64,000 nt of DNA from Planctomycetota bacterium (GTDB taxonomy: Bacteria > Planctomycetota > UBA8742 > UBA2392), in assembly GCA_027493625.1 (NCBI GenBank), contig JAOSKM010000001.1, positions 1,579,489-1,643,488 of the forward strand. The letters run 5' to 3'. Each line of letters starts with the position of its first letter. Within the stretch, counting starts at the first letter, position 1. The translations under genes were made by a program, and so were the position numbers. Below, one piece after another: positions 1 through 64,000 of this stretch. Under the pieces are notes generated by a model. It was not told the origin of the DNA, did not search any database, and was given only the letters and a program-made list of their open reading frames with translations.

Positions 1-1562
1 CGGTGCTCGCCGTTTTCATCGGGGCCGGTGCCGGTGTAGTAGAAGGCGCTCCACTTTTCAGTGCCGTCGGCCGTGCTCAGGCCCAGCAGCAGGCCGTCGC
101 CGCCGGCGGTGTCGTACACACCGGAGGCGCCCAGGCGCCCGCCGACCAGCACGGTGTCGCCGACCACGCGCACCAGGTGGGTGTTGTTTCGGTCGCCCGC
201 GGTGCCTGTGTAGGTCTTGCCCCAGGCCAGGTTGCCGTCCGGGCTGAACTTGGCGGCGCTGAAAAAGGTAGTGGCGCCGCGGCGGTCGAGGCTGGCGTAG
301 ATGTTGCCCTCGGCGTCCAGGTCAACGCAGTTCACGTTGCTGCCGCGCCCGAGGTCAAGCCGGCGCGCCCACGCGATCTTCGGCGCGTCGCCGTCGCAGC
401 CGGTGGCCTTCAACAGGAAGGCGCGGTCAGCCGCCAGGCCGCCGATCACCACGCTGCCGTCGGCGCCCGCCGCGATGCCGTAGCCGCGGTCGTTGGTGCC
501 CGGGGTGATGTCGATGCTGCGCTGGAACGCAAGGTTACCGTCGGCCGCATTGAAGCCGAGCAACAGCACTTCACCGAAGCTGAAGCCGGTCACGAACACG
601 CGCCCGCCGCGAACGGTAAGGCCGTAGGCCTCGGCATGGTGGCGACCCAGGACTGACTTGGCCCACTCGGGGCGCCAGAGTTTTTCCCACACCGGCTCGC
701 CGGTCTTGGCGTCGATCTTCATCACCAGCGCCGAAAGCACGCTGTTCGATTTGTCCGGGCTGGTCGCGCCGCAAAGGTACAGGCCGCCCTCGCCGTCCAG
801 CGCAAGGCTGTTGGCGGTACCGCCCGTCTCGGCGTTCTGGCCGCTGTCGGGGCTGTGGTCGCGGAAGCCGCCGTTCCACAGCTTCGCCCACGCCAGGCTG
901 CCGTCGGCGTTGATGCGCCCGTAAATGATGTCGGTGCTGAAGCGGTCAACGATCTGGGTGGCCTGGCCGCTGAAGTAGATGTTGCCCTCGGCGTCGCCCA
1001 CGGCCGTGCTCAGCAGCTCGTCGGTCTTCACGCCGCCGAACAGCTTGTGCAGCTTGGTTGCGCCGTGGCTGAAGAACTTGGCGTTCTCGCGGCCGCGGCC
1101 GGCGAGCTTGAGGGTGAAGGTCTTGTCGGTGTCGTAGGTGAAGGTCAGGGTCGCGTTGCGTTCCCCGCTTTCAACCGGGTAGAAGCGCACCTTCAGGGCG
1201 AACGAGCCCTTGGAAGCCTCCAGCTTGGTTTCCGTGAACTCGAGCGGGCTGCGCTTGATTTCGTTCTTGAGCAGCGTGAACTCTTCGTCCATCACGCCCT
1301 CGGCGCGGGTCAGCTCAACCTTGTTGAGCGTCATCTCGGCGCTGGTCTTGTTGTAGAACGTGACGACCTGCAGCGACTCGCTGAACAGCGCCAGCGAGTT
1401 GGTCTCCGAGTTCATCGGGATCCAGTACCGGTCGCCATCCTTGAACTCCATGCCCTCGGCCATCGCAACCGGCACGGTGGCCTGCGCCAGCGTGGCCGGG
1501 GCCTGCCAGACGGCCGCCAGAACCAGCGAAGCCGCTACCCCCAAGGCGAATGCACGCATCAT
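1..1562 (-). CDS. Secreted beta-propeller protein, 3' end outside window
   Basis: The reading frame is open from an ATG-ATG pair at 1562/1557 to the left edge, so the C-terminus is missing. AGGAGG lies just upstream; its spacing fits the second ATG (1559) better. The N-terminus is a signal peptide (MRAFALGVAASLVLAAVWQA). It is followed by a roughly 120-residue beta-rich domain resembling ASH/choice-of-anchor-D folds, with the ending pattern RNATLTFTYD...LKLAGRG. After that come repeated blade-like segments (DAEGNIYFSG, GEGGLYLCGA, DAEGNIYASL), each with an aromatic/Gly-rich strand, as in SBBP or PQQ-like propellers. The protein is probably exported, with a binding or scaffold role; no catalytic residue is evident. 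The family assignment rests on the blade pattern only. Confidence 0.75.
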   Translation of the reverse strand, partial: MMRAFALGVAASLVLAAVWQAPATLAQATVPVAMAEGMEFKDGDRYWIPMNSETNSLALFSESLQVVTFYNKTSAEMTLNKVELTRAEGVMDEEFTLLKNEIKRSPLEFTETKLEASKGSFALKVRFYPVESGERNATLTFTYDTDKTFTLKLAGRGRENAKFFSHGATKLHKLFGGVKTDELLSTAVGDAEGNIYFSGQATQIVDRFSTDIIYGRINADGSLAWAKLWNGGFRDHSPDSGQNAETGGTANSLALDGEGGLYLCGATSPDKSNSVLSALVMKIDAKTGEPVWEKLWRPEWAKSVLGRHHAEAYGLTVRGGRVFVTGFSFGEVLLLGFNAADGNLAFQRSIDITPGTNDRGYGIAAGADGSVVIGGLAADRAFLLKATGCDGDAPKIAWARRLDLGRGSNVNCVDLDAEGNIYASLDRRGATTFFSAAKFSPDGNLAWGKTYTGTAGDRNNTHLVRVVGDTVLVGGRLGASGVYDTAGGDGLLLGLSTADGTEKWSAFYYTGTGPDENGEH

Positions 1563-1604
1563 TGCCTCCTGTCGTATTGTTTCGGTGATTGTGAGCGAGG
1601 CGTT

Positions 1605-1632
1605 AACTTAGACCTGATGCATAACGAGTCAA
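1605..1632 (-). promoter_or_regulatory. Candidate sigma70-type promoter
   Basis: On the minus strand TTGACT (1632-1627) is separated by 16 bases from TAAGTT (1610-1605), about 45 bases upstream of the propeller gene start. It lies in the 118-base gap after the GspK-like gene. Only the -35 box is strong. Confidence 0.4.
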
Positions 1633-1680
1633 TGCCGGTAATGCTTCAGGCGTGAATCGTCGTGATGAGCCGGAATCGGT

Positions 1681-3204
1681 CTAGCTGCCGCTGCTGACGT
1701 CGCGGAACAGCAGCGTCAGCTGCATGGTGGGCTCGGTGGGCAGGGCGTCTTCTTCCGTGGTGCCGCTGTCGGTCGGGGCAGTGGTGTCCGAACCCGCGTC
1801 GGTTCCCGCGTCCGTGGCAGGTTGCGCCGGCTGCGCGTTGGGGTCCGCGGTGCGGCGGTAGACCGCGCGAATGGTGTGCGTCACCTTCCCCACGGTGGCC
1901 GCGGCCAGCACCTCGAACACCGTGCTGCGCACCACCAGCCAGGGGCGCATGGCGTTGTAGATCTCTTCCGTGAATCCCTCGATCTCCGCGGCCGGCTGCT
2001 CACCTTCCTGGGTCTGCTGGTTGTTCACGCGCTGCACGAACGCCTGGTAATTGGCCAGGTCCTGCGGGCGGAACGAGGCCTTGTCCTCTTCCTCTGCGGG
2101 CGCGTTGGGGTCGAGGTTCGGGTCCGGCTCTTCTTCCGGCAGGGTGCCGCCGTTTTCCTCGGCCGCCACGACATCCTGGCGGTCTTGCTCGCGGGCGGTG
2201 AGGATTTTCTCGACCACGTCCCAGGTCAGCTTCTCATCAAGCGCCAGCAGCACCTCGCGCGGGGCGGTGTTGATGTTGACGAAGCCCGTCGAGTACAGGG
2301 TGATGAAGCCCATCAGCGGCAGCGGGTTGGGGTCGCTGGAGCGCTGGTCAACGCCCTCGATGTTGGTGCGGCGCTGCTCGAACTTCTCTTCGTCAGTGAG
2401 GTCTTTCCAGTCGCGGGAAGCCTCTTCTTCGTCGTCGCTGGAACTGCTGGTCATGGCCTCGTCGGCGCGGCGCACCGGGCCGTAAAGCAACTCCTCGGTC
2501 CAGCCTTCGACCTGCAGCAGCTCGCCGGGCGTCAGCATCTCGAAGGGCGTCTGCTTCTTCATGCTGCGTACGTCGGGCTTTTCGTTGGGATTGGCGGTGA
2601 ACTGCAGGTCGTCGGAATCTTCACTGGCGCGCTCTTCCAGGTACTTCACCAGGTTGCGCACCAGGGTGTCGGTGTTGACGGACGAGTCATCGGCGCGGCG
2701 CACGGTTTTCACGCCGCCGTCCAGCAGCAGGCGCTCGTCCTCGCGACGGCAGATGCCGATCAGGCGCTTCAATACTTTGGTGGCGCGCTCGCGCTGCAGC
2801 TCGTTACCGCGCACCAGCGTGAGCAGGTTGAACTTGCGTTCTTCATCCGCGATCTGGATCTTGGGCGGAGTCGGCGGCGTTGTCTCGCCGCCCTGGCTGT
2901 CCTCGGCGCCCCAGGTTTCCCCCTGCCACGAGACCGGCTTCGACCAGTCCTCGTTCAGGCTGTCGTAGTCGGCGTGCTCATCCAGCCGCAGGATCACCTG
3001 CCCGCGCACCAGCGCCATCTGGGCCAGGTAAGCGGCTTTCAGGTCGTCGCGCACATTGGCCGAGATCGAAACTTCGCGCATCACGTCGCGCTGGAACGCG
3101 AACACCAGCACCGCCAGCAGCACCAGCAGGATCATCACGATCAACAACGCGAAGCCCCGCCTGCGCGGGTGCTTGTGTTGCGTGCGTTTGCCGCGTTCAG
3201 CCAT
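1681..3204 (-). CDS. GspK-like type II secretion minor pseudopilin
   Basis: The 507-residue protein begins with a basic leader and a prepilin-type hydrophobic helix (RRRGFALLIVMILLVLLAVL, residues ~14-35). The tail of that helix resembles GspK (AAYLAQMALVRGQ). The GspK signature around residues 310-340, GFVNINTAPREVLLALDE, is present, together with an earlier ADEERKFNLLTL block equivalent to the GspK 'DE..inlN' segment. It is longer than E. coli GspK because of acidic low-complexity insertions. GspK caps the pseudopilus tip in type II secretion. RBS AAGAGG lies 3 bases before the ATG. The upstream neighbour is the PDZ gene, separated by a strong hairpin. No other Gsp component is nearby, but a second, giant GspK-like protein is encoded at 15.9-20.4 kb. 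Confidence 0.8.
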   Translation of the reverse strand: MAERGKRTQHKHPRRRGFALLIVMILLVLLAVLVFAFQRDVMREVSISANVRDDLKAAYLAQMALVRGQVILRLDEHADYDSLNEDWSKPVSWQGETWGAEDSQGGETTPPTPPKIQIADEERKFNLLTLVRGNELQRERATKVLKRLIGICRREDERLLLDGGVKTVRRADDSSVNTDTLVRNLVKYLEERASEDSDDLQFTANPNEKPDVRSMKKQTPFEMLTPGELLQVEGWTEELLYGPVRRADEAMTSSSSDDEEEASRDWKDLTDEEKFEQRRTNIEGVDQRSSDPNPLPLMGFITLYSTGFVNINTAPREVLLALDEKLTWDVVEKILTAREQDRQDVVAAEENGGTLPEEEPDPNLDPNAPAEEEDKASFRPQDLANYQAFVQRVNNQQTQEGEQPAAEIEGFTEEIYNAMRPWLVVRSTVFEVLAAATVGKVTHTIRAVYRRTADPNAQPAQPATDAGTDAGSDTTAPTDSGTTEEDALPTEPTMQLTLLFRDVSSGS

Positions 3205-3221
3205 GCCTCTTTAACGCCTTG

Positions 3222-3250
3222 GGCCGCCCGCGGTTGGTTCGCGGGCGGCC
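3222..3250. terminator. Intergenic hairpin, 11-bp perfect stem
   Basis: GGCCGCCCGCG (3222-3232) and CGCGGGCGGCC (3240-3250) form an 11-bp stem with a 7-base loop between the PDZ gene and the GspK-like gene. A T-containing tail (TCGTTCTTTG) follows on the plus strand. On the minus strand, the coding direction, no U-run follows, so it may attenuate or protect mRNA rather than terminate. Confidence 0.45.
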
Positions 3251-3264
3251 TCGTTCTTTGCCTT

Positions 3265-3843
3265 CTAGCGCTGGGCGTCCCGCGCGCGCAACACCACGCC
3301 GATCTTCAGGCGCTTGCCGGCGCGGACTACTTCAAACTCCAGGCGGTCGCCGGGGTTGTGATCGGCCAGGATGGTCCGCAGGTCGCCGGTGCCCGCCACG
3401 GCTTCGCCGCCGATGCTCGCAACCACGTCGTCCACCTTCAGGCCGGCTTCCGCCGCCGCAGAGCCTTCGCTGACCACGGTCACGCGGATGCCGCCCTCGA
3501 TGCCGAGCTTGGCCGATTCCTCGGGTTCAAGGTTCACGAAGGTGGCGCCCAGGGTGACCTTCAGGCGCACGCGCTGGGGCTCATGGGTCTCGGCCGGCTT
3601 GGGCTCCGGCTTGGCGGGATCTTCCTTTGGCGCGGGCGTGGTCTCCTTGTCGGCCTTGCCCGAACCCAGCTCTTTCAGTCGCTCGTCCAGCTGGTCGCGC
3701 ACCCGGCGGCGCTCGGCATCAAGCTCGCGCAGGCGCTCACGCAGTTCCTTCACCTTGGCGTCGTCACCGAACTTGTCGTCTTTGTCCTTTGCCGAGCCCA
3801 GCGTCACCATCAGCGGCTCGTTGCGCCCGTTGGCGCGCCGCAC
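3265..3843 (-). CDS. PDZ protein, C-terminal part after a frameshift
   Basis: This frame supplies the end of PDZ domain 1 (RRANGRNEPLMVTLG), a charged coiled coil (about residues 27-60, KVKELRERLRELDAERRRV), a Pro/Lys/Glu linker and a second complete PDZ domain (GIRVTVVSEGSAAAEAGL, VDDVVASIGG). The apparent GTG start at 3843 is not a real start: it sits inside PDZ domain 1. Adding one G in the G4 run at 3843-3846 joins it to the upstream frame and gives one protein of about 299 residues, counted from the most upstream in-frame codon. The whole product would be an exported two-PDZ adaptor of the kind that escorts proteases or secretion components. No protease domain is present. Confidence 0.7.
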   Translation of the reverse strand: MRRANGRNEPLMVTLGSAKDKDDKFGDDAKVKELRERLRELDAERRRVRDQLDERLKELGSGKADKETTPAPKEDPAKPEPKPAETHEPQRVRLKVTLGATFVNLEPEESAKLGIEGGIRVTVVSEGSAAAEAGLKVDDVVASIGGEAVAGTGDLRTILADHNPGDRLEFEVVRAGKRLKIGVVLRARDAQR

Positions 3844-4151
3844 CCCAGGCTCAGCATGTCGCCGGGCTGTTTGGCGCCCATGATCTTGCCCATCTGCTCG
3901 ATGCTGGTGATGCTGTCTTCGCCGGCCGACAGGATGATGTCGCCGACCGCCAGGCCGGCATCCGCGGCTGGTGACTTGGCGTCCACCCGCGTGACCTTCA
4001 GACCGCCGTCAATGCCGAGCTTTTTGGCATCAGCCTGTTCGACCACCTCAAGCTTGACGCCCAGCCAGGCGTCCGACTGCGCCTTGAGCGCTCCGGCGCC
4101 GAGCAGCAGAAGTAATACACAAACCAGTGAACCCGCGAGCCGCATCTTCAT
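3810..4151 (-). CDS. PDZ protein, N-terminal part before the frameshift
   Basis: It carries a signal peptide (MRLAGSLVCVLLLLLGAGAL) followed by most of a PDZ domain (GLKVTRVDAKSPAADAGL, VGDIILSAGED). After PGDMLSLG the frame falls into a short random tail ending at 3810, while the expected PDZ continuation is in the frame of the 3265-3843 segment. The likely start is ATG 4145, with GGAG 6 bases upstream, or ATG 4151. The break lies at a G homopolymer and is best read as a one-base deletion or a sequence error. Confidence 0.7.
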   Translation of the reverse strand: MKMRLAGSLVCVLLLLLGAGALKAQSDAWLGVKLEVVEQADAKKLGIDGGLKVTRVDAKSPAADAGLAVGDIILSAGEDSITSIEQMGKIMGAKQPGDMLSLGCGAPTGATSR

Positions 4152-4257
4152 CTCCGTACTCAAGCACAGTAATCAGGACCTTTTATCATACGCATGAACG
4201 TGCCGGTACGCGAACGGTTTGGCTGGACTTGTCCACACCCTTTGGCAGACTCGGGCC

Positions 4258-4686
4258 ATGGTTCACACCGTCGAAATCATCAGTTACGTCCCGCGCAGCC
4301 AGTCGCCCGGACGCCTGACCTTCAGGCTTGACGGAAACACCTACCACGCAAGGTGTTACGCCGACGCCGCCTTGGCCGATGGCCTGCTGGTTGAAGGGCA
4401 GAGTTACCCCATCGCCCTTACCATAGAGGCCGAGGGAACCGTCGAATACGCCGTCGCCACCGAGCCCAGCTTTGAAGTGCTGCAGGCCGCCGATTCCGGC
4501 GATCGCATCAAGGCCATCGGACGAACCTGGGACAGCATCAGCCACCAGGTGATCAAGCTGGACGCCTCACCCAGCGTGGGCGTGCAACTTAACCTGCCGC
4601 AGACCGCCACCGACTACCGGGGCGGCAGCTGGCTGACGGCCGTGGGCACCCTGTGCGCCGACCTGCCACCCGAGGAACATGATTAG
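4258..4686 (+). CDS. Hypothetical small soluble protein
   Basis: The 142-residue product starting at ATG 4258 (MVHTVEIISYVPRS) has no signal peptide, membrane segment or recognised motif. Composition is acidic and beta-rich (LTFRLDGNTYHARCYADAAL; YPIALTIEAEGTVEYAV). An upstream in-frame TTG at 4219 exists, but the intervening residues look unlike a natural N-terminus. It is divergent from the PDZ gene, with the 107-base region between them presumably holding both promoters. Function unknown. Confidence 0.65.
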   Translation: MVHTVEIISYVPRSQSPGRLTFRLDGNTYHARCYADAALADGLLVEGQSYPIALTIEAEGTVEYAVATEPSFEVLQAADSGDRIKAIGRTWDSISHQVIKLDASPSVGVQLNLPQTATDYRGGSWLTAVGTLCADLPPEEHD

Positions 4687-4753
4687 TCACGAACCGCGCG
4701 GATGCATCCCGCCTGACCGCTTGGCATAGTGCCCGGCCCGAGGGGACATCGCG

Positions 4754-5653
4754 TTGCTGCCGCTGCTTGAAACAATGATGTCAGGCTCAGCCGAGGCGCT
4801 GAACCAGTTGGCCGACAAAGCCGGCTGGCTGGAAGGCATCTACGCCACGTTCTTTGACCCGGCCTGGAACCAGGAACACGCCGGCACCATCTGGCTGGTG
4901 ATCGTATCGGTGCTGGTGCTGACGGGCATCGGCCTGCCGACGCCCGAGGACATCTGGCTGACCCTGGCCGGCTTCAGCGCTTACAAACAGGCCGGCGATC
5001 AGTTCGTGTGGTACTACTTCGCGGGCGCGTTCGGGGCGTGCACGGTGGCGAACCTGATCGGCGATTCCTTCGCCTGGACGCTGGGCAAGCGCTACGGTTT
5101 CGAGATTCGTGACCGCTTCAAGCTGATGCGCCGGCTGCTGACCGAAAAGCGCATGCGCCGTGTGCAGGGCTGGTTCGACAATTACGGAAGCTGGACGGTT
5201 TTCCTCGGACGGCAGCTGGCGGGCGTGCGCTTCGTGACCTTCTTCAGCGCGGGCACCATGCGCATGCCCTGGCTGCGCTTCCTGCTGTTCGACTTCCTGG
5301 GCTGTTTCGTGAGTATCCCGGCTTGGCTGACACTGGGCGCGCTGACCAGCATCTACGGGCGCGAATGGCTGGATACGGCCTCAAAGACCGTGGGCGGCGG
5401 CATGCTTGCGGGCGCGCTGGTGGTGCTGGCAATCTTCCTGATCGTGGTAAAGATCCGCGCGGCCAAGCGCGCCAGGAAGGACGCCGAGGACATCGAAGCC
5501 GAAATCCGCCTCTCAGCCCGCGGCGAAGCAACCCCCGCCCGAAGCCCCGTAGCGCCACGGCCCTGCCGTCGCGTTGCACCGTGGGGCAGGCTGCCAGCCT
5601 GCCTGCAGTTAGTCGCGCGGTGCGCCGACGGCCGCACTGCAACGCGGCCATGA
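4754..5653 (+). CDS. DedA/VTT-family inner-membrane protein
   Basis: The protein has the DedA core: a re-entrant segment (GIGLPTPEDIWLTLAGFSA), GDSFAWTLGKRYG, and FLGRQLAGVRFVTFFSAGTMRMPWLRF, followed by C-terminal transmembrane helices. DedA/VTT proteins are lipid scramblase or transporter-like factors needed for envelope homeostasis. The family normally ends shortly after the last helix (about residue 240). The remaining ~50 residues (RSPVAPRPCRRVAPWGRLPA...) are translated from a palindromic intergenic repeat, and the stop codon lies inside that repeat. TTG 4754 is supported by AGGGG 8 bases upstream; ATG 4775 is the alternative. Confidence 0.8.
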   Translation: MLPLLETMMSGSAEALNQLADKAGWLEGIYATFFDPAWNQEHAGTIWLVIVSVLVLTGIGLPTPEDIWLTLAGFSAYKQAGDQFVWYYFAGAFGACTVANLIGDSFAWTLGKRYGFEIRDRFKLMRRLLTEKRMRRVQGWFDNYGSWTVFLGRQLAGVRFVTFFSAGTMRMPWLRFLLFDFLGCFVSIPAWLTLGALTSIYGREWLDTASKTVGGGMLAGALVVLAIFLIVVKIRAAKRARKDAEDIEAEIRLSARGEATPARSPVAPRPCRRVAPWGRLPACLQLVARCADGRTATRP

Positions 5654-5715
5654 TGGCCGCGTCCAATGCCGGCGAGACGCCGGCGCTCCCTTTCTGCCTG
5701 CGGTCCCCAAAAATG
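5540..5715. repeat. GC-rich palindromic intergenic repeat
   Basis: The segment is a chain of small palindromes: GGGCAGGCTGCCAGCCTGCC, GCGGCCATGATGGCCGC and GCCGGCGAGACGCCGGC. The pattern differs from coding DNA and provides the 3' end of the DedA gene. It fills the gap before the WYL gene. Confidence 0.55.
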
Positions 5716-5752
5716 TCGCAGGGGTTGTTAGACTCCGCGCGGGGGGATTGCC

Positions 5753-6778
5753 TTGGCCGGGTCTGTTGGCTCAACCGAACGTCAGCTCAACCTGCTCAGC
5801 ACGTTGCTGAAGGCGCGGGCGCCGCTTGGCTGGCCTGAGCTCTCGCGTATCGAGGGCTACAACGACGACGACACGCCCCTGCGCTCACGCCAGAAGCGCT
5901 TTGAGCGCGACCTGAAGGCACTCGAAGGCACCGGCCTGAAAGTCACGCGCCAGAGCGTGCACAGCCGCCCCGTCTATGAACTCGACCGCGGCGCCTGCCT
6001 GCTGCCCGCGCTCAACCTCAGCGCCGAGCAGCGCCTGCTGCTGTACCGCATCGGCATGGCCTACCTCGATGACGACGCTGGCGGGCCCCTGACCCACAGC
6101 CTCTCCTCGGCCTTGATGAAACTGCAGGCCGGCGCCGGCAGCGACGGCCTGCCCGCCGAACTGCCCCGCACCTTCGTGCGCCGCACCCTCAACCGCCGCC
6201 CGGCCGAGGCCGCCTGCCTGCAGGTGATCGGCCCCGCGCTTCTTGAGCGCCGGCGCGTGGCCTTCCGGTATGCCGGGCGCGGGCGCGGCGCCGACACCAA
6301 CCGCGTGGTCGCCCCCTACGCGCTGGTGGCGCGGCGCGGCGGCTGGTACCTGGTCGGCTACGACACCGAGCGCAAGGCCGAGCGCACCTTCCGGCTCTCG
6401 CGCATCCGCGGCGCGGTGACGCTCGCCACGCCGCGCGCCAGGGCCCCCGAGTACGAGGTGCCCACCGACTTCGACCCCGAGCGCAGCTTCTCGACCGAGC
6501 TTTTCGGTCGCGGCGAAAACGCATTCACGGACGTGCGCATCGCCTTCGACGCGGAGGTCGGCTTCATCGTCGAGAACGAGTTCGGCGGCATGTACCAGAT
6601 CACCACCCGCAAAGACGGCTCGGTAATCCTGCACCTGCCCCAGGCCTACCCCGACGAGCTGCTGCGCTACCTGGGCGAGTTCCCGGGCCACTGGCAGGTG
6701 CAGCACCCGCCCGCGTTACGCAAGCTGGTCGTCGAGCGCCTGAAGGGCGCACTGGGCAAGGCCGGGAGGGCGCGATGA
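5753..6778 (+). CDS. WYL-domain transcriptional regulator, PafB-like
   Basis: The 341-residue protein has an N-terminal winged-HTH-like region (residues ~8-60, LNLLSTLLKARAPLGWPELS...RFERDLKALEGTGLKV). It is followed by a WYL domain (GPALLERRRVAFRYAGRGR...VAPYALVARRGGWYLVGYDTE...TFRLSRIRG) and a WCX-type C-terminal domain. WYL regulators sense nucleic acid or nucleotide ligands; in actinobacteria PafB and PafC act together in the DNA-damage response. The start used is TTG 5753, preceded by a G-rich RBS. Its stop overlaps the next gene as ATGA, so the two are translationally coupled. Confidence 0.85.
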   Translation: MAGSVGSTERQLNLLSTLLKARAPLGWPELSRIEGYNDDDTPLRSRQKRFERDLKALEGTGLKVTRQSVHSRPVYELDRGACLLPALNLSAEQRLLLYRIGMAYLDDDAGGPLTHSLSSALMKLQAGAGSDGLPAELPRTFVRRTLNRRPAEAACLQVIGPALLERRRVAFRYAGRGRGADTNRVVAPYALVARRGGWYLVGYDTERKAERTFRLSRIRGAVTLATPRARAPEYEVPTDFDPERSFSTELFGRGENAFTDVRIAFDAEVGFIVENEFGGMYQITTRKDGSVILHLPQAYPDELLRYLGEFPGHWQVQHPPALRKLVVERLKGALGKAGRAR

Positions 6779-7758
6779 GCGAAATCGCCGAACTGGTCAG
6801 CCTGGTCAGCTTCCTGGTCGCCAACGAGGGCATCACGCTCGCCGAGGCCGCCAGGGCCACGCACCGCACGCCCAAGCGCCTGCTGCGCGACCTCGAGCGC
6901 CTGGTGATGTGCGGCGTGCCGCCCTACTCACCCAGCGACTACATCAACTACACCCTGCGCGGCGTCGGCGACCAGGCGCGCCTGAAGGTGCAGTTCGCAG
7001 GGCATTTCTCGCGGCCATTGAACTTCACCTCGCAGGAGGCGCTGGCGCTGAAGTACGCGCTCGACCACTTCAGCCGCGGCGCCGATCCCGAGACGCTGAA
7101 GCAGCTTGAGGCCGTGAACCTTGCGCTGCGCGAAGCGCTGCACGGCCGCGCGCAGGAGCTGCTGTCGGACCGTGGCAAGGGTTTCGTGACGCCGCGCCGC
7201 ACGGAGCGCATGCGCCGCATGATCGCGCTGCTGTCCAGGGCGGTCGAAGAGCGGCGGGTGGTGGAGATCGAGTATTACTCGGCGCACCGCGCGCGGCTGG
7301 CGAAACGTAACGTGAGGCCGTTCGCGGTGCTGGAGATCGGCGCGCACTTCTACCTGTACGCGTGGTGCGCGCTGGCCGAGGACACCCGGCACTTCCGGCT
7401 GGATCGCATACGTGACGCGCGCGTGCTTGAGGATACGTTCAAGGCGCCCGCGCCGAAGAAGCGCGAGGCCGGCCGCATGGATTCGCTGTTCCATGGCACA
7501 CCCAAGGACCGGCTGGTGGTGCGCTTCAGCCGCGAGGTGGCGCGCGAGGTGTGCGATGAGTGGGAGGGCTCGCCGGGCGTGCAGATCAGGCCGCTGCGCG
7601 ACGGCCGCGCGGAGATCGAGACGCCGCTCTACAACCAGTTCTGGGCGATCGGCTTCGTGATGGGCTTCGGCGATCAAGCGGAGCTGCTGCAGCCAAAGTG
7701 GCTGCGCAAGGAGCTGGAGGTAACCATCCGCAGCTCGCTGGCCGCGCACAAGGAGTAA
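6775..7758 (+). CDS. WYL-domain transcriptional regulator, PafC-like
   Basis: Second member of the pair, 327 residues: N-terminal HTH-like region (LVSFLVANEGITLAEAARAT...LLRDLERLV), WYL domain (ALLSRAVEERRVVEIEYYSAHR...VRPFAVLEIGAHFYLYAWCA...HFRLDRIRDARV) and a C-terminal WCX segment. It differs enough from its neighbour to form a PafB/PafC-type heteromer rather than a recent duplication. The ATGA overlap with the upstream gene and the 3-base gap to the exonuclease gene make a three-gene operon. Confidence 0.85.
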   Translation: MSEIAELVSLVSFLVANEGITLAEAARATHRTPKRLLRDLERLVMCGVPPYSPSDYINYTLRGVGDQARLKVQFAGHFSRPLNFTSQEALALKYALDHFSRGADPETLKQLEAVNLALREALHGRAQELLSDRGKGFVTPRRTERMRRMIALLSRAVEERRVVEIEYYSAHRARLAKRNVRPFAVLEIGAHFYLYAWCALAEDTRHFRLDRIRDARVLEDTFKAPAPKKREAGRMDSLFHGTPKDRLVVRFSREVAREVCDEWEGSPGVQIRPLRDGRAEIETPLYNQFWAIGFVMGFGDQAELLQPKWLRKELEVTIRSSLAAHKE

Positions 7759-7761
7759 CGC

Positions 7762-8289
7762 ATGTCGTGGATCATGGTTGACGTGGAGGCGGACGGCCCC
7801 GCGCCCGGGCTTTACAGCATGGCCAGTTTCGGCGCGGTTGTGGTCCGTGAAGGATTGAAAGACACCTTCTACAGCGAGATTCTTCGCCCCCTGGAAGGCG
7901 CGCAGTTCATTGCCGAAGCCATTGCCGTCTCCAACATCACGCGCGAACAGATGCTGCACGGCGCTGATCCTGCCGAGCGCATGCGTGCGTTCGTTGACTG
8001 GCTGAAGGCTGTTTCCGGCGGGCAGCCGCGCTTCATTTCAGACAACAACGGCTATGACTGGCAGTTCATGAACTACTACCTCTGGAAGTTCACGGGCGGA
8101 AATCCGTTCGGGCATTCATCGACCAACCTGGGCTCGTTGTTCAAGGGCATGGAAAAGTCGATGTTCAAGTACTTCAAGCACCTGCGCAAAACGGCGCACA
8201 CGCACCACCCCGTGGACGACGTGAAAGGCAACGCGGAGGCGCTGCTGTACATGAAGAGCCAGATGGGGTTGGCAATCAACCTGGACTAA
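7762..8289 (+). CDS. DEDDh-type 3'-5' exonuclease
   Basis: The 175-residue protein shows DVEADG near the N-terminus (metal-binding D7 and E9), SDNNGYDWQFMNYY (Exo II Asp) and HHPVDDVKGNAEAL (Exo III His/Asp). These are the four acidic residues plus the His of the DnaQ/RNase T fold. It is short, with no extra domain, as in oligoribonuclease-like or phage-type exonucleases. Placement directly behind two WYL regulators suggests DNA repair or RNA turnover under their control (inference). Its 3' end overlaps the convergent protease gene by 4 bases. Confidence 0.75.
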   Translation: MSWIMVDVEADGPAPGLYSMASFGAVVVREGLKDTFYSEILRPLEGAQFIAEAIAVSNITREQMLHGADPAERMRAFVDWLKAVSGGQPRFISDNNGYDWQFMNYYLWKFTGGNPFGHSSTNLGSLFKGMEKSMFKYFKHLRKTAHTHHPVDDVKGNAEALLYMKSQMGLAINLD

Positions 8290-9056
8290 CGGCGGCGGCG
8301 GCGCTTGCGGATGCGGAACGGCATGCCCGCCAGGTAGACCACGCCGCACAGCAGCAGCGACAGCGCGCAGACCGCCAGCGGGTAGTGCAGCTTGATCAGC
8401 AGGTTGCCGATGAACGCGAACACCGGGCCGTCGGTACCGGCCTTGAACAGCCGGTCGATCACCAGGTGCAGCACCAGCACGATGCCGCAGATCACCAGCA
8501 GGCCCAGCGAGCCGTTCTTGAGGTCCTGCCGCGAAGGCGCCATGCCGAGCGTGAAGCACATGGCGAAGTACAGGAACACCCAGGTGCGCCAGTCCAGCAG
8601 CGCCGAGGCCTTGAAGAACAGCACCATGTCGTCCCACACCAGCGTGGCCAGGCTGGCCGCGAACATCAGCTGGTTGGCGTGCACCCCCTCGGCCTTCACG
8701 CTGTAGAAGTTCACGGGCGCGCGCAGCAGCATGCCCAGCAGCAGCAGGCATAGCGTGCAGCCCAGCAGTGGCGCGAGGCTGATCGCCACGTCGCCCACGT
8801 ACTTCAGCTTTGGCGGGCCGTGTTTGACCTCGCCGCTGCCGTCACTGCGGAACAGCACCATGCTGTGCACCTTGGCGCCGGTCAGCACGCAGGCCAGCGC
8901 GTGGGACAGCTCATGCACCGCGACACCGGGCGCGATCATGTACGCCAGCACGCGCGGCGGCACGGCCCGCACCCAAAGCGCGCGCAGGCCGTAGGTCGCC
9001 AGGATCAGCAGGCTGACGCCAAGCACAAGGTTGAGGAAAGCGGCGAGTGTGGGCAC
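8286..9056 (-). CDS. M50-like integral membrane metalloprotease
   Basis: The 256-residue polytopic membrane protein has an HELSH zinc-binding motif (around residue 48, AVHELSHALACVLTG) in the first helical pair, as in site-2-protease-like M50 enzymes. It has no PDZ domain and ends in a very basic tail (PFRIRKRRRRR). A second canonical zinc ligand (NPDG/LDG-type) is not obvious, so it may belong to a divergent M50B-like group. The start is GTG 9056, without a clear RBS. It is convergent with the exonuclease gene. Confidence 0.65.
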   Translation of the reverse strand: MPTLAAFLNLVLGVSLLILATYGLRALWVRAVPPRVLAYMIAPGVAVHELSHALACVLTGAKVHSMVLFRSDGSGEVKHGPPKLKYVGDVAISLAPLLGCTLCLLLLGMLLRAPVNFYSVKAEGVHANQLMFAASLATLVWDDMVLFFKASALLDWRTWVFLYFAMCFTLGMAPSRQDLKNGSLGLLVICGIVLVLHLVIDRLFKAGTDGPVFAFIGNLLIKLHYPLAVCALSLLLCGVVYLAGMPFRIRKRRRRR

Positions 9057-9060
9057 GGGT

Positions 9061-9151
9061 TCAATTCAAAATGAAAAATGCAAAATTCAAAACTACATCA
9101 TCGGCTGCCGGAGCAGATCATTTTGAATTTTGCATTTTGAATTTTGAATTC
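9061..9151. repeat. AT-rich inverted repeat, TTGAATTTTGCAT family
   Basis: Arms built from short AT-rich units (ATTCAAAATGAAAAATGC on the left, GCATTTTGAATTTTGAAT on the right) flank a ~25-base GC-richer core. The right arm abuts the stop codon of the diguanylate cyclase gene. One of several such loci in the window. Confidence 0.75.
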
Positions 9152-10634
9152 ACTCCGCAAGCTTCACCTGGTTCTTGCCGTGGTTCTTGACCCAGTACAG
9201 GGCGCGGTCCGCGTCGCGCAGCAGTTGCTCTTCGCTGGTGATGCCCTTGGTGACGCAGGCAATGCCCATCGAGACCGTGACGCGGATCTTCTGCTCGGGC
9301 TTCTCCAGCAGCGGCAGTTCCGTCTCGGCGATCTTGCGGCGGATCTGCTCGGCCTTGGCCTTGGCGGCCTCCCCCACCGTTTCCGGCAGGATCACGCAGA
9401 TCTCTTCGCCGCCGTAGCGGCACACCGTGTCCAGGTCGCGGAAGCTGCCCGCCAGCAGGCTGCCGACGGTGCTGAGCACCAGGTCGCCCTGCTGGTGGCC
9501 GTAGGTGTTGTTGACTACGCGGAAGTCGTCGATGTCGAGGATCAGCAGGCTCAGGTCGCGCTCGTAGCGCAGGGCGCGGCGGAACTCGATGCTCAGCTGC
9601 TCTTCGAACACGCGGCGGTTGTACAGGCCCGTCAGCTTGTCCTGGCGCGACTGCAGCTTGATGCGCTCGAGGTTTTCATGGTTGCTGATCACCACGCCCA
9701 GGAAGTCAGCGATGGTGCTGACCAGGTCCTTGATCGACTGCTGGATCGGCTTGTGGCCGGCATAAAAGCGCTGCAGGTTCTTGGGCAGGCCGACCTGCAG
9801 CAGGCCGCGGATCGCCGCGCCGGTCTGGATGGCCGCGTAGTGGGTGCCGCCTTCGTCCACGGCCAGGCTGTCCTGGCCGCTGAGCACGCGGCTGATCAGG
9901 GGCGTTTCCTTGACCTGCAGGCTGGTGGTGGTGCGGAACGGGTTGGCGTACTTGACCTCGAGTTTGCCCTGCTCGTCTTTCAGCAGTACCGCGCAACTGC
10001 TGAACTGGGCGTCGTTCACCATGGTGAGCGCGGTTTCCTTGAACACTTCGTTGATGTCCTCGAGTTCAAGCAGCCGCTTGGTGAGCAGCGGGATGGCGCG
10101 CAGCACTTCCGAGAGCGCGCCCACGCGGGTGTTTGCCTCAAGCACCTCGAGGCTCTTGCGCTGGGCCTCCTTGGCCGACTGCTGGGCAGCCAGGGTCAGC
10201 TCGCGGTTGAACTCGGACTCGTTGCGCAGCTTGATCTCGAGCTTTACCTGCTCGCTCACGTCGCGGGCGCTGCCCACCTGCACGATGCGGCCCATGTAGC
10301 GGATCAGCGTGAAGCGCACTTCCAGGTGGCGCACCTCGCCGTCGGGGCGCACGACGCGAAAGCGCGCCACGCCGCTGTCGCCCGGCTGGCTTACGGACGC
10401 GCGGTGGCTGCGCACCAGCTCGCGGTCGGATTCGTGGATGATCGAGGTGGTCGCGACCGGGCGCCGCGCCTCCACCAGCTGTTCGCGGGTGTAGCCCAGC
10501 AGCTCGCACATCGCCGGGTTCACCTTGATGAACACGTCGGCCTCGGGGTCAAGCACGTACTGCCCGTCCACCGCGGTGTCGAAGTGGAGGTGCAGCAGGC
10601 TGGGTGACTCCGTGACCGACGTGTCGCTTTCCAT
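9150..10634 (-). CDS. PAS-GAF-GGDEF diguanylate cyclase
   Basis: Domain order in 494 residues: PAS (~25-135, VNPAMCELLGYTREQL), a short coiled coil, GAF (~180-320), and GGDEF (~335-490). The GGDEF domain has DKLTGLYNRRVFEEQL and an active site RYGGEEI, a functional-looking GGEEF variant. It would make cyclic di-GMP from GTP in response to ligands sensed by PAS and GAF. No transmembrane segment, so it is cytoplasmic. The inhibitory-site RxxD is not obvious. The small membrane protein gene lies just upstream on the same strand. Confidence 0.9.
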   Translation of the reverse strand: MESDTSVTESPSLLHLHFDTAVDGQYVLDPEADVFIKVNPAMCELLGYTREQLVEARRPVATTSIIHESDRELVRSHRASVSQPGDSGVARFRVVRPDGEVRHLEVRFTLIRYMGRIVQVGSARDVSEQVKLEIKLRNESEFNRELTLAAQQSAKEAQRKSLEVLEANTRVGALSEVLRAIPLLTKRLLELEDINEVFKETALTMVNDAQFSSCAVLLKDEQGKLEVKYANPFRTTTSLQVKETPLISRVLSGQDSLAVDEGGTHYAAIQTGAAIRGLLQVGLPKNLQRFYAGHKPIQQSIKDLVSTIADFLGVVISNHENLERIKLQSRQDKLTGLYNRRVFEEQLSIEFRRALRYERDLSLLILDIDDFRVVNNTYGHQQGDLVLSTVGSLLAGSFRDLDTVCRYGGEEICVILPETVGEAAKAKAEQIRRKIAETELPLLEKPEQKIRVTVSMGIACVTKGITSEEQLLRDADRALYWVKNHGKNQVKLAE

Positions 10635-10654
10635 GCGCCTTCAGTTCGGGCGCA

Positions 10655-11131
10655 TCAGTCCTCCGCACTCAGGACCTTGCGCTCGCTTGGTGCGACGGCC
10701 GTGTCGAACACCCTCACAGAGGGGTCGCGCCGCACCGCAATGACGTCCGCCCGTACTTCAATGGGCAGTTGCTCCGCGGGGTCCTCTTCGGGGGCCTCCG
10801 CGACGTCCACCGCCTGTGACACCGGCAGCTCGGGCTCGGCTTCCGGCTCAAGCTCTGCTACCGGTTCCGGCTCAGGCTCGGCAGCTACCACCGGTTCCGG
10901 TTCGGGTTCCGGCTCGAACACCGGCACGACCTCGGCAACCAGCGGCGCCCTCGCACTCAGCGGAATCGCCGGCCCCGCCAGGCCCCTGCCCGAATCCTGT
11001 GCCGCCTCGGGCGCCGTTACGCGCGGCCTGGCAAGCCTGGCGCGCAGCACATCGAAGCCCACCCAGGCCACCAGCCCGGCCGCCGCGGTGAACGCGACGT
11101 AAGGTACATATTCTACAATCAGAACGGTCAT
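10655..11131 (-). CDS. Small membrane protein with Glu/Pro-rich tail
   Basis: 158 residues from ATG 11131 (GAGG about 8 bases upstream): an N-terminal transmembrane helix (LIVEYVPYVAFTAAAGLVAW) followed by a long acidic, proline-rich low-complexity region (FEPEPEPEPVV...AEPEPEPVAELEPEAEPEL). No known domain. The frame remains open further upstream, but that part is the complement of kdsB and is not coding. The divergent kdsB start is 60 bases away. Function unknown; a periplasm- or cytoplasm-spanning tether is possible. Confidence 0.65.
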   Translation of the reverse strand: MTVLIVEYVPYVAFTAAAGLVAWVGFDVLRARLARPRVTAPEAAQDSGRGLAGPAIPLSARAPLVAEVVPVFEPEPEPEPVVAAEPEPEPVAELEPEAEPELPVSQAVDVAEAPEEDPAEQLPIEVRADVIAVRRDPSVRVFDTAVAPSERKVLSAED

Positions 11132-11191
11132 GTCTCGACACCTCGTCGTTAGCCCTTGCCCCCAGTGTCGCGGGGGCATAGATTTCCCGGC

Positions 11192-11953
11192 ATGACTCAA
11201 GTTCTTGCGGTCATCCCGGCCCGCCTCGCCTCCACGCGCCTGCCCCGCAAGGTGCTGCTGGACAAAACGGGAAAAACCCTCATCCAGCACGTCTGGGAGG
11301 GCGCGAAAGCCTGCACTGCTATCGACCGGATCGTGGTCGCAACTGATGCCGAAGAAGTGATGAAGGCCGTAAAAGCCTTCGGCGGCGAAGCGGTGATGAC
11401 CTCGCCGTCCTGCGCCAGCGGCACCGACCGCGTGGCCGAGGCCGCGCGGCACTTTCCCGACGCGAAGATCGTGGTGAACGTGCAGGGCGACGAGCCCGAG
11501 ATGTCGCCCGAGCCCCTGTACGCGCTGGTGGAGGGCATGCAGGCGAACCCGGACGCCGACATGGGCACCATCGCCGTGCCCTGGCCCCAGGGTGTGCCGC
11601 TGTCTGAGCCCGGCTTCGTGAAGCTGGTGACCGACCGCCAGGGTTACGCGCTGTACTTCAGCCGCAGCCCCGTGCCGTTCTATCGCGACACGCCCGACAC
11701 GCCGCCGCATGGCGACCGCCCCGACGGGCAGCCCCGCTACCTGAAGCACGTGGGGCTGTACGCCTTTAAAGCCCCGTTCCTGCAGGAATATGCGGCCATG
11801 GCGCAGACGCCGCTGGAGCAGGCGGAGGCGCTGGAGCAGTTGCGCGCCCTGGAAAACGGCAAGCGCATCGCGGTGTTCATCAGCCGCTACACGGGCTACG
11901 AGGTGAACACGCCCGCCGATTACGAGGCCTTCGTGGCGCGCCAATCAAAATAG
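11192..11953 (+). CDS. kdsB: 3-deoxy-manno-octulosonate cytidylyltransferase
   Basis: Activates KDO to CMP-KDO for lipopolysaccharide inner core synthesis. The 253-residue product from ATG 11192 has the family N-terminus (VLAVIPARLASTRLPRKVLL), the nucleotide and sugar motifs TDAEEVMKAVKAFGG, CASGTDRVAEAA and NVQGDEPEMSPE, and late blocks HVGLYAFKAPFL and LEQLRALENGKRI. Length and motifs match the family. A strong terminator follows. Its presence implies an LPS-bearing outer membrane. Confidence 0.95.
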   Translation: MTQVLAVIPARLASTRLPRKVLLDKTGKTLIQHVWEGAKACTAIDRIVVATDAEEVMKAVKAFGGEAVMTSPSCASGTDRVAEAARHFPDAKIVVNVQGDEPEMSPEPLYALVEGMQANPDADMGTIAVPWPQGVPLSEPGFVKLVTDRQGYALYFSRSPVPFYRDTPDTPPHGDRPDGQPRYLKHVGLYAFKAPFLQEYAAMAQTPLEQAEALEQLRALENGKRIAVFISRYTGYEVNTPADYEAFVARQSK

Positions 11954-12215
11954 AGCCCCGCCCGACAGGGCGGGGGCACGCGGGCTTGCCCGCGTGAACG
12001 GCGAAACCTGATTCCGCCGCGCAAACGCGCCGGCCCCCGGCGTTTCCGCCGGGGCTCTAGAGCTTTTTTCGATTGAATGGACCGTGCTGGTGCGCAGCGC
12101 CGGACGAGCAGGTCAAGGAGCACGGACGCAGGCGTGGCTGGAGGCCACGCCGAGGGAGCGCGACGACGAGATGCGAAGTCCGCCGCGCGCGACAGCCGGT
12201 ACAGGCGATCTAAAA
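11948..12215. repeat. Palindrome-rich intergenic element between kdsB and kinase
   Basis: This 260-base stretch holds GCCCCGCCCGACAGGGCGGGGGC, CACGCGGGCTTGCCCGCGTG, the terminator stem and an internal CTCTAGAG. It is bounded by near-matching inverted ends, AATAGAGC at 11949 and GCTCTAAT at about 12208. The kdsB stop codon lies in the left end. No gene is credible here. A MITE-like element or a structured RNA is possible, but no second copy is visible in the window. Confidence 0.35.
12035..12069 (+). terminator. Rho-independent terminator after kdsB
   Basis: CCCCGGCG (12035-12042), loop TTTC, CGCCGGGG (12047-12054), then a T6 run at 12064-12069 after a short CTCTAGAGC spacer. Confidence 0.65.
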
Positions 12216-12220
12216 ATGCT

Positions 12221-13783
12221 CTAATCCCCCGCGCCCGGCAGGGTGGCGGTGCGGGCGGATTCCCGCATGCGGGCGATTTCGTCAATCACGCCGGCCGTGG
12301 TGTCGCGGCGCGGCTCCAACTCTTTACGTGTCAAGTCCTCGGCGTCTTCCTGCTTGAGGCGGCTGGCTGCCTCCTGCAGCAGCGCGGCCATGCGCTTCTG
12401 TTCGAGCTCAGCGGTACCCAGCCGGGTTTCCAGCCGCTTCACCTCGGCTTCCAGTTCCGGGATGCGCGGGTCCTGGGGCAGGTCGGGCGGGCCGCTCAAT
12501 GCGTTGAACAGGATGTAGACGATGCACACGAACAGCGCAAAGCCCAGCGTGCCGATGCCCATGCCGGTCATGCGCCTCCTGCCGGCAACGGCCGGGCGCG
12601 GCGCGAGCGCCGGGTCTTCCCAGGGCCTGTACTTCGCGGGCGCCTGACCGGCGTCCGGCTCGCGTTCGACCTCGCTTGTGGGCTCGAGGCTCAGTCCCGA
12701 GTCGTCGTTTCCGTTCCAGGCCGTGGGTTCGCCGCCGGGCACCAGCTCCCAGAGCGCATGCTTTTCCAGGCCGGGGATGGTCTTCTGCAGGGCCGCCAGC
12801 TCGCGCGGCAGATCCTTGGCCGCGGGCCGGTCAGCGGGCCGCTTGGCGAGCATCTTGCGCACCAGGTCCTGCAGGGCACCCGGCAGCTCGCCTCCGTCAA
12901 GGCCGCGCGGCTCGACCTCGACGTGCATGCGCAGCACCTCGACGGGGTCGGAGTTCTCGAACGGCAGCTTGCCCAGCAGCGCGCGGTACATGGTCACGCC
13001 CAGCGAGTACACGTCCGCCTGGGTGTCGATCTCCGGGCTGATCGCCGCCTCGGGCGCCATGTAGGCCGGCGTGCCCTGCGCCACCATGGGCGAGGTCAGG
13101 TTGGTCGCGCCCACCGGCCGCGCCAGGCCGAGGTCGCAGAGCTTCACGCGGCCTTTGCGATCGATCATGATGTTGTCGGGCTTGATGTCGCGGTGCACCA
13201 GGCCGACCTTGCCGATGTAGGCGACGGCGTCGGCGATCAGGCGGGCGATCTCGATGGCGTGCGGCAGCTCAAGCTTGGGGCGAATGCGCAGCACCTGGCC
13301 GAGGCTGACGCCCGAGACGTACTCCATCACCATGTAGACGTTGGAGCCCTTCTTGTTGATGTCGAAGGCGCGCACGATGTTGCGGTGCTGCACCTTGCTG
13401 GCGACGCGGGCCTCGCGCAGGAAACGCTGGATGTATTCGCGGTTTGCGCTGAGCGCCTTGCTCAGGATCTTCACCGCCACCACGCGCCGCAGGCTGGGCT
13501 GCCAGGCGCGGTACACGCTGCCGCGCCCGCCGCGCCCCACCATGTTCAGCAGCATCAGGCCGGGCAGCTGGGGCTCAAGGCCCTCGAGCTGGTTGTTGCC
13601 GATCAGGGTGATCAGGTCTTCGACCACTTCCTCGGGCAGCAGCTTCTCGCGCCCCAGGTACTGCAGCAGCGGGCCGTGCTTCTCGAGGCTCCAGCGCGAG
13701 TTGACAAGCTCGACCTCGGCCGCGGACAGGAAGCCCTTGGCGTTCAGGTAACGCAGGATCTCGTCAGGTTTCAGGACGGGCAC
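12221..13783 (-). CDS. Membrane Ser/Thr protein kinase, PknB-type
   Basis: 520 residues from GTG 13783, chosen because GGGAG lies 5 bases upstream; the longer frame starts inside the upstream terminator region. An ~80-residue N-terminal helical domain precedes the kinase: Gly loop VGRGGRGSVYRA, VAVKIL lysine, HRDIKPDNIM catalytic loop, CDLG metal-binding site and TPAYMAPE activation-segment end. All key residues are present. A C-terminal transmembrane helix (GTLGFALFVCIVYILFNAL) and a coiled coil (IPELEAEVKRLETRLGTAE) follow. Hanks-type signalling kinase of the inner membrane. Confidence 0.93.
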   Translation of the reverse strand: MPVLKPDEILRYLNAKGFLSAAEVELVNSRWSLEKHGPLLQYLGREKLLPEEVVEDLITLIGNNQLEGLEPQLPGLMLLNMVGRGGRGSVYRAWQPSLRRVVAVKILSKALSANREYIQRFLREARVASKVQHRNIVRAFDINKKGSNVYMVMEYVSGVSLGQVLRIRPKLELPHAIEIARLIADAVAYIGKVGLVHRDIKPDNIMIDRKGRVKLCDLGLARPVGATNLTSPMVAQGTPAYMAPEAAISPEIDTQADVYSLGVTMYRALLGKLPFENSDPVEVLRMHVEVEPRGLDGGELPGALQDLVRKMLAKRPADRPAAKDLPRELAALQKTIPGLEKHALWELVPGGEPTAWNGNDDSGLSLEPTSEVEREPDAGQAPAKYRPWEDPALAPRPAVAGRRRMTGMGIGTLGFALFVCIVYILFNALSGPPDLPQDPRIPELEAEVKRLETRLGTAELEQKRMAALLQEAASRLKQEDAEDLTRKELEPRRDTTAGVIDEIARMRESARTATLPGAGD

Positions 13784-13856
13784 AGAAACTCCCGGGGAGC
13801 CCAAGTATAGCCCCCCACCACCACACACAAAAGCTCATGCGGCACGGGAAAGCGGA

Positions 13857-13881
13857 GGGGGCCGGGTTTTTCCCGGCCCCC
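13857..13881 (-). terminator. Strong hairpin after the 13.9-15.8 kb gene
   Basis: GGGGGCCGGG and CCCGGCCCCC form a 10-bp stem with an A5 loop on the minus strand, 7 bases past the TAA at 13889. The U-run is weak (TCCGCTTT). Its position supports 13889 as the true stop of the upstream gene. Confidence 0.6.
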
Positions 13882-13888
13882 TTGCTGG

Positions 13889-15807
13889 TTACTTGGGCTT
13901 GGTGGGCGCGCTGGGCGGCCTTTGGCCCGGCAGGAACTTGGGCTCGATCCCTTGTCCAGCGCACGGCGGTAGGCCGCGCCGAAATCGCCGATCCTGGCCT
14001 GGCTGCGCACGATGCTCAGGCTGCCGTCGAAGCGGGTCTTGATGGAGCCCGGCGCGTTGTTGCCGCGGCCGTAGTAGTTGGAAAGCTTGAGGGTGGGCAT
14101 CGACTCGCCTTCGCGCACCCAGCTTTCCATCACGACCTTCTTGTCTTCCTTCATCTGCTCGGTGCGGATGTAGTACTCCCAGGCATAGGTCAGCACGATC
14201 ACGTCGTCGCGGGCCGACTTGGCCTGCGCGTAGGCCTGGGGCCAGATCTGCACGGCGTAGACGCTGCTGGTGTCGACGTCGGCCAGCAGCTGGTCGGTCA
14301 GCTCGATCCACTTGACGATGAAGTCCGTGCGGTATTCGGCCCACTTGGCGACGTCCAGGATGATCGCGTCACCGTCCTTCTCCGTGAACTTCTCGGCGTC
14401 GAACTTGTCCTGCTCTTCCTTGGTGCGCAGGTAGTCGAAAGCCGCCTTCATCGCCTCGGGCGGGAAGTACTTCCACTGCTCGGCGCGCGTATCCCACTTC
14501 GCCTTGCGGCCGCCGGGCGCGGCGTCAACCTCGGCCAGCTTCTGCTTGCGGGCCAGGCTTGCGGCACGGTTGTCCTTCTTCTCGATCGCCTCCCAGGCCT
14601 GGTAGGCCGGGGCGTTGATGGAATGGTAGCCGGTGTACAGCAGGTGACCGTCCAGCATGCTCCAGTAGCGGAAGGTCAGGTAATCATGCAGCTTGGCGAT
14701 CTGCTGCAGGATCGCCATGCGCGCGGCAACCGAGCTGTTGTGAAGCTTGACCTCGGCCTTGCTGGTGCGTCCCTTGAACTGCTCAATCAGCGCGGTGTTC
14801 TCGCGGCGGACGCGGGACTTGGTCTCGGCGGCCTGCTTTTTCCACTCTTCCTTCAGCTCCTCGAGTCTCTTGATCTCCTCGGGCTTGGCGTCTTTCCTGG
14901 TTTCGGCTTTCAGTTTCTGCTCGAGCTCGGCATCGACGACCTGGTCCACGTTGTCGAGTTCGTACTCGTACTTGATGAGCTGGTCCACCACCAGCATGTG
15001 GTAGCTCCAGACCATGTAGTTTGCGGGTTTGCGGTCGGTACCCTGCGCTGGCGCGATCAGCTCGAGGTTGCCGTCCTTGTAGATTTCACCGATCCACAGC
15101 AGCGAGGTGTCGTTGACCTCGCCGGTGATGTCCATCAGTTCGCGGTACACTTCCTCGTGAAGTTCGGGGTCTGCCATCACCTCGGTCCAGAACATCTCGT
15201 TGGTGTCGTTGTCCTCTACACCGCGCGCGCCGTACCAGTCCGAGCACCACTTGATCGACTGCTGCAGCTTGCTTTCCTGCGACTTGAACCGCACGCGCGC
15301 CACCAGCCGGTACACGCCGGGCGCCAGCGGCTTCTGCAGCACGGGCAGGCTGAAGCGCACCAGCCCGAAATTCCCCTCCGTCTGCGTCACGGTCACGGAC
15401 ATGTGCTGCCCCTCCACCAGGCGCCCCGGGTCCTTGGGGTCCAGCTTGGGCTCGAGCACCGCCTCGGTCTTGGGGTCGCGCATCAGCACGGTGTCGTAGT
15501 ACAGCAGCTCAATGGCAACTCGCAGGCCCGTGAGCTGGCCCTTGGGCAGGTCGGTGCCCGGCGGCACGCGGTCGGCCTCGAAGTCGGTCCAGACCTCGCC
15601 GCTGACCTGCATGCCGTTCTGGACAAGCGCCAGGTTGGTGTTGCGGATGATGACGCGGTTCTGCGGGTAGACGTCCTCGGGCGGCTTGATCTCGGGCCGG
15701 ACCAGCCGCACCCGCTCCATGGGGTAGCCGGTATAGACATCCTGCGCCAGAAGCGCGCCGGACAGCAGCGCCAACATCAGCGCCGCCGAAGTGAATCGAA
15801 TTGCCAT
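13889..15807 (-). CDS. Large exported protein of unknown function, frameshifted near its 3' end
   Basis: Signal peptide MAIRFTSAALMLALLSGALLA, then about 610 residues with no family I recognise. It has a beta-rich N-terminal half (VRLVRPEIKPPEDVYPQNRV; GFVLVRF-like strands) and a helical, Lys/Glu-rich second half with a coiled coil (ELKEEWKKQAAETKSRVRRE). The frame that carries most of the gene runs past a good terminator into the kinase promoter. Adding one G in the run at 13949-13951 moves it to a sensible end, GIEPKFLPGQRPPSAPTKPK, with TAA at 13889 right before the hairpin. It sits between the kinase and the giant pseudopilin gene on the same strand. Confidence 0.65.
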
Positions 15808-15858
15808 CTTTCTGTCCTCCTGGCCCCAGCCTGTTTTCCTGCGCGACCCCTGTGACGC

Positions 15859-18800
15859 CTAGTACTCGACCACGAAAGCGAGCTTGCGCGGCGGCGTCAA
15901 CACCGTCACCTTCACCTCCAGCAGGTACGGCGTGACGTTGTTGACCACGATCTCCTTGCCCACCCGGAAGTGCACGCGGTACATCAGCAAACCGACCTTG
16001 TTGCCCGAGGGCAGCAACGCGCCGCGCATGCTCATGCCGCCCGACGCCCAGTATTCGTCGGACTTGACGTCGGTCGCCTCGCGCCGTCCGGAGTTGCCGC
16101 GGTACTTGGCGCCGCTGATGTCGGTCTTTTCGCCACCCACCTTTGCGGTAGCGTAATCGTCCACGATGGCCCACTCCAGTTCGATGCCGGAGCTGGTGGC
16201 CAGGGTCAGGCCGCGGCCCCTGTAGGGATCCCAGTCCGGGCGCAGCTCGGTCCAGCTGATGGTGCCGAGGCGCACGGGCAGGGCGTGCAGCATGTTGTCG
16301 TCGCCCTGGATCGGCAGGAAGCCGTTCTCGTAGTAGCAGTCGTTGCCGTCGGCGTCGTAGCGGCTGTAGGGCCGGAACTGGGCGTCGGTTATCTCGATGT
16401 TGGCGCCGAGCACCTCGGCGCTGATGCGGAAGTCGTCAATGGTGGCGTTGGCCACAGCCACGATGTTTGAATCGAACTTGAAGACCGGGCGGGCGGGCTT
16501 CACCAGCTCGCCCTGGTCGTCGGCCTCTGAATAGTAGGTGGTGAATATGCCGCTGTCCTCGATGTCGAGCTGGCGACGGAAGATGCAGCCCACGGTCAGG
16601 CGGTCTTCCGGGTTGATCTCCAGCAGCATCGAGGTGGTGCGGTAGACGTCGTAACCCGGCGAGCCGGTGGGCTCTTCGGTGGGCAGAGGCTGGTCGGTCA
16701 ACGGCGCGTGACGGCCGTCGTTGCGGTAGCCCTTGGGGGCGTTGATGTCGTCGTCCTTGTGGAACTCGACGGCCTGCACCTGGCGCCCGTCCAACCACAG
16801 GCGGTACGGGCTTTCCGTATTGCTGTTGTAGGTGAGGGTGAAGCGGTGCCAGTCGTGCGGGCGCAGCATGATGTTGCCCGTGCCGGCGCCGACGACGTAG
16901 CTGGCCTTGGACAGGTCGAGCCATGCGTCGGTGCGGGCGTACAGGAAGCCCTTGTTGCTGTTGCCGTAAGGCCCGCGGTCGTTGCAGATATCGTTGGTGC
17001 CGGTGTAGCCGCCCAGGGGCTTGGTGACGTCGAAGATACGGCGCATGGCGACGCCGAACGGCTCGACGGTCGTGGACGTGCTGCCGGTCGCGCCGCCGCC
17101 GGTGATGGCGGCACCGAAGGCCTCTGAGAAATACAGGCGCGTGAAGCGCAGGATGCCGCCCGGCTCTTTGTAGACGAAGAACTGCACACCTTCAAAGTCG
17201 GCGTTGGCATTGCGGTTGGTGGAATCGGGAGCCTTCACCTGCGCGCTGTCGCGGAAGCGCCCGTAAGCGGTAGCGCCGAACAGAGCCGAGAAGTTGTGGC
17301 TGGCGGGATCGATTTCACCCAGCGCCACCACCACGTCGGCGCCCGTGTAGTTGGCGCCCTGGGGTGGCAGATCCCACTTGATCCAGAAGTCCACGGTGCC
17401 CTCGTAATACGGCATGTTGGAGCGGTGCTGGCGGTTGAACTCGGCATCGCGGTTGTGCTGGTCGCTGCCGCGGTAAGGCGGCGCCAGCCCGATCATGCGC
17501 TCACGCATCAGCGGGTCGCTTTCGGTGCCGCTGAGTGGATCGAGGTAACCGGCCTGCTTGGCGTCTTCCACGCCGTCGTCCTTGTCGGAGTCGCCCTGCC
17601 ACGAGAACGGGCGGATGGGCTGGAACGGATTGTCCGAGTCCTGGGCGCCGCAAGGGTAACGCAGCAGCTTGAGGCGCGGCACGCGCGCCAGGCCGCGCAC
17701 GCCGAAGCTGGTCTTCAGGCTGCGCTCCGAACGGGGGCGGATCTTCATGCCGCTGAGGAAGGCGCCGTCCGGCATCAGGGTGGAGTACTTGGTAGCCTGG
17801 TCGCCGCTGTCGGCGTTGTCGAACTCGTTGGCCAGCCCGCCGCCCCCGACGGCCAGCGCCTTTTCCGTGGAGCGCGGGGTGGCGGTGGAAATGAAGTCGT
17901 CAAACGCCGCGCCGGTTTCCCAGGGCAGGTGGCCCCAAGCCTCGTCACGGGCGAGCGCGTCACTGTTGACACCCTCGACCTTCACGTTGGGGAACTGTGT
18001 GGTCTTGCTGCGGGCGCGCAGGCTTTCATTGAAGCGGGCATGGAACGCCAGCGGGTACTGGTTTTCCTGGATGTCCGTGAAGGGCGTTTCGTCGCGCGGG
18101 TTCATGAACACGTAGCCGAAGTCGCCGGAGGCCGCGTTGGGCGGGTTGTGGCCCTTGACGCGGTCCTTGGCGGGGCTGGGCTCGCCGGGTTTGGCCTTCT
18201 GGTACGCGATCGCCCTGCCGTCGTCGAGCTGCGCCAGGTAATCGCCCTGGGGGCCGCTGTTCTTCTCCCAGACGCCCATGTCCAGCTCGTCGATGCTGAA
18301 GGGGCCGCTCTTGGTCTCGTTCTTGGTCAGTGCGGTGAGAGGCTCCGGCTTCGTGGGCGCGCTGCTGGTGGCACGGCGCACGAAATCGGCGCTGCTGGGC
18401 GCGGTGACCCAGTCGCGCTGGCTGGCGTGGCGCATCACCTCGTAGATCTGCACCACCGTGCGCACCTGGCGGCGCGCAACGGGCAGGCGCAGCTCGGCGG
18501 GGCCGGACGAAGTGGCATTTTCGCTCCCGGCCTCGGGCGCCATGATTTCGCCCTGGCTGACGATCTCGTAGACGCCCATGCTCGAGAAACAGATGGGGCT
18601 CGAGGTGGTGACCAGGTCCATGCGGTCGACGTTCATGTGCAGCGGGTAGTCGACGTTGTAGCGCGCGGTCAGGTTCACGGGGCTGAGCGCGGCGCGGATC
18701 ATGTCCACGCAGCTCTTCCAGTACCAGGCGCGGAAGTCGGAGGGCGTCATGGCCGAGTCGCCCGACTTGATGGGGTTGGCGGCGTGCAGGCAGTTGGCGG

Positions 18801-19842
18801 GGTCGGGCAGCAGCTTCTTGGGGAAGCCGCCTTCAATGTTCTGGGGGTTGGGGCGCGACAGGTCGCTCCCGCTGCGGGGCACGCCGATCAGGTCCGGGGT
18901 GCGCACGTTGCTGCGGTCGCTGTCCGCCAGGCCCAGCAGGATGCCGCGGCAGAAGCGGGCGTCGAAGTCCTGCCAGCTGGTGAACGGGGCGCTGGCGCGC
19001 ACCCGCATCACTTCATCGGCCAGCGCCGAGGCCAGGTCTTCGCCGCCGGCGCTGCTGCTGGTGCGGCCGCCGGAACCCGCCGTGGTGATGGGGCCGATCG
19101 GCACGAGCTGGAAGATGGCGCGGTTGTCTTCACCGCTGGGGTACCAGTTGGTTTCATCCTTGACGGTGCGGTTGTTCTGGCGACCCAGGTCCGGCGTGCC
19201 GGAGATCTGCGTCGGCACGTCGGCGCTGAACTTGTCCTTGATCAGCTTGTTGGTGTCGGTGATCTGGTCGTGCTTCTGGAAGAACAGCAGGCGCGCCTTG
19301 GCCTCCAGGTTCGCGAACAGGCACACCAGCACCGGCTTGGGCGCGGTGTTGATGTTGATCGGCGCCTTGCTGAAGCCCGTGGCGCTGGGCTGCCAGTCCG
19401 GCCAGCCATCACGGCCCTCTGAATCGGTGCGCGTGAAGCCCTCGCGGTTCAGCTCCACGGCCGTGAGCTTGAGCGGGTTGGCGCTGGCGTCGTCGTCGAC
19501 TTCGTTGTTGGCGTCGCAGTAGTCGCGGTACTTGTTGTCGACCCAGCTGTTGACGGTGATGAAGTTCATCGCCAGCTCGTACATGCGCTCGCCGTTCTCG
19601 AAGCCCTGCCAGATCGGGCGCAGCTGCTCCTTGCTGCTGAAAATCCAGCCGTTTTCCTCGCCCACGCGCACGAATTCCTGCACCACTTCGGCGGGCAGCG
19701 GGTTGTCGCGCCCGTCGGGTGTTGGTTTGCCGCGGTTGAGCCACGAGTCGATGGCCTTTCCGAGGGTCAGCAGCACCTGCTCGAGTCGCTTGTCGCGGAA
19801 GTTGTTGATGTTCAGCAGGCTGGCGGCGTCCACGACGCGCAC
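15859..19842 (-). CDS. Giant GspK-like pseudopilin with LamG-like domain, C-terminal part
   Basis: 1,327 codons that continue the frame begun at 20441 once one G is added at 19854-19857. The start of this segment (VRVVDAASLLNINNF) corresponds to the GspK 'D..gklNiN' block, and APININTAPKPVLVCLF (about residues 165-181) to the second GspK signature. The region about 800-1120 looks like a concanavalin/LamG fold (YYEGTVDFWIKWDLP, HDWHRFTLTYNSN, YRLWLDGRQVQAVEF). No transmembrane segment outside the pilin helix. A tip-like pseudopilin carrying a carbohydrate- or surface-binding module is plausible (inference). It is roughly four to five times a normal GspK length. Confidence 0.65.
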   Translation of the reverse strand: MRVVDAASLLNINNFRDKRLEQVLLTLGKAIDSWLNRGKPTPDGRDNPLPAEVVQEFVRVGEENGWIFSSKEQLRPIWQGFENGERMYELAMNFITVNSWVDNKYRDYCDANNEVDDDASANPLKLTAVELNREGFTRTDSEGRDGWPDWQPSATGFSKAPININTAPKPVLVCLFANLEAKARLLFFQKHDQITDTNKLIKDKFSADVPTQISGTPDLGRQNNRTVKDETNWYPSGEDNRAIFQLVPIGPITTAGSGGRTSSSAGGEDLASALADEVMRVRASAPFTSWQDFDARFCRGILLGLADSDRSNVRTPDLIGVPRSGSDLSRPNPQNIEGGFPKKLLPDPANCLHAANPIKSGDSAMTPSDFRAWYWKSCVDMIRAALSPVNLTARYNVDYPLHMNVDRMDLVTTSSPICFSSMGVYEIVSQGEIMAPEAGSENATSSGPAELRLPVARRQVRTVVQIYEVMRHASQRDWVTAPSSADFVRRATSSAPTKPEPLTALTKNETKSGPFSIDELDMGVWEKNSGPQGDYLAQLDDGRAIAYQKAKPGEPSPAKDRVKGHNPPNAASGDFGYVFMNPRDETPFTDIQENQYPLAFHARFNESLRARSKTTQFPNVKVEGVNSDALARDEAWGHLPWETGAAFDDFISTATPRSTEKALAVGGGGLANEFDNADSGDQATKYSTLMPDGAFLSGMKIRPRSERSLKTSFGVRGLARVPRLKLLRYPCGAQDSDNPFQPIRPFSWQGDSDKDDGVEDAKQAGYLDPLSGTESDPLMRERMIGLAPPYRGSDQHNRDAEFNRQHRSNMPYYEGTVDFWIKWDLPPQGANYTGADVVVALGEIDPASHNFSALFGATAYGRFRDSAQVKAPDSTNRNANADFEGVQFFVYKEPGGILRFTRLYFSEAFGAAITGGGATGSTSTTVEPFGVAMRRIFDVTKPLGGYTGTNDICNDRGPYGNSNKGFLYARTDAWLDLSKASYVVGAGTGNIMLRPHDWHRFTLTYNSNTESPYRLWLDGRQVQAVEFHKDDDINAPKGYRNDGRHAPLTDQPLPTEEPTGSPGYDVYRTTSMLLEINPEDRLTVGCIFRRQLDIEDSGIFTTYYSEADDQGELVKPARPVFKFDSNIVAVANATIDDFRISAEVLGANIEITDAQFRPYSRYDADGNDCYYENGFLPIQGDDNMLHALPVRLGTISWTELRPDWDPYRGRGLTLATSSGIELEWAIVDDYATAKVGGEKTDISGAKYRGNSGRREATDVKSDEYWASGGMSMRGALLPSGNKVGLLMYRVHFRVGKEIVVNNVTPYLLEVKVTVLTPPRKLAFVVEY

Positions 19843-20441
19843 GCGGAAGTAATCCCCAACGGCTCGTAGGTGCCGGCGGGGCCGTACGGATTCTCCCCGG
19901 CGCGCCCCACGTCCTTGTTGGGGACCTGGTTCACGTTGATGCCGTCGGCATGGAAGCCGGTGACCGTGCGGGCGAAGTTCGGCTGGTTCTTGTCCGTGCC
20001 GTAGTTGGTCTCGTCGCCGCCCCGGTTGTTGTCGCCGTTGAAGTCGACCCAGTTGCCGTCGCCGGTGTTCGCGGCCGAGGTTTTTGAGGCCGCACGGTTC
20101 CAGCTCACGGCCGGATCGGCGCCGTCCAGGGGCTGCAGCGAGTAGCGGCGCGGGTCGTACTCGGTGCCCGCGTCGTCCAGGCCGGCGACACTGGGGCCGA
20201 TGCCCTCGTAGTGCTTGGTGATCGCCTCGGCGCGCAGGCGCGCGATCGAGTACTCGACGCCGTCCAGCGCAAGGTCCAGCGCGCGCTGGCGATCGAGGTA
20301 GTTGGCGGCAGCGCGGCGCTCGGAGAGCGTCACGAAGCTGAAGGACGTGCCGATGACGAACAGCGCCACCAGCAGGCCCAGCACCACCACAAGCATGGTT
20401 CCCCGTCGATTCTGACGGGCAGTATGGATTCGATGACTCAC
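19812..20441 (-). CDS. Giant GspK-like pseudopilin, N-terminal part
   Basis: Start GTG 20441 with GGAGG 7 bases upstream. A prepilin-like leader ending RRG precedes TMLVVVLGLLVALFVIGTSF, then a GspK-like helix (ERRAAANYLDRQRALDLALD). The frame breaks after GPAGTYEPLG: here it reads ITSACASW and stops at 19812, whereas the next frame reads DYFRVRVVDAASLLNIN, the expected continuation. One missing G in the G4 run (19854-19857) explains it. Restored gene 15859-20441 encodes about 1,527 residues. Confidence 0.65.
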   Translation of the reverse strand: MSHRIHTARQNRRGTMLVVVLGLLVALFVIGTSFSFVTLSERRAAANYLDRQRALDLALDGVEYSIARLRAEAITKHYEGIGPSVAGLDDAGTEYDPRRYSLQPLDGADPAVSWNRAASKTSAANTGDGNWVDFNGDNNRGGDETNYGTDKNQPNFARTVTGFHADGINVNQVPNKDVGRAGENPYGPAGTYEPLGITSACASWTPPAC

Positions 20442-20533
20442 GTCTAGCCTCCGTTGACCAGGCAGAGGGACTGCAGTTGGGGATTCTTGATGGCGCGCTC
20501 GCACCGAGCCCGCCATCGAAAATCCGCTTCCGC

Positions 20534-21352
20534 TCAGGCGTCCAGGTACGTGCCCCCCGCCGCGTCCGCCAGCCGCTTGTAATACTCTTTCTCGTCGCCC
20601 GACAGCCCCACCCCGGTGATGTCCAGGGTGGTTTTCTTGCCGGCCGCGCGCCACTTCTTCACCTGTGCCAGCAGGAACTCGCCCGCATTCTTGTGCTGTT
20701 TGCGCTCGCGTTCGAGCTCTTCGCTGAGGCCCTCGGGCTCGCCGGGCATGCTGCCGACGATCATGGTAGCCGAGTCGGGCCCCTGCTCGAAGCATTCGCG
20801 CAGCATGTTGAAGAGGTCGTTGTCTCCCTTGGCTTCCAGTTTCTTGAGCCACTCCTTGGCGCGCCGGGCGTTGTCCTCGGTGGCGGCCTGCAGCTCGCCG
20901 CCGGCGGCGAAGTCCTGCACGCTGCCGAAGGTGACGATGTTGAAGCGCAGGCGCGGGTCCTTGCGCTTGGCCAGGGCATCCAGCGAGCGCTCCATCTGCG
21001 CCACCATGTGCTCGAGGCGCGTGGTCTCGCGTGCGTCATCGACCGTGATGCTCTTGGACATGGCGTTGCTGATGTCCAGCAGATACACGCGCGTCTTCAG
21101 CTTGGTGTCTTCCGGCTTCGGCTGTTCACCGTCCGCCTTGCCTTCCGCCTTCTTGCCGCCGAACTTGATCTTGGGGTAGCTGGTCGGGCGGTCGTGACCG
21201 TCCTGCACGGCCTTGCCCTCTGCGGCGGGTGGCTCGGTCTTGCCCGGATCCTGCGCGAAACACAACGCGGCCGCCGGCAGCAGCAGGCAGCACGCAAGGG
21301 CAAGTCGGCCCAGCAGGCGCAGTTTCAGTTGATCCGGCATGGTTTCCGGCAT
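20534..21352 (-). CDS. Exported VWA-like protein
   Basis: 272 residues with a signal peptide (LACCLLLPAAALCFA), a Lys/Pro/Glu linker and a von Willebrand A-like core. The core has TRVYLLDISNAMS at residues ~88-100, a central strand NIVTFGS, and a closing block DITGVGLSGDEKEYYKRLAD as in VWA C-terminal strands. The metal site reads DISNA, so the third position of DxSxS is Ala and metal binding may be weak. It lies upstream of the giant pseudopilin gene on the same strand, 92 bases apart, and may be co-expressed. Function unknown. Confidence 0.65.
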   Translation of the reverse strand: MPETMPDQLKLRLLGRLALACCLLLPAAALCFAQDPGKTEPPAAEGKAVQDGHDRPTSYPKIKFGGKKAEGKADGEQPKPEDTKLKTRVYLLDISNAMSKSITVDDARETTRLEHMVAQMERSLDALAKRKDPRLRFNIVTFGSVQDFAAGGELQAATEDNARRAKEWLKKLEAKGDNDLFNMLRECFEQGPDSATMIVGSMPGEPEGLSEELERERKQHKNAGEFLLAQVKKWRAAGKKTTLDITGVGLSGDEKEYYKRLADAAGGTYLDA

Positions 21353-21700
21353 TTCACCACAAGTGTCTGACTTTTCAAGGTTTGCGCTACCAGTTGCGGG
21401 TTACATGTGACACAGACCTGTGCTGTACTGGTGCAACCTTGGTGCCATCCGCAACGTCAGCAATGTGGAGAACGCCGGCGGCCGCGGGGTGGACGACGCA
21501 AACAGCTTTACCGCTATAAGTTACGACGCTGCCTTGGGGTGCAATCGACGCCGAGCGCTGTGCCGTCACAGCCGGCGTCGGGTTGCGGGCGTGACGCGGC
21601 AGTAACGCCGGGTCACCCGCGGGAAATTGTGCAAACGTCGTTGCCTGCTGGACGTATATAGAGTGTCATTCGTTGTCCTGTCATTCCGGAAGGGGTCGTG
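21353..21700. other. 348-base divergent intergenic region
   Basis: It lies between the divergent VWA gene and HEAT-repeat lipoprotein gene. No convincing gene or repeat. It must contain both promoters; the only AT-rich spot is GTATATAG at about 21653, 40-50 bases before the lipoprotein start, without a clear -35 box. Confidence 0.5.
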
Positions 21701-23095
21701 ATGCGCGCGAAGTTGTCCGTCATTCTGTTCCTGTTGGCCGGTGTTGCGCTGCTAGGCGCCGGCTGCTCCAGCACCCCCGCGACCGACGAAGAAGCGGACG
21801 CCGGACGTCACTCCTACGTCGACGACGAGACGCTTGAAGCCTTTGACCGCGACCTGCGCGACCTGGCGTTTGCGGTGAACCGCGCCAATGAAAAAGAAGA
21901 GCGTGCGCTGCACACCAAGATCAGCGAAAGCGCGCGCCTGTACCAGAAGGCGCTGATCTCGGCGCTTTACGACGACAGCTCAACGGCGCGCCGCGCGCTG
22001 GCTGCGGTGATGCTGGGCTTCACGGGTGACGCCACGGTGATTTCGCCGCTGATCGAGAAACTCAACGATGAAGACGAACCGGAGCGCGTGCGCCTCAATG
22101 CGGCGCTCGGACTCTCCACCATGGGCGACAAGCTGCGCGATTACGACCCGCACAAGACGCTGATGTCGGCGCTCAGCGCCCAGATGCAGAACCGCGAAGC
22201 CAGCTACAACATGCGGCGCGCGGCCATCATGTCCTACGCGGTGGCCTTCGACGGCGCCCAGAACGACAGCATCCTGCCCCTGCGCGACCGCTTCCTGAGC
22301 GACCCGGACGTGCGCGTGCAGATTGCCGCCATCACCGCCATGGGCGACATCGGCGACACCAACGCGGTGCCAGACCTCGCCGTGGTGGGCCTCGATCACC
22401 CGGAGCCGGACATCCGTGCCGCCTCGGCCGTGGCCCTGGGCAAGATCGCCGACCCCACCCGCGTGCTGCCGGCACTTTCCGCCGCCTGCCTTGACGACAA
22501 CGCGCTGGTACGTCGCCAGGCCGTGGACGCGATCAGCAAGCACTACGGCAGCGACCCGGAGCGCGTGTACGCCACGCTGATCACCGGGCTCAGCGACTTC
22601 GACGAGCGCGTCCGCGAGTCGTCCGCGCTGGCGCTTTCGCGCATCAACGACGCGCGGGCGATTGACTCGCTGCTGCAAGCCACCGGCGACCGCGTTGCGC
22701 TGGTGCGTGAAGCCGCAGCGTTCTCGCTCGGTGAGCTGATCACTCCCGACCGCGAGAAAGAAGCATTCCCGCTGGTCGAGCTGCTGTCTGACCAGAACCC
22801 GGGCGTGCAGGCCGCCGCGTTGAACAGCCTGTGGCGCATAACAAAGGAAGATTTCGGCAGCGAGCAGACCCGCTGGCAGAAGTACTTCTACACCAAGTAC
22901 CCCGAGATCGACCCCGCCAACATCTATGGCGACGGACCCAGGCCTCGGGTCACCTCCGGTATTTCCAACAGCGGTGCGCGCCGTACCACCACCACCAGCC
23001 AGCGCACCAACACGCAGCGCACCCAGCCGCGTACCAACACCACGCGCCCGCAGCAGTCCCGCAACACCGGCCGCACCAACACCACGCGGCGCTAG
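21701..23095 (+). CDS. HEAT-repeat lipoprotein
   Basis: 464 residues from ATG 21701 (GTG just before it is the alternative; GGAAGGGG upstream). Lipoprotein signal with lipobox LLGAGC. Residues ~90-390 form HEAT/PBS-type repeats of about 32-38 residues (ARRALAAVMLGFTGDATVIS; VRVQIAAITAMGDIGDTNAV; IRAASAVALGKIADPTRVLP; VRESSALALSRINDARAIDS). A basic Arg/Thr/Asn/Gln low-complexity tail ends the protein (TSQRTNTQRTQ...TGRTNTTRR). It is likely a membrane-anchored protein-binding scaffold facing the periplasm. The tail could contact peptidoglycan or polyanions (inference). A terminator follows. Confidence 0.85.
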   Translation: MRAKLSVILFLLAGVALLGAGCSSTPATDEEADAGRHSYVDDETLEAFDRDLRDLAFAVNRANEKEERALHTKISESARLYQKALISALYDDSSTARRALAAVMLGFTGDATVISPLIEKLNDEDEPERVRLNAALGLSTMGDKLRDYDPHKTLMSALSAQMQNREASYNMRRAAIMSYAVAFDGAQNDSILPLRDRFLSDPDVRVQIAAITAMGDIGDTNAVPDLAVVGLDHPEPDIRAASAVALGKIADPTRVLPALSAACLDDNALVRRQAVDAISKHYGSDPERVYATLITGLSDFDERVRESSALALSRINDARAIDSLLQATGDRVALVREAAAFSLGELITPDREKEAFPLVELLSDQNPGVQAAALNSLWRITKEDFGSEQTRWQKYFYTKYPEIDPANIYGDGPRPRVTSGISNSGARRTTTTSQRTNTQRTQPRTNTTRPQQSRNTGRTNTTRR

Positions 23096-23111
23096 CCCCG
23101 CGATGACAATC

Positions 23112-23149
23112 CCGGGCTGAACCGCGGGCCGGTTCAGCCCGGTTGCTTT
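23112..23149 (+). terminator. Rho-independent terminator
   Basis: CGGGCTGAACC (23113-23123) and GGTTCAGCCCG (23131-23141) form an 11-bp stem, followed by GTTGCTTTG. It ends the lipoprotein transcript before nuoJ. Confidence 0.75.
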
Positions 23150-23290
23150 GTGCCCGGCGCGGCCTGCCTGTGCGGTGATTTGTCACGCTGCAAAGGCCCG
23201 TAACTGCGGGCCATGGGGCCGCTTGCTTCCCCTGTGCGGCACTGCTAACGTGCCGCCCACACTCGGGCTCCGTGGCATCCAGGGACGCTG

Positions 23291-24043
23291 ATGGAAGTTC
23301 TTTTCTGGCTCAGTTTCGTGGTGACGCTGCTCGGCGCGGCGATGATGATTACGCAGAAGCACGCGGTCTACGCGCTGCTTGGCCTGCTGATCGCCTTCGT
23401 CGGCTCGGCCGGCGTGTTCCTGGCACTGGACGCCCCCTTCATTGCGGTATCCCAGATCCTGATTTACGCGGGCGCCCTGGCGGTGATGTTCCTGTTCGTG
23501 CTGATGTTCACCGACACGCGCACGGATGAAGACCAGGGCCTGCCCGGCGCCGTGGGCTCGCGCGCGGTGTGGGATCCGGCCCAGGCCAGGCCCCCGAAGA
23601 AGCGCAAGAAAGACGAGCCCCGTCCCCCGCTGCTTTCGGGCCTGGTGATGCCCAAGCCCATGGCGGTGGTGGTTTCGCTGGCGCTGCTGGTGTGCATGGT
23701 GGCGGTGATCGTGAAACTGCCCGCCAGCTACAACTCGTTCGGTGAGCTGCCTTCGGTGGACGGCGCTGTGATCGCTGCGGGTGAGGCCGCTCCCAACTAC
23801 GACACCGGCCTGCGCCGCAGCGTGAAGCAGCCGGACGGCAGCTCGCTCGAGGTTCCGCGCCACGTGGGCTACGGCGACACCGCGGCGGTTTCTCACACGA
23901 TTTTTGAGGGCTTTCCGCTGGCGTTCGAAGTGGTAAGCCTGCTGATCTTCGCGGCGCTGCTCGGCGCGGTGTTGCTGGCACGCCGCCACCTGACGAGCGT
24001 CCCGGGCGCACAGGAAGCAGGCAAGGAGCAGGAACATGCTTGA
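23291..24043 (+). CDS. nuoJ: NADH-quinone oxidoreductase subunit J
   Basis: Membrane-arm subunit of complex I. The 250-residue protein has the NuoJ N-terminal helices (VTLLGAAMMITQKHAVYALLG, FLALDAPFIAVSQILIYAGALAVMFLFVLMF) and a late helix before LLGAVLLARRHL. Between them is a long hydrophilic stretch (about residues 75-115 and again 140-205), longer than in E. coli NuoJ. It overlaps nuoK by 8 bases. The upstream nuo genes are not adjacent. Confidence 0.92.
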   Translation: MEVLFWLSFVVTLLGAAMMITQKHAVYALLGLLIAFVGSAGVFLALDAPFIAVSQILIYAGALAVMFLFVLMFTDTRTDEDQGLPGAVGSRAVWDPAQARPPKKRKKDEPRPPLLSGLVMPKPMAVVVSLALLVCMVAVIVKLPASYNSFGELPSVDGAVIAAGEAAPNYDTGLRRSVKQPDGSSLEVPRHVGYGDTAAVSHTIFEGFPLAFEVVSLLIFAALLGAVLLARRHLTSVPGAQEAGKEQEHA

Positions 24044-24362
24044 GCCCAAGGTGGTGCTGTTCCTGGCTTCGGTGCTGTTCTGCTGCGGCGTATACGGGGT
24101 GCTGTCGCGCAAGCATCTGATCATGATGCTGATGTCGCTCGAGCTGATGCTCAACGCGATCAACATCATGCTGGTTACCTTCTCGCGCCACTGGGCGGGC
24201 AAGGGTGCCGGCCTGATCGGCGCGCACTCGGGGCAGTTCTTCACGCTGATGGTCATGGCGGTGGCCGCCGCCGAGGTGGGCATCGGCCTTGCCATCATCG
24301 TGGCGATTTTCAGGCGCAAACACACGGCGGACGCCGACGCTGCCGCCGATCTCAAGGGCTGA
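24036..24362 (+). CDS. nuoK: NADH-quinone oxidoreductase subunit K
   Basis: 108-residue, three-helix membrane subunit of complex I. Family features are visible: GVYGVLSRKHLIMMLMSLEL with the conserved Glu of helix II, LMLNAINIMLV, and a second membrane Glu in AAAEVGIGLAIIVAIFR. Start ATG 24036 overlaps nuoJ; the stop is 1 base before the nuoL ATG. Standard J-K-L order. Confidence 0.95.
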   Translation: MLEPKVVLFLASVLFCCGVYGVLSRKHLIMMLMSLELMLNAINIMLVTFSRHWAGKGAGLIGAHSGQFFTLMVMAVAAAEVGIGLAIIVAIFRRKHTADADAAADLKG

Positions 24363-24363
24363 G

Positions 24364-26400
24364 ATGGACCTGTTCAACAATCCGAAGTTGCTGCTGTGGG
24401 CGGTGCCTCTGCTGCCCCTGTTCGGCTTCCTGATCAACGGACTGTTCGGGCGGCGCCTGAACCTGGCCGCCTCGGGCGGCGTTGCCGCGACCTCGGTGCT
24501 GTTGTCGTTCGTGTGCGCGGTGGGCCTGTTCGTGTACCACCTGGACATGAACCGCAGCCAGGCAATCTCGACTTCGGCCTTCACCTGGATGTCGGTGGGC
24601 GACTTCCAGATCAACTTCGCGCTGCTGCTGGACCACCTGAGCAGCGTGTACATGCTGGTAATCACCGGTGTGGGCAGCCTGATCCACATCTACAGTATCG
24701 GCTACATGAGCCACGACGAGGGTTACGCGCGCTACTTTGCGTACCTGAACCTGTTCGTGTTCAGCATGCTGATGCTGGTGCTGGGCGACAGCCTGGTCAC
24801 CCTGTTCATGGGCTGGGAAGGCGTGGGCCTGTGCAGCTACCTGCTGATCGGCTTCTGGTACAAGGACCGCAACAACGCCATCGCCGGCAAGAAGGCCTTC
24901 ATCGCCAACCGCATCGGCGACTTCGGCTTCATGATCGGCATGTTCCTGATCTTCTGGCACTTCGGCACCCTCAGCTACACCGGTCTGCTCAGCCAGGCGG
25001 GCGCGATCGCCGCGGCCGATACCACCCTGCTGAACGCCGCCTGCATCTGCCTGTTCATCGGCGCCTGCGGCAAGTCGGCCCAGATTCCGCTGTACGTCTG
25101 GCTGCCTGACGCCATGGCCGGTCCCACGCCGGTCAGCGCGCTGATCCACGCCGCCACCATGGTTACCGCCGGCATCTACATGGTTGCGCGCCTGAACTTC
25201 GTGTTCGTGCACGCAGAACTGGCGATGGACATCGTGGCGATTGTCGGCGGCGTGACCGCGCTGTTCGCCGGCAGCATCGGCCTGGTACAGCGCGACATCA
25301 AGAAGGTGCTGGCATACTCGACCGTCAGCCAGCTCGGCTTCATGTTCATGGCCGCGGGGCTGGGCGCTTTCCATATCGCGGTGTTCCATGTGTTCACGCA
25401 CGCCTTCTTCAAGGCGCTGCTGTTCCTGGGCTCCGGCTCGGTGATCCATGCCCTTGAGCATTCCCTGGGCCACGGCAATCCGGACAGCCAGGACATGTGG
25501 AAGATGGGCGGCCTCAAAGAGAAAATGCCCATCACCTGCTACACCATGTTCATCGGCTCGCTGGCCCTGGCGGGCATCCCGGTGTTCTCGGGCTTCTTCA
25601 GCAAGGACGCCATCCTGTACACCGCGTTCCATCGCGGCGACGGGCTCGGCTGGCTGATCTACGCCCTGGGGGTGGCGGCCGCCGTCTGCACCGCGTTCTA
25701 CAGCGCGCGCCTGATGGGCCTGACCTTCTTCGGCAAGTGGCGCGGCAACGAACACGCCTACGCACACGCCGACGAGTCGCCGCGCAGCATGACCATGCCG
25801 CTGATGATCCTGGCCGTGCTGGCGTTCGGCGCCGGCTGGCTGATCACCCCGGCCGCGTGGTTCCACTTCACCCCGTTCAGCGACTGGCTGGCGCCGACCT
25901 GGGCCGCGGCACAGGCCACCCTGGCGGACGGATCGCACTTCAAGCTGAGCGCGGAGCACGACGCGGCCGCAATCACCGCGGAGTGGATCAACATGATCAT
26001 CAGCTCGGTGATCGCCGGCGGTGTCTTCCTCTTCGCGTTCTTCATCTACAAGAACCCGGCGAACATCGAGAAGGTGAGGAAGCTTGCCTTCAGCGGCGAG
26101 GGCGACGCCCAGCGCATGACGCCCTGGTACAAGCTCCTGCTGAACAAGTACTACGTGGACGAGATCTACGAGAAGTTCGTGATCGGACCGGTGCGCATCG
26201 CGAGCGACGTGCTGTTCGTGGTGGTAGACGTGATCGTGATTGACCTGCTGTTCGTCAACGGCAGCGCCATGCTGGTCAAGGCCAGCAGCGACCTCGGTCG
26301 CAGGCTGCAGACCGGCCTGGTGCGTCACTACCTGTACGCCTTCGCGGTCGGCATGGTGGTGCTGAGCGCGCTGTTCCTGCTGATGGCCGGGCAGAAGTAA
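24364..26400 (+). CDS. nuoL: NADH-quinone oxidoreductase subunit L
   Basis: 678 residues from ATG 24364 (MDLFNNPKLLLW). The proton-pumping antiporter-like core is clear: MGWEGVGLCSYLLIGFWY with its Glu, KAFIANRIGDFGF, LPDAMAGPTPVSALIHAATM, RDIKKVLAYSTVSQLGFM with the conserved Lys, and HAFFKALLFLGSGSVIHAL. The C-terminal lateral helix region is present (NKYYVDEIYEKFVIGPV). nuoM and nuoN do not follow; an AT-rich repeat and a convergent protease gene come next. The rest of complex I must be elsewhere. Confidence 0.95.
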   Translation: MDLFNNPKLLLWAVPLLPLFGFLINGLFGRRLNLAASGGVAATSVLLSFVCAVGLFVYHLDMNRSQAISTSAFTWMSVGDFQINFALLLDHLSSVYMLVITGVGSLIHIYSIGYMSHDEGYARYFAYLNLFVFSMLMLVLGDSLVTLFMGWEGVGLCSYLLIGFWYKDRNNAIAGKKAFIANRIGDFGFMIGMFLIFWHFGTLSYTGLLSQAGAIAAADTTLLNAACICLFIGACGKSAQIPLYVWLPDAMAGPTPVSALIHAATMVTAGIYMVARLNFVFVHAELAMDIVAIVGGVTALFAGSIGLVQRDIKKVLAYSTVSQLGFMFMAAGLGAFHIAVFHVFTHAFFKALLFLGSGSVIHALEHSLGHGNPDSQDMWKMGGLKEKMPITCYTMFIGSLALAGIPVFSGFFSKDAILYTAFHRGDGLGWLIYALGVAAAVCTAFYSARLMGLTFFGKWRGNEHAYAHADESPRSMTMPLMILAVLAFGAGWLITPAAWFHFTPFSDWLAPTWAAAQATLADGSHFKLSAEHDAAAITAEWINMIISSVIAGGVFLFAFFIYKNPANIEKVRKLAFSGEGDAQRMTPWYKLLLNKYYVDEIYEKFVIGPVRIASDVLFVVVDVIVIDLLFVNGSAMLVKASSDLGRRLQTGLVRHYLYAFAVGMVVLSALFLLMAGQK

Positions 26401-26602
26401 ACCAGGTTACAGGGTTCAGGTTACAGGTTTCAGGGAGTGGCTCGCACCGCTGCCTGGCAAGGGCAACCGTCCCTCGCCCGAGTGGGGACGCTGTCGAACC
26501 TGCCATCGGCGGGCGACTCACAGACCGACTTCGATTCGCAGGATTCGGCCGCCGGCAGTTCCCTGAAACCTGAAACCTGAAACCTAACACCTGTACCCTG
26601 CC
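26401..26602. repeat. Inverted repeat of CCTGAAA/TTTCAGG units
   Basis: The left arm contains GGGTTCAGGTTACAGGTTTC and the right arm CCTGAAACCTGAAACCTGAA, plus CACCTGTACCCTG, around a ~120-base GC-rich core. It fills the convergent gap between nuoL and the CPBP protease gene. Built from ~8-base tandem units like the other AT-rich loci. Confidence 0.75.
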
Positions 26603-27475
26603 CTACAGCACAAAGAACTGCATGGTCACCACGAACGCGTTGTGCAGCGCGTGGTACAGCACGCCGGGCCAGATGCTGCGGGTGTGGGCATAGAGCGCCG
26701 TCAGGATCAGCGACAACAGCGTCAGCGGCAGGATGCCGACCGTCCACTGCCACACGTTGTGCGCCGCCACGAAAGCGCTCACGCTGAACAGCAGCGCGAT
26801 GATCGCCCCCGGGTGCCTCCAGCCTCCGCTGCTTCCCAGCGGCGTGAGCAGCCGCCGCGTGCCCCCGAACAGCACCACCCGGAACACGAACTCTTCCATC
26901 AGGGGCGCGGCCACCACGGCCATGATGTACCAGGCCGCAATCCACAGCAGATCGCTGCGACTGCGCAGCAGCTTGAGCACGTCCTGCTGCACGATCGGCG
27001 CATCCAGCAGGTAGTGCAGTTGCGCCGAGCTGAATGACGCAAGCTGCATCAGCGGAAAGGCCAGCAGCCACAGCAGCGGCACCCACTTCAACGCGCTGCG
27101 CGGTGCTGAAATCCATTCGCCACGCGGTTCGTCCCCCGGCCGCCAGGGATGGTTTGCCAGCACGAAGATTGCAGTCAGCGCGAAGCCCGCCTGCACGCCG
27201 CCGGTGATCAGCGGGTCGCCAAGCGGCATCGGCTGGCCCAGGGCCATGATCACCACGGACGGCAGCACGAAACAGGCCAGCGCCAGGGGGAAACCCAGCA
27301 CGGCCTCGCTGCGGCTCAGACCGGAACCCGCCACGCCAAAGCGGCGCAGCAGCAGGTACAGGCCGTAAGCGCCGCCGACCGCGCCCAGCAGGCTGAGGGC
27401 GAACGCCACTCCGTGCAGGCCGGAAGCGACCTGGATGCGATCGGGCTCAAGCAGGTAGTCGGTGATAGAAGCCAT
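26603..27475 (-). CDS. CPBP-family intramembrane protease
   Basis: 290-residue polytopic protein with the CPBP (Rce1/abortive-infection-like) motifs: MEEFVFRVVLFGG (EExxxR, around residue 193), SVSAFVAAHNV, and a final HALHN (HxxxN) in GVLYHALHNAFVV. These glutamic endopeptidases cleave substrates in the membrane; in bacteria some process or protect against peptides. Several helices precede the motif region. No partner gene is obvious; it is isolated between two repeat loci. Confidence 0.9.
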   Translation of the reverse strand: MASITDYLLEPDRIQVASGLHGVAFALSLLGAVGGAYGLYLLLRRFGVAGSGLSRSEAVLGFPLALACFVLPSVVIMALGQPMPLGDPLITGGVQAGFALTAIFVLANHPWRPGDEPRGEWISAPRSALKWVPLLWLLAFPLMQLASFSSAQLHYLLDAPIVQQDVLKLLRSRSDLLWIAAWYIMAVVAAPLMEEFVFRVVLFGGTRRLLTPLGSSGGWRHPGAIIALLFSVSAFVAAHNVWQWTVGILPLTLLSLILTALYAHTRSIWPGVLYHALHNAFVVTMQFFVL

Positions 27476-27482
27476 CGGCGGT

Positions 27483-27612
27483 GATTTTGGATTTTAGATT
27501 TTGGATTCCGGATTGTCCCGGGCCGGCGAGCCAACGCAGCCGTCAGCACACCAGGCGCTCAACGAATCGCCCGTTTCTGCCGCAGCGGGAACGATCCAAA
27601 ATCCAAAATCGA
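27483..27612. repeat. Inverted repeat of GATTTTGG units
   Basis: The left arm GATTTTGGATTTTAGATTTT (from 27483) and the right arm GATCCAAAATCCAAAATCGA (to 27612) flank a ~90-base core, and exactly fill the gap between the purH stop and the CPBP gene start. Same architecture as the other short-unit loci. Confidence 0.75.
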
Positions 27613-29193
27613 TCAGTGCCTGAAGTGGCGCATGCCCGTGAACACCATGGATATTCCGTGGTCGTTGCAGGCCTTGATCACTTCCTCGTCGCGCACGCTG
27701 CCGCCGGGCTGGATCACCGCGCTGATGCCCGCCTTCGCCGCCTTCTCGATGCTGTCCGGGAACGGGAAGAAGGCGTCGCTGGCCAGCACCGCGCCTTTGG
27801 CCTTCTCGCCGGCGCGCAGCAGGGCGTGCTCGGTGGCGTCCACGCGGCTGGTCTGGCCGGCGCCGTAGCCGATCAGCGCCTTGTGGGCGGTGATGCAGAT
27901 GGCGTTGCTCTTGTAGTGCTTGCACAGGCCCCAGGCGAACAGCAGCTCTTTCATGGTGCGGTCGTCGGGCGCTTTCTCCGTCACCACTTTGCACTCGCCC
28001 GGCTGCACAAAGCGCGCGTCCACGCTCTGGGCCAGCATGCCGCCGTTGACGCTGCGGTATTCCACGGGCGGGTGCGCGCCGTGGGCCGGCGTTGCCTTCA
28101 CCAGGCGGATCGACTTGCGCCACTTCTTCTTGCTCTTCTCGACCAGCGCCTCTACCGCGTCTTCGTCGAAGTCCGGCGCCACCACAGCCTCCAGGAACTT
28201 CTCGCCGGCGATCAGCTGCTCGGCCGTGGCAAGGTCAAATGGCCGGTTCAGGCCCACGATGCCGCCGAATGCCGACAGCGGGTCGCAGTCGTAGGAGCGC
28301 GCGAAAGCCTCGGCGATACTGCCGCCCGTAGCCGCGCCGCAGGGGTTGGTGTGCTTGATCACGATGGCGTAGGGCTCATCGCTGATCTCGTTGGCCGCGC
28401 GCATGGCGGCGTCAAGATCGAGCAGGTTGTTGTAGCTGAGCTCTTTGCCGCTCAGCTGCACCAGACCGCCCAGCCCCGCGGGATGACGGCCGGTGGCGTA
28501 GAACATCGCCTCCTGGTGCGGGTTTTCGCCGTAGCGCAGGCTGACGCCGTTCTTGAGCGCCAGCAGCTTCTGCGGCGCGAATTCGCTTGCACCTTCCTCG
28601 AGATGCGCCAGGTATTCCGCGATGGCGTGGTCGTACCAGGCCGTCATGCGGAAGGCCTTGCGGGCCAGCGCGCGGCGGGTCTTGAGGCCCAGGCGCCCGT
28701 CGTTGCCGTCCAGCTCGGCGCGCAGGCTTTCGTAGTCGGCGGGGTCGGTCACGACGGCGACCGCGTCCTGGTTCTTGGCCGCGCTGCGCACCATGCTGGG
28801 GCCGCCGATGTCGATGTTTTCGATGGCGTCTTCACGTGAAACACCGGGCTTGGCCACGGTGGCTTCAAACGGGTACAGGTTCACGATCACCATGTCGATC
28901 GGCGTGATGCCGTGCTGCTCGGCGGTCTGCATGTGCTCGGGCAGGTCGCGGCGCGCCAGCAGCCCGCCGTGCACTTTGGGGTGCAGGGTTTTGACACGGC
29001 CGTCGAGCATCTCGGGGAAGCCGGTGTGCTCACTGATATCTTTCACGCTCAACCCCGCCTCGCGCAGGGCCTTGGCGGTGCCACCCGTCGAGATCAGCTC
29101 GGCCCCCCACTGGCTGAGCGCCTTGCAGAACTCGACAACACCAGCCTTGTCGGAAACGGAAACCAGCACGCGGCGAATCGGCATCAGGTCCAT
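27613..29193 (-). CDS. purH: Bifunctional AICAR transformylase/IMP cyclohydrolase
   Basis: Performs the last two steps of purine synthesis, AICAR to FAICAR to IMP. Start ATG 29193 is preferred, with GGAG 6 bases upstream; 526 residues, typical for PurH. IMP cyclohydrolase domain: LVSVSDKAGVVEFCKAL, STGGTAKAL, KTLHPKVHGGLLARR, NIDIGGPSMVRSAAKN. Transformylase domain: LRYGENPHQEA, KELSYNNLLDLDAA, IKHTNPCGAA with catalytic Lys-His, and SDAFFPFPDSIE. Intact. Last gene of the minus-strand run 35.8-27.6 kb. Confidence 0.97.
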   Translation of the reverse strand: MDLMPIRRVLVSVSDKAGVVEFCKALSQWGAELISTGGTAKALREAGLSVKDISEHTGFPEMLDGRVKTLHPKVHGGLLARRDLPEHMQTAEQHGITPIDMVIVNLYPFEATVAKPGVSREDAIENIDIGGPSMVRSAAKNQDAVAVVTDPADYESLRAELDGNDGRLGLKTRRALARKAFRMTAWYDHAIAEYLAHLEEGASEFAPQKLLALKNGVSLRYGENPHQEAMFYATGRHPAGLGGLVQLSGKELSYNNLLDLDAAMRAANEISDEPYAIVIKHTNPCGAATGGSIAEAFARSYDCDPLSAFGGIVGLNRPFDLATAEQLIAGEKFLEAVVAPDFDEDAVEALVEKSKKKWRKSIRLVKATPAHGAHPPVEYRSVNGGMLAQSVDARFVQPGECKVVTEKAPDDRTMKELLFAWGLCKHYKSNAICITAHKALIGYGAGQTSRVDATEHALLRAGEKAKGAVLASDAFFPFPDSIEKAAKAGISAVIQPGGSVRDEEVIKACNDHGISMVFTGMRHFRH

Positions 29194-29314
29194 GGTCAGC
29201 TCCAGGCGCATCAACTGCGCGGTTTGTAGCACACGTCGGCGATTCAGACAGGTGTGGAAAAGTCAGGAGGCAGGAGGCCGCGGCGGGCGGTTGGTGCGCG
29301 GCCGAGTTGCCCGG

Positions 29315-30679
29315 CTAGCCGGCGTCGAACCACTCGCCGAACAGGCGCTCCAGCTCGGCGCTATCCTGGGCGAAGGCGGTCTGGAAGGCCTGCTCGTCGC
29401 TGGCGGCCGACTTCAGGGCGGCGCAGAAATCGGGCAGGGCCGCGGCACGCTGCTCGCACAGGTAGCGGGTGAAGAAGTGGGCCAGGATCACCTGGGATTC
29501 GTCCGGGTCGCGTGCAACCAGCAGCTTGTCCAGCGCAGGCGCACGCCCCTCGCCGCGCAGCATGCGCAAGGTGCGTTTCCAGCGCCCGCTTTCGGAGGGC
29601 CCGCCCGCCTCGCCCGAGAATTCGGCCGTGGTGACGCGCCCCAGCAGGCGGCGCGTAAGGTTGCTGGCGAAGCCGACCTCGAACCACGGGTGCGTGGTCT
29701 CGCCGCAGCGTCGCCGCAGCTCGAAGATCGCCACCGCGTATACCACGCGCTCCATGCCCGCCCGGTCATCCTCTCCGTCCAGCAGCACCTCGACCTCTTT
29801 CTCCCCCACCACCCAGCGGTCCTCGGCCAGCCCGGGCATGCCGGGGTGCCGTGTTTCGCAGTAGGCCTTGTGCTCGGCTTCATTGGCAGCCAGCACCACG
29901 CGCAGGTTCTCGAGCTTGCCGCCCAGCAGCCCGGCGCTGAGGCCGGCGGCTGCGTACGCAAACTTACCGGCCTCGGCGTGGCGGCTGCCGCTTGCGATCA
30001 CGGTAACTGCTCCGAACGCCATGCCCAGCGCCTCGGACTTCTTGAACACGCTGGAAGTCCATTCCGGCAAGGTATCCAGCGGCTTGGCTTCCGGCGTGGC
30101 TTCCAGCGCCCTGGCGGTGTCCTCGCGCTCGGCGGCCTCGCGCGGGCTGATCCAGTCCCCCACGTCGTCCTTCACCCAGCCCGCGCCCTTCAGCGCTTCC
30201 TCGTTCAGGGGTTCGTATTTCACCGCTTGTTCGCAGGCTGCACGGGCGTGCTGCGGCAGTCCCAGTTTTTCGGCATGGCGCGCCAGCTTGAGGTACTCGG
30301 CGGCCGCTTCGCGGTAGATCTTGTCGCGTTCGCGGGCGAAGTTTTCGCGGGCCTCGGGCTTCAGGTCACCGTCGCTTTCGGGCGGCGCCTTGCGCGGGTC
30401 AAGCACCCAGGCCTTTTCACCGTCCAGCTTCTTCAGGACGTAGCCCAGTTCTTTCATGGCCTTCTCGTGGTCGGGCACCAGGCGGCGCGCGCGCTCGCAC
30501 TGGTCGCGCCCGGCGACGTTCAGCCCGTTCTTGAAGCACCAGCGCGCCAGGTTGACGTGGGCGTCGGCCACGGCGGCGGCGGTTTTATCCGCGCGCTCAA
30601 GGAACTTCGGGTCGACTTCCTGTGCCGCAAGCGCGCAGGCGAAGGCGAAGAGCAGGATCGGCAGGACGACGCGAGTCAT
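29315..30679 (-). CDS. Exported TPR-like protein, possibly peptidase-derived
   Basis: 454 residues from ATG 30679, which overlaps the stop of the diguanylate cyclase gene as ATGA. A signal peptide (MTRVVLPILLFAFACALAA) is followed by helical repeat-like segments typical of TPRs (LARWCFKNGLNVAGRDQCER; YLKLARHAEKLGLPQHARAA). The C-terminal half has a weak resemblance to exported gluzincin-like proteins (VVYAVAIFELRRRCG, THPWFEVGFASNL) but no HExxH, so it is probably not an active protease. Function unknown; tight coupling suggests work alongside the upstream signalling protein. Confidence 0.7.
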   Translation of the reverse strand: MTRVVLPILLFAFACALAAQEVDPKFLERADKTAAAVADAHVNLARWCFKNGLNVAGRDQCERARRLVPDHEKAMKELGYVLKKLDGEKAWVLDPRKAPPESDGDLKPEARENFARERDKIYREAAAEYLKLARHAEKLGLPQHARAACEQAVKYEPLNEEALKGAGWVKDDVGDWISPREAAEREDTARALEATPEAKPLDTLPEWTSSVFKKSEALGMAFGAVTVIASGSRHAEAGKFAYAAAGLSAGLLGGKLENLRVVLAANEAEHKAYCETRHPGMPGLAEDRWVVGEKEVEVLLDGEDDRAGMERVVYAVAIFELRRRCGETTHPWFEVGFASNLTRRLLGRVTTAEFSGEAGGPSESGRWKRTLRMLRGEGRAPALDKLLVARDPDESQVILAHFFTRYLCEQRAAALPDFCAALKSAASDEQAFQTAFAQDSAELERLFGEWFDAG

Positions 30680-32435
30680 TTCAATTTGCCGCTCTTGCGC
30701 GACTTCTTTTTGGCGCCCGGGGTTTTCACGCGGAAACTGCCCGACTCGTCTGACTGCTTCATGGTCGGGCGCTTCATCGTGGGGCGCTTGGTGGCCTTCT
30801 TGCGCGCCGTGGTCTCCTCGGCGTCCTCGACGTCGTCGGCGCCGACCACGCGATTGCGCCCGCGGTCCTTGGCGAGATACAGGGCGGCGTCGGCGCACAT
30901 CACCAGCTCATGGGGCTCGGCGGCGTGGCGCGGGAAACAGCTGACGCCGAAGCTGGCGGTCACCCCGATCTTCTGGCCCTGGGGGCCGGTCACCACGACC
31001 TTGCGCTCGACGCCGACGCGCAGGCGCTCCGCCAGCTCCAGGGCGTGATCGTATTCGGTCTGGGGCAGGAGCAGGGCGAACTCTTCCCCGCCGTAGCGGG
31101 CGGGCAGGTCGGTGACGCGCACCAGCGCCGACAGCAGCAGCGCGGTCTGCTTCAGCACCATGTCGCCGGTCTGGTGGCCGTAGGTGTCGTTGAAGCCCTT
31201 GAAGTGGTCGATGTCGAGCATGACCAGGCTGAGCGGGTTGCCGTAGCGCACGGCGCGCTCGAGCTCGTTGCGCAGGACCTCCTGGAAGTGGCCGTGGTTG
31301 TAGAGGCGCGTGAGGCTGTCGCGCTGGGCGCGGTCCAGCACGTTCTGGAAGATCAGCCCGTTGTTGATGGCCAGCGCCGCCTGGTTGGCGAACATCTCGA
31401 GCATCATCAGGCGCTCGGGGCTGAAATCGCGCTTGCGGCTGGAGGCATCCACCACGATCACCCCGATGGCCTCGCGGTCAGCCAGCAGGGGCGCTGCGGC
31501 GAAGCGCTTGAGGGGGAAGTGCTTCGCGATTTCCGGGTGCACGCGCAGGCGCGCGTCTTCTTTCAGGGTCTCCTGGGTGACGGTCTCGCCGGTGCGCACC
31601 GCGTGGGCCAGCACGCTGAACTCGTCGGTCAGCGGCACTTTCACGCTGCGCACCACGCCGGACAGCTCTCCCCAGCGCTTGGCCAGCACGGGCTGTGTGG
31701 CCTCCAGCGATTTCTGCAGCGGCGCGTCGTGGCTGGTGAGCCCGCGCCAGATGCCCCAGGCGTCGCGCAGGCCGAGGCTGTCTACACAGACCTGGCCCAC
31801 CAGGTTCTCGCGGTCCTGGTCCACGGTGAAGATCATGGCGAGGTCGTAGCCGCCGCCTTCGTCGCTGGTGAGCGCCGTGGCGATGATGAACAGGGCCTTC
31901 TCGAGGTCCATGGTCTTGCGCAACGCGTTGCTGACCTGCTGCAGGGCCAGCAGGTCTTCGTTCTGGTGTGCCAGCCGTTGCTTCAGCAGCGCGCGCTCGG
32001 TGACGTCCAGCCCGATCAGGCTGACGCCGGCCATGTGGGCGTCGTCGTCGAGAATCGGGTCCACTACGAAATCAAAGAAGTAGTCCTGCCCGGCCTCGGG
32101 GTCGGTGATCTTCACTTCCTTCACCTCGCCCGGCACGCCCAGCGCGATGGTGCGCTGAAACACGTGCCCGGTGTTTACCTCGCTGATCACCGGCAGCACT
32201 TCATCGTAGGCGCGCCCCAGCACCTCGGAAAAGGGCTTGCGGAACAGCCGCTCGGCCGCGCGGTTGTAGCGCACCACGCGCATGTTGGTGTCGAGCACGA
32301 TGGAAACGATGGAGACCTGGTCGAAGATGCGCTTGGGCGGCGGGCCCCCATGTCCACGGTACGAGTACGGCGCTCCAGCAAACGCTGAAGCGCCGTCTGG
32401 CGTGGGCGAATGGATGTCTCGTCTTCGTCGCTCAT
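30676..32435 (-). CDS. PAS-GAF-GGDEF diguanylate cyclase, frameshifted near its 5' end
   Basis: A short N-terminal region (MSDEDETSIRPRQTALQRLL) starts at ATG 32435. Adding one G in the G5 run at 32345-32349 joins it (TRTVDMGG) to the main frame (PPPKRIFDQVSIVSIVLDTN). Then PAS (~45-160), coiled coil, GAF (~200-370) and GGDEF with DSLTRLYNHGHFQEVL and the canonical RYGGEEF site. A very basic tail (ARKKATKRPTMKRPTMK...KKSRKSGKLK) ends the ~586-residue protein and is unusual for this family. It would make cyclic di-GMP. Located 73 bases downstream of the DsbD-like gene and coupled to the TPR-like gene. Confidence 0.85.
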
Positions 32436-32508
32436 GGGTCGCAGCCGCAGGTGTACAGCATACCCGCGACGGCGACATAACCAACGGGCTGCCGTGCGCC
32501 GCGCAGGC

Positions 32509-35500
32509 TCACTTCTTCAAAGCCGCAAACTTCGCCAGCCCTTCCTTCATGAACGCAAGGAACTCTTCCTTGGTCATGTTCGGCCTGTCGGCGGGCCATT
32601 CCAGCTTTGATAGGATGTTCCCGTCGGTATCGAGCACCATGTAAACGGGGATCGACCCGCCGCCGGGGAAAAAGCGCTCGAACACCTCACGCGGTTTGAT
32701 GTTTTTCTGGTCGTCGGTGTACTGGGCGATCAACACGAAGTCATCGCGCATCGACTCGAAGATGGCCGGTTCCGGCATGATGGACCGTTCCACGGTCCGG
32801 CAGTTCTTTCAGTTGAAGCCCGTGAAGTCGATGAACACCGGTTTGTTCTTTGCCTTGGCCTCGGCCATGCCGACGTCGAAATCCTTGTGCCAGGGCAGAT
32901 CGTGGTGGTCGTAGCCCTTCTCGCCTCCCCCCACCGCCAGCTGGATTCCCCCGTCTTTCGGCGGCGGCGGCAGGATGCCCTCCAGCACGTTGCCGTACTT
33001 GGCGCCGAACAGGCCGGGGATCATGTACAGGCCGAAGCTCAGGAACAGCACCGCCAGCACGCCGCGGATCACGCCGATCTGCTTCGTTTCCTCGTGGTCG
33101 TGGGGCATGCGGAAGAAGCCGAACAGGTACAGAGAAGTCGCCACGCTGGCCGCGGCCCATACCGCGATCACCACGTAGCGGCTGATCCATTCCGCGGCCA
33201 CGATGCCCCGGAAGGCCTGTTCCGCAGCGCTGAAGTACATGATGGCCAGCCCGACCTCAATGAAGCCGAACACCACCTTCATGGCGTTCATCCAGCCGCC
33301 CGACTTCGGCATTTTCTTCATCAGGCTGGGGAACTGGCCCATGATGAAGATGGGCAGCGCCATGCCCGTGCTGAAGGCCAGCATCGCGGCAGTCGGCACC
33401 CACACGCTGCCGGTGGCGGCCTGGGCCAGGAAAGTGCCGGCTATGGGGCCGGTGCAGGAGAAGCTGATCAGCGAGAACGCTGCGCCGCTGAAGAAGGCTT
33501 TGGCGTAGCCGTGGCCTTCTTTCTGGGCCGCCATCTGCTTCCTGGTGAACCACTGGGTCATGAAGGTGGGCACGCGCAGCTCAAACAGGCCCAGGAAGCT
33601 GAGCGCAAACACCAGGAACATGATGCCCAGCAGCATGTTCACATAACCGTTCGTCGCGATGTTCTGCGCCCCGGTAGCACCCAGCGCAAGCGAAGTAATC
33701 AGGCCGAAGACCGTGAAGGTGGCCACAATGCAGGTGCAGTAGATGAACGCTGTCAGCAGCGGCGACTTGCCCTTGTCGTGCTGGCTGACGAAGAAGCCGA
33801 TGGTCAGCGGCAGCACCGGCAGCACGCAGGGCGTCAACAGCGTAATGATGCCCGCTCCGAAGGCCGCTAGCAGCAGCCAGATGAAGCCCTTTTGGGCGGG
33901 CGACTCAGCTTCGGTTGCGTTGCCCTGCGAGAGACTGGCGGTGGCTTCGGTAGTGGCGCTCGCCACGCCCTCGGGTGAAATCTCGATACTTGCCACCCAG
34001 CCGAACTTGCGGTCGAGCATGTCCGGGTTGTCCCGGTTGAACTGGGTGCAGCCCATGTCATCGCAGTATTGGCCGCTGACCACGCCGAAGGCACGCAGCA
34101 CGCCGGGCCCGGCGTCCTGAGGCACCTTGAAGCGGTGCACGACCACGACTTCGCCCATCAGGTAGTAGTTGGTTTCTTCCAGTATCTCGTCGTAATGCTC
34201 GGTCCAGGCCGGGAACTCCCAGTCGCCCATGGCGACCAGGCCATCGTGGCCCTTCAGGGTAAGCGCCAGCGGCACCGCGAACTTGCTGGGCGTCTTCGGG
34301 TGGTGCAGGTGGTAGGGTTCGCCCTTGTCATTGGTCTTGAGCTTGAAGTGCAGCTCAAGCGTCACTTCACCGCCCGGCTTGATCTTGTTCGTGCTGAACT
34401 TCGCTTCGAAGTCAAAGCCCTTCTTCACCGGGTCCGTCGGCGGGCCGTACAGCCCTTCCGGCCAGGCGTCAGCCGCCTGCGGCAGTGCGGCTTTGGTGGG
34501 CTCCTCGGCGCGTACCGGCTGCACGGCCACGGGCTCGCCCTTGAGGAAGGCCACGAACTGGTTGGCCTTTTCCTTGGCGGGCAGCGTGGCGCCGCTGCGC
34601 CGCTGTACCTTGCCTTCCGTGTCCAGCACCGCGTAGTGCGGGATGCCGGCTGCGTCGTCCGGCTTGTACTTCTCCCAAACGGCGTTCGCCTTCGCGTCGC
34701 CCACGTCGGTCACGACGCTGACGATCACGAAACCCTTGAACAGCTCTTCCACTTCGCGAAGCGTGAAGACCTCACGCTCCATTTTCCGGCAGGGCCCTCA
34801 GTAGCGGCCGTTGAAATCCACAAGCAGGGGCTTGTTCTCGGCCTTGGCCTGGGCCAGGGCGTAATCGAAGTCCACGTAGAAGCCGTGCTCGTCGGTGGCG
34901 GAACTGGGGGCCGCGGGCTCGACGGCCAGTGTGGTCTCGACCTCGCCCTTGAACTCCTGCGCATCCTCGCCGGCATACAGCTCGACCGAGTAGCGGGCCT
35001 TGAGGTTCAGCTCACCCAAGGCGTCGGCGGGCACCTCGAAGCTGCAGGTGATGGTCACGCCATCGGGGTAGACCCACTCTTCGGAATCGTCATACACGTA
35101 CCTGGTGGGCTCGGGCCAGGACTCCTCCTTGAGTGACAGGCCGGAAAGCACGGTCCACTTGATGTCCGGCGTGTTCCAGTAGCCTGGGTTGTCCTTGTGG
35201 CAGGCGAACCAGCCCCTGGGGTACGCGAACGCAAGCTTGACCGTGGCCGTGCCGCCCGCCGTGGCGGGCTCTGCGCTGAGCGTAGCGGTCAGCTTTGGCT
35301 GTTCTTTTGCCGGTGCGGGGGCGACCTCGCCGGCGACTTCAATACTGGCCGTAAACTCGGCTTCGGCCTGGAAGCAGCCGTTTTCGTCGCAGAACTGTGT
35401 GTCGTGCTTGCCGCGCAGTACCAGGGTGCCGGCGGCGTCTGCCGGAACTTCGAAGGTGTAGGCGATGTCGAAGGTGCCGCTGAGCTCCCACTCTTCGCTG

Positions 35501-35781
35501 AATTCGTCCACGTGTTTGTGGGGCTCGGGCCAGGTTTCCTTCAGCTGCTTCAGGCCTGCGAGTTCCGTCCACTTTACGTTGATGGGCCCGCTGTAACCCG
35601 GGTTGTCCTTGTGATAGGCGTGGAAGCCATCGGGCACCGTGAAGCGCAGCTTGATGGTGTATTCTTTTCCGGGCTCAGCCAGGCCTTCGACGACAGGCGC
35701 AACGGAAACCGTCAGCCCTTCCTGGGCGACCAGCGCAGGCGACAGGGCCGCAAGCAGCAGCAGACAGGCGGCAACTCGCAT
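32509..35781 (-). CDS. DsbD-like thiol:disulfide interchange protein with two selenocysteines
   Basis: One continuous frame of 1,090 residues if UGA at 34800-34798 and 32811-32809 are read as Sec. Order: signal peptide (1-20); two DsbD-N-like domains (about 21-150, Cys pair QFCDENGC at 131/136; about 150-275); thioredoxin domain 1 with DFNGRY-U-GPC, Sec at 328; a third DsbD-N-like domain (about 440-605, QYCDDMGC at 573/578); the CcdA/DsbD membrane core (about 630-905) with both redox cysteines, LLTPCVLP (652) and SFSCTGP (776); thioredoxin domain 2 with DFTGFN-U-KNC, Sec at 991, and TDD near its end. In DsbD the membrane core carries electrons from the cytoplasm to periplasmic thioredoxin folds; here both CxxC sites are UxxC. 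RBS AAGGAAGGAG precedes ATG 35781. The final stop is also UGA (32511-32509), with no CxxC context. Sec machinery is not in the window. Confidence 0.85.
32782..32811 (-). promoter_or_regulatory. Candidate bacterial SECIS element 2 with Sec UGA
   Basis: UGA is 32811-32809. Sixteen bases later a TGGAA loop (32792-32788) caps a perfect 6-bp stem GGACCG/CGGTCC (32798-32793 with 32787-32782). The second loop base is G, and the spacing sits at the lower edge of the 16-37 range. Confidence 0.65.
34757..34800 (-). promoter_or_regulatory. Candidate bacterial SECIS element 1 with Sec UGA
   Basis: UGA is 34800-34798. Twenty-six bases later begins a GGTCT apical loop (34771-34767) on a stem GCGTGA/TCACGC, extended by A-U, G-U, G-C and U-G to 10 bp (34781-34772 with 34766-34757). 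Bacterial SECIS rules as known are a loop G in the first two positions and 16-37 bases from UGA; both are met. Confidence 0.75.
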
Positions 35782-35880
35782 GGAACTCCTTCCTTAGCAT
35801 ACGTCCCGCCGCACAACAGGACGCGTTCCCTATGCTACGAGACGGCGGCCTGATTTGGGCATGATTTTCTCGCCGCCCGT

Positions 35881-35908
35881 TTGCACTGACGGGCGGCTAA
35901 ACTATCGT
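35881..35908 (+). promoter_or_regulatory. Candidate promoter for apgM, overlapping a hairpin
   Basis: TTGCAC (35881-35886), 16-base spacer, TATCGT (35903-35908), 53 bases upstream of apgM. The -35 box lies in the loop of an inverted repeat CCGCCCGT...ACGGGCGG (about 35872-35896), which could be an operator. Confidence 0.4.
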
Positions 35909-35961
35909 CCTTTCCGACAACAGCCGCCCCGGCGGTCTTATTCGCACCTTAGCGGACACTG

Positions 35962-37212
35962 ATGCGCTACCTGCTGGTACTGATCGACGGTCTCGCCGAT
36001 ACCCCCCTGCAGGAGTTGGGCGGCAAAACGCCGCTGGAGGCCGCCAACGCCCCCGCGCTCGACAAACTGGCCAGCCACGGACGCCTGGGCACCATCCGCA
36101 CCGTGCCCAGGGGCGAGGCCCCGGAAACCCTGGCCGCCCTGTTCACCCTTCTGGGCTATCCGCCCGGGCCTTACCTCACCGGCCGTGGCTACTACGAGGC
36201 CCTCTCGGCCGGGCTGATGCTGGGCGAAGAAGAATGGTGCTTCCGGCTGCAATTCGTGACGGAAGTCGACGGCAAGGTGGTGGACCCTCGCGCCGGGGGC
36301 CTGAGCGAAGAAGAAGGACGCGAACTGCTGCGCGCCCTGGAAAGCCACTTCAAGCAGACCCGCATGCGCTTCGTGCAGGGGCGCGGCCACAACCACCTGC
36401 TGATCGTTGACGGCACTGACTTCAATGGGCTGACCACCGTAAGCCCTTTCAACATCCTGGACCTGCCCAAGGCCGAGCACCTGCCGGAAGGCCCGGGCCA
36501 GGAGATGTTGCTGAAAGTGATGAACGAGGCGCCGGCCGTGCTGAAGAAGCACGAGGTCAACCGCGTACGCGTTGACCTGAAGCAGAACCCGGCCAACGCC
36601 ATCTGGATCTGGGGCGGCGGCGCCGCGGTGGACGTGCCCGGCTTCCAGAAAACCTTCGGCATCGAGGCCGCCATGGTCAGTTACAGCGACCTGTTTCGGG
36701 GCGTGGCGGTGGCGACGGGCCTGCGGGTGGTAAACCCGGGCGAGTCACCCTTCGTGCGCGACCCCAGCGGGCGCATGGCGGCGGTTACGTCGGACGACGC
36801 GGCAACCAAGGCGACGGAAACGGACGAGATCACGCGCATCCGGGAAAGCGCCGAGCAGGCCCTGGATGGAAACCAACTGGTGATCGCGCATTTCAGCGCG
36901 CCCGACGACCACAGCCACCAGGGCGATCCCAAGGGCAAGGTGCGCGCGATTGAACTGCTGGACAAACACTTCTTCAAGCCGCTGGCCAAGAAACTGGAGG
37001 CGGTGAAAGATGTCCGGCTGACCGTGGTGCCGACCCTGATGTCGCGCTGCGAGACGCGCCAGCACGACGAGCGCCCGGTGCCCTTCATGATGTGGGGCGA
37101 AGGCGTAGAAAGCCGCTGGCAGCTGACACTGACGGAAAGCAACGCCGAGGAGACCGGCATCAAGATCGATGACGGCACGCGGCTGATCGACTACATCATC
37201 AATGGGTTGTAA
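35962..37212 (+). CDS. apgM: Cofactor-independent phosphoglycerate mutase, archaeal (ApgM) type
   Basis: Interconverts 2- and 3-phosphoglycerate in glycolysis. The 416-residue product has the ApgM N-terminus (YLLVLIDGLADTPLQELGGK, metal-binding Asp), TPLEAANAPALDKLASHG, GYPPGPYLTGRGYYEALSAG, and late metal-site blocks HFSAPDDHSHQGDPKGK and HDERPVPFMMWG. Length is right for the family, which belongs to the alkaline phosphatase superfamily and also gave rise to phosphonate enzymes. The first gene of an operon-like pair with hpt, 24 bases away. Confidence 0.9.
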   Translation: MRYLLVLIDGLADTPLQELGGKTPLEAANAPALDKLASHGRLGTIRTVPRGEAPETLAALFTLLGYPPGPYLTGRGYYEALSAGLMLGEEEWCFRLQFVTEVDGKVVDPRAGGLSEEEGRELLRALESHFKQTRMRFVQGRGHNHLLIVDGTDFNGLTTVSPFNILDLPKAEHLPEGPGQEMLLKVMNEAPAVLKKHEVNRVRVDLKQNPANAIWIWGGGAAVDVPGFQKTFGIEAAMVSYSDLFRGVAVATGLRVVNPGESPFVRDPSGRMAAVTSDDAATKATETDEITRIRESAEQALDGNQLVIAHFSAPDDHSHQGDPKGKVRAIELLDKHFFKPLAKKLEAVKDVRLTVVPTLMSRCETRQHDERPVPFMMWGEGVESRWQLTLTESNAEETGIKIDDGTRLIDYIINGL

Positions 37213-37236
37213 GGGGCCCAGGCCCAAGAGCAGCAA

Positions 37237-37764
37237 ATGAGCGAGGCGTATCCAATCCTGTTTTCCGCCGAAGCCGTGCAGGAGCGCGTGGCTGAACTGG
37301 CGGCGCAGATCTCCGCCGACTACGCAGGCAAGCGCCTGCTGTGCCTGGTGGTGCTGCGCGGCGGCTTCTTCTTCGGAGCCGACCTGGTGCGCCAGCTGAA
37401 GGGCGTTGAGGTCGAGCTCGAGTTCGTGAAACTCGCCAGCTACACCGGGCGCGAAACGTCCGGCCGCCTGCTGGTGAGCGGCCCGCTGCCGCGCGTTTCG
37501 GGCTACGACGTGCTGGTGATCGAGGACCTGGTGGATACCGGCCTGACACTGTCGAACCTGCACGAGGCGCTGTTGGCGCAGGGTCCCAACTCGCTGCGCT
37601 ACGCGATCGTGGTGGACAAGAAAGCCCGCCGCAAAATTCCCTTCGAGTGCGAATACGTCGCCTTTGACGTTCAAGCCGACACCTTCCTCGTCGGCTACGG
37701 CATGGACGACCAAAACAAAGGCCGCACGCTGCCGTACATCGGCACCGTGAAAACCTCGGCCTGA
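37237..37764 (+). CDS. hpt: Hypoxanthine phosphoribosyltransferase
   Basis: Purine salvage: converts hypoxanthine or guanine plus PRPP to IMP or GMP. The 175-residue protein has the PRPP-binding motif VLVIEDLVDTGLTLSNL (about residues 90-106), the flexible-loop segment LASYTGRETSGRL, and YVAFDVQADTFLVGYGMD, which carries the purine-contacting residues. Length is standard. It follows apgM on the same strand. Confidence 0.92.
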   Translation: MSEAYPILFSAEAVQERVAELAAQISADYAGKRLLCLVVLRGGFFFGADLVRQLKGVEVELEFVKLASYTGRETSGRLLVSGPLPRVSGYDVLVIEDLVDTGLTLSNLHEALLAQGPNSLRYAIVVDKKARRKIPFECEYVAFDVQADTFLVGYGMDDQNKGRTLPYIGTVKTSA

Positions 37765-37843
37765 CACCTTCCGTAATCGGTGCTGAGCGGCCAGTTGCCA
37801 CTGGCAAGTCCGCCAGTTTTCCGGCACCTGCCTGCCGGATCTT

Positions 37844-37871
37844 TTGCATGTAAGTCCTGAAAAAATAATGG
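37844..37871 (+). promoter_or_regulatory. Candidate promoter for the PGHY-repeat protein
   Basis: TTGCAT (37844-37849), 16 bases, TAATGG (37866-37871), followed 76 bases later by the ATG at 37947. The spacer includes an A7 run. Confidence 0.45.
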
Positions 37872-37946
37872 TTTACATGGAACCCGTGGACCCGGGACGG
37901 GGTCTAACAGTCAGAAGGGCCTGAAGAACAAACACGGGAGAAAGTC

Positions 37947-38483
37947 ATGAAAACTCTGTTCGCAGCACTCGCCGGATTCGCCCTGATCGGTGCAATCGGC
38001 GCAACCCAGGTGGATGCCCAGGGCGTCCGCATCAGCATCAAGAAGGACAACAAGTCGGTCGAAGTGAACACCGGCCGCAACACACGCACCGAGGACTTCC
38101 GTAAACCCGAGCGTGTCGAGAAGAAGCCCAGCGGGCACTACATCACCGTGCAGAAGAAAGTCTGGGTCCCCGGCCACTACATCACTGAGCACAAGGACGT
38201 CTGGGTTCCCGGCCACTACGACCTGGTGAAGGAACGGCGCGTCGATCATTGCGGCAACGTCTTCTACGTCACCGTCAAGAAGTTCCACCCCGGCCACTAC
38301 GAATGCCGCGAAGTGCAGACCTACGTGCCCGGCCGTTACGAGATTCGCGAAGAGCGCGTGTGGGTTGAAGACGACTGCGGCTGCGACGACGACAACGGCA
38401 GCGTCGGCCACGGCGGCGGCCATGACCACGGGAAGGGCAAAGGTCACGACAAGGGCCGCGGCAAAGGTCACGGCAAGCACTAG
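37947..38483 (+). CDS. Small exported protein with PGHY repeats and His/Gly/Lys tail
   Basis: 178 residues with a signal peptide (MKTLFAALAGFALIGAIGAT; probable cleavage after VDA). At least four imperfect repeats follow: GHYITVQKKVWVP, GHYITEHKDVWVP, GHYDLVKERRV, GHYECREVQTYVP, then GRYEIREERVWV. Two Cys pairs are near the end of the repeats (CGNV, CGC). The tail is metal-binding in look (HGGGHDHGKGKGHDKG). RBS GGGAG lies 7 bases upstream, and a strong terminator follows. Related repeats occur in envelope proteins of unknown function. A periplasmic metal- or polymer-binding role is a guess. Confidence 0.75.
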   Translation: MKTLFAALAGFALIGAIGATQVDAQGVRISIKKDNKSVEVNTGRNTRTEDFRKPERVEKKPSGHYITVQKKVWVPGHYITEHKDVWVPGHYDLVKERRVDHCGNVFYVTVKKFHPGHYECREVQTYVPGRYEIREERVWVEDDCGCDDDNGSVGHGGGHDHGKGKGHDKGRGKGHGKH

Positions 38484-38539
38484 CACCGAACCCGGCGGCC
38501 GATGACGCCTACCTCCCCCGGGTGTCCCGCCGGCAGACA

Positions 38540-38577
38540 CGGCCCCGACCGAGCAAGGTCGGGGCCGCTCGGTTTTA
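38540..38577 (+). terminator. Rho-independent terminator
   Basis: CGGCCCCGACC (38540-38550) and GGTCGGGGCCG (38557-38567) form an 11-bp stem with a 6-base loop, followed by CTCGGTTTT. Confidence 0.8.
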
Positions 38578-38622
38578 ATCGCTGCGGCTGTAGTTTCCCG
38601 GCGTGCTTGGCAGAATGCGGGC

Positions 38623-38876
38623 ATGAGCTGGGACTTCCGCCAACCGGGTACGCGCATCTGTGTCTGCTACGACGTAAGCAACGACGACGCCCTGAAACTG
38701 TGGCGCGAGTCGGAGCAGCCGAGCGTTGAGCAGTTGAAAGAAAAGCACGGCTGCGGCGACAACTGCGCCACGTGCATCCCCTACTTCCGCACGCTGCTGC
38801 GAGATTACCAGCGCGGCAAGTGGCCCAAGGGTGAGTCCGCCAGCGCCGGCACGGAATGGTTCGGGGCGAAGAAGAA

Positions 38877-38880
<4 letters not shown>
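38623..38880 (+). CDS. BFD-like [2Fe-2S]-binding small protein
   Basis: 85 residues resembling bacterioferritin-associated ferredoxin: CVCYDVSNDDALKL (Cys-x-Cys) and later HGCGDNCATCIPYFRTLL (CGxxCxxC pattern). The four cysteines in C-x-C...C-x2-C spacing would hold a [2Fe-2S] cluster. Such proteins pass electrons to bacterioferritin or act as assembly factors; no bacterioferritin gene is nearby. The stop overlaps the ATG of the next gene. Confidence 0.75.
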
Positions 38881-39416
<536 letters not shown>

Positions 39417-39875
39417 ATGCGATTTCTGAACCGCAAATGGGCAGAGGGTGGCTACGACGATGACACGACCCACCTGTACCTGGGCGTCTACCTTCGTCAC
39501 CTGGAGGACATTGCCCCCGACGCGCCGCAGAACGTGCGGGTACTGGGCGCCGTCAGCCAGGGCCACAACCTGGCCGGGACGGAAGTGGCAGCCACCCGGC
39601 TGGACCGCGATGCGAAAGTCTTCCACCTGGTCATCACCGTGCGCACCATTGAGGGCGACGGCTTCATGGAGATCCGCTATGAGGGGATCGACCCGGATGC
39701 CGTGGACGAACATGCCTTCGATGGCGTGGATTACCTGCTGACCGACGAACTCGACATCGCGCCCGGCGGGGAACTGTACGAGCACCGCATACTGCTCAGC
39801 CCTGACGGAGAGTTCGTGATCCGCTTCAAGGACCTGCAACTCAAGCTGAGTCGGCCCGAGGGCGATGAGGAATGA
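39417..39875 (+). CDS. Hypothetical acidic protein coupled to EVE gene
   Basis: 152 residues, no signal peptide or membrane segment; acidic and beta-rich (LYLGVYLRHLEDIAPDAPQN; FHLVITVRTIEGDGFMEIRY). The start codon immediately abuts the EVE gene stop, so it is the third gene of the operon with the BFD and EVE genes. No family recognised. A terminator follows 1 base after the stop. Confidence 0.65.
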   Translation: MRFLNRKWAEGGYDDDTTHLYLGVYLRHLEDIAPDAPQNVRVLGAVSQGHNLAGTEVAATRLDRDAKVFHLVITVRTIEGDGFMEIRYEGIDPDAVDEHAFDGVDYLLTDELDIAPGGELYEHRILLSPDGEFVIRFKDLQLKLSRPEGDEE

Positions 39876-39876
39876 C

Positions 39877-39904
39877 AAGAGCCGGTCGGTTGACCGGCTC
39901 TTCC
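39877..39904. terminator. Terminator hairpin between convergent genes
   Basis: AAGAGCCGGTC (39877-39887), loop GGTT, GACCGGCTCTT (39892-39902). The A-start and TT-end make it usable in both directions, between the EVE operon and the FecR-type gene. Confidence 0.75.
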
Positions 39905-39945
39905 TCAAGGGGTATTGGCTGCGGAGGGGCTGCAGCCCGAGGCCG

Positions 39946-41838
39946 CTAGCTGTTGGGCTTGTCCTCTTCCTTCTTTGCCCCGTCCGGATCGTTGCCGTTG
40001 TTCTGCGGGACCTGCTTCACCTTTTTGGCCGGCGGATCATCAACCCGCTTGAGCTTGTCCTTGTTGGTGTTGGGGCAGTCGGGCGTGCCGGTGGCGCCGC
40101 CGGGAACCGGCTTGGGCTGAGGGTTCTTCGGCTCGACGGGCGGGCGCATCAGGCGGTAGAAGTACTCACGCCACTGCTCATAGCTTTCGGCAACCAGCGC
40201 CGCGCGATCTGCGTGCGCGTTGATTGCATCGGGCGTCAGCTCGGACACGTCAATACATGCGATCTCAACCTCGCCCGCCATCTTGACGATCGCTGCCCCT
40301 TCCAACCTGGGGTTGGCGATCGCGCTGCGCAGCCAAGCCACCACGCTGTCCGTGCCGGCCGCGTGCTGCAGCAGTTTCTCGAGCTTGCCGGGCAGTTTGC
40401 TGAGCAGATAGTTGCGCTCGGCGTTCGAGTTGAACTGGCGCGCCTGCAGGTCCGGCTCAAGGGCCTGCATCACGGTCTGGCCGCGAGACTCGCCGCTCCA
40501 GTCGGGCAGGCTGACGCGCTTGGCCCTGGGCTGGCTGAACTCTTTGCCGAACTCGATGGACGACTCGTAACCGCTGGTTTCGTCAAGCAGCAATGAGCCG
40601 AAGCTGTCATGGGTGATCGTGGCGAAGCCGGCGGCCTTGGTGATGTTCAGACTGCGGCGCTTGCGCTCCAGGATCGTGGTGCCCTGCATCACGAACAGCG
40701 TGTAGTCTTCGCATTTCACTTCCAGAGAGCCGCCGCCGTGGCGCATGGCGCGGTCAAGGGAAAGCTGTCCCTTTTCACTGCCGTCGTACTGCTCAAGTGT
40801 CAGGGCGTTGCCGGCGCTGATCACCACCTGTGTGTCGCGCCCCAGCGTGACGTCGCCGCCTTCCAGTTGCAGCAGCACCACCGCGCCGTACCTGGTGCGG
40901 ATCCGGTCGCCGCTGTGCAGTTCCTGGTCCTGCAGCCGCGTGCTTGTGCCGTCCGCGTTCACCAGATCGGCGCGCCCCGACATCACCAGCAGCTTGCCCA
41001 CCACCTCGCGCTTCGAAGGCTCGGCCTGGGTTTTATCTTCCGGCGTTTCGGGCCGGGGCTGTTCGACTACGTCGCCCCCGGCTTCGGGCTCGGGCTGCGG
41101 CGCGGGCTCGTTCTCGACGACCTCGTCCGGCTCAGGCTCGCGCGAATCCTCCGGCGTCCTGGGCGCCGGAACGTCCTTCACCTCACGCTTCACCGGCTGC
41201 GGAAGCGGCGCGCTTTCGTTGCCTTCATTTTCCGGGACAGCTATACTTGAGCCATCAGGCCGAACGCGGTCGCCATCAGGCGCCTGCTGTTCGTTTGAAC
41301 CGAGCGGCTGAGGGGTGGGAGAGTCGGTGCGGTTGAACTCTCCCCTGTCGGGAACTCCCCGACGCCCCTCAGCCACTGCTTTTCCATCATCCGTCAACGC
41401 TTCCGGCGAGCCCTGCGTGCCGATGCCCGCGCGCGCGAACGCGCCGCTGAACACACCGACCGCAAGCATCACCGCCGCCGCCGCGCTGACCGCGGCGATG
41501 ATCGCATAGATGCGCACCGTGCGGCGCGCCGGGCCGTTGGTCGTCAGCAGGCGGCCATTGTGGGCGCGCTGCTCAGGCAGCCGGACGTTTTCGAGGCTGG
41601 TATCGCTGGGAACTTCGACTCCCTGCACGCGCCGCATCACATGGGCGCTGAAATCAACCGGCAGGGCAAGCTGGCGGAACAGGCTCTCCGTGGAGCTGTG
41701 AACCGCCTGCATGTCCTCGAACTCGGACCGCAGCAGCGGGTTGGCGCGCAGGATGCGGGCAAGCTGTTCACGCTCAGCGGCGGACGCAAGCCCGTCGATA
41801 GCGCGGTTCATCAGCAACTCAGCCTGCTCGCGTTTCAT
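39946..41838 (-). CDS. Membrane anti-sigma-like protein with FecR domain
   Basis: 630 residues. The N-terminal part (~1-60) is a helical anti-sigma-like region (AIDGLASAAEREQLARILRA) without a zinc HxxxCxxC site. A transmembrane helix follows at about 108-135 (IYAIIAAVSAAAAVMLAVGV). Then a long Pro/Glu linker, and a FecR-type domain at about 275-400 (VVGKLLVMSGRADLVNADG, GDRIRTRYGAVVLLQLEGGD, LTLEQYDGSEKGQLSLDRA). The C-terminal part is Pro/Lys-rich. It would sit in the inner membrane and hold or regulate the ECF sigma factor encoded 111 bases upstream on the same strand. Confidence 0.8.
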   Translation of the reverse strand: MKREQAELLMNRAIDGLASAAEREQLARILRANPLLRSEFEDMQAVHSSTESLFRQLALPVDFSAHVMRRVQGVEVPSDTSLENVRLPEQRAHNGRLLTTNGPARRTVRIYAIIAAVSAAAAVMLAVGVFSGAFARAGIGTQGSPEALTDDGKAVAEGRRGVPDRGEFNRTDSPTPQPLGSNEQQAPDGDRVRPDGSSIAVPENEGNESAPLPQPVKREVKDVPAPRTPEDSREPEPDEVVENEPAPQPEPEAGGDVVEQPRPETPEDKTQAEPSKREVVGKLLVMSGRADLVNADGTSTRLQDQELHSGDRIRTRYGAVVLLQLEGGDVTLGRDTQVVISAGNALTLEQYDGSEKGQLSLDRAMRHGGGSLEVKCEDYTLFVMQGTTILERKRRSLNITKAAGFATITHDSFGSLLLDETSGYESSIEFGKEFSQPRAKRVSLPDWSGESRGQTVMQALEPDLQARQFNSNAERNYLLSKLPGKLEKLLQHAAGTDSVVAWLRSAIANPRLEGAAIVKMAGEVEIACIDVSELTPDAINAHADRAALVAESYEQWREYFYRLMRPPVEPKNPQPKPVPGGATGTPDCPNTNKDKLKRVDDPPAKKVKQVPQNNGNDPDGAKKEEDKPNS

Positions 41839-41949
41839 GCTAAAGGCCCGAATCCCATGCGGTTACGCTTCCTGTCTTGGGTGGCTCAGGGACGCGACCG
41901 CTTACAGCCCTGATTGGATTATTTTCACGCTCACGAGGCCCGAAATGTG

Positions 41950-42501
41950 TCACGAGTCAATGTCCGGCATCAGCTCTTTCATCGCCGCACCCAGGGACTT
42001 GCGGGCGCGGTGCATGCAAACCTCGACAGCACCTACAGATAGGCCGAGATCCTCGGCGATCTGCGGGTACTCAAGCCCCTCAAGATAGCGCTTCACCAGC
42101 ACCGCCCGGTAGCGTTCGGACAGCCCGGCCAGCGCCTTGTACAAAACCTCATGGCGTTCCTGCTGCTCGGCTGACTGCAGGGGGTCCAGGCCGGTCAATT
42201 CGACGTCCATGCCGTCGGGCATGCCGGCCATCTTGCGGCGCTTGTAGTGGTCGCGAACGAGGTTGCCGGCGATGCCCATCAGCCAGGATTTCAGGCGCTG
42301 GTGGTCCTTCAGGCGGGGCAGGTTTTCGTAGCCGATCAGGAAGGTCTCTTGCGCCAGGTCCTGGGCGACGCCGACGTCGCTGATCTTGCGCAGCATGAAG
42401 CCGTAGACGAGCCGTTCAAAACGCTTCACGACGTGCTCATAGAACGAGCTTTCGCCGCGCAGGATGCGCTTGACCAGTTCTTCGTCGGAAAGTGCCGTCA
42501 T
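41950..42501 (-). CDS. ECF-type RNA polymerase sigma factor
   Basis: 183 residues with region 2 (GESSFYEHVVKRFERLVYGF, DVGVAQDLAQETFLIGYENL, RLKSWLMGIAGNLVRDHYKR) and region 4 (ALAGLSERYRAVLVKRYLEGLEYPQIAEDLGLSVGAVEVCMHRAR, shown as a motif range) separated by a short linker. It directs RNA polymerase to stress or envelope promoters. The FecR-type membrane protein gene downstream is its likely partner. The target promoter motif is not evident. Confidence 0.93.
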   Translation of the reverse strand: MTALSDEELVKRILRGESSFYEHVVKRFERLVYGFMLRKISDVGVAQDLAQETFLIGYENLPRLKDHQRLKSWLMGIAGNLVRDHYKRRKMAGMPDGMDVELTGLDPLQSAEQQERHEVLYKALAGLSERYRAVLVKRYLEGLEYPQIAEDLGLSVGAVEVCMHRARKSLGAAMKELMPDIDS

Positions 42502-42659
42502 GCCAGTCTTTCCCCGGCCCCCAATGCGCGAGGAAAGCCCACCAAGTTGATAGAGGGTATCACCTGATACGAACGGGCGGCGGGCAAACGAAGTTCAATG
42601 CACAACAAGCTTTACGAAAACGGGAAGGGGCAGAAGGCGTGTACGGTTTCGCGACAGGC

Positions 42660-42736
42660 AACAAGAGCCGCAAGCGCCAGCGCGCGGGACTCTGCGTGCG
42701 GGCATCGGCCGCGCGCTGGCGCTTGCGGCTCCTGTT
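42660..42736. repeat. GC-rich palindromic repeat, AACAAGAGCCGCAAGCG type, copy 1
   Basis: The arm AACAAGAGCCGCAAGCGCCA... at 42660 has its complement at 42709-42736, giving ~28-bp arms around a ~21-base centre. Related copies lie at 43907-43970 and (half) at 59081-59111. Confidence 0.8.
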
Positions 42737-42747
42737 CCCTTCAACAA

Positions 42748-42777
42748 CAAAGCCCTCCGCGGATGCGAAGGGCTTTG
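42748..42777 (-). terminator. Terminator after rpsD
   Basis: CAAAGCCCT and AGGGCTTTG form a 9-bp stem with partial pairing inside the 12-base centre (CCGC/GCGA). On the minus strand it is followed by TTGTTGAA, 20 bases past the rpsD stop. Confidence 0.65.
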
Positions 42778-42796
42778 CGAGTTTCGGAAGTCAAAC

Positions 42797-43405
42797 CTAG
42801 CGGGACAGCATTTCGACCACCAGGCGCTCGTTCGCGATCATCGGGATGTCCTTGCGACCCGGGATCTGGATCAGCTCGCCTTCCAGCTTGTTGAAGTCCA
42901 CCTTCACGTAGCTGACGGAGGCGTTCTTCTGCGCGGCCGCTTCCTGCACCTGGATGTGGTTCTTGCTCTTGGTGCGGATGGCGACTTTGTCGCCGACACT
43001 TACCGTGAAGGAAGCGCGGTCAACCTTCTTGCCGTTGACCTCGACGTGGCCGTGGGCCACCAGCTGGCGGGCGGCGCGGTTGGTGGGCGCCAGGCCCATG
43101 CGGAACACCATGTTGTCGAGGCGGCGCTCCAGCAGCTGCATCATGTTTTCGCCGGTGTTGCCGGACATGCGGTTGGCAATGTCGAACAGGCGGCGGAAGC
43201 TGCGCTCGCGCAGCTGGTAGTACAGCTTCAGCTTCTGCTTCTCGACCAGGCCGCGGTTGTAGGTGGACATCTTGCCGCGTCGGCCGTCGCGACCGTGCTG
43301 GCCGGCCTTGTAGGGCTTGGATGCCAAGGGCGACTTGCGCGAGCCCCAGATGTTTTCCGCGAATCGGCGCGAGACGCGGTGCTTCGGTCCTGTGTAACGA
43401 CCCAT
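42797..43405 (-). CDS. rpsD: 30S ribosomal protein S4
   Basis: 202 residues from ATG 43405 (MGRYTGPKHRVSRRFAENIW). Primary 16S rRNA-binding protein that nucleates the small subunit. S4 N-domain (KSPLASKPYKAGQHG, KLKLYYQLRERSFRRLFD) and the S4 RNA-binding domain (RRLDNMVFRMGLAPTNRAAR, QLVAHGHVEVNGKKVD) are intact. The zinc-binding cysteines of some S4 proteins are absent. It stands alone here, away from rpsM, rpsK and rpoA, the usual partners. The longer upstream frame runs through non-coding DNA. Confidence 0.97.
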   Translation of the reverse strand: MGRYTGPKHRVSRRFAENIWGSRKSPLASKPYKAGQHGRDGRRGKMSTYNRGLVEKQKLKLYYQLRERSFRRLFDIANRMSGNTGENMMQLLERRLDNMVFRMGLAPTNRAARQLVAHGHVEVNGKKVDRASFTVSVGDKVAIRTKSKNHIQVQEAAAQKNASVSYVKVDFNKLEGELIQIPGRKDIPMIANERLVVEMLSR

Positions 43406-43767
43406 GAAAAGAACCTCTGTTCCGGATCGGCCACCTTCGGGCACACACAGCCCGGGGTGTCGCGCGAGCTCCGGCGTCGCGCGAGCGGCCAAACGAAGGC
43501 CGGCTCTTTCGAGGCGAAGAAGATAGCGATAGCCGGTGGGTTGGCAAGCTGTCGCCTGTGGAAAAGTGGGCGCGAAAACGGGGACAGTCCCCTTGCCCAA
43601 ATGAGGGCCCGGCGCCTGTGGTCAGCAGGCGCCGGGCGTTGTGATTGGATTGTGTGGTGGGATGGTGTGATTGGCGCTGCTCTGGCGCCGCGGCAAACGC
43701 TCACGCGCTGGCCGATGAGGTGTACTTCAGGTGTAGTTGGGACTGACCTCCCGTTTCCGTCTTTGGT

Positions 43768-43823
43768 GGACCGCGACCGAGCAGCCCCGCGCCTTGTGAA
43801 AAGCTCTCCGGGGATCGCGGTCC
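43768..43823. ncRNA. Candidate structured RNA or regulatory hairpin
   Basis: Outer stem GGACCGCGA (43768-43776) with TCGCGGTCC (43815-43823) encloses an inner stem CCCCG (43785-43789) with CGGGG (43809-43813) around a loop with GTGAAAAGC. A second small hairpin, GGCGATCTTGTCGCC, follows at 43833. It does not match SAM riboswitch classes I know. Could be a small RNA, a leader or part of a repeat. Confidence 0.25.
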
Positions 43824-43906
43824 GAATTCCGCGGCGATCTTGTCGCCTGCTCTATGCGTCGGTTGATTGCGCCGCGCGGCTTGAATGTTTTCGAAATCGG
43901 TGGGGC

Positions 43907-43970
43907 AGGAGCCGCAAGCGCAAGCGCGGAAGTAACCGTTACCCGCGCGCTGGCGCTTGCGGCTCTTGTT
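43907..43970. repeat. GC-rich palindromic repeat, AACAAGAGCCGCAAGCG type, copy 2
   Basis: GGAGCCGCAAGCGCAAGCGC on the left and GCGCTGGCGCTTGCGGCTC plus TTGTT on the right surround AAGTAACCGTTACC. Clearly the same family as 42660-42736, 1.2 kb away on the other side of rpsD. Confidence 0.8.
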
Positions 43971-44038
43971 CACCGCCACGCGCTTGCGGCCTCCGGCCCT
44001 TCACTCCATACTCGACCCTGACCTGTCGAGGACTTCCC

Positions 44039-45181
44039 ATGCACTTCGAAACGCGCGCCATCCATGCCGGCTATGACCCCTTCGACCACTTCGGCGCGGT
44101 GAATCCGCCCGTGTTCCTGAGCAGCACTTTCGCGCAGTCCGCCCCCGGCAAACACCAGGGCTTCGAGTACGCGCGCTCCGGCAACCCCACACGCAAGGCC
44201 CTGGAGGGTGTGCTGGCAAGCATCGAGGACGGTGAGCACGCCTGCGCCTTCAGCAGCGGCCTGGGCGCCACCGACAGCATCATCAAGCTGCTCAGCGCCG
44301 GCGACCACTGCATCGTGGCCGACGACGTGTACGGCGGGACATTCCGGATTTTCGACAAGACCTTCAAGCGCTTCGGCATCGAGTTCAGCTTCGTCGATAC
44401 CACCAAGGTCGAAAACGTGCGCGCGGCCTTCAAGCCCAACACCAAGATGCTGTTCCTCGAGACTCCCAGCAACCCGCTGCTGAAGGTAAGCGACATCGCC
44501 GCCTTGACCGCCCTCGCCCGCGAGAAGAAGGCCATCAGCGTGGTGGACAACACCTTCGCCACACCCTACCTGCAACGGCCGCTGGAACTGGGCGCCGACA
44601 TCGTGATGCACAGCTGCACCAAGTACCTGGGCGGGCACAGCGACGTAGTGATGGGCGCCGCGATCACGCGCGACCCGCAGCTGCACCAGCAGATCGCCTT
44701 CAACCAGAACGCCAGCGGCGCGGTGCCCGGCGGGCTGGACTGCTACTTGGTGCACCGCGGCATCAAGACTCTGGGCGTGCGCGTCGAGAGGTCGTGCGAC
44801 AACGCGGAGCAGGTGGTGAGCTTCCTGCTCGAGCACAAGCGCGTCACCAGAATCTTCTACCCCGCACTCGAAAAGCACGTGAACCACGATGTCGCGGCCC
44901 GGCAGATGCGGCGCTTCGGGGCCATGATCAGCTTCGAGATCGACGGCAGCGTGGCTGACGGCGTGAAGGTGGTCAGCGACCGCAAGGTCTGGACGCTGGG
45001 CGAAAGTCTGGGCGGCGTGGAAAGCCTGCTGGAGCACCCGGCCAGCATGACCCACGCCAGCATCCCCAAGGAGATGCGCGCCAAGGCCGGCCTGAACGAC
45101 GGGCTGATCCGCCTCAGCGTCGGCATCGAAGACCCGCGCGACCTGATTGAAGATCTGAAGAACGGGCTTGAGAGCTACTAG
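44039..45181 (+). CDS. Cystathionine gamma-synthase/lyase-type PLP enzyme
   Basis: 380 residues from ATG 44039 (GAGG 7 bases upstream). Cys/Met-metabolism PLP family: EYARSGNPTRKALE, SSGLGATDSIIKLL, DDVYGGTFRIFDK, ETPSNPLLKVSDI, VVDNTFATPYLQRP, the PLP lysine in SCTKYLGGHSDVVMG, and SLGGVESLLEHPASMTH near the end. All active-site blocks are intact. Whether it is the synthase (MetB), the lyase (MccB) or an O-acetylhomoserine enzyme cannot be settled from motifs alone. No other methionine gene is adjacent. Confidence 0.9.
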   Translation: MHFETRAIHAGYDPFDHFGAVNPPVFLSSTFAQSAPGKHQGFEYARSGNPTRKALEGVLASIEDGEHACAFSSGLGATDSIIKLLSAGDHCIVADDVYGGTFRIFDKTFKRFGIEFSFVDTTKVENVRAAFKPNTKMLFLETPSNPLLKVSDIAALTALAREKKAISVVDNTFATPYLQRPLELGADIVMHSCTKYLGGHSDVVMGAAITRDPQLHQQIAFNQNASGAVPGGLDCYLVHRGIKTLGVRVERSCDNAEQVVSFLLEHKRVTRIFYPALEKHVNHDVAARQMRRFGAMISFEIDGSVADGVKVVSDRKVWTLGESLGGVESLLEHPASMTHASIPKEMRAKAGLNDGLIRLSVGIEDPRDLIEDLKNGLESY

Positions 45182-45185
45182 GATT

Positions 45186-45497
45186 GGGTTTGGAACAGCA
45201 AATTACCAATAACCAATTACCAATTTCCAATTGGCGTCGCTGCCTGTTTGGCCCTACGGTTTCCACTGCGGACAACTGCAAAAAGCACTCAACCACGAAG
45301 GGCCGCGAAGGGCCACTAAGGTGCCCTTCGGCGTCCGGCAGTTCTTCGTGGTCCTTCGTGGCCCTTAGTGGTTCAAATGCAGTTGCCTTTCGAGAGTCTC
45401 GGGCGCGTCGCCTTCAGGCCCCAGCGTGGGGCCGGCGATCCGCCGCCGCAGTATCATTGAAAATTGAAAATTGGTTATTGGTAATTCGCTGTTCAAG
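45186..45497. repeat. Nested inverted repeat, ACCAATA units outside, CACGAAGGGCC units inside
   Basis: Outer arms: GGAACAGCAAATTACCAATA at about 45190 and TTATTGGTAATTCGCTGTTC ending at 45495. Inner arms: AACCACGAAGGGCCGCGAAG (from 45291) and CTTCGTGGCCCTTAGTGGTT (to about 45373). The outer termini are nearly identical to those of the 60.36-60.46 kb locus. The element fills almost all of the 345-base gap before hemC. Confidence 0.8.
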
Positions 45498-45526
45498 CCG
45501 GCCGCTGACTCCGGAGTTCGTTCCCC

Positions 45527-46495
45527 ATGGCTGATAAGCTGATCATCGGCTCACGCGGCAGCATGCTGGCGCTTACTCAGTCGAACTGGGTGGCTGATGA
45601 ATTGCGGCGTTTTCACCCGGGGCTCGAGGTCGAGATCGTCCAGTTCAAGACCACAGGCGATGTGAACCTGGGCGCATCGTTGTCAGAGCTCGGCGGCAAG
45701 GGCGCCTTCACCAAGGAACTCGAGGACGCGCTGCTGCTGAACAAGTGCGACCTCGCGGTGCACAGCCTGAAAGACCTGCCCACGGTGCTGCCCGACGGCC
45801 TGCGCATCGGCTGCACGCCGCCGCGCGAGACCACGGAAGACACTTTGGTGTTCGCGCGCCGGCTGGGCACCATCGACGACGACTCCGACCCGCTGGTCTT
45901 CCTGCCTGAGGGCGCCACGGTCGGCACCTCCAGCCTGCGCCGCAAGGCCATGCTGCTGGCCATGCGCCCCGACCTGAAGGTGATCGAGTTCCGCGGCAAC
46001 GTGGACACTCGCCTCGACAAGCTCGAGGATAAGAAGGCCGACGCCATTGTCCTCGCCTCGGCCGGCCTTAACCGCCTGGGCCTGCTGGACATCTCCGTCC
46101 GCCCCGACCGTGTGGCTTCAACGTTCGACGCGCTGGCGCTGCGCGCGCCCGGCTGGCTGCCGGCCGTGGGGCAGGGCGCGCTGGGCGTCGAGATCCGCGC
46201 CAACGATGAGCGGACCCGGCAACTGCTGGCGCCCCTGCACGACGCGGCGACGTACGCCGCCACGGCCGCGGAGCGCGCCTTTCTGAACCGGCTGGGCGCG
46301 GGCTGCCAGGCGCCGGTGGCGGCTCTGTCCATAGCACCCGAGGGCAGCAGCCTGAGATTGACCGGGCGCGTGCTGGCGCTGGACGGGACGCAGGTGGTTG
46401 AGACCGAGGACGAAGGCGAGATCGGCAAGCCCGAAGAGCTCGGGCGGCGCGTGGCGGACTGGTGCCTGGAGAACGGCGCCGCGGGCCTGGTGTAG
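45527..46495 (+). CDS. hemC: Hydroxymethylbilane synthase (porphobilinogen deaminase)
   Basis: Joins four porphobilinogens into hydroxymethylbilane for heme and related tetrapyrroles. 322 residues. Motifs: IIGSRGSMLALTQSNWVADE, FKTTGDVN, GGKGAFTKELEDALL, CDLAVHSLKDLPTVLPDGL, VGTSSLRRKAMLLA, EFRGNVDTRLDKLE, GQGALGVEIR. The dipyrromethane-cofactor Cys is in RLGAGCQAPVAA. Complete. No other hem gene is adjacent. Confidence 0.96.
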   Translation: MADKLIIGSRGSMLALTQSNWVADELRRFHPGLEVEIVQFKTTGDVNLGASLSELGGKGAFTKELEDALLLNKCDLAVHSLKDLPTVLPDGLRIGCTPPRETTEDTLVFARRLGTIDDDSDPLVFLPEGATVGTSSLRRKAMLLAMRPDLKVIEFRGNVDTRLDKLEDKKADAIVLASAGLNRLGLLDISVRPDRVASTFDALALRAPGWLPAVGQGALGVEIRANDERTRQLLAPLHDAATYAATAAERAFLNRLGAGCQAPVAALSIAPEGSSLRLTGRVLALDGTQVVETEDEGEIGKPEELGRRVADWCLENGAAGLV

Positions 46496-46551
46496 GCGCG
46501 CGTTCCCGCCAGTTTTTTGGCATGTAAGCGCTTGCGGGGATCGGCGTCCTA

Positions 46552-46580
46552 TTGGTGAGGGAACGGGAGAATTCTAGACT
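46552..46580 (+). promoter_or_regulatory. Candidate promoter in the hemC-46.6 kb gap
   Basis: TTGGTG (46552-46557), 17 bases, TAGACT (46575-46580), 60 bases before ATG 46640. A LacI/CcpA-operator-like TGTAAGCGCTTGCG lies upstream at 46523-46536. Confidence 0.35.
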
Positions 46581-46639
46581 GTCGGGACCCCGCTTGATCC
46601 CCTCACAGGCACGGAGTCCATTCCAGACGGAGCTTACAC

Positions 46640-47074
46640 ATGGAGAAGAAGGCGATTTTACCGGCAGTCACGATCGCGCTGCTTTCGTGCATTGCCCTGA
46701 TGCTTACGGTGATCGGCGGGCTGTACGCCTACAACACGTTCGCCGGCAGCGCGCAGCCTGTCGCGGCCCAGAGCTCGGGCACCGACAAGGGTCCTGAATG
46801 GTCGGCGTCCTCGATCACGGTCGGCGGCAACCAGGAGTTCATGGTGGTGATCAAGGAGGTCGAAAACCCCTACGAGCAGGGCCAGAAGGCCACGCAGATG
46901 GCGGTTTACGAAATCCGCTCGGCCGGCACTGCCAAGGCTGACCTGTACTTCGTGGCCTCGCGTCTGCTGGAGTACGACTTCAAGCTGCCGGACCACAGCG
47001 GCCAGGATGCCAAGGGGAAGGGTTTCTCTCCGCTGGGTGTGAAGAAGGCGGTTGAGGAATCGAAGAAGAAGTAG
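46640..47074 (+). CDS. Hypothetical protein with N-terminal membrane anchor
   Basis: 144 residues. One N-terminal transmembrane helix or uncleaved signal (ILPAVTIALLSCIALMLTVI), then a ~90-residue exported beta-rich domain (SITVGGNQEFMVVIKEVENP; MAVYEIRSAGTAKADLYFVA) and a Lys-rich end. No family recognised. It is flanked by its own promoter-like region and followed by a hairpin, so it is likely monocistronic. Confidence 0.65.
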   Translation: MEKKAILPAVTIALLSCIALMLTVIGGLYAYNTFAGSAQPVAAQSSGTDKGPEWSASSITVGGNQEFMVVIKEVENPYEQGQKATQMAVYEIRSAGTAKADLYFVASRLLEYDFKLPDHSGQDAKGKGFSPLGVKKAVEESKKK

Positions 47075-47113
47075 CGGTTCAGGGGCCGATCAATCGGCTG
47101 TCATATTCCTATC

Positions 47114-47151
47114 ACAGGGCGTTTTCGGTACTTGCGCCGGAAACGCCCTGT
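47114..47151 (+). terminator. 13-bp hairpin overlapping next promoter
   Basis: ACAGGGCGTTTTC (47114-47126) pairs with GGAAACGCCCTGT (47139-47151), with one G-U pair and a 12-base loop. No T-run follows. Probably the terminator of the 46.6 kb gene. Confidence 0.5.
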
Positions 47152-47161
47152 CCATTACTAT
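47132..47161 (+). promoter_or_regulatory. Candidate promoter for the 47.3 kb gene
   Basis: TTGCGC (47132-47137), 18 bases, TACTAT (47156-47161). It overlaps the right half of the preceding hairpin, so termination and initiation share DNA. Confidence 0.35.
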
Positions 47162-47259
47162 AGGGCTTTGAATAAGCGTGCCTGTGGGTCCGGCGGAATG
47201 TACGCCGGGGTAGGCGCGTGAAGTCCCCCAATGCCGGAGCTGTTCCGGAGCAACCCGAT

Positions 47260-48324
47260 ATGCCGAACTACAAGTCATTTGACGACGTGCTGAACGAGCT
47301 GGAGATGGACGAAGACGAGCTCAAGCGGCTCGTTTCGGAAGGTCAGATTCGCGCATTCCGCGATGACGACAAAATGAAGTTCCGCTCGGAAGACGTCCAA
47401 TCCCTGAGCCGCGCCCGCAAGCCGTCCGGCGGCGGTGGCGAGATCGACCTGGGCGAAACGCAGCTAGGCGGCGAAAGCCTCGAGATCATCGAGGAAGAGA
47501 CCGACGAGACGCTGCTCGACCTCGGCAATCTCAGCAGCGACCAGGACTTCGAAGACACCGGCGCGACCAGCGTCCCGACCGTCGAGTTGTCCGACATCGG
47601 TGAAGACCAGGATGCCACCCTCACCGAAGAGCTCGTGTTCGACGAGACCGATGAGCTGGGCGGACTGGACTTCGGCGAAGAGGACGCCGACGCCACCCAG
47701 AAGATCGAGGGCGGACTCGACCTCAGCGACGAAGACGACGTCGGCCTGCAGACCGAGCCGGTCGAAACCGCAGGCCTGGATGAACTCGATGAGCTTGAGG
47801 ACGTCGGCGAACTCGACGATGTCGGATCCGTCGAGGAAGAAACCCACGGCTACGCCGACACCCGCATGGCAGGCCCGCCCATGGGCATGCCGGGCGCCGT
47901 CCAGATCCAGGAGCAGGTCAAGTTCGTCGAGATCGTGCCCAACGAGGGCATCGCCTGGAAAGTGCTCACCGGCCTGACGTTCCTGCTGGTGATGGTGCTG
48001 ATGGTGACGCCGCCAGCCCTGGGCATCAACTCGGGCGACGACGACGTTCCGCTGGGCAGCTTCTGGGGCAGCATCGCCTACTCGATGTACCTTAAGGGCC
48101 CCAACCAGCAGCCTGCCATCGCGCAGAGCGCCTATGAGGTTGAAGATCCCAGCCGGCGCGATGAGCCCGAGCCCTTCTCGGTCAGTACCGGCGCTGACGA
48201 CATCGTGTGGCCCGGCATGAACGTGATCCGCAACTTCTCCGGCTACGCGGTCGGCGGCGCATCCGACGTCGGCGGTGGAGCGGCGGGGGAAGAGCCGGCC
48301 GAAGAAGAACCGTCCGAAGAATAG
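47260..48324 (+). CDS. Membrane protein with N-terminal HTH-like domain and acidic linker
   Basis: 354 residues from ATG 47260; GTG 47218 would add 14. The N-terminus (SFDDVLNELEMDEDELKRLV, GQIRAFRDDDKMKFRSEDV) resembles an excisionase/MerR-like winged helix. About 150 acidic residues follow (ETDETLLDLGNLSSDQDFED, LDELDELEDVGELDDVG), then Gly/Met/Pro, one transmembrane helix (VLTGLTFLLVMVLMVTPPAL) and an extracytoplasmic tail rich in Gly/Glu. This topology places a DNA-binding-like head in the cytoplasm on a membrane anchor. Promoter and terminator on either side make it monocistronic. Confidence 0.75.
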   Translation: MPNYKSFDDVLNELEMDEDELKRLVSEGQIRAFRDDDKMKFRSEDVQSLSRARKPSGGGGEIDLGETQLGGESLEIIEEETDETLLDLGNLSSDQDFEDTGATSVPTVELSDIGEDQDATLTEELVFDETDELGGLDFGEEDADATQKIEGGLDLSDEDDVGLQTEPVETAGLDELDELEDVGELDDVGSVEEETHGYADTRMAGPPMGMPGAVQIQEQVKFVEIVPNEGIAWKVLTGLTFLLVMVLMVTPPALGINSGDDDVPLGSFWGSIAYSMYLKGPNQQPAIAQSAYEVEDPSRRDEPEPFSVSTGADDIVWPGMNVIRNFSGYAVGGASDVGGGAAGEEPAEEEPSEE

Positions 48325-48340
48325 TCCGCAACCCGTCCAA

Positions 48341-48372
48341 GCACCCCGCCACGGCGGGGTGCTTTTCTTTTC
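48341..48372 (+). terminator. Rho-independent terminator
   Basis: GCACCCCGCC and GGCGGGGTGC (48341-48350 and 48353-48362; the innermost bases form the loop) are followed by TTTTCTTTT. Confidence 0.85.
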
Positions 48373-48407
48373 CGGGGCGGTTACTACGTTTGGAATACAG
48401 GTGACGC

Positions 48408-49184
48408 ATGACCCCGACGGTTCTGCTGATCGACGAAAACGAGGCGGTGACCAGCATCGTGAAGGCGCTGCTGATCCGCAACGGCTACAGCGTCGAGGTC
48501 CTGAGCCCGGGTGCCGACGTGATGCAGTACCTGGTGGAAAAGCCCGTGGACGTGATCGTCTCCGACGCCCAGGCCGGCAACGGCAACGCCTATCACCTGG
48601 TGCGCAGCATTCGCTCGGACCCCGCAACCGCCGACATCCCGCTGGTGTACCTGACCGCCGGCGCCAGCCTGGAGGACGAGTTCGAGGCCTACCTTTCCGG
48701 CGCCGACGCCTTCATCACCAAGCCGTTCCGCGCCCGCGACCTGCTGGCGGCAGTCGACAACGTGCTGCACCGCAAGCCGATCAGCACCAGCAGCGGCAGG
48801 CTGGCGGTGGTGCAGGAGGTCGCGCGTGTGCTGGCCTGTGTGTCCGATGAGCGCCACCGCCTGGTGCGCCAGGCCATGAAGCAGGCGGGGTTCGAACTCG
48901 AGTTTGAAACCCGCCTTGACCGCGCGTTCTCGCGCATCGACCGTGAGCGCTTCCACCTCCTGATCTGCGACGCAACCAAGGACCCGGATGCGGCCGCGCA
49001 GGTGCGCGAGTTCGTGTCTCACTTTGCGCTTGCCATCCCGGTGGTACTGCTGCACGGCAAGGACCAGGCGCCGCGCGCGCCTGCCAATGACCCGCAGTTC
49101 GTGACCGTGCGCTTGCCCGCCACCACCGTGGAACTCGCGGATAAAGTGCGCAAGGCGATCCTCGACTTCGGCGGACCGCCGTAA
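48408..49184 (+). CDS. Receiver-domain protein with second, degenerate receiver
   Basis: 258 residues. First receiver domain (1-125) complete: LLIDENE acidic pair, IVSDAQAG phosphoacceptor Asp, YLTAGAS Thr and FITKPF Lys. The second half (about 135-255) repeats the fold loosely (VLACVSDERHRLVRQAMKQA, FHLLICDATKD, PVVLLHGKD) but lacks a matching Lys motif. No DNA-binding or output domain, so it may act through protein contacts or as a phosphate sink. No histidine kinase in the window. Confidence 0.85.
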   Translation: MTPTVLLIDENEAVTSIVKALLIRNGYSVEVLSPGADVMQYLVEKPVDVIVSDAQAGNGNAYHLVRSIRSDPATADIPLVYLTAGASLEDEFEAYLSGADAFITKPFRARDLLAAVDNVLHRKPISTSSGRLAVVQEVARVLACVSDERHRLVRQAMKQAGFELEFETRLDRAFSRIDRERFHLLICDATKDPDAAAQVREFVSHFALAIPVVLLHGKDQAPRAPANDPQFVTVRLPATTVELADKVRKAILDFGGPP

Positions 49185-49186
49185 GC

Positions 49187-49330
49187 AGAGGTTAGAGGTC
49201 GGAGGTCAGGGAACTGCCGGGTACGTTTATGGTTGCTTTCGTGTGGTCACCTGTGGAGCATCCGCGAACTCGAGCCCCAAGCCCGGACCCCTGACCTCAA
49301 ACCTCTGATCTCTGACCTCCGACCTCTGCC
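49187..49330. repeat. Inverted repeat of AGGTCGG/CCTCCGA units
   Basis: The left arm AGAGGTCGGAGGTCAGGGA and the right arm CTGATCTCTGACCTCCGACC (to ~49327) flank a ~75-base core. It fills the gap between the receiver gene and the dehydrogenase gene, with the right arm ending 3 bases before the ATG. Confidence 0.75.
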
Positions 49331-50296
49331 ATGTTCATCTACATCACACGCGCCCTGCCCGACGTTGCCGCCGAAATGCTGGCCCGGGCCCTGCCCGGTG
49401 CTCGCATCGAGCTGAACCCCCACGACCGCAACCTCAACCGTGCCGAGTTGATCGAGGCGGCCAGCGGATGCGACGCCCTGCTTTGTACCCTGGCCGATCC
49501 GCTCGACGCCACGCTGATCGAGGATCTGGGGCCGCAACTGAAGGTGATTGCCACCTGCGCCGTGGGTTACAACAACATCGACCTGCAGGCCGCGAAGAAC
49601 CGCGGCATCGCGGTGTGCAACACGCCCGGCGTGCTGACCGACGCCACGGCCGAGGTCGCCGTCGGTCTGATGCTGGCCTGCGCGCGACGTTTTGTCGAGG
49701 GCGACTCCTTGACGCGTCAAGGATTGTTCTCGGGCTGGGCGCCGCTGCTGCACCGCGGGCACGGCGTGTACGGCAAGACCGTGGGCATCGTGGGCGCCGG
49801 GCGCATCGGCAAGCGGGTGGCGGCCACCATGAAGCACGGCTTCGGCTGCCGCATCCTGTACCACTCGCGCGAAGACCACGTGGACTGGGAGAACGAACTG
49901 GATGCCGAAAAGGTCGAACTCGGCGAGTTGCTGGCGCGCTCCGATTTCGTCAGCCTGCACTGCCCGCTGACGCCCGACACGCATCATCTGCTCGACGCCG
50001 ACATGCTGAAGCTGATGAAGCCCACGGCCGTGCTGGTCAACACCGCGCGCGGGCCGGTGGTCGACGAGCAGGCGCTGGTGCAGGCCCTGCGTGAAAGGCG
50101 CATCGCCGCGGCGGGCCTCGACGTCTATGAGGGTGAGCCCGCCCTGGCGCCAGGGCTCAGCGAGCTGCCGAACGTGATCCTGCTGCCGCACATCGGCAGC
50201 GCCACGATCGAGACCCGTGACGAAATGGCCCGCATGTGCGCCCGCGCGGCGATCGCGGTATTGACTGGTCAAGAGCCGCCGCATCGCGTGGCATGA
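49331..50296 (+). CDS. D-isomer-specific 2-hydroxyacid dehydrogenase
   Basis: 321 residues of the glyoxylate/hydroxypyruvate reductase-like group. Substrate domain CAVGYNNIDLQAAKNRGI; NAD(P)-binding GKTVGIVGAGRIGKRVA; catalytic Arg in NTARGPVVDEQAL, Glu in DVYEGEP and His in LPHIGSAT. Complete. It reduces a 2-oxoacid or oxidises the matching 2-hydroxyacid; the substrate cannot be told. Two TTGACNNGTCAA palindromes lie inside the gene. Convergent with the AGPAT-C45 fusion gene. Confidence 0.92.
   Translation: MFIYITRALPDVAAEMLARALPGARIELNPHDRNLNRAELIEAASGCDALLCTLADPLDATLIEDLGPQLKVIATCAVGYNNIDLQAAKNRGIAVCNTPGVLTDATAEVAVGLMLACARRFVEGDSLTRQGLFSGWAPLLHRGHGVYGKTVGIVGAGRIGKRVAATMKHGFGCRILYHSREDHVDWENELDAEKVELGELLARSDFVSLHCPLTPDTHHLLDADMLKLMKPTAVLVNTARGPVVDEQALVQALRERRIAAAGLDVYEGEPALAPGLSELPNVILLPHIGSATIETRDEMARMCARAAIAVLTGQEPPHRVA
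49709..49720. promoter_or_regulatory. TTGACNNGTCAA palindrome, site 1
   Basis: TTGACGCGTCAA, extended to the 16-base perfect palindrome CCTTGACGCGTCAAGG, inside the dehydrogenase gene (codons for SLTRQG, using TTG and CAA). Confidence 0.5.
50261..50272. promoter_or_regulatory. TTGACNNGTCAA palindrome, site 2
   Basis: TTGACTGGTCAA near the 3' end of the dehydrogenase gene (VLTGQE). Confidence 0.5.
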
Positions 50297-50324
50297 CACA
50301 CCCGCAAGGTGCGGCGGGCCCGGG

Positions 50325-50336
50325 CTGACGCGTCAA
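50325..50336. promoter_or_regulatory. TTGACNNGTCAA-like palindrome, site 3 (one mismatch)
   Basis: CTGACGCGTCAA between the convergent genes; it overlaps the stop codon of the AGPAT-C45 gene. Confidence 0.4.
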
Positions 50337-52873
50337 CGCTGCGCGTCCTTGGCCTTCTGCAGCCACTGCCGGATGTGCCCGCGGACGGCTTCGTAGTGCG
50401 GGTCGCGGTCCAGCGCTTCCTCGAACTTCTTCTCGGCGGCCTGGTGCTTGCCCTGTACGAACAGCAGGCGTCCCTCGAAGTACGAGGTCTCGAAGCTGCG
50501 CGCGTTCAGGTTGGCCAGCGTGCGCACGATCGGCTCGGCCTTTTTGGCGTCTTCGTCGTCCAGGGCGGCGCGGGCAAAGCGCACCTGCTTGCGGAACTCG
50601 GCCAGGTCTTCCGCTTCCGGGGCGCGCGCGTCGCGCGGCAGGTTGCTGCTGCGCTCGATGCGCAGGCGCAGTGCCGCAACCGCCCCGCCATCCAGCATGC
50701 GCTGCACAGGCACGTACATGTATTCACCATAGGTATGGGGCGCCGTTGAGACCCACATCTCGCCGGTGGTCACGTTGGTGATCACGCTGTGGCTGCAGAT
50801 GCCGGCATCAATCGCGTTGCGGTTGCCCAGGCCCAGTTCCTTGTCGCCGCGGCCTTTCCGGTCGCGCAGGATCTCGAGGCAGGCCTGCTTTTCGATCGCG
50901 CCCAGCTTGCGCTCGACCAGCTCGCTCAACCGCTCATGGCGATAGCTGGTGGTGGCGCGTTCGATCTGCTGCAGGTTCACCGGGTCGTCTTTCAGGGGCT
51001 CTGTCAGCATGTGGTTGGTCTGCAGGATGCGCCCCGGCTGCTCGGCCTCGCGCATGGCGCAATGGCCCGGCGACTTCTCGATCACCACCGCGCGGCCGTC
51101 TTTGCGGCTGGCGATCATGTAGGTGTCGCTGACGAACACGGGTGTCTTTTCGATCAGCGCAAATGCCTGCTCGATGGTTTCGCACTCCTGCAGCACGCGG
51201 CGCACCAGCAGCGAAACCGGCGTGCCCATGCGCCCGAAGCCGACCTCGTCGGTGCGCGCGGCGTTCACATGCACGCTCAGGCCGACGCGGTTCATGCCGG
51301 TGACCGCGCCAGCCATGCCGGCCCAGGCCACGTGAACGTAGGCGTGGCCTTGTTCGGGCCAGACGTAGACCACCGCCTTGTCCACGTCGAACACTTCGCC
51401 GGCCTCAAAGTCAAAGTTGCGCGCGACATACAGGTTGCCGTCGGCGCTGGCATCGCCCCAGGCGGCAAAGGCCGTGCAGCCCACGAAGTCGCTGGTGGTG
51501 ACCAGCGGGTGGTCGATGAAGATGTGGCTGATGTCGTGGGCGGCATGATAGTTGAGAATGCGGTGGTACAGCGGCACGTCGTCCGGGTGCTGGTCGATGC
51601 TGCCTTCGGTGAGGCCCAGCATCTCCAGTTGCTCGGCATCGCTGACGTGCTGCGGCAGCGTGCGGTTGTTGATCGCCACCAGCTGCTTCACGGCCCAGAA
51701 GGCCGCGCGGTTGGGCACGAACTCGTTCACGGTCTCGAGCAGCAGCTGTTCCTGCTTCGCCGTCAGGTCCTGGCACAGCCGCGCGTTGGCGTAACCGCGC
51801 TGCCAGGGGTCGCCGCTCAAGCCAAGCTCGTGCAGGCCGTCACGCTCGCGTCGCCAGTTGTCGCCCAGCAGCTTGACCGGATGGTTCTGCATGGTGCGCT
51901 CGGTGATCTCGAGCTTCGCCAGCTCACGGCCGCCGTCATAGGCGGGCGGCTCGGCGATACACCAGTTGCGGACGTAGACCGACACACCTACCAGCAGCGC
52001 CATGCACAGCGCCACGCCCGCCATGCCCAGCCGAGTCACCCAGCCGTGCACGCGCGGGAACGATGAGCGCTTGCCGGTCCGCAGCGCGGCCAGCTCGGAT
52101 TTCATCAGCGCATGCACGCGCTGCTTGAGCTCGGACGCTTCGCGCGGGTCAGACAGGCCCTTGGTGGGGATGGGCTCAAGCACCTTGATGACGGTGTCCG
52201 GGTGGTGCACCAGCGGGCTGCCCTTGCGCACACAAGCGCCCGTGCCGTCAATCACCACGGGCACGATCGGCACTTGAGCGTCCATGGCCAGCACAAAGGC
52301 GCCGTTCTTGAAGCGGCGCAGGCGGCCGTCAGGGCTGCGGCTGCCTTCCGGGAAGACCAGGATGCTGACGCCGTCTTTCAGCCAGTTGAGCGCGGTGTCG
52401 AAGCCGCGCGGGCGGTCGGGGTCGGACTCGTCGCCTTCGTCATCGACCTGGATGTGGCGGGCCAGCTTGTTGAGCTCACCCATCAGCGGATACTTGAAGG
52501 GCCAACCTTTGATCATCCAACGAGCGTTCACCGGCAGCATCAGCGCCATCAGGATGTCGAGGATCGACTGGTGGTTGCACACGATTACGCATGGCTGCGG
52601 GAACGCCTGCCGCCGCGCGTTGATGCGGCGCTGCTGGCCGAAGGGGTACAGCCGGAAGAACCAGCGGGCAATGCGGCGCTGGCCGGTATAGAAGGCGTCG
52701 CCACGATGCTTGACGAAGAAACGATCCGCCAGCCAGTACGGCAACTCAAGCACGAACAGGAAGAATGCCAGCTGCGCGCCCAGCAGCCCGTAGGCGCACA
52801 CCGAACGCAGGACATTCATCACCGGGTTGGAGGGCGGTGGGTACGAGTATTCCGGATCGCTTGAGTCCGCCAT
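50333..52873 (-). CDS. AGPAT-type acyltransferase fused to C45-like NTN hydrolase and TPR
   Basis: 846 residues from ATG 52873. Residues ~85-270 are a PlsC-type acyltransferase (NHQSILD, the HX4D motif; later FPEGSRSPDG). A transmembrane helix follows (~281-302, LGMAGVALCMALLVGVSVYV). Then a domain like C45 acyl-CoA:6-aminopenicillanate acyltransferases/autoproteolytic hydrolases, with the likely nucleophile in DFVGCTAFAAWG (Cys ~466) followed by ARNFDFE. A TPR-like pair closes the protein. Acyltransferase would use acyl-ACP or acyl-CoA; the NTN part would sit across the membrane and cleave or transfer an amide/ester acyl group (inference). Aryl-polyene clusters carry a separate AGPAT. Divergent from the acyl carrier protein gene. 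Confidence 0.85.
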   Translation of the reverse strand: MADSSDPEYSYPPPSNPVMNVLRSVCAYGLLGAQLAFFLFVLELPYWLADRFFVKHRGDAFYTGQRRIARWFFRLYPFGQQRRINARRQAFPQPCVIVCNHQSILDILMALMLPVNARWMIKGWPFKYPLMGELNKLARHIQVDDEGDESDPDRPRGFDTALNWLKDGVSILVFPEGSRSPDGRLRRFKNGAFVLAMDAQVPIVPVVIDGTGACVRKGSPLVHHPDTVIKVLEPIPTKGLSDPREASELKQRVHALMKSELAALRTGKRSSFPRVHGWVTRLGMAGVALCMALLVGVSVYVRNWCIAEPPAYDGGRELAKLEITERTMQNHPVKLLGDNWRRERDGLHELGLSGDPWQRGYANARLCQDLTAKQEQLLLETVNEFVPNRAAFWAVKQLVAINNRTLPQHVSDAEQLEMLGLTEGSIDQHPDDVPLYHRILNYHAAHDISHIFIDHPLVTTSDFVGCTAFAAWGDASADGNLYVARNFDFEAGEVFDVDKAVVYVWPEQGHAYVHVAWAGMAGAVTGMNRVGLSVHVNAARTDEVGFGRMGTPVSLLVRRVLQECETIEQAFALIEKTPVFVSDTYMIASRKDGRAVVIEKSPGHCAMREAEQPGRILQTNHMLTEPLKDDPVNLQQIERATTSYRHERLSELVERKLGAIEKQACLEILRDRKGRGDKELGLGNRNAIDAGICSHSVITNVTTGEMWVSTAPHTYGEYMYVPVQRMLDGGAVAALRLRIERSSNLPRDARAPEAEDLAEFRKQVRFARAALDDEDAKKAEPIVRTLANLNARSFETSYFEGRLLFVQGKHQAAEKKFEEALDRDPHYEAVRGHIRQWLQKAKDAQR

Positions 52874-52981
52874 TTCAGGCCCTTTTACCCACTTGCGCCG
52901 CAACGGTGCACAGGCGCAGAATAGGTATATTCACGGGGTCGCTCGAGCACCAGTTCCGCGTCAAGGCGCGGCAGTTAAAAC

Positions 52982-53224
52982 ATGACGACGGACAGCATCC
53001 GCAAGCAGGTAGATCAAATCGTGGCCGAAGAGTTCGAGCTGGATCCGGCCGACATCACGCCAACCAGCGATCTCTACGACGACCTCGGCCTCGACAGCCT
53101 GGACGCCATCGACCTGGTGGTGGCGCTCGAGAAGAACTTCGGCTTCAAGGTCGAAGAAGGCGCCGCCCGCAAGATCCGCAGGCTCGAGCAGCTCTACCAG
53201 TTCGTGCAGGAACGCGTGGCCTAG
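52982..53224 (+). CDS. Acyl carrier protein 1
   Basis: 80 residues with the phosphopantetheine site DLGLDSLDAIDLV (Ser ~38) and a typical ACP helix pattern (IRKQVDQIVAEEFELDPADI; LEQLYQFVQERVA). It carries the growing chain in the biosynthetic cluster. Starts 108 bases from the divergent acyltransferase gene; a -10-like TATATT is at 52926-52931 without a good -35. The closing segment, GAARKIRRLEQLYQFV, is more basic than in housekeeping AcpP. Confidence 0.92.
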   Translation: MTTDSIRKQVDQIVAEEFELDPADITPTSDLYDDLGLDSLDAIDLVVALEKNFGFKVEEGAARKIRRLEQLYQFVQERVA

Positions 53225-53255
53225 GGGACTGTCCCCGCAGTTGGGGACTGTCCCC
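53224..53255. repeat. Paired GGGGACTGTCCCC palindromes
   Basis: Two copies (53224-53236 and 53243-53255) lie between the convergent ACP and dehydratase genes; a third version, GGGGACAGTCCCC, is at 43580-43592. They may serve as a bidirectional terminator. Confidence 0.7.
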
Positions 53256-53265
53256 GTTTGTGGTT

Positions 53266-53616
53266 TCAAACCACCCGCAAGCTCAACTCCGCCACCTCCC
53301 TGTCGCCGTCACGCAGCAGCGCCTTTACCCGGCTGCGCCCTTCCTCGGCCGGCTCCACGCTGACGCTCAACTCCAGCTCGCGCCCCGGGCCCGTCGGGTT
53401 CATGAACTTGGCGCGCGTAACCTCGGCCAGCCGCACCGGCCACCCGATCAGCCGCCCCGCGAAATGCACCGCAGCCGCCACCTGCACCACGGCGGGCAGC
53501 ACCGGCCCTTCAGGAAAGTGCCCCTTGAAGAACTCTTCCGCGCCGGAGAAGCGCAGGCGCGCCGTGCCGGCCTCGAAGGAGAGCGTGGCGGCGTCCAGGT
53601 CAGCGGCCAGGTTCAT
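53266..53616 (-). CDS. ApeI/FabZ-like hotdog 3-hydroxyacyl-ACP dehydratase
   Basis: 116 residues with the hotdog signature FFKGHFPEGPVLPAVVQVAA, including the catalytic His of FabA/FabZ-type dehydratases. The Glu/Asp on the central helix of FabZ is not seen at the usual place (AVVQVAAAVHF), as in aryl-polyene-type dehydratases, which have a related HFP..PVLPGV block. It would remove water from 3-hydroxyacyl-ACP to make a trans double bond. Its start overlaps the stop of the LolA-like gene by 4 bases. Last gene of the minus-strand operon. Confidence 0.8.
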   Translation of the reverse strand: MNLAADLDAATLSFEAGTARLRFSGAEEFFKGHFPEGPVLPAVVQVAAAVHFAGRLIGWPVRLAEVTRAKFMNPTGPGRELELSVSVEPAEEGRSRVKALLRDGDREVAELSLRVV

Positions 53617-54533
53617 CCGTCCTCCTTGGCCTGGAAGGTTTTGTCGGGCCAGGGCCGGTCGCGCGCCGTGAACTCAGAGATCGCGATAGTGAGCTTGTAG
53701 GGCGGGCCCTTGGACTGCACGCCGCGCTCGCGCAGCACGATCACGGAAGGCAGCCACGCGCCGTCGAAGTCCTTCCACTCGTACTGGTCCACGCGGTACA
53801 GGCTGCGGTCGCTTTGCCGGAAGTCGTACCAGTCAACGCGCGGCGGATCGCCGGCGAGCCGCAGCTGCAGCTCGCCGTGTTTGCCAAGCATGTTCGCGCG
53901 CGCGCCGCTTTCGTCCTCGCGCACCTCGGCCTGATTGAAGGCGAGGCCGCCGGCGCCAAGGGTGGTGCGGCTTTCGGCAAACTCGGTTTCCAGCAGGAAC
54001 ACGCGCTCGATGTCGCGCGCGATGTTCTCGAGCACGGCCTGGTCGAACTCCTCGGCCGCGAAGATGCGAATCAGTTCACCGTCTGCAAACGCGATGTCGA
54101 ACAGCTTGAGCCCCTGCTCGGACATGCCCTGCAGGCGGAATCGGCCGGGGCGCTGCACGATCAGGTAGCCCATCAGCGTGCGGGTGGTGACGCGAAAATC
54201 CAGCGTCACGGTCTGCACGCACTTGAATTGCTCGGGCCAGCGGGCGTTGAACGCGCCCGCCACGGTCGCCGCGTCCAGGGCCGGCGTGGGCGCAGGCTCC
54301 AGCCGCTTGTAGGGGTCGGTCTCGGCGCACGCGGCCAGCGCCAGAGCCAGCAGCAGGATTGCAGTGAACGGAACACTCGAACCTGCATGCAGCCGCCGCC
54401 AAAGCGGTCGAGTACGAGCCGTTGCCTGCGGAGCAGGCCGACAACCGTTAGCCCCCGGCGTAAGCCGGGGGAAAACCGCGCCGCCTTCCAGCGAGCCGCG
54501 GAGCGGCGACACAACCGTACGATCACGAACCAT
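53613..54533 (-). CDS. LolA-like lipoprotein, N-terminus extended by a repeat
   Basis: The mature part resembles outer-membrane lipoprotein carrier/ApeL-type proteins of aryl-polyene clusters: FKCVQTVTLDFRVTTRTLMG, GYLIVQRPGRFRLQGMSEQG, LFDIAFADGELIRIF, KLTIAISEF. A lipoprotein signal lies at about residues 54-68 (FTAILLLALALAAC). ATG 54533 overlaps the MMPL gene stop, but the first ~50 codons (VVSPLRGSLEGG...) are a palindromic repeat. Alternatively, a one-base loss hides a start at ATGCAGGTTCGAGTG (about 54390), which would give MQVRVFRS followed by the hydrophobic run. Probably an outer-membrane-directed carrier of the pathway product. Confidence 0.75.
   Translation of the reverse strand: MVRDRTVVSPLRGSLEGGAVFPRLTPGANGCRPAPQATARTRPLWRRLHAGSSVPFTAILLLALALAACAETDPYKRLEPAPTPALDAATVAGAFNARWPEQFKCVQTVTLDFRVTTRTLMGYLIVQRPGRFRLQGMSEQGLKLFDIAFADGELIRIFAAEEFDQAVLENIARDIERVFLLETEFAESRTTLGAGGLAFNQAEVREDESGARANMLGKHGELQLRLAGDPPRVDWYDFRQSDRSLYRVDQYEWKDFDGAWLPSVIVLRERGVQSKGPPYKLTIAISEFTARDRPWPDKTFQAKEDG
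54385..54520. repeat. GC-rich palindromic repeat inside the LolA-like gene
   Basis: Palindromes CCCCCGGCGTAAGCCGGGGG, TTGCCTGCGGAGCAGGC and GAGCCGCGGAGCGGC in succession. Reads in-frame into the 5' end of the LolA-like gene. Looks intergenic in nature. Confidence 0.5.
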
Positions 54534-56991
54534 GCCTGCCTCGAATCTCCAGCAGCGTCGGCACCACGGCCAGCGTCAGCACCAGCGCGCTGGTCACGCC
54601 CAGCGCCGTGGTCACTCCCACGCTGAACAACGCCGGGTGCCGGGCCAGCGCCAGTGAGCCGAAACCGAACAGCGTGGTCAAGGCCGCAACCAGCACGCCC
54701 GCGCCCGCGTGTTTCAGTCGCTCGTCGGCGTGCTCGCGCGAATCCGAGCCCCGGTAGGTCTGCACGAAGAAGATGCCGTAGTCGATGCCCAGCCCCGCGA
54801 TGAACACCGTGACCAGCGTGTTGATGATGTTGAACGGGATGCCCAGCAGCGCCATCAGCCCTAGCGTCCAGGCCATGCCGCCGGCCACCGGCACCAGCGC
54901 GATCGCCACTTCGCGCGGGTTGCGGAAGGTCAGCCACAGCACCGCCAGCACAAGCAGCAGGCTGATGCCGCCCACGTACAGCAGGTCGTGCTGGATGAAC
55001 TGGACCATACGGCCGACAAACGCCGCCTTGTTCAGCACCACCGCCGCGGGCTGGCGCGCCTTCAGCTCGCCCATTCTTGACGCGTCAAGTTGCGCGGTGG
55101 TGCCGATGTACCAGCGCCCGTCCTGCTCACTGATGAAGTTCCCCAGCAGCAGCCACACCGGGCGCTCTTTCAGCTTCGCGGCGTCCAGCGGCTGCGGCTC
55201 CTGCGTCAGCTTCAGCTTGTCGAAGAACGCCTGCAGCCGGCTTTCCTTCATCTTCAACTGCTGGCCCGGCTGGTTGGGGTGCGGCACGCCGGTCTCGGTC
55301 ACCAGCCTGCGCACCTGCTCGATGCGTCGCTCGCTCCAGAAGCGGCGCCAGCGCGCCACGTTGTCCTGCTGCGTCTGCAGCGCGGGCAGCACCCAGGCGG
55401 CGCTCTCATACTTCGCCCCCATTGCGTGCAGGTCGTGGGCCGCCAGGTCGTTCTGGCGCAGGGCCTGCTCAAGCTCAACGCCTCCCACCACCACCAGCGT
55501 GCGGCTCAGGGTCTCCTGGCCGAAGGTCTGCGCCACCAGCGTTTCCGAGGCCCGGGTCTGCTCGCTCTTGCCATCCAGGTTCAGCACGTCGCCGTCGAAA
55601 CCCACCGAAGGCACGAACGCCGCCAACCCCAGCGTGATCGCGCCCATCACACCCAGCAGCGGCCAGCGCAGCCGGCGCCGCCCGCGCTGGATCGCCCCCA
55701 CTACGCCTGCGATCGCCATAGCCGCCCGCGGCTTCGGCCCCATGCACCGCAACAGTTGCGGGCCGGCCGTGAACGCGAACGCCAGCGAGCCCGCGATGCC
55801 CGCCACCGCCATCTCCGCCAACTGGTGCAGGCCGTCGAACTCGGAAAAACGCAGCATGGCGATCGCCGCGATGGTGGTCAGCATGGCGATGAAGCCCGGC
55901 CGGCCCACATGCCGCAGCGCCAGCCGCGCGCGCTCTTCGCGTTCGGCATCGAGGCTGCCGTAGGTGGTGACGAGGTGGATGCCGTAATCGACCGCGATGC
56001 CCAGCAGCACGGCGGCGAAGCCCGCGGTGATGGCAGACAGCTCGCCATGCACCAGGCCCTGCGAGCCCAGCGCCATCGCGAAACCGAAACCCACGCTCAG
56101 CAGCGTGACCAGGATCGGCGTCAGTGCCCGGAACGCGAGCAGGAACAACAGCAGGATCGCGATCACCGAGGTCGCAATGGTCAGGTGCATGTCCGTGCGC
56201 AGCACCTCGGCGTTGTCCACGCTGCTGCGGTGCGCGCCGATCACGTGCGGCGTGACGCCCTCCGGCAGCTGCGCCAGGGCGTCGTCCAGCGCGTGCATCA
56301 GCGTGCGGCCTTTGCCGGTGTTGCTGGATGGAAAGTCGGCCTCCACCAACAGGATCGCCAGCCGGCCGTCGGCGCTGAGGATGCGGCCTTGCGCGTCGGA
56401 CTTGCCGGCGAAGCCGCTGTTCAGTTTCTCGAAGCGGCGCAGCGTCAGCTCGTCAAAGCCGAACGGGTCAGCCGGGAAGGTCTTGACGATCTTGATGCCC
56501 TCGGCGCCGGCCTGGCCGTCCACGTAGGCTTGCAGCGCTTTGCGGTACCAGTCAGCGTTGAGTCGCGCCTCAACCTGCGCCTGCATGGCTTCGTCGAACA
56601 GCAGCGGCGTTTTGCCCGGGTCGCCGGGCTTGCTCATGTACAGCTCGGCGATGTCCTGCTGCGCGGCCTGGTCGATGCGCGAGACCACCTCGCGGATGCC
56701 CTCCAGCTTGCGCAGGGCGGCGTCGGCCTGGTCCACAGCCGCGGCCAGTTTCGCGGGCTCGTCGCACTCGAGCGCGACCACGATGCGCTCCAGCCCGCGA
56801 TAACGCTTGATCGCGAGCTGCGCCTCGGACACCAGCGGCTCGTCGCGCGGCAGCAGGGCGAACACGTCTTCCTCGAAGTCGATGCGCAAAGCGCCGACCA
56901 CGGCCGCGACCAGCAGCACGACAACGACGACCGGCAGCAGAAACGGCCGCCGTTTCAGGAAGTCGAACAGTTGCTCAAAGGGTCCGCGCAT
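54523..56991 (-). CDS. MMPL/RND-family lipid exporter
   Basis: 822 residues with two homologous halves: an N-terminal helix (LLPVVVVVLLVAAVVGALRI) and a periplasmic porter domain (LPRDEPLVSEAQLAIKRYRG). Then five-helix bundles with AVLLGIAVDYGIHLVTTYGS in half 1 and VFIAGLGIDYGIFFVQTYRG in half 2, the paired GxxxDYG motifs of proton-coupled MMPL pumps. It is the ApeM-type exporter expected in aryl-polyene-like clusters, moving the lipid product across the inner membrane. Start ATG 56991. Overlaps the downstream LolA-like gene by 11 bases. Confidence 0.93.
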   Translation of the reverse strand: MRGPFEQLFDFLKRRPFLLPVVVVVLLVAAVVGALRIDFEEDVFALLPRDEPLVSEAQLAIKRYRGLERIVVALECDEPAKLAAAVDQADAALRKLEGIREVVSRIDQAAQQDIAELYMSKPGDPGKTPLLFDEAMQAQVEARLNADWYRKALQAYVDGQAGAEGIKIVKTFPADPFGFDELTLRRFEKLNSGFAGKSDAQGRILSADGRLAILLVEADFPSSNTGKGRTLMHALDDALAQLPEGVTPHVIGAHRSSVDNAEVLRTDMHLTIATSVIAILLLFLLAFRALTPILVTLLSVGFGFAMALGSQGLVHGELSAITAGFAAVLLGIAVDYGIHLVTTYGSLDAEREERARLALRHVGRPGFIAMLTTIAAIAMLRFSEFDGLHQLAEMAVAGIAGSLAFAFTAGPQLLRCMGPKPRAAMAIAGVVGAIQRGRRRLRWPLLGVMGAITLGLAAFVPSVGFDGDVLNLDGKSEQTRASETLVAQTFGQETLSRTLVVVGGVELEQALRQNDLAAHDLHAMGAKYESAAWVLPALQTQQDNVARWRRFWSERRIEQVRRLVTETGVPHPNQPGQQLKMKESRLQAFFDKLKLTQEPQPLDAAKLKERPVWLLLGNFISEQDGRWYIGTTAQLDASRMGELKARQPAAVVLNKAAFVGRMVQFIQHDLLYVGGISLLLVLAVLWLTFRNPREVAIALVPVAGGMAWTLGLMALLGIPFNIINTLVTVFIAGLGIDYGIFFVQTYRGSDSREHADERLKHAGAGVLVAALTTLFGFGSLALARHPALFSVGVTTALGVTSALVLTLAVVPTLLEIRGRHGS
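55077..55088. promoter_or_regulatory. TTGACNNGTCAA palindrome, site 4
   Basis: TTGACGCGTCAA, extended to CTTGACGCGTCAAG, inside the MMPL gene. On the coding strand it reads CTT GAC GCG TCA AGA (LDASR), with CTT, TCA and AGA codons that look uncommon here. Confidence 0.5.
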
Positions 56992-57051
56992 GACGTGAGG
57001 ATTGTGAAGGCAAGGCGCCGGAAGCGCCAGCCATCACGCGCGAAAGGTGAA

Positions 57052-57198
57052 TCAGGAAGCCTTGCGCCGCTTGCGCCTTGGCTTGGCGGCTTCGGTGGAC
57101 GGATCGTACTCCGTCCACTGCGGCGTCGTGTTACGGGTTACCGGCTTCCCCTTAGAAGGGTAGCGGGTGACTGAACCCTTGATGGTTTTAATCTTCAC
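57052..57198 (-). CDS. Small basic protein, 48 residues
   Basis: GTG 57198, with GGAGG 7 bases upstream, overlaps the stop of the preceding gene as GTGA. The product (VKIKTIKGSVTRYPSKGKPV...) ends in a strongly basic tail (KPRRKRRKAS). No membrane segment. The RBS and coupling argue it is translated. Function unknown; it lies 60 bases upstream of the MMPL gene. It could form a functional pair with the 119-residue protein upstream. Confidence 0.6.
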   Translation of the reverse strand: MKIKTIKGSVTRYPSKGKPVTRNTTPQWTEYDPSTEAAKPRRKRRKAS

Positions 57199-57554
57199 GG
57201 TAACGCCTCCGGGTCTCCAAAGTCTATCACAGTTGACGCAATGGGAACACCGTTGAGCACGACCTCAATACGGTAGGTCTTGGCCTCCGCCTGCAATAGG
57301 CCGAAATTGTAGGTGCTTTCCACGAACCGGCCGACACCGATCTCCAGTTCGACCTCGGTTTCAACCACGAGGTTTGAACCTCGCCAGATCCGAAGGAACC
57401 AGTCGAAATCCTGCGCTTCGTTGGGTCGGTGGAATTCGACATACACACCCAGTCGCTCTGGAGGAGACCTCCATGCGCGACGAACGCGCCACAAAGTGTG
57501 TGGGCTCTTCGCCCCAACCCTTTCGCACGTTACCAGTCGGCTGACGGTGATCAT
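57195..57554 (-). CDS. Hypothetical 119-residue protein
   Basis: ATG 57554 overlaps the oxidoreductase stop as ATGA. Beta-rich sequence (ERLGVYVEFHRP, DWFLRIWRGSNLVVETEVEL, YRIEVVLNGVPIASTVIDFG) resembling small DUF6941-type proteins of unknown function; the match is by pattern only. The N-terminal 30 residues are Arg-rich. It separates the FAD oxidoreductase from the export genes in the operon. Not a known aryl-polyene component. Confidence 0.65.
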   Translation of the reverse strand: MITVSRLVTCERVGAKSPHTLWRVRRAWRSPPERLGVYVEFHRPNEAQDFDWFLRIWRGSNLVVETEVELEIGVGRFVESTYNFGLLQAEAKTYRIEVVLNGVPIASTVIDFGDPEALP

Positions 57555-59068
57555 GCGCCTTCCTCTTTAACGGGCGGCTCAGTGGCGGCCTTGACTTCGC
57601 GGATCAGTTCCTCGGTGCCGAGGATGCTGCCCGCCACGCCGAAGCCGGTTACGCAGGCGCCCAAGATGCCGGGCGTGCCCGTGCCCGCGCCCGTGACGTA
57701 CAGGCCTCTATAGCGCGTGCGGCGGCGCACACCGAAGCGGCCTTGTGCGCTGAGGCAGGGCTGCACACCGTAGATGCCGCCGCGCGGGTAGCCCGCGTAA
57801 TCGCGCAGGGTCAACGGTGTTGACGCGTCAACTACATGCAGCTTACCCTTCAACTGCGGCAGACGCTGCTCGATCATTGCCAGGATGTTCGCCGTAAGCT
57901 TGTCTTTCAGTGCCTGGTAGGCGGCATCACGCTTGAACGTGCGGCTGTGCTGCCAGGGCTCGAACCACTCCCAGAGCGCGCTGCCCATGGCGCTGAACAG
58001 CTGATGGCCGCCACCCGCCGGCGGCAGGTTCAGGATCGCGTCGGCCGGGCCGTCCATCACCGGCTGATAGAAACAATCCGGGTCGTCGCGGCGCAGCAGG
58101 TAATGGTTACGGCCGCTGATGCCGGTCAGGTCGGCCTGCGGGTCAACCGTGCCATAGACCACAAACGCGCCCACGCACTCCGGCGCATCGGCCATGCGCT
58201 CGCGCAGGGCCTTGCGATAAGCGTCTTCGGGCAGCAGCTTGACGGCCACCCGCGGGTGCACGGCCAGGATGACTTCGTCGGCGCGCAGCAGTTCGCCGTC
58301 TTCCAGCTCGACGCCGGCGGCCTGTTCGCCCTCCACAAGCACGCGTTTGACCGGCGCGCGCAGGCGCAGCTCGCCACCCAGCTCGCGCAGGCGCTTGACC
58401 AGCGGGCGGGTGATCGCGTCGCCGCCGCCGACGATGTAGTGCGGGCCTTCCACGGCGCTGCCCACCACGGCCGCGTGGATGGCCAGGGGCACGTCGGCGG
58501 CGGGCACAGCGTAGAGCGAAGACTGCGCACACAGCAGAGCGCGCAGGCGGGGGCTGACACCCAGGCGCTGCAGAAACTGCTCCAGGCTGGTCTCGTACAG
58601 CTCGCGGTCGTAGGCGCCCTCGGCGTCCGGGTTCAGGGAGTGCCAGTTCAACGCCGCTTCCACGGCGCGCATGCGGGCCACGTAGGCGTCGATCGCCGCC
58701 GCTTCGCCCGGGCATGCCTGTTTCAGGGCCTCGGCCAACCGGTCCCAGCCCACGGGCACGCAGAACTCGCCGGAAGGCAGGCTGATGCGGTCGAAGCAGT
58801 CAGGGTCCAGCGGTTGGGTTGACACGTCAAGATTCATGTAGCGCAGCAGCCGCCACATGACCTGCCCCGGGTACAGCGAGCCCACGTAGTGCACGCCGGT
58901 GTCGAAGCGGCACGCCCCGAAGGGCCCTTTGCGCTGGAACATCTGCATGCAGCCGCCCGCCACGTTGTGCGCCTCCAGCACCAGCGGCCTGCGCCCGTGC
59001 ATGGCAAGCACCACGGCGGCGCTCAGGCCGCTGATGCCGGAACCGACAATGATGGTCGAGTAACTCAC
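57551..59068 (-). CDS. CrtI/RetSat-like FAD-dependent oxidoreductase
   Basis: 505 residues from GTG 59068; the longer frame is translated from a palindromic repeat. N-terminal dinucleotide-binding motif STIIVGSGISGLSAAVVLAM, then FDTGVHYVGSLYPG, HYIVGGGDAITRPLVKRLRE, and a C-terminal flavin motif (RYRGLYVTGAGTGTPGILGA). This is the phytoene desaturase/retinol saturase superfamily, acting on polyenes. Standard aryl-polyene clusters lack it, so it may saturate, desaturate or isomerise the chain here (inference). Two TTGACNNGTCAA palindromes lie inside. Stop overlaps the next gene as ATGA. Confidence 0.88.
   Translation of the reverse strand: MSYSTIIVGSGISGLSAAVVLAMHGRRPLVLEAHNVAGGCMQMFQRKGPFGACRFDTGVHYVGSLYPGQVMWRLLRYMNLDVSTQPLDPDCFDRISLPSGEFCVPVGWDRLAEALKQACPGEAAAIDAYVARMRAVEAALNWHSLNPDAEGAYDRELYETSLEQFLQRLGVSPRLRALLCAQSSLYAVPAADVPLAIHAAVVGSAVEGPHYIVGGGDAITRPLVKRLRELGGELRLRAPVKRVLVEGEQAAGVELEDGELLRADEVILAVHPRVAVKLLPEDAYRKALRERMADAPECVGAFVVYGTVDPQADLTGISGRNHYLLRRDDPDCFYQPVMDGPADAILNLPPAGGGHQLFSAMGSALWEWFEPWQHSRTFKRDAAYQALKDKLTANILAMIEQRLPQLKGKLHVVDASTPLTLRDYAGYPRGGIYGVQPCLSAQGRFGVRRRTRYRGLYVTGAGTGTPGILGACVTGFGVAGSILGTEELIREVKAATEPPVKEEGA
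57820..57831. promoter_or_regulatory. TTGACNNGTCAA palindrome, site 5
   Basis: TTGACGCGTCAA, extended to GTTGACGCGTCAAC, in the oxidoreductase gene (VDAST, with TCA and ACA codons). Confidence 0.5.
58819..58830. promoter_or_regulatory. TTGACNNGTCAA palindrome, site 6
   Basis: TTGACACGTCAA in the oxidoreductase gene; on the coding strand CTT GAC GTG TCA ACC (LDVST). Confidence 0.5.
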
Positions 59069-59080
59069 GCGCTCATCAGA

Positions 59081-59111
59081 AGGAACAAGAGCCGCCAGCG
59101 CAAGCGCGCGG
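59081..59111. repeat. Half-copy of the AACAAGAGCCGC palindrome
   Basis: GGAACAAGAGCCGCCAGCGC plus AAGCGCGCGG without the matching right arm. It lies exactly between the KS stop and the oxidoreductase start. Same family as 42660-42736 and 43907-43970. Confidence 0.7.
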
Positions 59112-60329
59112 CTAAACACGCGCCAGCACGACGGCGGCGTTGGTGCCGCCGAAGCCGAAGCTGTTGACCAGCACGCGCTGTAGAGGCCGCTCGAGTGTAC
59201 GCGCCACCACGTTGATCTTGGCCGCGCCCTCTTCCTGCGCCTCGAAGTTCAGGTTCGGGGCGATGAAGCCGGCCTGCAGCATCAGGGCGCTGTACAGGAT
59301 CTCGGAAGCCCCGCTCATCCAGCACTCGTGGCCGGTCATGCCCTTGGTGCTGCTGACGGGCGTGTGCTCGCCGAACACGTCGCGGATGGCCTCGGCCTCC
59401 TTGGCGTCGCCGATCAATGTGCTGGTCGCGTGGGCGTTGATGTAGTCGATCGCGCCGGGCTGAAGCTCGGCGTGGCCGAGCGCCATGCGCATGGCGCGCC
59501 GCGCGCCGTCGCCGCTGGGCAGGGTCAGGTGCTCGCCGTCGCTGCTGAAGCCGTAGCCGATCAGCTCGGCTAATGGCTTGCCACCGCGGGCCTTGAGGTG
59601 GCTTTCGCTTTCCAGGATCAGCGCCGCCGCGCCGCCGCTGGGCACCAGGCCGTCCCTTGACCTGTCAAAGGGCCGGCTGGCCTGGCGGGGCGCGTCTTCG
59701 CGCTTGCTGAAGGTGCCGAGCGCGTCAAAGCTGGCCATGCTCTCCCAGTTGATCTCCTGCATGCCGCCGGTGATCACCACGTCCTGCAGCCCGGCGCGGA
59801 TCAGCGTGAAGCCCTGCCCCACCGCGTGCGCGCCGCTGGCGCAGGCGGCCGCCAGCGTCCAGGCCGCGCCCTGCGTGCCGAGCAGCGCGTTGAGGTTCAT
59901 GGTGGCGGTGCTGTTCATGCACTGGAAGATGTAGCCGCTGCCGAGCTGCTGGGTGGTGCCGTCGCGGCGCACGGCGTCGGCGACCTCGACGTTGGGCTGG
60001 CTGGTGCTGTCGTTGCCGATGATCAGCCCCACGCGCGGGCTGCGCAAGCTTGACAGGTCAAGGCCCGCGTGTTCGATCGCCTCGAAGGCCGAAAACGCAC
60101 ACCACTGGGCGCTCTCGTGCATGCTCTTGCGCGCCTTGCGGTCCAGGCGCGACTTGGGGTCAAAGCCGATGACCTCGCCCGTCAGCGCCGAGCGGAAGCC
60201 GAGCTCGCGCCGCCGCGGGTCCAGCACCACGCCGCTGCGCCCCTCGCGCAAGCCAGCCTCAATCTCGCCCAGCGAATTGCCAAGGCAGGAAACCGCGGCC
60301 AGGCCAGTGATGAACACTCTCTCGGTCAT
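59112..60329 (-). CDS. Beta-ketoacyl-ACP synthase (KAS II type), KS-A
   Basis: 405 residues from ATG 60329. Complete thiolase-fold catalytic set: Cys in LAAACASGAHAVGQG, His in INAHATSTLIGD, His in STKGMTGHECWMSG, and the C-terminal NSFGFGGTNAAVV. It condenses malonyl-ACP with acyl-ACP and corresponds best to ApeO-like ketosynthases. First gene of the KS-A, oxidoreductase, DUF, MMPL, LolA, dehydratase run. Two TTGACNNGTCAA palindromes lie inside. Confidence 0.93.
   Translation of the reverse strand: MTERVFITGLAAVSCLGNSLGEIEAGLREGRSGVVLDPRRRELGFRSALTGEVIGFDPKSRLDRKARKSMHESAQWCAFSAFEAIEHAGLDLSSLRSPRVGLIIGNDSTSQPNVEVADAVRRDGTTQQLGSGYIFQCMNSTATMNLNALLGTQGAAWTLAAACASGAHAVGQGFTLIRAGLQDVVITGGMQEINWESMASFDALGTFSKREDAPRQASRPFDRSRDGLVPSGGAAALILESESHLKARGGKPLAELIGYGFSSDGEHLTLPSGDGARRAMRMALGHAELQPGAIDYINAHATSTLIGDAKEAEAIRDVFGEHTPVSSTKGMTGHECWMSGASEILYSALMLQAGFIAPNLNFEAQEEGAAKINVVARTLERPLQRVLVNSFGFGGTNAAVVLARV
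59657..59668. promoter_or_regulatory. TTGACNNGTCAA palindrome, site 7
   Basis: TTGACCTGTCAA in the KS-A gene; on the coding strand TTT GAC AGG TCA AGG (FDRSR), with two AGG arginine codons in a GC-rich gene. Confidence 0.5.
60050..60061. promoter_or_regulatory. TTGACNNGTCAA palindrome, site 8
   Basis: TTGACAGGTCAA in the KS-A gene; on the coding strand CTT GAC CTG TCA AGC (LDLSS). Confidence 0.5.
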
Positions 60330-60357
60330 GGCGCGGCTGCTCCCTTCGTCGGCGGCA

Positions 60358-60463
60358 ACAGCAAATAACCAATAACCAATAACCAATAACCAATTGCAGA
60401 CCGCTGACTGCCGTGAATTGGTAATTGGTTATTGGTTATTGGTAATTCGCTGTTCAATGGGCC
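60358..60463. repeat. Inverted repeat of ACCAATA units
   Basis: The left arm AACAGCAAATAACCAATAAC and the right arm GGTTATTGGTAATTCGCTGT enclose a ~20-base GC-richer centre. It shares both ends with the 45.19-45.50 kb element although the centres differ. Lies between FabG and KS-A. Confidence 0.85.
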
Positions 60464-60467
60464 ATCC

Positions 60468-61193
60468 CTACATGTACATCCCGCCGTTGACGCCCAGCAC
60501 CTGGCCGGTGATGTAGCCGGCCTGCTCGCTGGCGAGGAAGCTGACCGCCGCGGCGATCTCGTCCGCGGTGCCGAAACGCCCCAGCGGCACGGCCTTGGCC
60601 AGCTCTTCCCTGGGCAGGTCTTTCACCATGTCGGTCTCAATGAAGCCGGGCGCGACCACGTTGACAGTGATCTTGCGGCTGGCGATCTCCTTGGCGAGCG
60701 CCTTGCACGCGCCGATCAAGCCCGCCTTGCTGGCCGAGTAATTCACCTGGCCCGCGTTGCCTGCCTGGCCGGAAACGCTTGAAATCGCAATGATCCGCCC
60801 GCTGCGGCGCCGCAACATGCCGCGCAGGCAGGCCTTGGCTACGTGGTAGAAGCCGCCCAGGTTGGTGTCGATCACGCTGGACCATTCTTCGGGGCTGGTC
60901 ATGGCGAACAGGCCGTCGCGGGTGATGCCGGCGTTGCTGACCACCACGTCGGGCGCGCCCTCGGTTTCGATCAGCGGCTCAAGCGCGGCCCGCACGGCCT
61001 CGCCGTCCGCGACGTTGAAGCCCACCGGTATCGCGCTGCCGCCCGCAGATTCGATCTCCGCGCACAGGCTTTCGGCCTCTGCCTTGCCGCGCCCGTAGTT
61101 GACCCATACCCGGTAGCCGTCGGCTGCCAGGCGTTTTGCCACGGCGCGTCCGATGCCCCGTGATGCCCCTGTAACCAGTGCGATGCCTGCCAA
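60468..61193 (-). CDS. FabG-like 3-oxoacyl-ACP reductase
   Basis: 241 residues from TTG 61193, supported by AGGAGG 5 bases upstream. SDR family: NAD(P) motif VTGASRGIGRAVAKRL, NAG in VSNAGITRDGLF, catalytic Ser in ISSVSGQAG, and YxxxK in VNYSASKAGLIGA. C-terminus VLGVNGGMYM is typical of FabG. It reduces the keto group after each condensation (ApeQ-like role). Divergent from ACP 2 across a strong promoter. Confidence 0.93.
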   Translation of the reverse strand: MAGIALVTGASRGIGRAVAKRLAADGYRVWVNYGRGKAEAESLCAEIESAGGSAIPVGFNVADGEAVRAALEPLIETEGAPDVVVSNAGITRDGLFAMTSPEEWSSVIDTNLGGFYHVAKACLRGMLRRRSGRIIAISSVSGQAGNAGQVNYSASKAGLIGACKALAKEIASRKITVNVVAPGFIETDMVKDLPREELAKAVPLGRFGTADEIAAAVSFLASEQAGYITGQVLGVNGGMYM

Positions 61194-61214
61194 ACCTGCC
61201 TCCTGTGCGGGCGC

Positions 61215-61244
61215 TTTACACTTCGCGCCGAGGGTGCGTATATT
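61215..61244 (+). promoter_or_regulatory. Promoter for the ACP 2 - KS operon
   Basis: TTTACA (61215-61220), 18 bases, TATATT (61239-61244), 67 bases upstream of GTG 61312. The best promoter match in the cluster. The divergent FabG start at 61193 is only 22 bases away. Confidence 0.6.
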
Positions 61245-61311
61245 AGCTGGCTTGCCGGGCGTCGAGTAGGGCGCTTTCGGTGTGGGGCGGCAGCAAGCAA
61301 GGAAGCGGACC

Positions 61312-61569
61312 GTGGAAGCCCTGGTAGATGAACTGAAGACCCTGATTATCGAGCACCTGAACCTCGAGGACGTCGACCCCGGCAAGGTCGACCCCGAAGC
61401 GCCGCTGTTCGGTGAAGGGCTCGGCCTCGACAGCGTGGACGCGCTGGAGTTGGTGATGCTGATGGAGACCACCTACGGCGCGCGCATCGAGTCGTCCGAG
61501 GTGGGCAAGAAGGCGTTCGCCACGCTCAGCAGCCTGGCCCGTTTCGTGCAGGAACACCGCAAGAAGTAG
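61312..61569 (+). CDS. Acyl carrier protein 2
   Basis: 85 residues from GTG 61312 (AAGGAAG about 7 bases upstream). Phosphopantetheine site GEGLGLDSVDALELVMLMET with an Asp-Ser-Val triplet. Helix I is acidic (VEALVDELKTLIIEHLNLED); the tail SSLARFVQEHRKK is basic. It differs from ACP 1 in length and sequence, matching aryl-polyene clusters, which use two distinct carrier proteins. It leads the plus-strand half of the cluster. Confidence 0.92.
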   Translation: MEALVDELKTLIIEHLNLEDVDPGKVDPEAPLFGEGLGLDSVDALELVMLMETTYGARIESSEVGKKAFATLSSLARFVQEHRKK

Positions 61570-61668
61570 CGAGCCAAAGCCGGAGATCGGCGGCGGGACG
61601 CGTCGCCCGCGTTCTTGCGTTAGCACTGGGTTGCGACCAACCCTGGCCGAAAGTGTACGACGCAGCCT

Positions 61669-62904
61669 ATGCCCCAGCCGCCTCTACAGCCTGTCGCGAT
61701 TACCGGCCTTGGCGTCATCGGCGCCTGCGGGCGCGGCCTGGCCGCCATGGAACGGGCCCTGCGCGAAGGGCGCGAGGGCGTGGGCAGATTGGACCTGTGG
61801 CCTTCCACCATCGGCGACTTGCCAGTCGGCCAGTACCGCAGCGACCTGGATGCCGACCTGGACTCCGTGCCCGGCCTGACGCCGCACCTACGCAAGCGGC
61901 TGTCGCGCTCCGACGCGCTGGCCCTGGTGGCCGCCGCCGAGGCCGTGGAGCAGGCAGGCCTTTCCTCGCTGCAGGCCACCGGCGCCTACGTGGGCCAGAG
62001 CGTGTGCGGCACACTCACCAGCGAAGCCCTCTACATAGAAGCACGCAACCGCGCCAAGGCCGGCAACCCCGAGAAGCTGGACCTGCGCGGGGCCTTCGTG
62101 CACGAGGGTGCCAACACCCTGGATCGCATGGCCGAAGCCTTCGGCCTGCGCGGCCCCACGCTCAGCTTCATGACCGCCTGCAGCAGCGCCGCCAACGCTA
62201 TCGGCCTGGCGGCGGACGCGATCCGCGCCGGGCGCGCCGAAGTGATGCTGGCTGGCGGCGCGGACAGCCTGTCGCGCATCGCCTTCAACGGTTTCTGCAG
62301 CCTGAAGGTGGTAAGCCCGGACGGGCCGCGCCCCTTTGACCGCGAGCGCCAGGGCATGATGGTAGGTGAAGGCGCCGGCATGCTGGTGCTGGAGTCAGCC
62401 GCGCGCGCCAAGGCGCGCGGCGTCAAGGTGCTTGCCTGGCTCAGCGGCTACGGCCACTCCTGCGACGCGCACCACCTGACCGCGCCGCACCCCGAGGGCA
62501 AGGGCGCCATCGCCGCCATGCGCGAAGCGCTTGAAATGGCGGGTTTGCAGCCGTCAGACATCGGCTACATCAACGCCCACGGCACGGCCACGCTGGACAA
62601 CGACCGCACGGAAGCGCGCGCGATCAGCGGCGTGTTCGGCGATGGCGCTGTGCCGGTCAGCAGCACCAAGCGCTTTTTCGGGCACACGCTGGCGGCGGCC
62701 GGCGGCATCGAAGCAGTGGTTTCGGTGTGGGCGCTGCGGCACAAGCTGCTGCCCGCCAACCTGGGCCTGCGCGCGCCGCTGGAAGATGCCAAGCTGGACC
62801 TGGTGGCCGAAAACCGCGGCGCACCGGGTTTGCGGCACGTGCTGTCGAACAGTTTCGGCTTTGGCGGCAACAACGCAGCGCTGGTTTTCACGGAGGCAGA
62901 GTGA
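61669..62904 (+). CDS. Beta-ketoacyl-ACP synthase (KAS II type), KS-B
   Basis: 411 residues. VAITGLGVIGACGRGLAAME start; catalytic Cys in FMTACSSAANAIGLA, His in INAHGTATLDND, His in TKRFFGHTLAAAGG; C-terminal NSFGFGGNNAALVF. Complete KS, best compared with ApeR-like enzymes. It ends TGATG into the next gene, so the two are coupled. No TTGACNNGTCAA site was found in it, unlike KS-A. Confidence 0.93.
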   Translation: MPQPPLQPVAITGLGVIGACGRGLAAMERALREGREGVGRLDLWPSTIGDLPVGQYRSDLDADLDSVPGLTPHLRKRLSRSDALALVAAAEAVEQAGLSSLQATGAYVGQSVCGTLTSEALYIEARNRAKAGNPEKLDLRGAFVHEGANTLDRMAEAFGLRGPTLSFMTACSSAANAIGLAADAIRAGRAEVMLAGGADSLSRIAFNGFCSLKVVSPDGPRPFDRERQGMMVGEGAGMLVLESAARAKARGVKVLAWLSGYGHSCDAHHLTAPHPEGKGAIAAMREALEMAGLQPSDIGYINAHGTATLDNDRTEARAISGVFGDGAVPVSSTKRFFGHTLAAAGGIEAVVSVWALRHKLLPANLGLRAPLEDAKLDLVAENRGAPGLRHVLSNSFGFGGNNAALVFTEAE

Positions 62905-63308
62905 TGGACCCCCAGCGCCAGCAACAGTTGAACTGGCTGTTCGAGCAGGTGTTCATTGCGGCGCAGCGCGTGCATGACGCGCTCGGGCGAGGCCTGCCCG
63001 GGCCGACCTACCTGAGCTGCCTGGCCTACGAGCTGGGGCAGGCCGGACGCAAGGTGCAGCGCGACGTCGCCGTGCCGATCATCTATGGCCAGCACCGTGT
63101 CGATAAAGGCGCGCAGATCGACCTGGTGGTGGACAGCCTGGTTGCGGTGCGGGTGCACAGCATCGAGAACCTGACGCAGTTCCAGGACCAGGAGATGCAG
63201 ACACTGCTGCGGGTTTCCGGACTGCCGCTGGGAATCGTGATCAACTTCAGCGTACCCAGCGTGAGGGGCGCAACGCACCGGATCATGAACCCGGCGCCGA
63301 GAGTGTAA
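62904..63308 (+). CDS. GxxExxY-family protein, motif degenerate
   Basis: 134 residues with the family outline: VHDALGRGLPGPTYLSCLAY, ELGQAGRKVQRDVAVPIIYG, QIDLVVDSLVAVRVHSI, and LLRVSGLPLGIVINFSVPSV. In canonical members the first block reads GxxExxY and the strand after DLVV carries E-x-K of the PD-(D/E)xK fold. Here the Glu is absent (GLPGPTY) and the E-x-K is VRV. It is therefore probably not a nuclease. Overlaps KS-B by one base (TGATG), an unusual place for this family. Confidence 0.75.
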   Translation: MDPQRQQQLNWLFEQVFIAAQRVHDALGRGLPGPTYLSCLAYELGQAGRKVQRDVAVPIIYGQHRVDKGAQIDLVVDSLVAVRVHSIENLTQFQDQEMQTLLRVSGLPLGIVINFSVPSVRGATHRIMNPAPRV

Positions 63309-63309
63309 C

Positions 63310-63440
63310 GATTTTGGATTTTCGATTTTGGATTTTGGATTGAACTGCATGGGGCACACGGGGACACGAAGGCACAGAGAAGGGCATTTCTTCGTGGCTT
63401 GGTGGCTTTGTGTGCGTTTCAGCTTCCGCGAGACCTTTGG
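63310..63440. repeat. ATTTTGG half-array and CACGAAGG/CTTCGTGG inverted repeat
   Basis: An array TTTTGGATTTTCGATTTTGG without its partner arm is followed by GGGGACACGAAGGCACAGAG and CTTCGTGGCTTGGTGGC. Resembles the outer unit of the 27.5 kb locus and the inner unit of the 45.3 kb locus. Separates the GxxExxY gene from KS-C. Confidence 0.65.
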
Positions 63441-64000
63441 ATGGGCGTAGTCGTCACAGGCATCGGCGTCGTCTCCGCGCTCGGCCCTAACGCCGCGGCG
63501 TTCCGGCGTGGGTTGCTGGATGGCTCAAACGCCTGCGCGCTGCACGGGTTTGAACGCTTCGACGGCAGCGTCGTGAATGCGCCCGCCTACATGGCTGTGC
63601 CCGCCGAGCCCGAGGGGCTGATCGAGCCGCGCAAGCTGCGGCGCATGTTCCGGCTGGCGCGCATGAGCGCCGTGGCCGCGCGCCAGGCCCTGAAGCACGC
63701 CGAGCTGGAACCGGCTTCACTTGACTCGTCAAGACTCGGCGTGGTGTTCGGCACCAGCTTCGGCGCCATGGAGCCCACACAGAAGTTCGTCGATTCCTGG
63801 ATCGACAACGGCGAGGCCGCAGCCAGCCCCCTGCAGTTCATGAACAGCGTGCACGGCATCCTGGCCAGCCAGATCGCGCTGGACATCAACGCCACAGGCG
63901 TGAATTTGACCTGCGCCCAGCGGGACATCTGCTTCGAGGCGGCTCTCGATACCGCCGTGAACCTGCTTGATGCGCGGCGTGCCGACGTGCTGCTGGTGGG
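63441..64000 (+). CDS. KS-like chain-length factor, 3' end outside window
   Basis: Open from ATG 63441 to the right edge, 186 codons. N-terminus MGVVVTGIGVVSALGPNAAA is KS-like, with FGTSFGAMEPTQKFVDSWID and PLQFMNSVHGILASQIAL in order. At the nucleophile-elbow position it reads LTCAQRDICFEAALDTA instead of the usual ACASG/ACSSA, resembling the QRD-type site of chain-length-factor or KS-beta-like proteins. Catalytic His residues are beyond the edge. It may pair with KS-A or KS-B as the non-catalytic partner (ApeC-like). One TTGACNNGTCAA lies inside. Confidence 0.8.
   Translation, partial: MGVVVTGIGVVSALGPNAAAFRRGLLDGSNACALHGFERFDGSVVNAPAYMAVPAEPEGLIEPRKLRRMFRLARMSAVAARQALKHAELEPASLDSSRLGVVFGTSFGAMEPTQKFVDSWIDNGEAAASPLQFMNSVHGILASQIALDINATGVNLTCAQRDICFEAALDTAVNLLDARRADVLLV
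63721..63732. promoter_or_regulatory. TTGACNNGTCAA palindrome, site 9
   Basis: TTGACTCGTCAA in the KS-like chain-length-factor gene; codons CTT GAC TCG TCA AGA (LDSSR). Confidence 0.5.

Follow-up and report, generated by a model that had tools for sequence, protein, structure and literature searches.

The 64,000-nucleotide stretch of DNA analysed here (the window) carries on its minus strand, at positions 32509–35781, a dsbD-like gene for which a reading as a double selenoprotein is strongly supported by sequence comparison. The product is very probably a secreted, membrane-anchored reductase of the DsbD type, in which each of two in-frame UGA codons would be decoded as selenocysteine (Sec, U) by SelB and tRNA-Sec with the help of its own in-frame SECIS element. 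The first-pass annotation had proposed one DsbD-like protein of 1,090 residues with two Sec, interrupted by two in-frame UGA codons that each replace the first cysteine of a thioredoxin (Trx) active site, and conceptual translation with TGA read as Sec confirmed this. Positions 35781–32512 form a single frame of 1,090 codons whose only internal stops are TGA at 34800–34798 (Sec328, in the context FNGRY-U-GPC) and TGA at 32811–32809 (Sec991, in the context FTGFN-U-KNC), each occupying the leading-Cys position of a Trx CxxC motif, and the frame is terminated by an ordinary TGA at 32511–32509. The conceptual protein has a mass of approximately 119 kDa, signal peptide included. A Shine-Dalgarno-like sequence, AGGAAGGAG (35786–35794), lies just 5' of the ATG, and residues 1–19, MRVAACLLLLAALSPALVA (35725–35781), resemble a signal peptide. 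Every TGA of the window that is flanked by 60 open codons in both directions was scored for codon-position GC bias on both sides; these two TGAs ranked top at 0.50 each, the next TGA scoring 0.32.

Standard annotation would cut such genes into three pieces. For those pieces to be separate proteins, the UGAs would have to be true stops followed by restarts at an internal ATG (34782) or GTG (32793), and in-frame start codons are indeed present shortly past each UGA. However, restarting there would cut each Trx domain at its active site, and the fused protein is encoded in relatives that have Cys at one or both sites, which leaves this arrangement highly improbable.

The domain order of the full-length protein is putative signal peptide, N1, N2, Sec-Trx1, N3, DsbD membrane core and Sec-Trx2, all coordinates below being on the minus strand. 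N1 (residues 26–149; 35335–35706) is an nDsbD-like β domain identified by Pfam DsbD_N (E 3.5e-16) and by an AlphaFold model; its Cys pair is C131/C136, and C131 is invariant in an alignment of 16 relatives. The alignment and the model also delineate a second nDsbD-like β domain, N2 (residues 165–288; 34918–35289), and a third, N3 (residues ~440–609; 33955–34464), which has the Cys pair C573/C578. The Cys pair of N2 is lost in the window protein and present in its relative G002. Trx1 (residues 300–414; 34540–34884) is a periplasmic Trx-like domain with the active site U328-G-P-C331, matched by Pfam Thioredoxin_7 and Thioredoxin_2 and seen in the model. The membrane core (residues 628–936; 32974–33900) is matched by Pfam DsbD_TM (E 8.6e-31) and coincides with helices of the model; its cysteines C652 (TPCVLPVLP) and C776 (SFSCTGP) are invariant in 16 relatives. 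Trx2 (residues 960–1089; 32515–32904), with U991-K-N-C994, is a C-terminal DsbD-γ-like Trx domain according to its Foldseek matches 3f9u, 2fwf and 2fwh, of which the last two are the C-terminal domain of DsbD, and to a phmmer match to 3f9u. The DsbD features present are DsbD_TM with two conserved Cys, DsbD_N with C131/C136, and a C-terminal Trx in which Sec replaces the first Cys.

The AlphaFold model (mean pLDDT 76.6, pTM 0.40) contains three β-sandwich domains, two Trx folds and a helical core; as predictions the individual domains are credible, but their relative arrangement is not. Foldseek searches with the full multi-domain model gave mostly generic Ig-like matches, and the DsbD-type matches alone were used. 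The three DsbD-N-like domains of the first-pass annotation are borne out by agreement between model and alignment, with Pfam DsbD_N over threshold once only, and its two Sec-Trx domains and one membrane core have counterparts in the two Trx folds and helical core of the model. N2 is the least conserved region between the window protein and G002. Additional nDsbD-like domains are found upstream of Trx1 in relatives (L019, L020, L021 and L057), and the number of N domains differs greatly within this family.

A homologue survey covering 149 relatives and 392 genomes of the phylum showed that the membrane core with Trx2 is widespread and that UGA is common at site 2, the position of U991. In the 41 sequences examined in detail, site 2 is UGA in 33 and Cys in eight; site 1, the position of U328, is UGA in 6/13 and Cys in 7/13 of the sequences that have Trx1. 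Every alignable relative examined has either Cys or UGA at these positions. All four combinations of site 1 and site 2 occur inside one family: UU in G000 (the source genome), G002, G010, G013 and G015; CU in G004, G006, G011 and G014; UC in G001; and CC in G003, G005 and G009. This natural series provides a ready means to ask what Sec contributes at each step, and serves equally to ask how one message has two UGAs decoded.

The survey also bears on whether the gene is a Cys-type dsbD broken by two nonsense mutations, either as a pseudogene or through sequencing errors. At least once, in selB, the assembly does have an apparent indel, but the same two UGAs are found in the independent assembly of G002 (JAJVIO010000075.1), as they are in another genus, where three genomes carry both. 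Moreover, selection is purifying past both UGAs. Compared with G002, dN/dS is 0.39 before the first UGA, 0.09 from there to the second UGA and 0.11 beyond it, and the segments 3' of each UGA are therefore at least as constrained as the 5' segment. Together with hairpins that go with the UGA forms, described below, these observations make a broken gene extremely unlikely.

The source genome (4.7 Mb in 6 contigs), placed in the Planctomycetota by its near relatives, has tRNA-Sec (selC; anticodon TCA, Rfam 73 bits), an adjoining selA (547 bits), selD (394 bits) and selB (317 bits), the last frameshifted near its C-terminus in this assembly. The break in selB (L009:529–2592, minus strand; contig C2 near 870,000–872,050), which counts against the Sec reading, falls near codon 492, and the SECIS-binding, winged-helix-like C-terminal part runs on in a different frame. 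In eight of the family members searched, the selB match spans model position 1 to 571 or further with no stop. Most relatives have an intact selB, and the break is most probably due to an indel in the assembly. The selD gene (L047:1501–2424) itself carries an in-frame TGA (HGAGUGCK), and SelD of this genome is likely to be a selenoprotein too. By a hand tally over the genomes searched, 49 of the 50 with a UGA-containing match had selA over the cut-off, versus 20 of the 27 without UGA (Fisher p 0.002). The lone exception, G078 (L062), has UGA at site 2 without selA or selB above cut-off, and may represent an incomplete assembly or a decaying gene.

Genome-wide reassignment of TGA to Trp, Gly or Cys would account for the open frame and nothing more. 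The gene terminates with TGA, its Trp residues are encoded by 21 TGG codons, and the two internal UGAs sit at Cys columns only; with tRNA-Sec, selA and selD all in the genome, the probability of such reassignment is close to nil.

A candidate SECIS hairpin follows each UGA. Putative SECIS 1 (34757–34781) consists of a 10-bp stem, GGAGCGUGA, with the apical loop GGUCU (34767–34771) 26 nt past the UGA, a loop we take to be similar to that of Escherichia coli fdhF. The six UGA forms, which come from three lineages, can make between 8 and 10 of the 10 stem pairs, versus five or fewer for the seven Cys forms, a matter of presence versus absence only, as covariation analysis of this stem found zero compensated pairs. 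At site 1, the comparison of local folding with synonymous recoding showed no significant difference between UGA and Cys forms (p 0.31). Putative SECIS 2 (32782–32798) has a 7-bp stem, GGACCGU/ACGGUCC, that begins 10 nt after the UGA and a loop, GGA (32789–32791), at 17 nt. This stem is 100% paired in eight relatives: 56 of 56 cells are paired across eight UGA sequences of the window's clade, with 3 compensated pairs and the stem variants GGACCGU/ACGGUCC, GUCUCGU/ACGAGAC and GAACCGU/ACGGUUC. Covariation was 0.52, versus 0.17 for shuffled sequences and at most 0.28 with the partner slid. Local folding at site 2 relative to synonymous recoding gave a mean z of −1.40 for UGA forms and −0.13 for Cys forms (p 0.0017). 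The site 2 hairpins differ in other lineages, and neither an Rfam scan of the window nor a lax Rfam scan of the gene returned a SECIS family matching either hairpin. Bacterial SECIS elements have their apical loop 16–37 nt after the UGA (PMC10778597), a range that includes both spacings seen here. Three rival readings were rejected: a pseudogene, a recoded genetic code and three separate proteins.

The tree of the Trx1 block and that of the membrane core with Trx2 disagree. In the latter, the window protein, G002 and G004 fall together, and G001 stands apart with G005; a constraint uniting the window protein, G002 and G001 was rejected (p-AU 1e-31). In the Trx1 tree these three form one clade (96/95), and a constraint placing the window protein and G002 with G004 was rejected (p-AU 0.0013), for a short alignment and with tested groups that were named after the trees were known. 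This conflict suggests that the Sec-Trx1 block has a history different from that of the core, as by recombination, and we regard the sequence evidence for a separate history as moderate. One origin for all Sec-Trx1 was not rejected (p 0.10). The Sec-Trx1 module may have been exchanged between DsbD backbones; we would give even odds to a two-selenol transmembrane relay in which the Sec-Trx1 block and its own SECIS form a cassette moved among DsbD backbones of the same genus.

By analogy, the protein most likely acts in the manner of DsbD, relaying electrons from cytoplasm to periplasm through thiols and selenols. As expected from DsbD biology, electrons from cytoplasmic thioredoxin would reduce the membrane Cys pair C652/C776, which would reduce the C-terminal selenol-thiol pair U991/C994 in Trx2, and this in turn would pass electrons to the periplasmic Cys pairs of the N domains, C573/C578 (N3) and C131/C136 (N1). 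The U328/C331 pair of Trx1 would be an extra selenol-thiol step or a second outlet, and the order in which N3, Trx1 and N1 would take part is a guess. The final acceptors would be substrate proteins or some other oxidant; the genes beside the dsbD-like gene (purH, and genes for a GAF-GGDEF protein, a phosphoglycerate mutase-like protein and a phosphoribosyltransferase) were examined and gave no clue to the substrate. Sec would raise the speed of exchange and protect against over-oxidation. Bacterial multi-Sec proteins are few, and here each Sec would lie in its own catalytic domain of one electron-transfer chain.

Decoding two UGAs in series should reduce the amount of full-length product. Some truncation is unavoidable with two serial UGAs, and the model places two complete β domains within residues 1–327, so that the first UGA might conceivably serve as a selenium-sensitive stop that gives a soluble N1-N2 protein under low selenium. 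Such regulated decoding is improbable, however, as N2 is without a Cys pair and the short product would have at most one redox pair.

We compared the double-Sec protein with known systems. The Trx-like family cd02953 we take to be DsbD-γ. Thiol:disulfide interchange proteins with one Sec have been described (PMC1794560, PMC2398784, PMC13188914), and the Sec-containing protein of this name is listed as Trx-like 2, cd02953, with the motif UxxC (PMC2398784; table of PMC13188914). There, as in Trx2, Sec comes first in the CxxC of a DsbD-γ-type Trx, but one Sec is listed, whereas the window chain adds a second Sec-Trx and three N domains. TsoB, a rhodanese/DsbD fusion-like selenoprotein (NF045694), is likewise a two-Sec selenoprotein with a DsbD-like membrane domain; the window protein scored 181.5 bits against this model, with its best stretch in the membrane part and a cut-off of 805. 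In contrast to the two UxxC Trx domains of the window protein, TsoB is listed with the motif UxxxxU and a rhodanese domain, and a search of the window protein sequence for UxxxxU found it absent. DsbD of the E. coli type (PRK00293, NF001419) shares nDsbD, a two-Cys membrane core and a C-terminal Trx, but has Cys instead of Sec, a single N domain and no internal Trx. The score against PRK00293, 178 bits, is under the 330-bit cut-off, which places the protein as DsbD-like and outside PRK00293 proper. ScsB also has a large N-terminal periplasmic part and was matched by Foldseek (6c29), although this match is weak (TMt 0.40), and we know of no Sec or internal Trx in ScsB.

The first-pass annotation knew of no described double-Sec DsbD. 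Nor did the literature search turn up a DsbD with two Sec-Trx domains, a result of limited weight that covers openly available main texts; the main texts searched for DsbD or double-Sec DsbD (PMC1794560, PMC2398784, PMC5029168, PMC12013277, PMC13188914 and PMC4807772) held single-Sec entries and TsoB, and nothing further on a double-Sec DsbD. What looks new is accordingly confined to the double-Sec form, the single-Sec (UxxC) DsbD-γ-type protein being already known.

A second, separate double-Sec DsbD was observed in another Planctomycetota family, in G304 (L083, minus strand; G304:C14). The double-Sec form was not found in four family members of G304 that were searched. In G304 itself, a single frame encodes a membrane core flanked by two Trx domains, with FTGESUMAC in the first and FTGFSULNC in the second.

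Follow-up and report, generated by a model that had tools for sequence, protein, structure and literature searches.

A short hairpin in the coding region of a DsbD-type gene from a Planctomycetota bacterium (genome G000) is almost certainly a bSECIS, through which SelB would insert Sec at the in-frame UGA of codon 991, and a second, independent bSECIS would serve an earlier UGA at codon 328 of the same message. This reading comes from comparative sequence analysis centered on a window of 64,000 nucleotides, the whole stretch of DNA that was analyzed. A preliminary description had proposed a bSECIS-like hairpin after the second Sec UGA. That proposal is upheld by covariation of the stem, its absence in close Cys homologs, the Sec machinery of the genome, and the occurrence of the UGA throughout the phylum.

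A DsbD-type gene with two in-frame UGA codons

The gene spans positions 32509–35781 on the minus strand, as do all its features below, and was delineated by translation and by matches to the Pfam families DsbD_N, DsbD_TM, and Thioredoxin_7. Its 1090 codons include in-frame TGA at codons 328 and 991, both read here as Sec. The terminal stop (32509–32511) is also TGA, TAA and TAG are absent from the frame, and there are 13 Cys and 21 TGG codons. The N-terminal DsbD_N (alpha) domain covers residues 37–144 (35350–35673; PF11412) and is followed by a second, weak DsbD_N-like stretch at residues 171–265 (34987–35271), which is sub-threshold at 23.9 bits versus a Pfam cut-off of 25. A third DsbD_N-like domain was suspected at residues 420–615, where Pfam gave no match. 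Thioredoxin_7 matches two stretches of the protein. One is an extra thioredoxin-like domain at residues 304–387 (34621–34872), which contains U328 and is also matched by PF13098. The other is the C-terminal thioredoxin-like (gamma) domain at residues 964–1051 (32629–32892), which contains U991 and is supported by an alignment to PDB 3f9u. Between them lies the DsbD_TM (beta) membrane domain at residues 634–849 (33235–33882; PF02683).

DsbD_N, DsbD_TM, and a thioredoxin-like C-terminal domain are found on one chain, which places the protein among the DsbDs. It scores 178.1 bits with the NCBIfam DsbD subfamily NF001419, below the cut-off of 330, and so we term it DsbD-type and leave it out of NF001419. 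Its four relatives in named genomes are all from Planctomycetota MAGs.

A thioredoxin-type UxxC motif begins at each internal UGA, GRY-U-GPC at the first and GFN-U-KNC at the second. The first, U328 (34798–34800), was located by translation and by homologs and sits in DFNGRY-U-GPC of the extra thioredoxin-like domain. The second, U991 (32809–32811), sits in DFTGFN-U-KNC of the gamma domain, where all 130 homologs read have either UGA or a Cys codon, and its counterpart in the alignment is the CVNC site of 3f9u, a cytochrome c biogenesis-related protein that is exported.

In the proposed mechanism, the hairpin after UGA 991 (bSECIS 2) would make SelB deliver Sec-tRNA-Sec to that codon, giving the gamma domain U-K-N-C where C-x-x-C is usual. 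UGA 328, which the message carries ~2 kb further upstream, would be served by its own bSECIS. By analogy with DsbD biochemistry, thioredoxin in the cytoplasm would donate electrons that cross the membrane domain, reach U991–C994, and are handed on to the alpha domains in the periplasm and to the extra thioredoxin-like domain. A stop at UGA 991 would leave a 990-residue protein lacking the gamma domain. If one or the other UGA is decoded incompletely, shorter forms adjusted to the supply of selenium might result.

The hairpin after UGA 991

bSECIS 2 (32782–32798) has the sequence GGACCGU-GGA-ACGGUCC, a 7-bp stem capped by a GGA triloop, and was assigned from its fold, covariation, and chance controls. 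The preliminary description had placed the element correctly at 32782–32811, the interval from the UGA through the end of the hairpin on the minus strand. Its 6-bp stem GGACCG/CGGUCC is present as well, but the outer U and A of its UGGAA loop also pair, which lengthens the stem to 7 bp and reduces the loop to GGA. It had further put the start of the stem 16 bases after the UGA; the stem begins 10 nt past it, and 16 is the distance to the loop in the 6-bp reading (17 nt with 7 bp).

The bSECIS model given in PMC13188914 calls for a loop of 3–9 nt, an upper stem of 4–16 bp, a G in the first two loop positions, 16–37 nt from UGA to apical loop, and a minimum free energy (MFE) of −7.5 kcal/mol or below. 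bSECIS 2 lies within every sequence limit of this model, with a 3-nt loop, 7 bp, 17 nt, and −9.9 kcal/mol for the 17-mer, a stability attained by none of 200 dinucleotide shuffles. The loop G is present whether the loop is GGA or, if the last pair opens, UGGAA, and the hairpin sits just past an in-frame UGA that is matched by Cys in alignments with homologs. The earlier remark that the spacing is at the lower limit holds under the 16–37-nt range of that source.

How readily could such a hairpin arise by chance? With both strands of the window taken together, 36 of 1,788 TGA triplets (2.0%) are followed by some hairpin of bSECIS geometry with at least 6 bp, compared with 1.7% in Markov controls, and hairpin counts over the whole window do not by themselves single out the bSECIS. 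The exact arrangement, a 7-bp stem with a 3-nt loop at 17 nt, is found after only one of the 1,788 window TGAs, which is bSECIS 2 itself, and after one of 13,709 control TGAs. When the peptide was recoded with synonymous codons 20,000 times, a bSECIS-like hairpin at least as good arose in ~0.5% of the trials, and 46 of them had a 7-bp stem at the exact place of bSECIS 2. The hairpin by itself is thus only moderately improbable, and conservation decides. An Rfam scan of 32400–35900 returned nothing relevant and one sub-threshold match.

Conservation of both sites and the Sec machinery

The gene is present in all 17 genomes of the order, with UGA at site 2 (codon 991) in 13 and UGC in four. Eight of the 13 UGA genes carry the exact hairpin of 7 bp plus GGA, in three stem versions (GGACCGU, GUCUCGU, and GAACCGU, each with its complement), and so retain it across changes in the encoded residues (Thr/Ser, Leu/Asp, and Thr/Phe). 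Because the structures obtained by MFE folding of 42 nt were mixed among the homologs, pairs were counted in a fixed register. In a set of ten UGA-coding sequences, nine from the order plus G105, which was picked for its geometry, pairing holds in 65 of 70 cells and both sides change in four of the seven pairs. The covariation score was reached by none of 500 shuffles, and slid registers pair at no more than 50%. The covariation check proposed in the preliminary description is thereby answered by compensatory stem changes in Sec-coding relatives. In the four Cys-coding genes of the order, 17 of 28 cells pair, there is no continuous stem, and two of the seven positions are never paired. The remaining five UGA genes (G001, G012, and G014–G016) lack the bSECIS 2 hairpin and have other hairpins downstream; the most stable ones in G014–G016 lack a G at either of the first two positions of the loop.

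The four Cys-type genes of the order (L029, L030, L032, and L035, from G004, G005, G003, and G006) form one clade, although Sec-type genes also occur in the two genera from which their genomes come. A single such clade across two genera points to either gene transfer or old paralogs.

UGA 328 is followed after 17 nt by its own hairpin, bSECIS 1 (34758–34780), which folds into a 9-bp stem, GGAGCGUGA/UCACGCUUC, with a GGUCU loop. It is nearly identical in the six UGA homologs, with eight of nine pairs invariant, so that these six show conservation only and no covariation. Site 1 (codon 328) could be read in 13 genomes of the order, six with UGA and seven with Cys; it was not found by pattern in G002, G012, G013, and G001, the last represented by a short contig only. 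Written as site 1/site 2 with U for Sec and C for Cys, the combinations are U/U in G000, G008, G014, G015, and G016, U/C in G004, C/U in G007, G009, G010, and G011, and C/C in G003, G005, and G006. Another family of the phylum has a DsbD (L084, from G304) with two UGAs at UxxC sites, ES-U-MAC and FS-U-LNC.

Beyond the order, 158 of 392 Planctomycetota genomes have a match at E ≤ 1e-40, at least 93 of them with UGA at site 2. We read 130 genes, 129 from these matches plus that of G018. Site 2 is UGA in 93, UGC or UGU in 37, and nothing else, in a sample enriched for UGA because it takes in every UGA-bearing match listed but only part of the others, which biases the UGA share upward. The best bSECIS-like hairpin reaches −5 kcal/mol or below in 54 of the 93 UGA genes versus 7 of the 37 Cys genes (Fisher 7e-5), and the other 39 UGA genes have no hairpin at that threshold under a rule that admits perfect stems only. 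When peptide and codon use are controlled, the excess weakens: p < 0.05 is obtained in 20 of 93 UGA genes and in 3 of the 37 with Cys (Fisher 0.08), though the whole distributions differ at 0.001 (Mann-Whitney). The tree requires only six U/C changes across the related sequences, and hence there are few independent events. SelA is found in 89 of the 93 UGA genomes, the four without it being MAGs with a completeness of 67–91%; across the phylum sample the figure is 245 of 392. SelA also occurs in 30 of the 37 Cys genomes.

The G000 genome contains SelB, a tRNA-Sec with a UCA anticodon, SelA adjoining the tRNA-Sec, and SelD. Its selB (L001 ~1110, contig C2) shifts frame at about codon 494, leaving the winged-helix end (SelB-wing_3) in another frame. 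The selB of the close relative G008 is a single open frame of 639 codons that includes the winged-helix end, and the shift in G000 is probably a sequencing or assembly error. The selD gene (L017, C1:2059742–2060665) itself has an in-frame UGA, followed 20 nt on by GGACCUG-GGA-CAGGUCC. This near-identical hairpin suggests a preferred form of SECIS in this bacterium. Elsewhere in the genome, a short thioredoxin-like match with two TGAs inside (C1:629125–629463) is perhaps another selenoprotein.

The most skeptical explanation is that the gene is broken, with translation really ending at UGA 991 and the hairpin produced by codon choice through chance alone. The chance rates above (~0.5% of synonymous recodings, 2% of window TGAs) leave some room for it, and at least one further frame of this MAG, that of selB, is shifted. 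Against it, UGA recurs at one codon in 93 of the 130 homologs, with Cys in all others, and the stem changes are compensatory. Between G000 and G008, dN is 0.051 and dS 0.459 after U991, similar to the 0.034 and 0.36 between the two UGAs, indicating that purifying selection continues beyond UGA 991. In pairs more distant than G008, pN/pS past U991 is high (0.35–0.76) and near saturation, so that the dN/dS of distant pairs says little. We consider a broken gene very improbable.

Decoding of UGA as another residue, as Trp or by near-cognate suppression and without Sec, is less probable still. It would keep the frame open, but nothing specific speaks for it: the gene itself stops at TGA and uses 21 TGG codons, the aligned residue is Cys and never Trp, and the tRNA-Sec with its UCA anticodon is present. 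A different possibility is that UGA 991 does encode Sec but is served by another downstream structure, the bSECIS 2 stem reflecting something else. Five of the 13 UGA relatives have different hairpins, and when 42 nt downstream are folded, the window sequence adopts an alternative fold of −11.6 kcal/mol, about as stable as the hairpin (−11.4 kcal/mol in a 37-nt fold). Yet the covariation is specific to the bSECIS 2 register, and a nearly identical hairpin follows the UGA of selD in this genome, which makes this option, too, very unlikely. We retain bSECIS 2 as the very probable signal for Sec at UGA 991.

Significance and relation to known systems

Bacterial messages with two Sec sites are uncommon, though examples are known. 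The preliminary description had called two SECIS elements in one message uncommon, in agreement with the 2026 inventory of 119 selenoprotein families, which assigns most families one Sec and calls those with two or three ‘a small subset’ (PMC13188914). A DsbD with two UxxC motifs is absent from the family section of that inventory (PMC13188914). No cut-off of a Sec-DsbD model in NCBIfam was reached by the window's protein or by eight related Sec-coding stretches. By title, start of abstract, or term counts, in a search with most subscription papers outside its scope, no Sec-containing DsbD was found in the literature. Selenoproteins of Porphyra-associated Planctomycetes have been published, and some Sec-DsbD members may already be listed there (PMC4807772).

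On balance, we favor the view that Sec in the DsbD gamma domain is a widespread Planctomycetota trait missing from the 2026 inventory, and that a second thioredoxin-like domain with Sec, equipped with a bSECIS of its own, occurs in some lineages. On this view each site changes between Sec and Cys irrespective of the other, since U/U, U/C, C/U, and C/C all exist. The data point to a widespread Sec-containing DsbD in the phylum and a two-Sec form in a few lineages. With these four natural versions of one protein, the cost and benefit of each Sec become directly comparable, as does the handling of two SECIS per message.

Cys-type DsbD (NF001419) shares DsbD_N, DsbD_TM, and a C-terminal thioredoxin-like domain with the window's protein, which differs in having two UxxC motifs and an extra thioredoxin-like domain after the DsbD_N-like stretches. 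TsoB (NF045694), a rhodanese/DsbD fusion-like selenoprotein listed in the inventory with UxxxxU (PMC13188914), is likewise a two-Sec protein with a DsbD membrane domain. It is rhodanese-like, however, whereas the window's protein has two distant UxxC motifs and scores 181.5 bits with the TsoB model, below the cut-off of 805. Also listed in the inventory is a ‘thiol:disulfide interchange protein’ (PF13098, UxxC, one Sec; PMC13188914). It resembles our protein in its thioredoxin-like UxxC and in PF13098, which also falls on the U328 domain, but has one Sec and PF13098 only, a distinction drawn from its listing rather than its sequence.

As for the hairpin, the bSECIS of Escherichia coli fdhF is likewise a coding-region element close behind its UGA, with a small G-rich loop. 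The layouts are close, UGA plus 11 nt plus a 17-nt hairpin in fdhF and UGA plus 10 nt plus a 17-nt hairpin in bSECIS 2. The stem sequences differ, the fdhF stem being interrupted and its loop larger, whereas bSECIS 2 has 7 uninterrupted base pairs and a GGA triloop. The selD element of the same genome has this same architecture of 7 bp and a GGA triloop (GGACCUG-GGA-CAGGUCC versus GGACCGU-GGA-ACGGUCC), differing in that its stem starts 20 nt from the UGA rather than 10.
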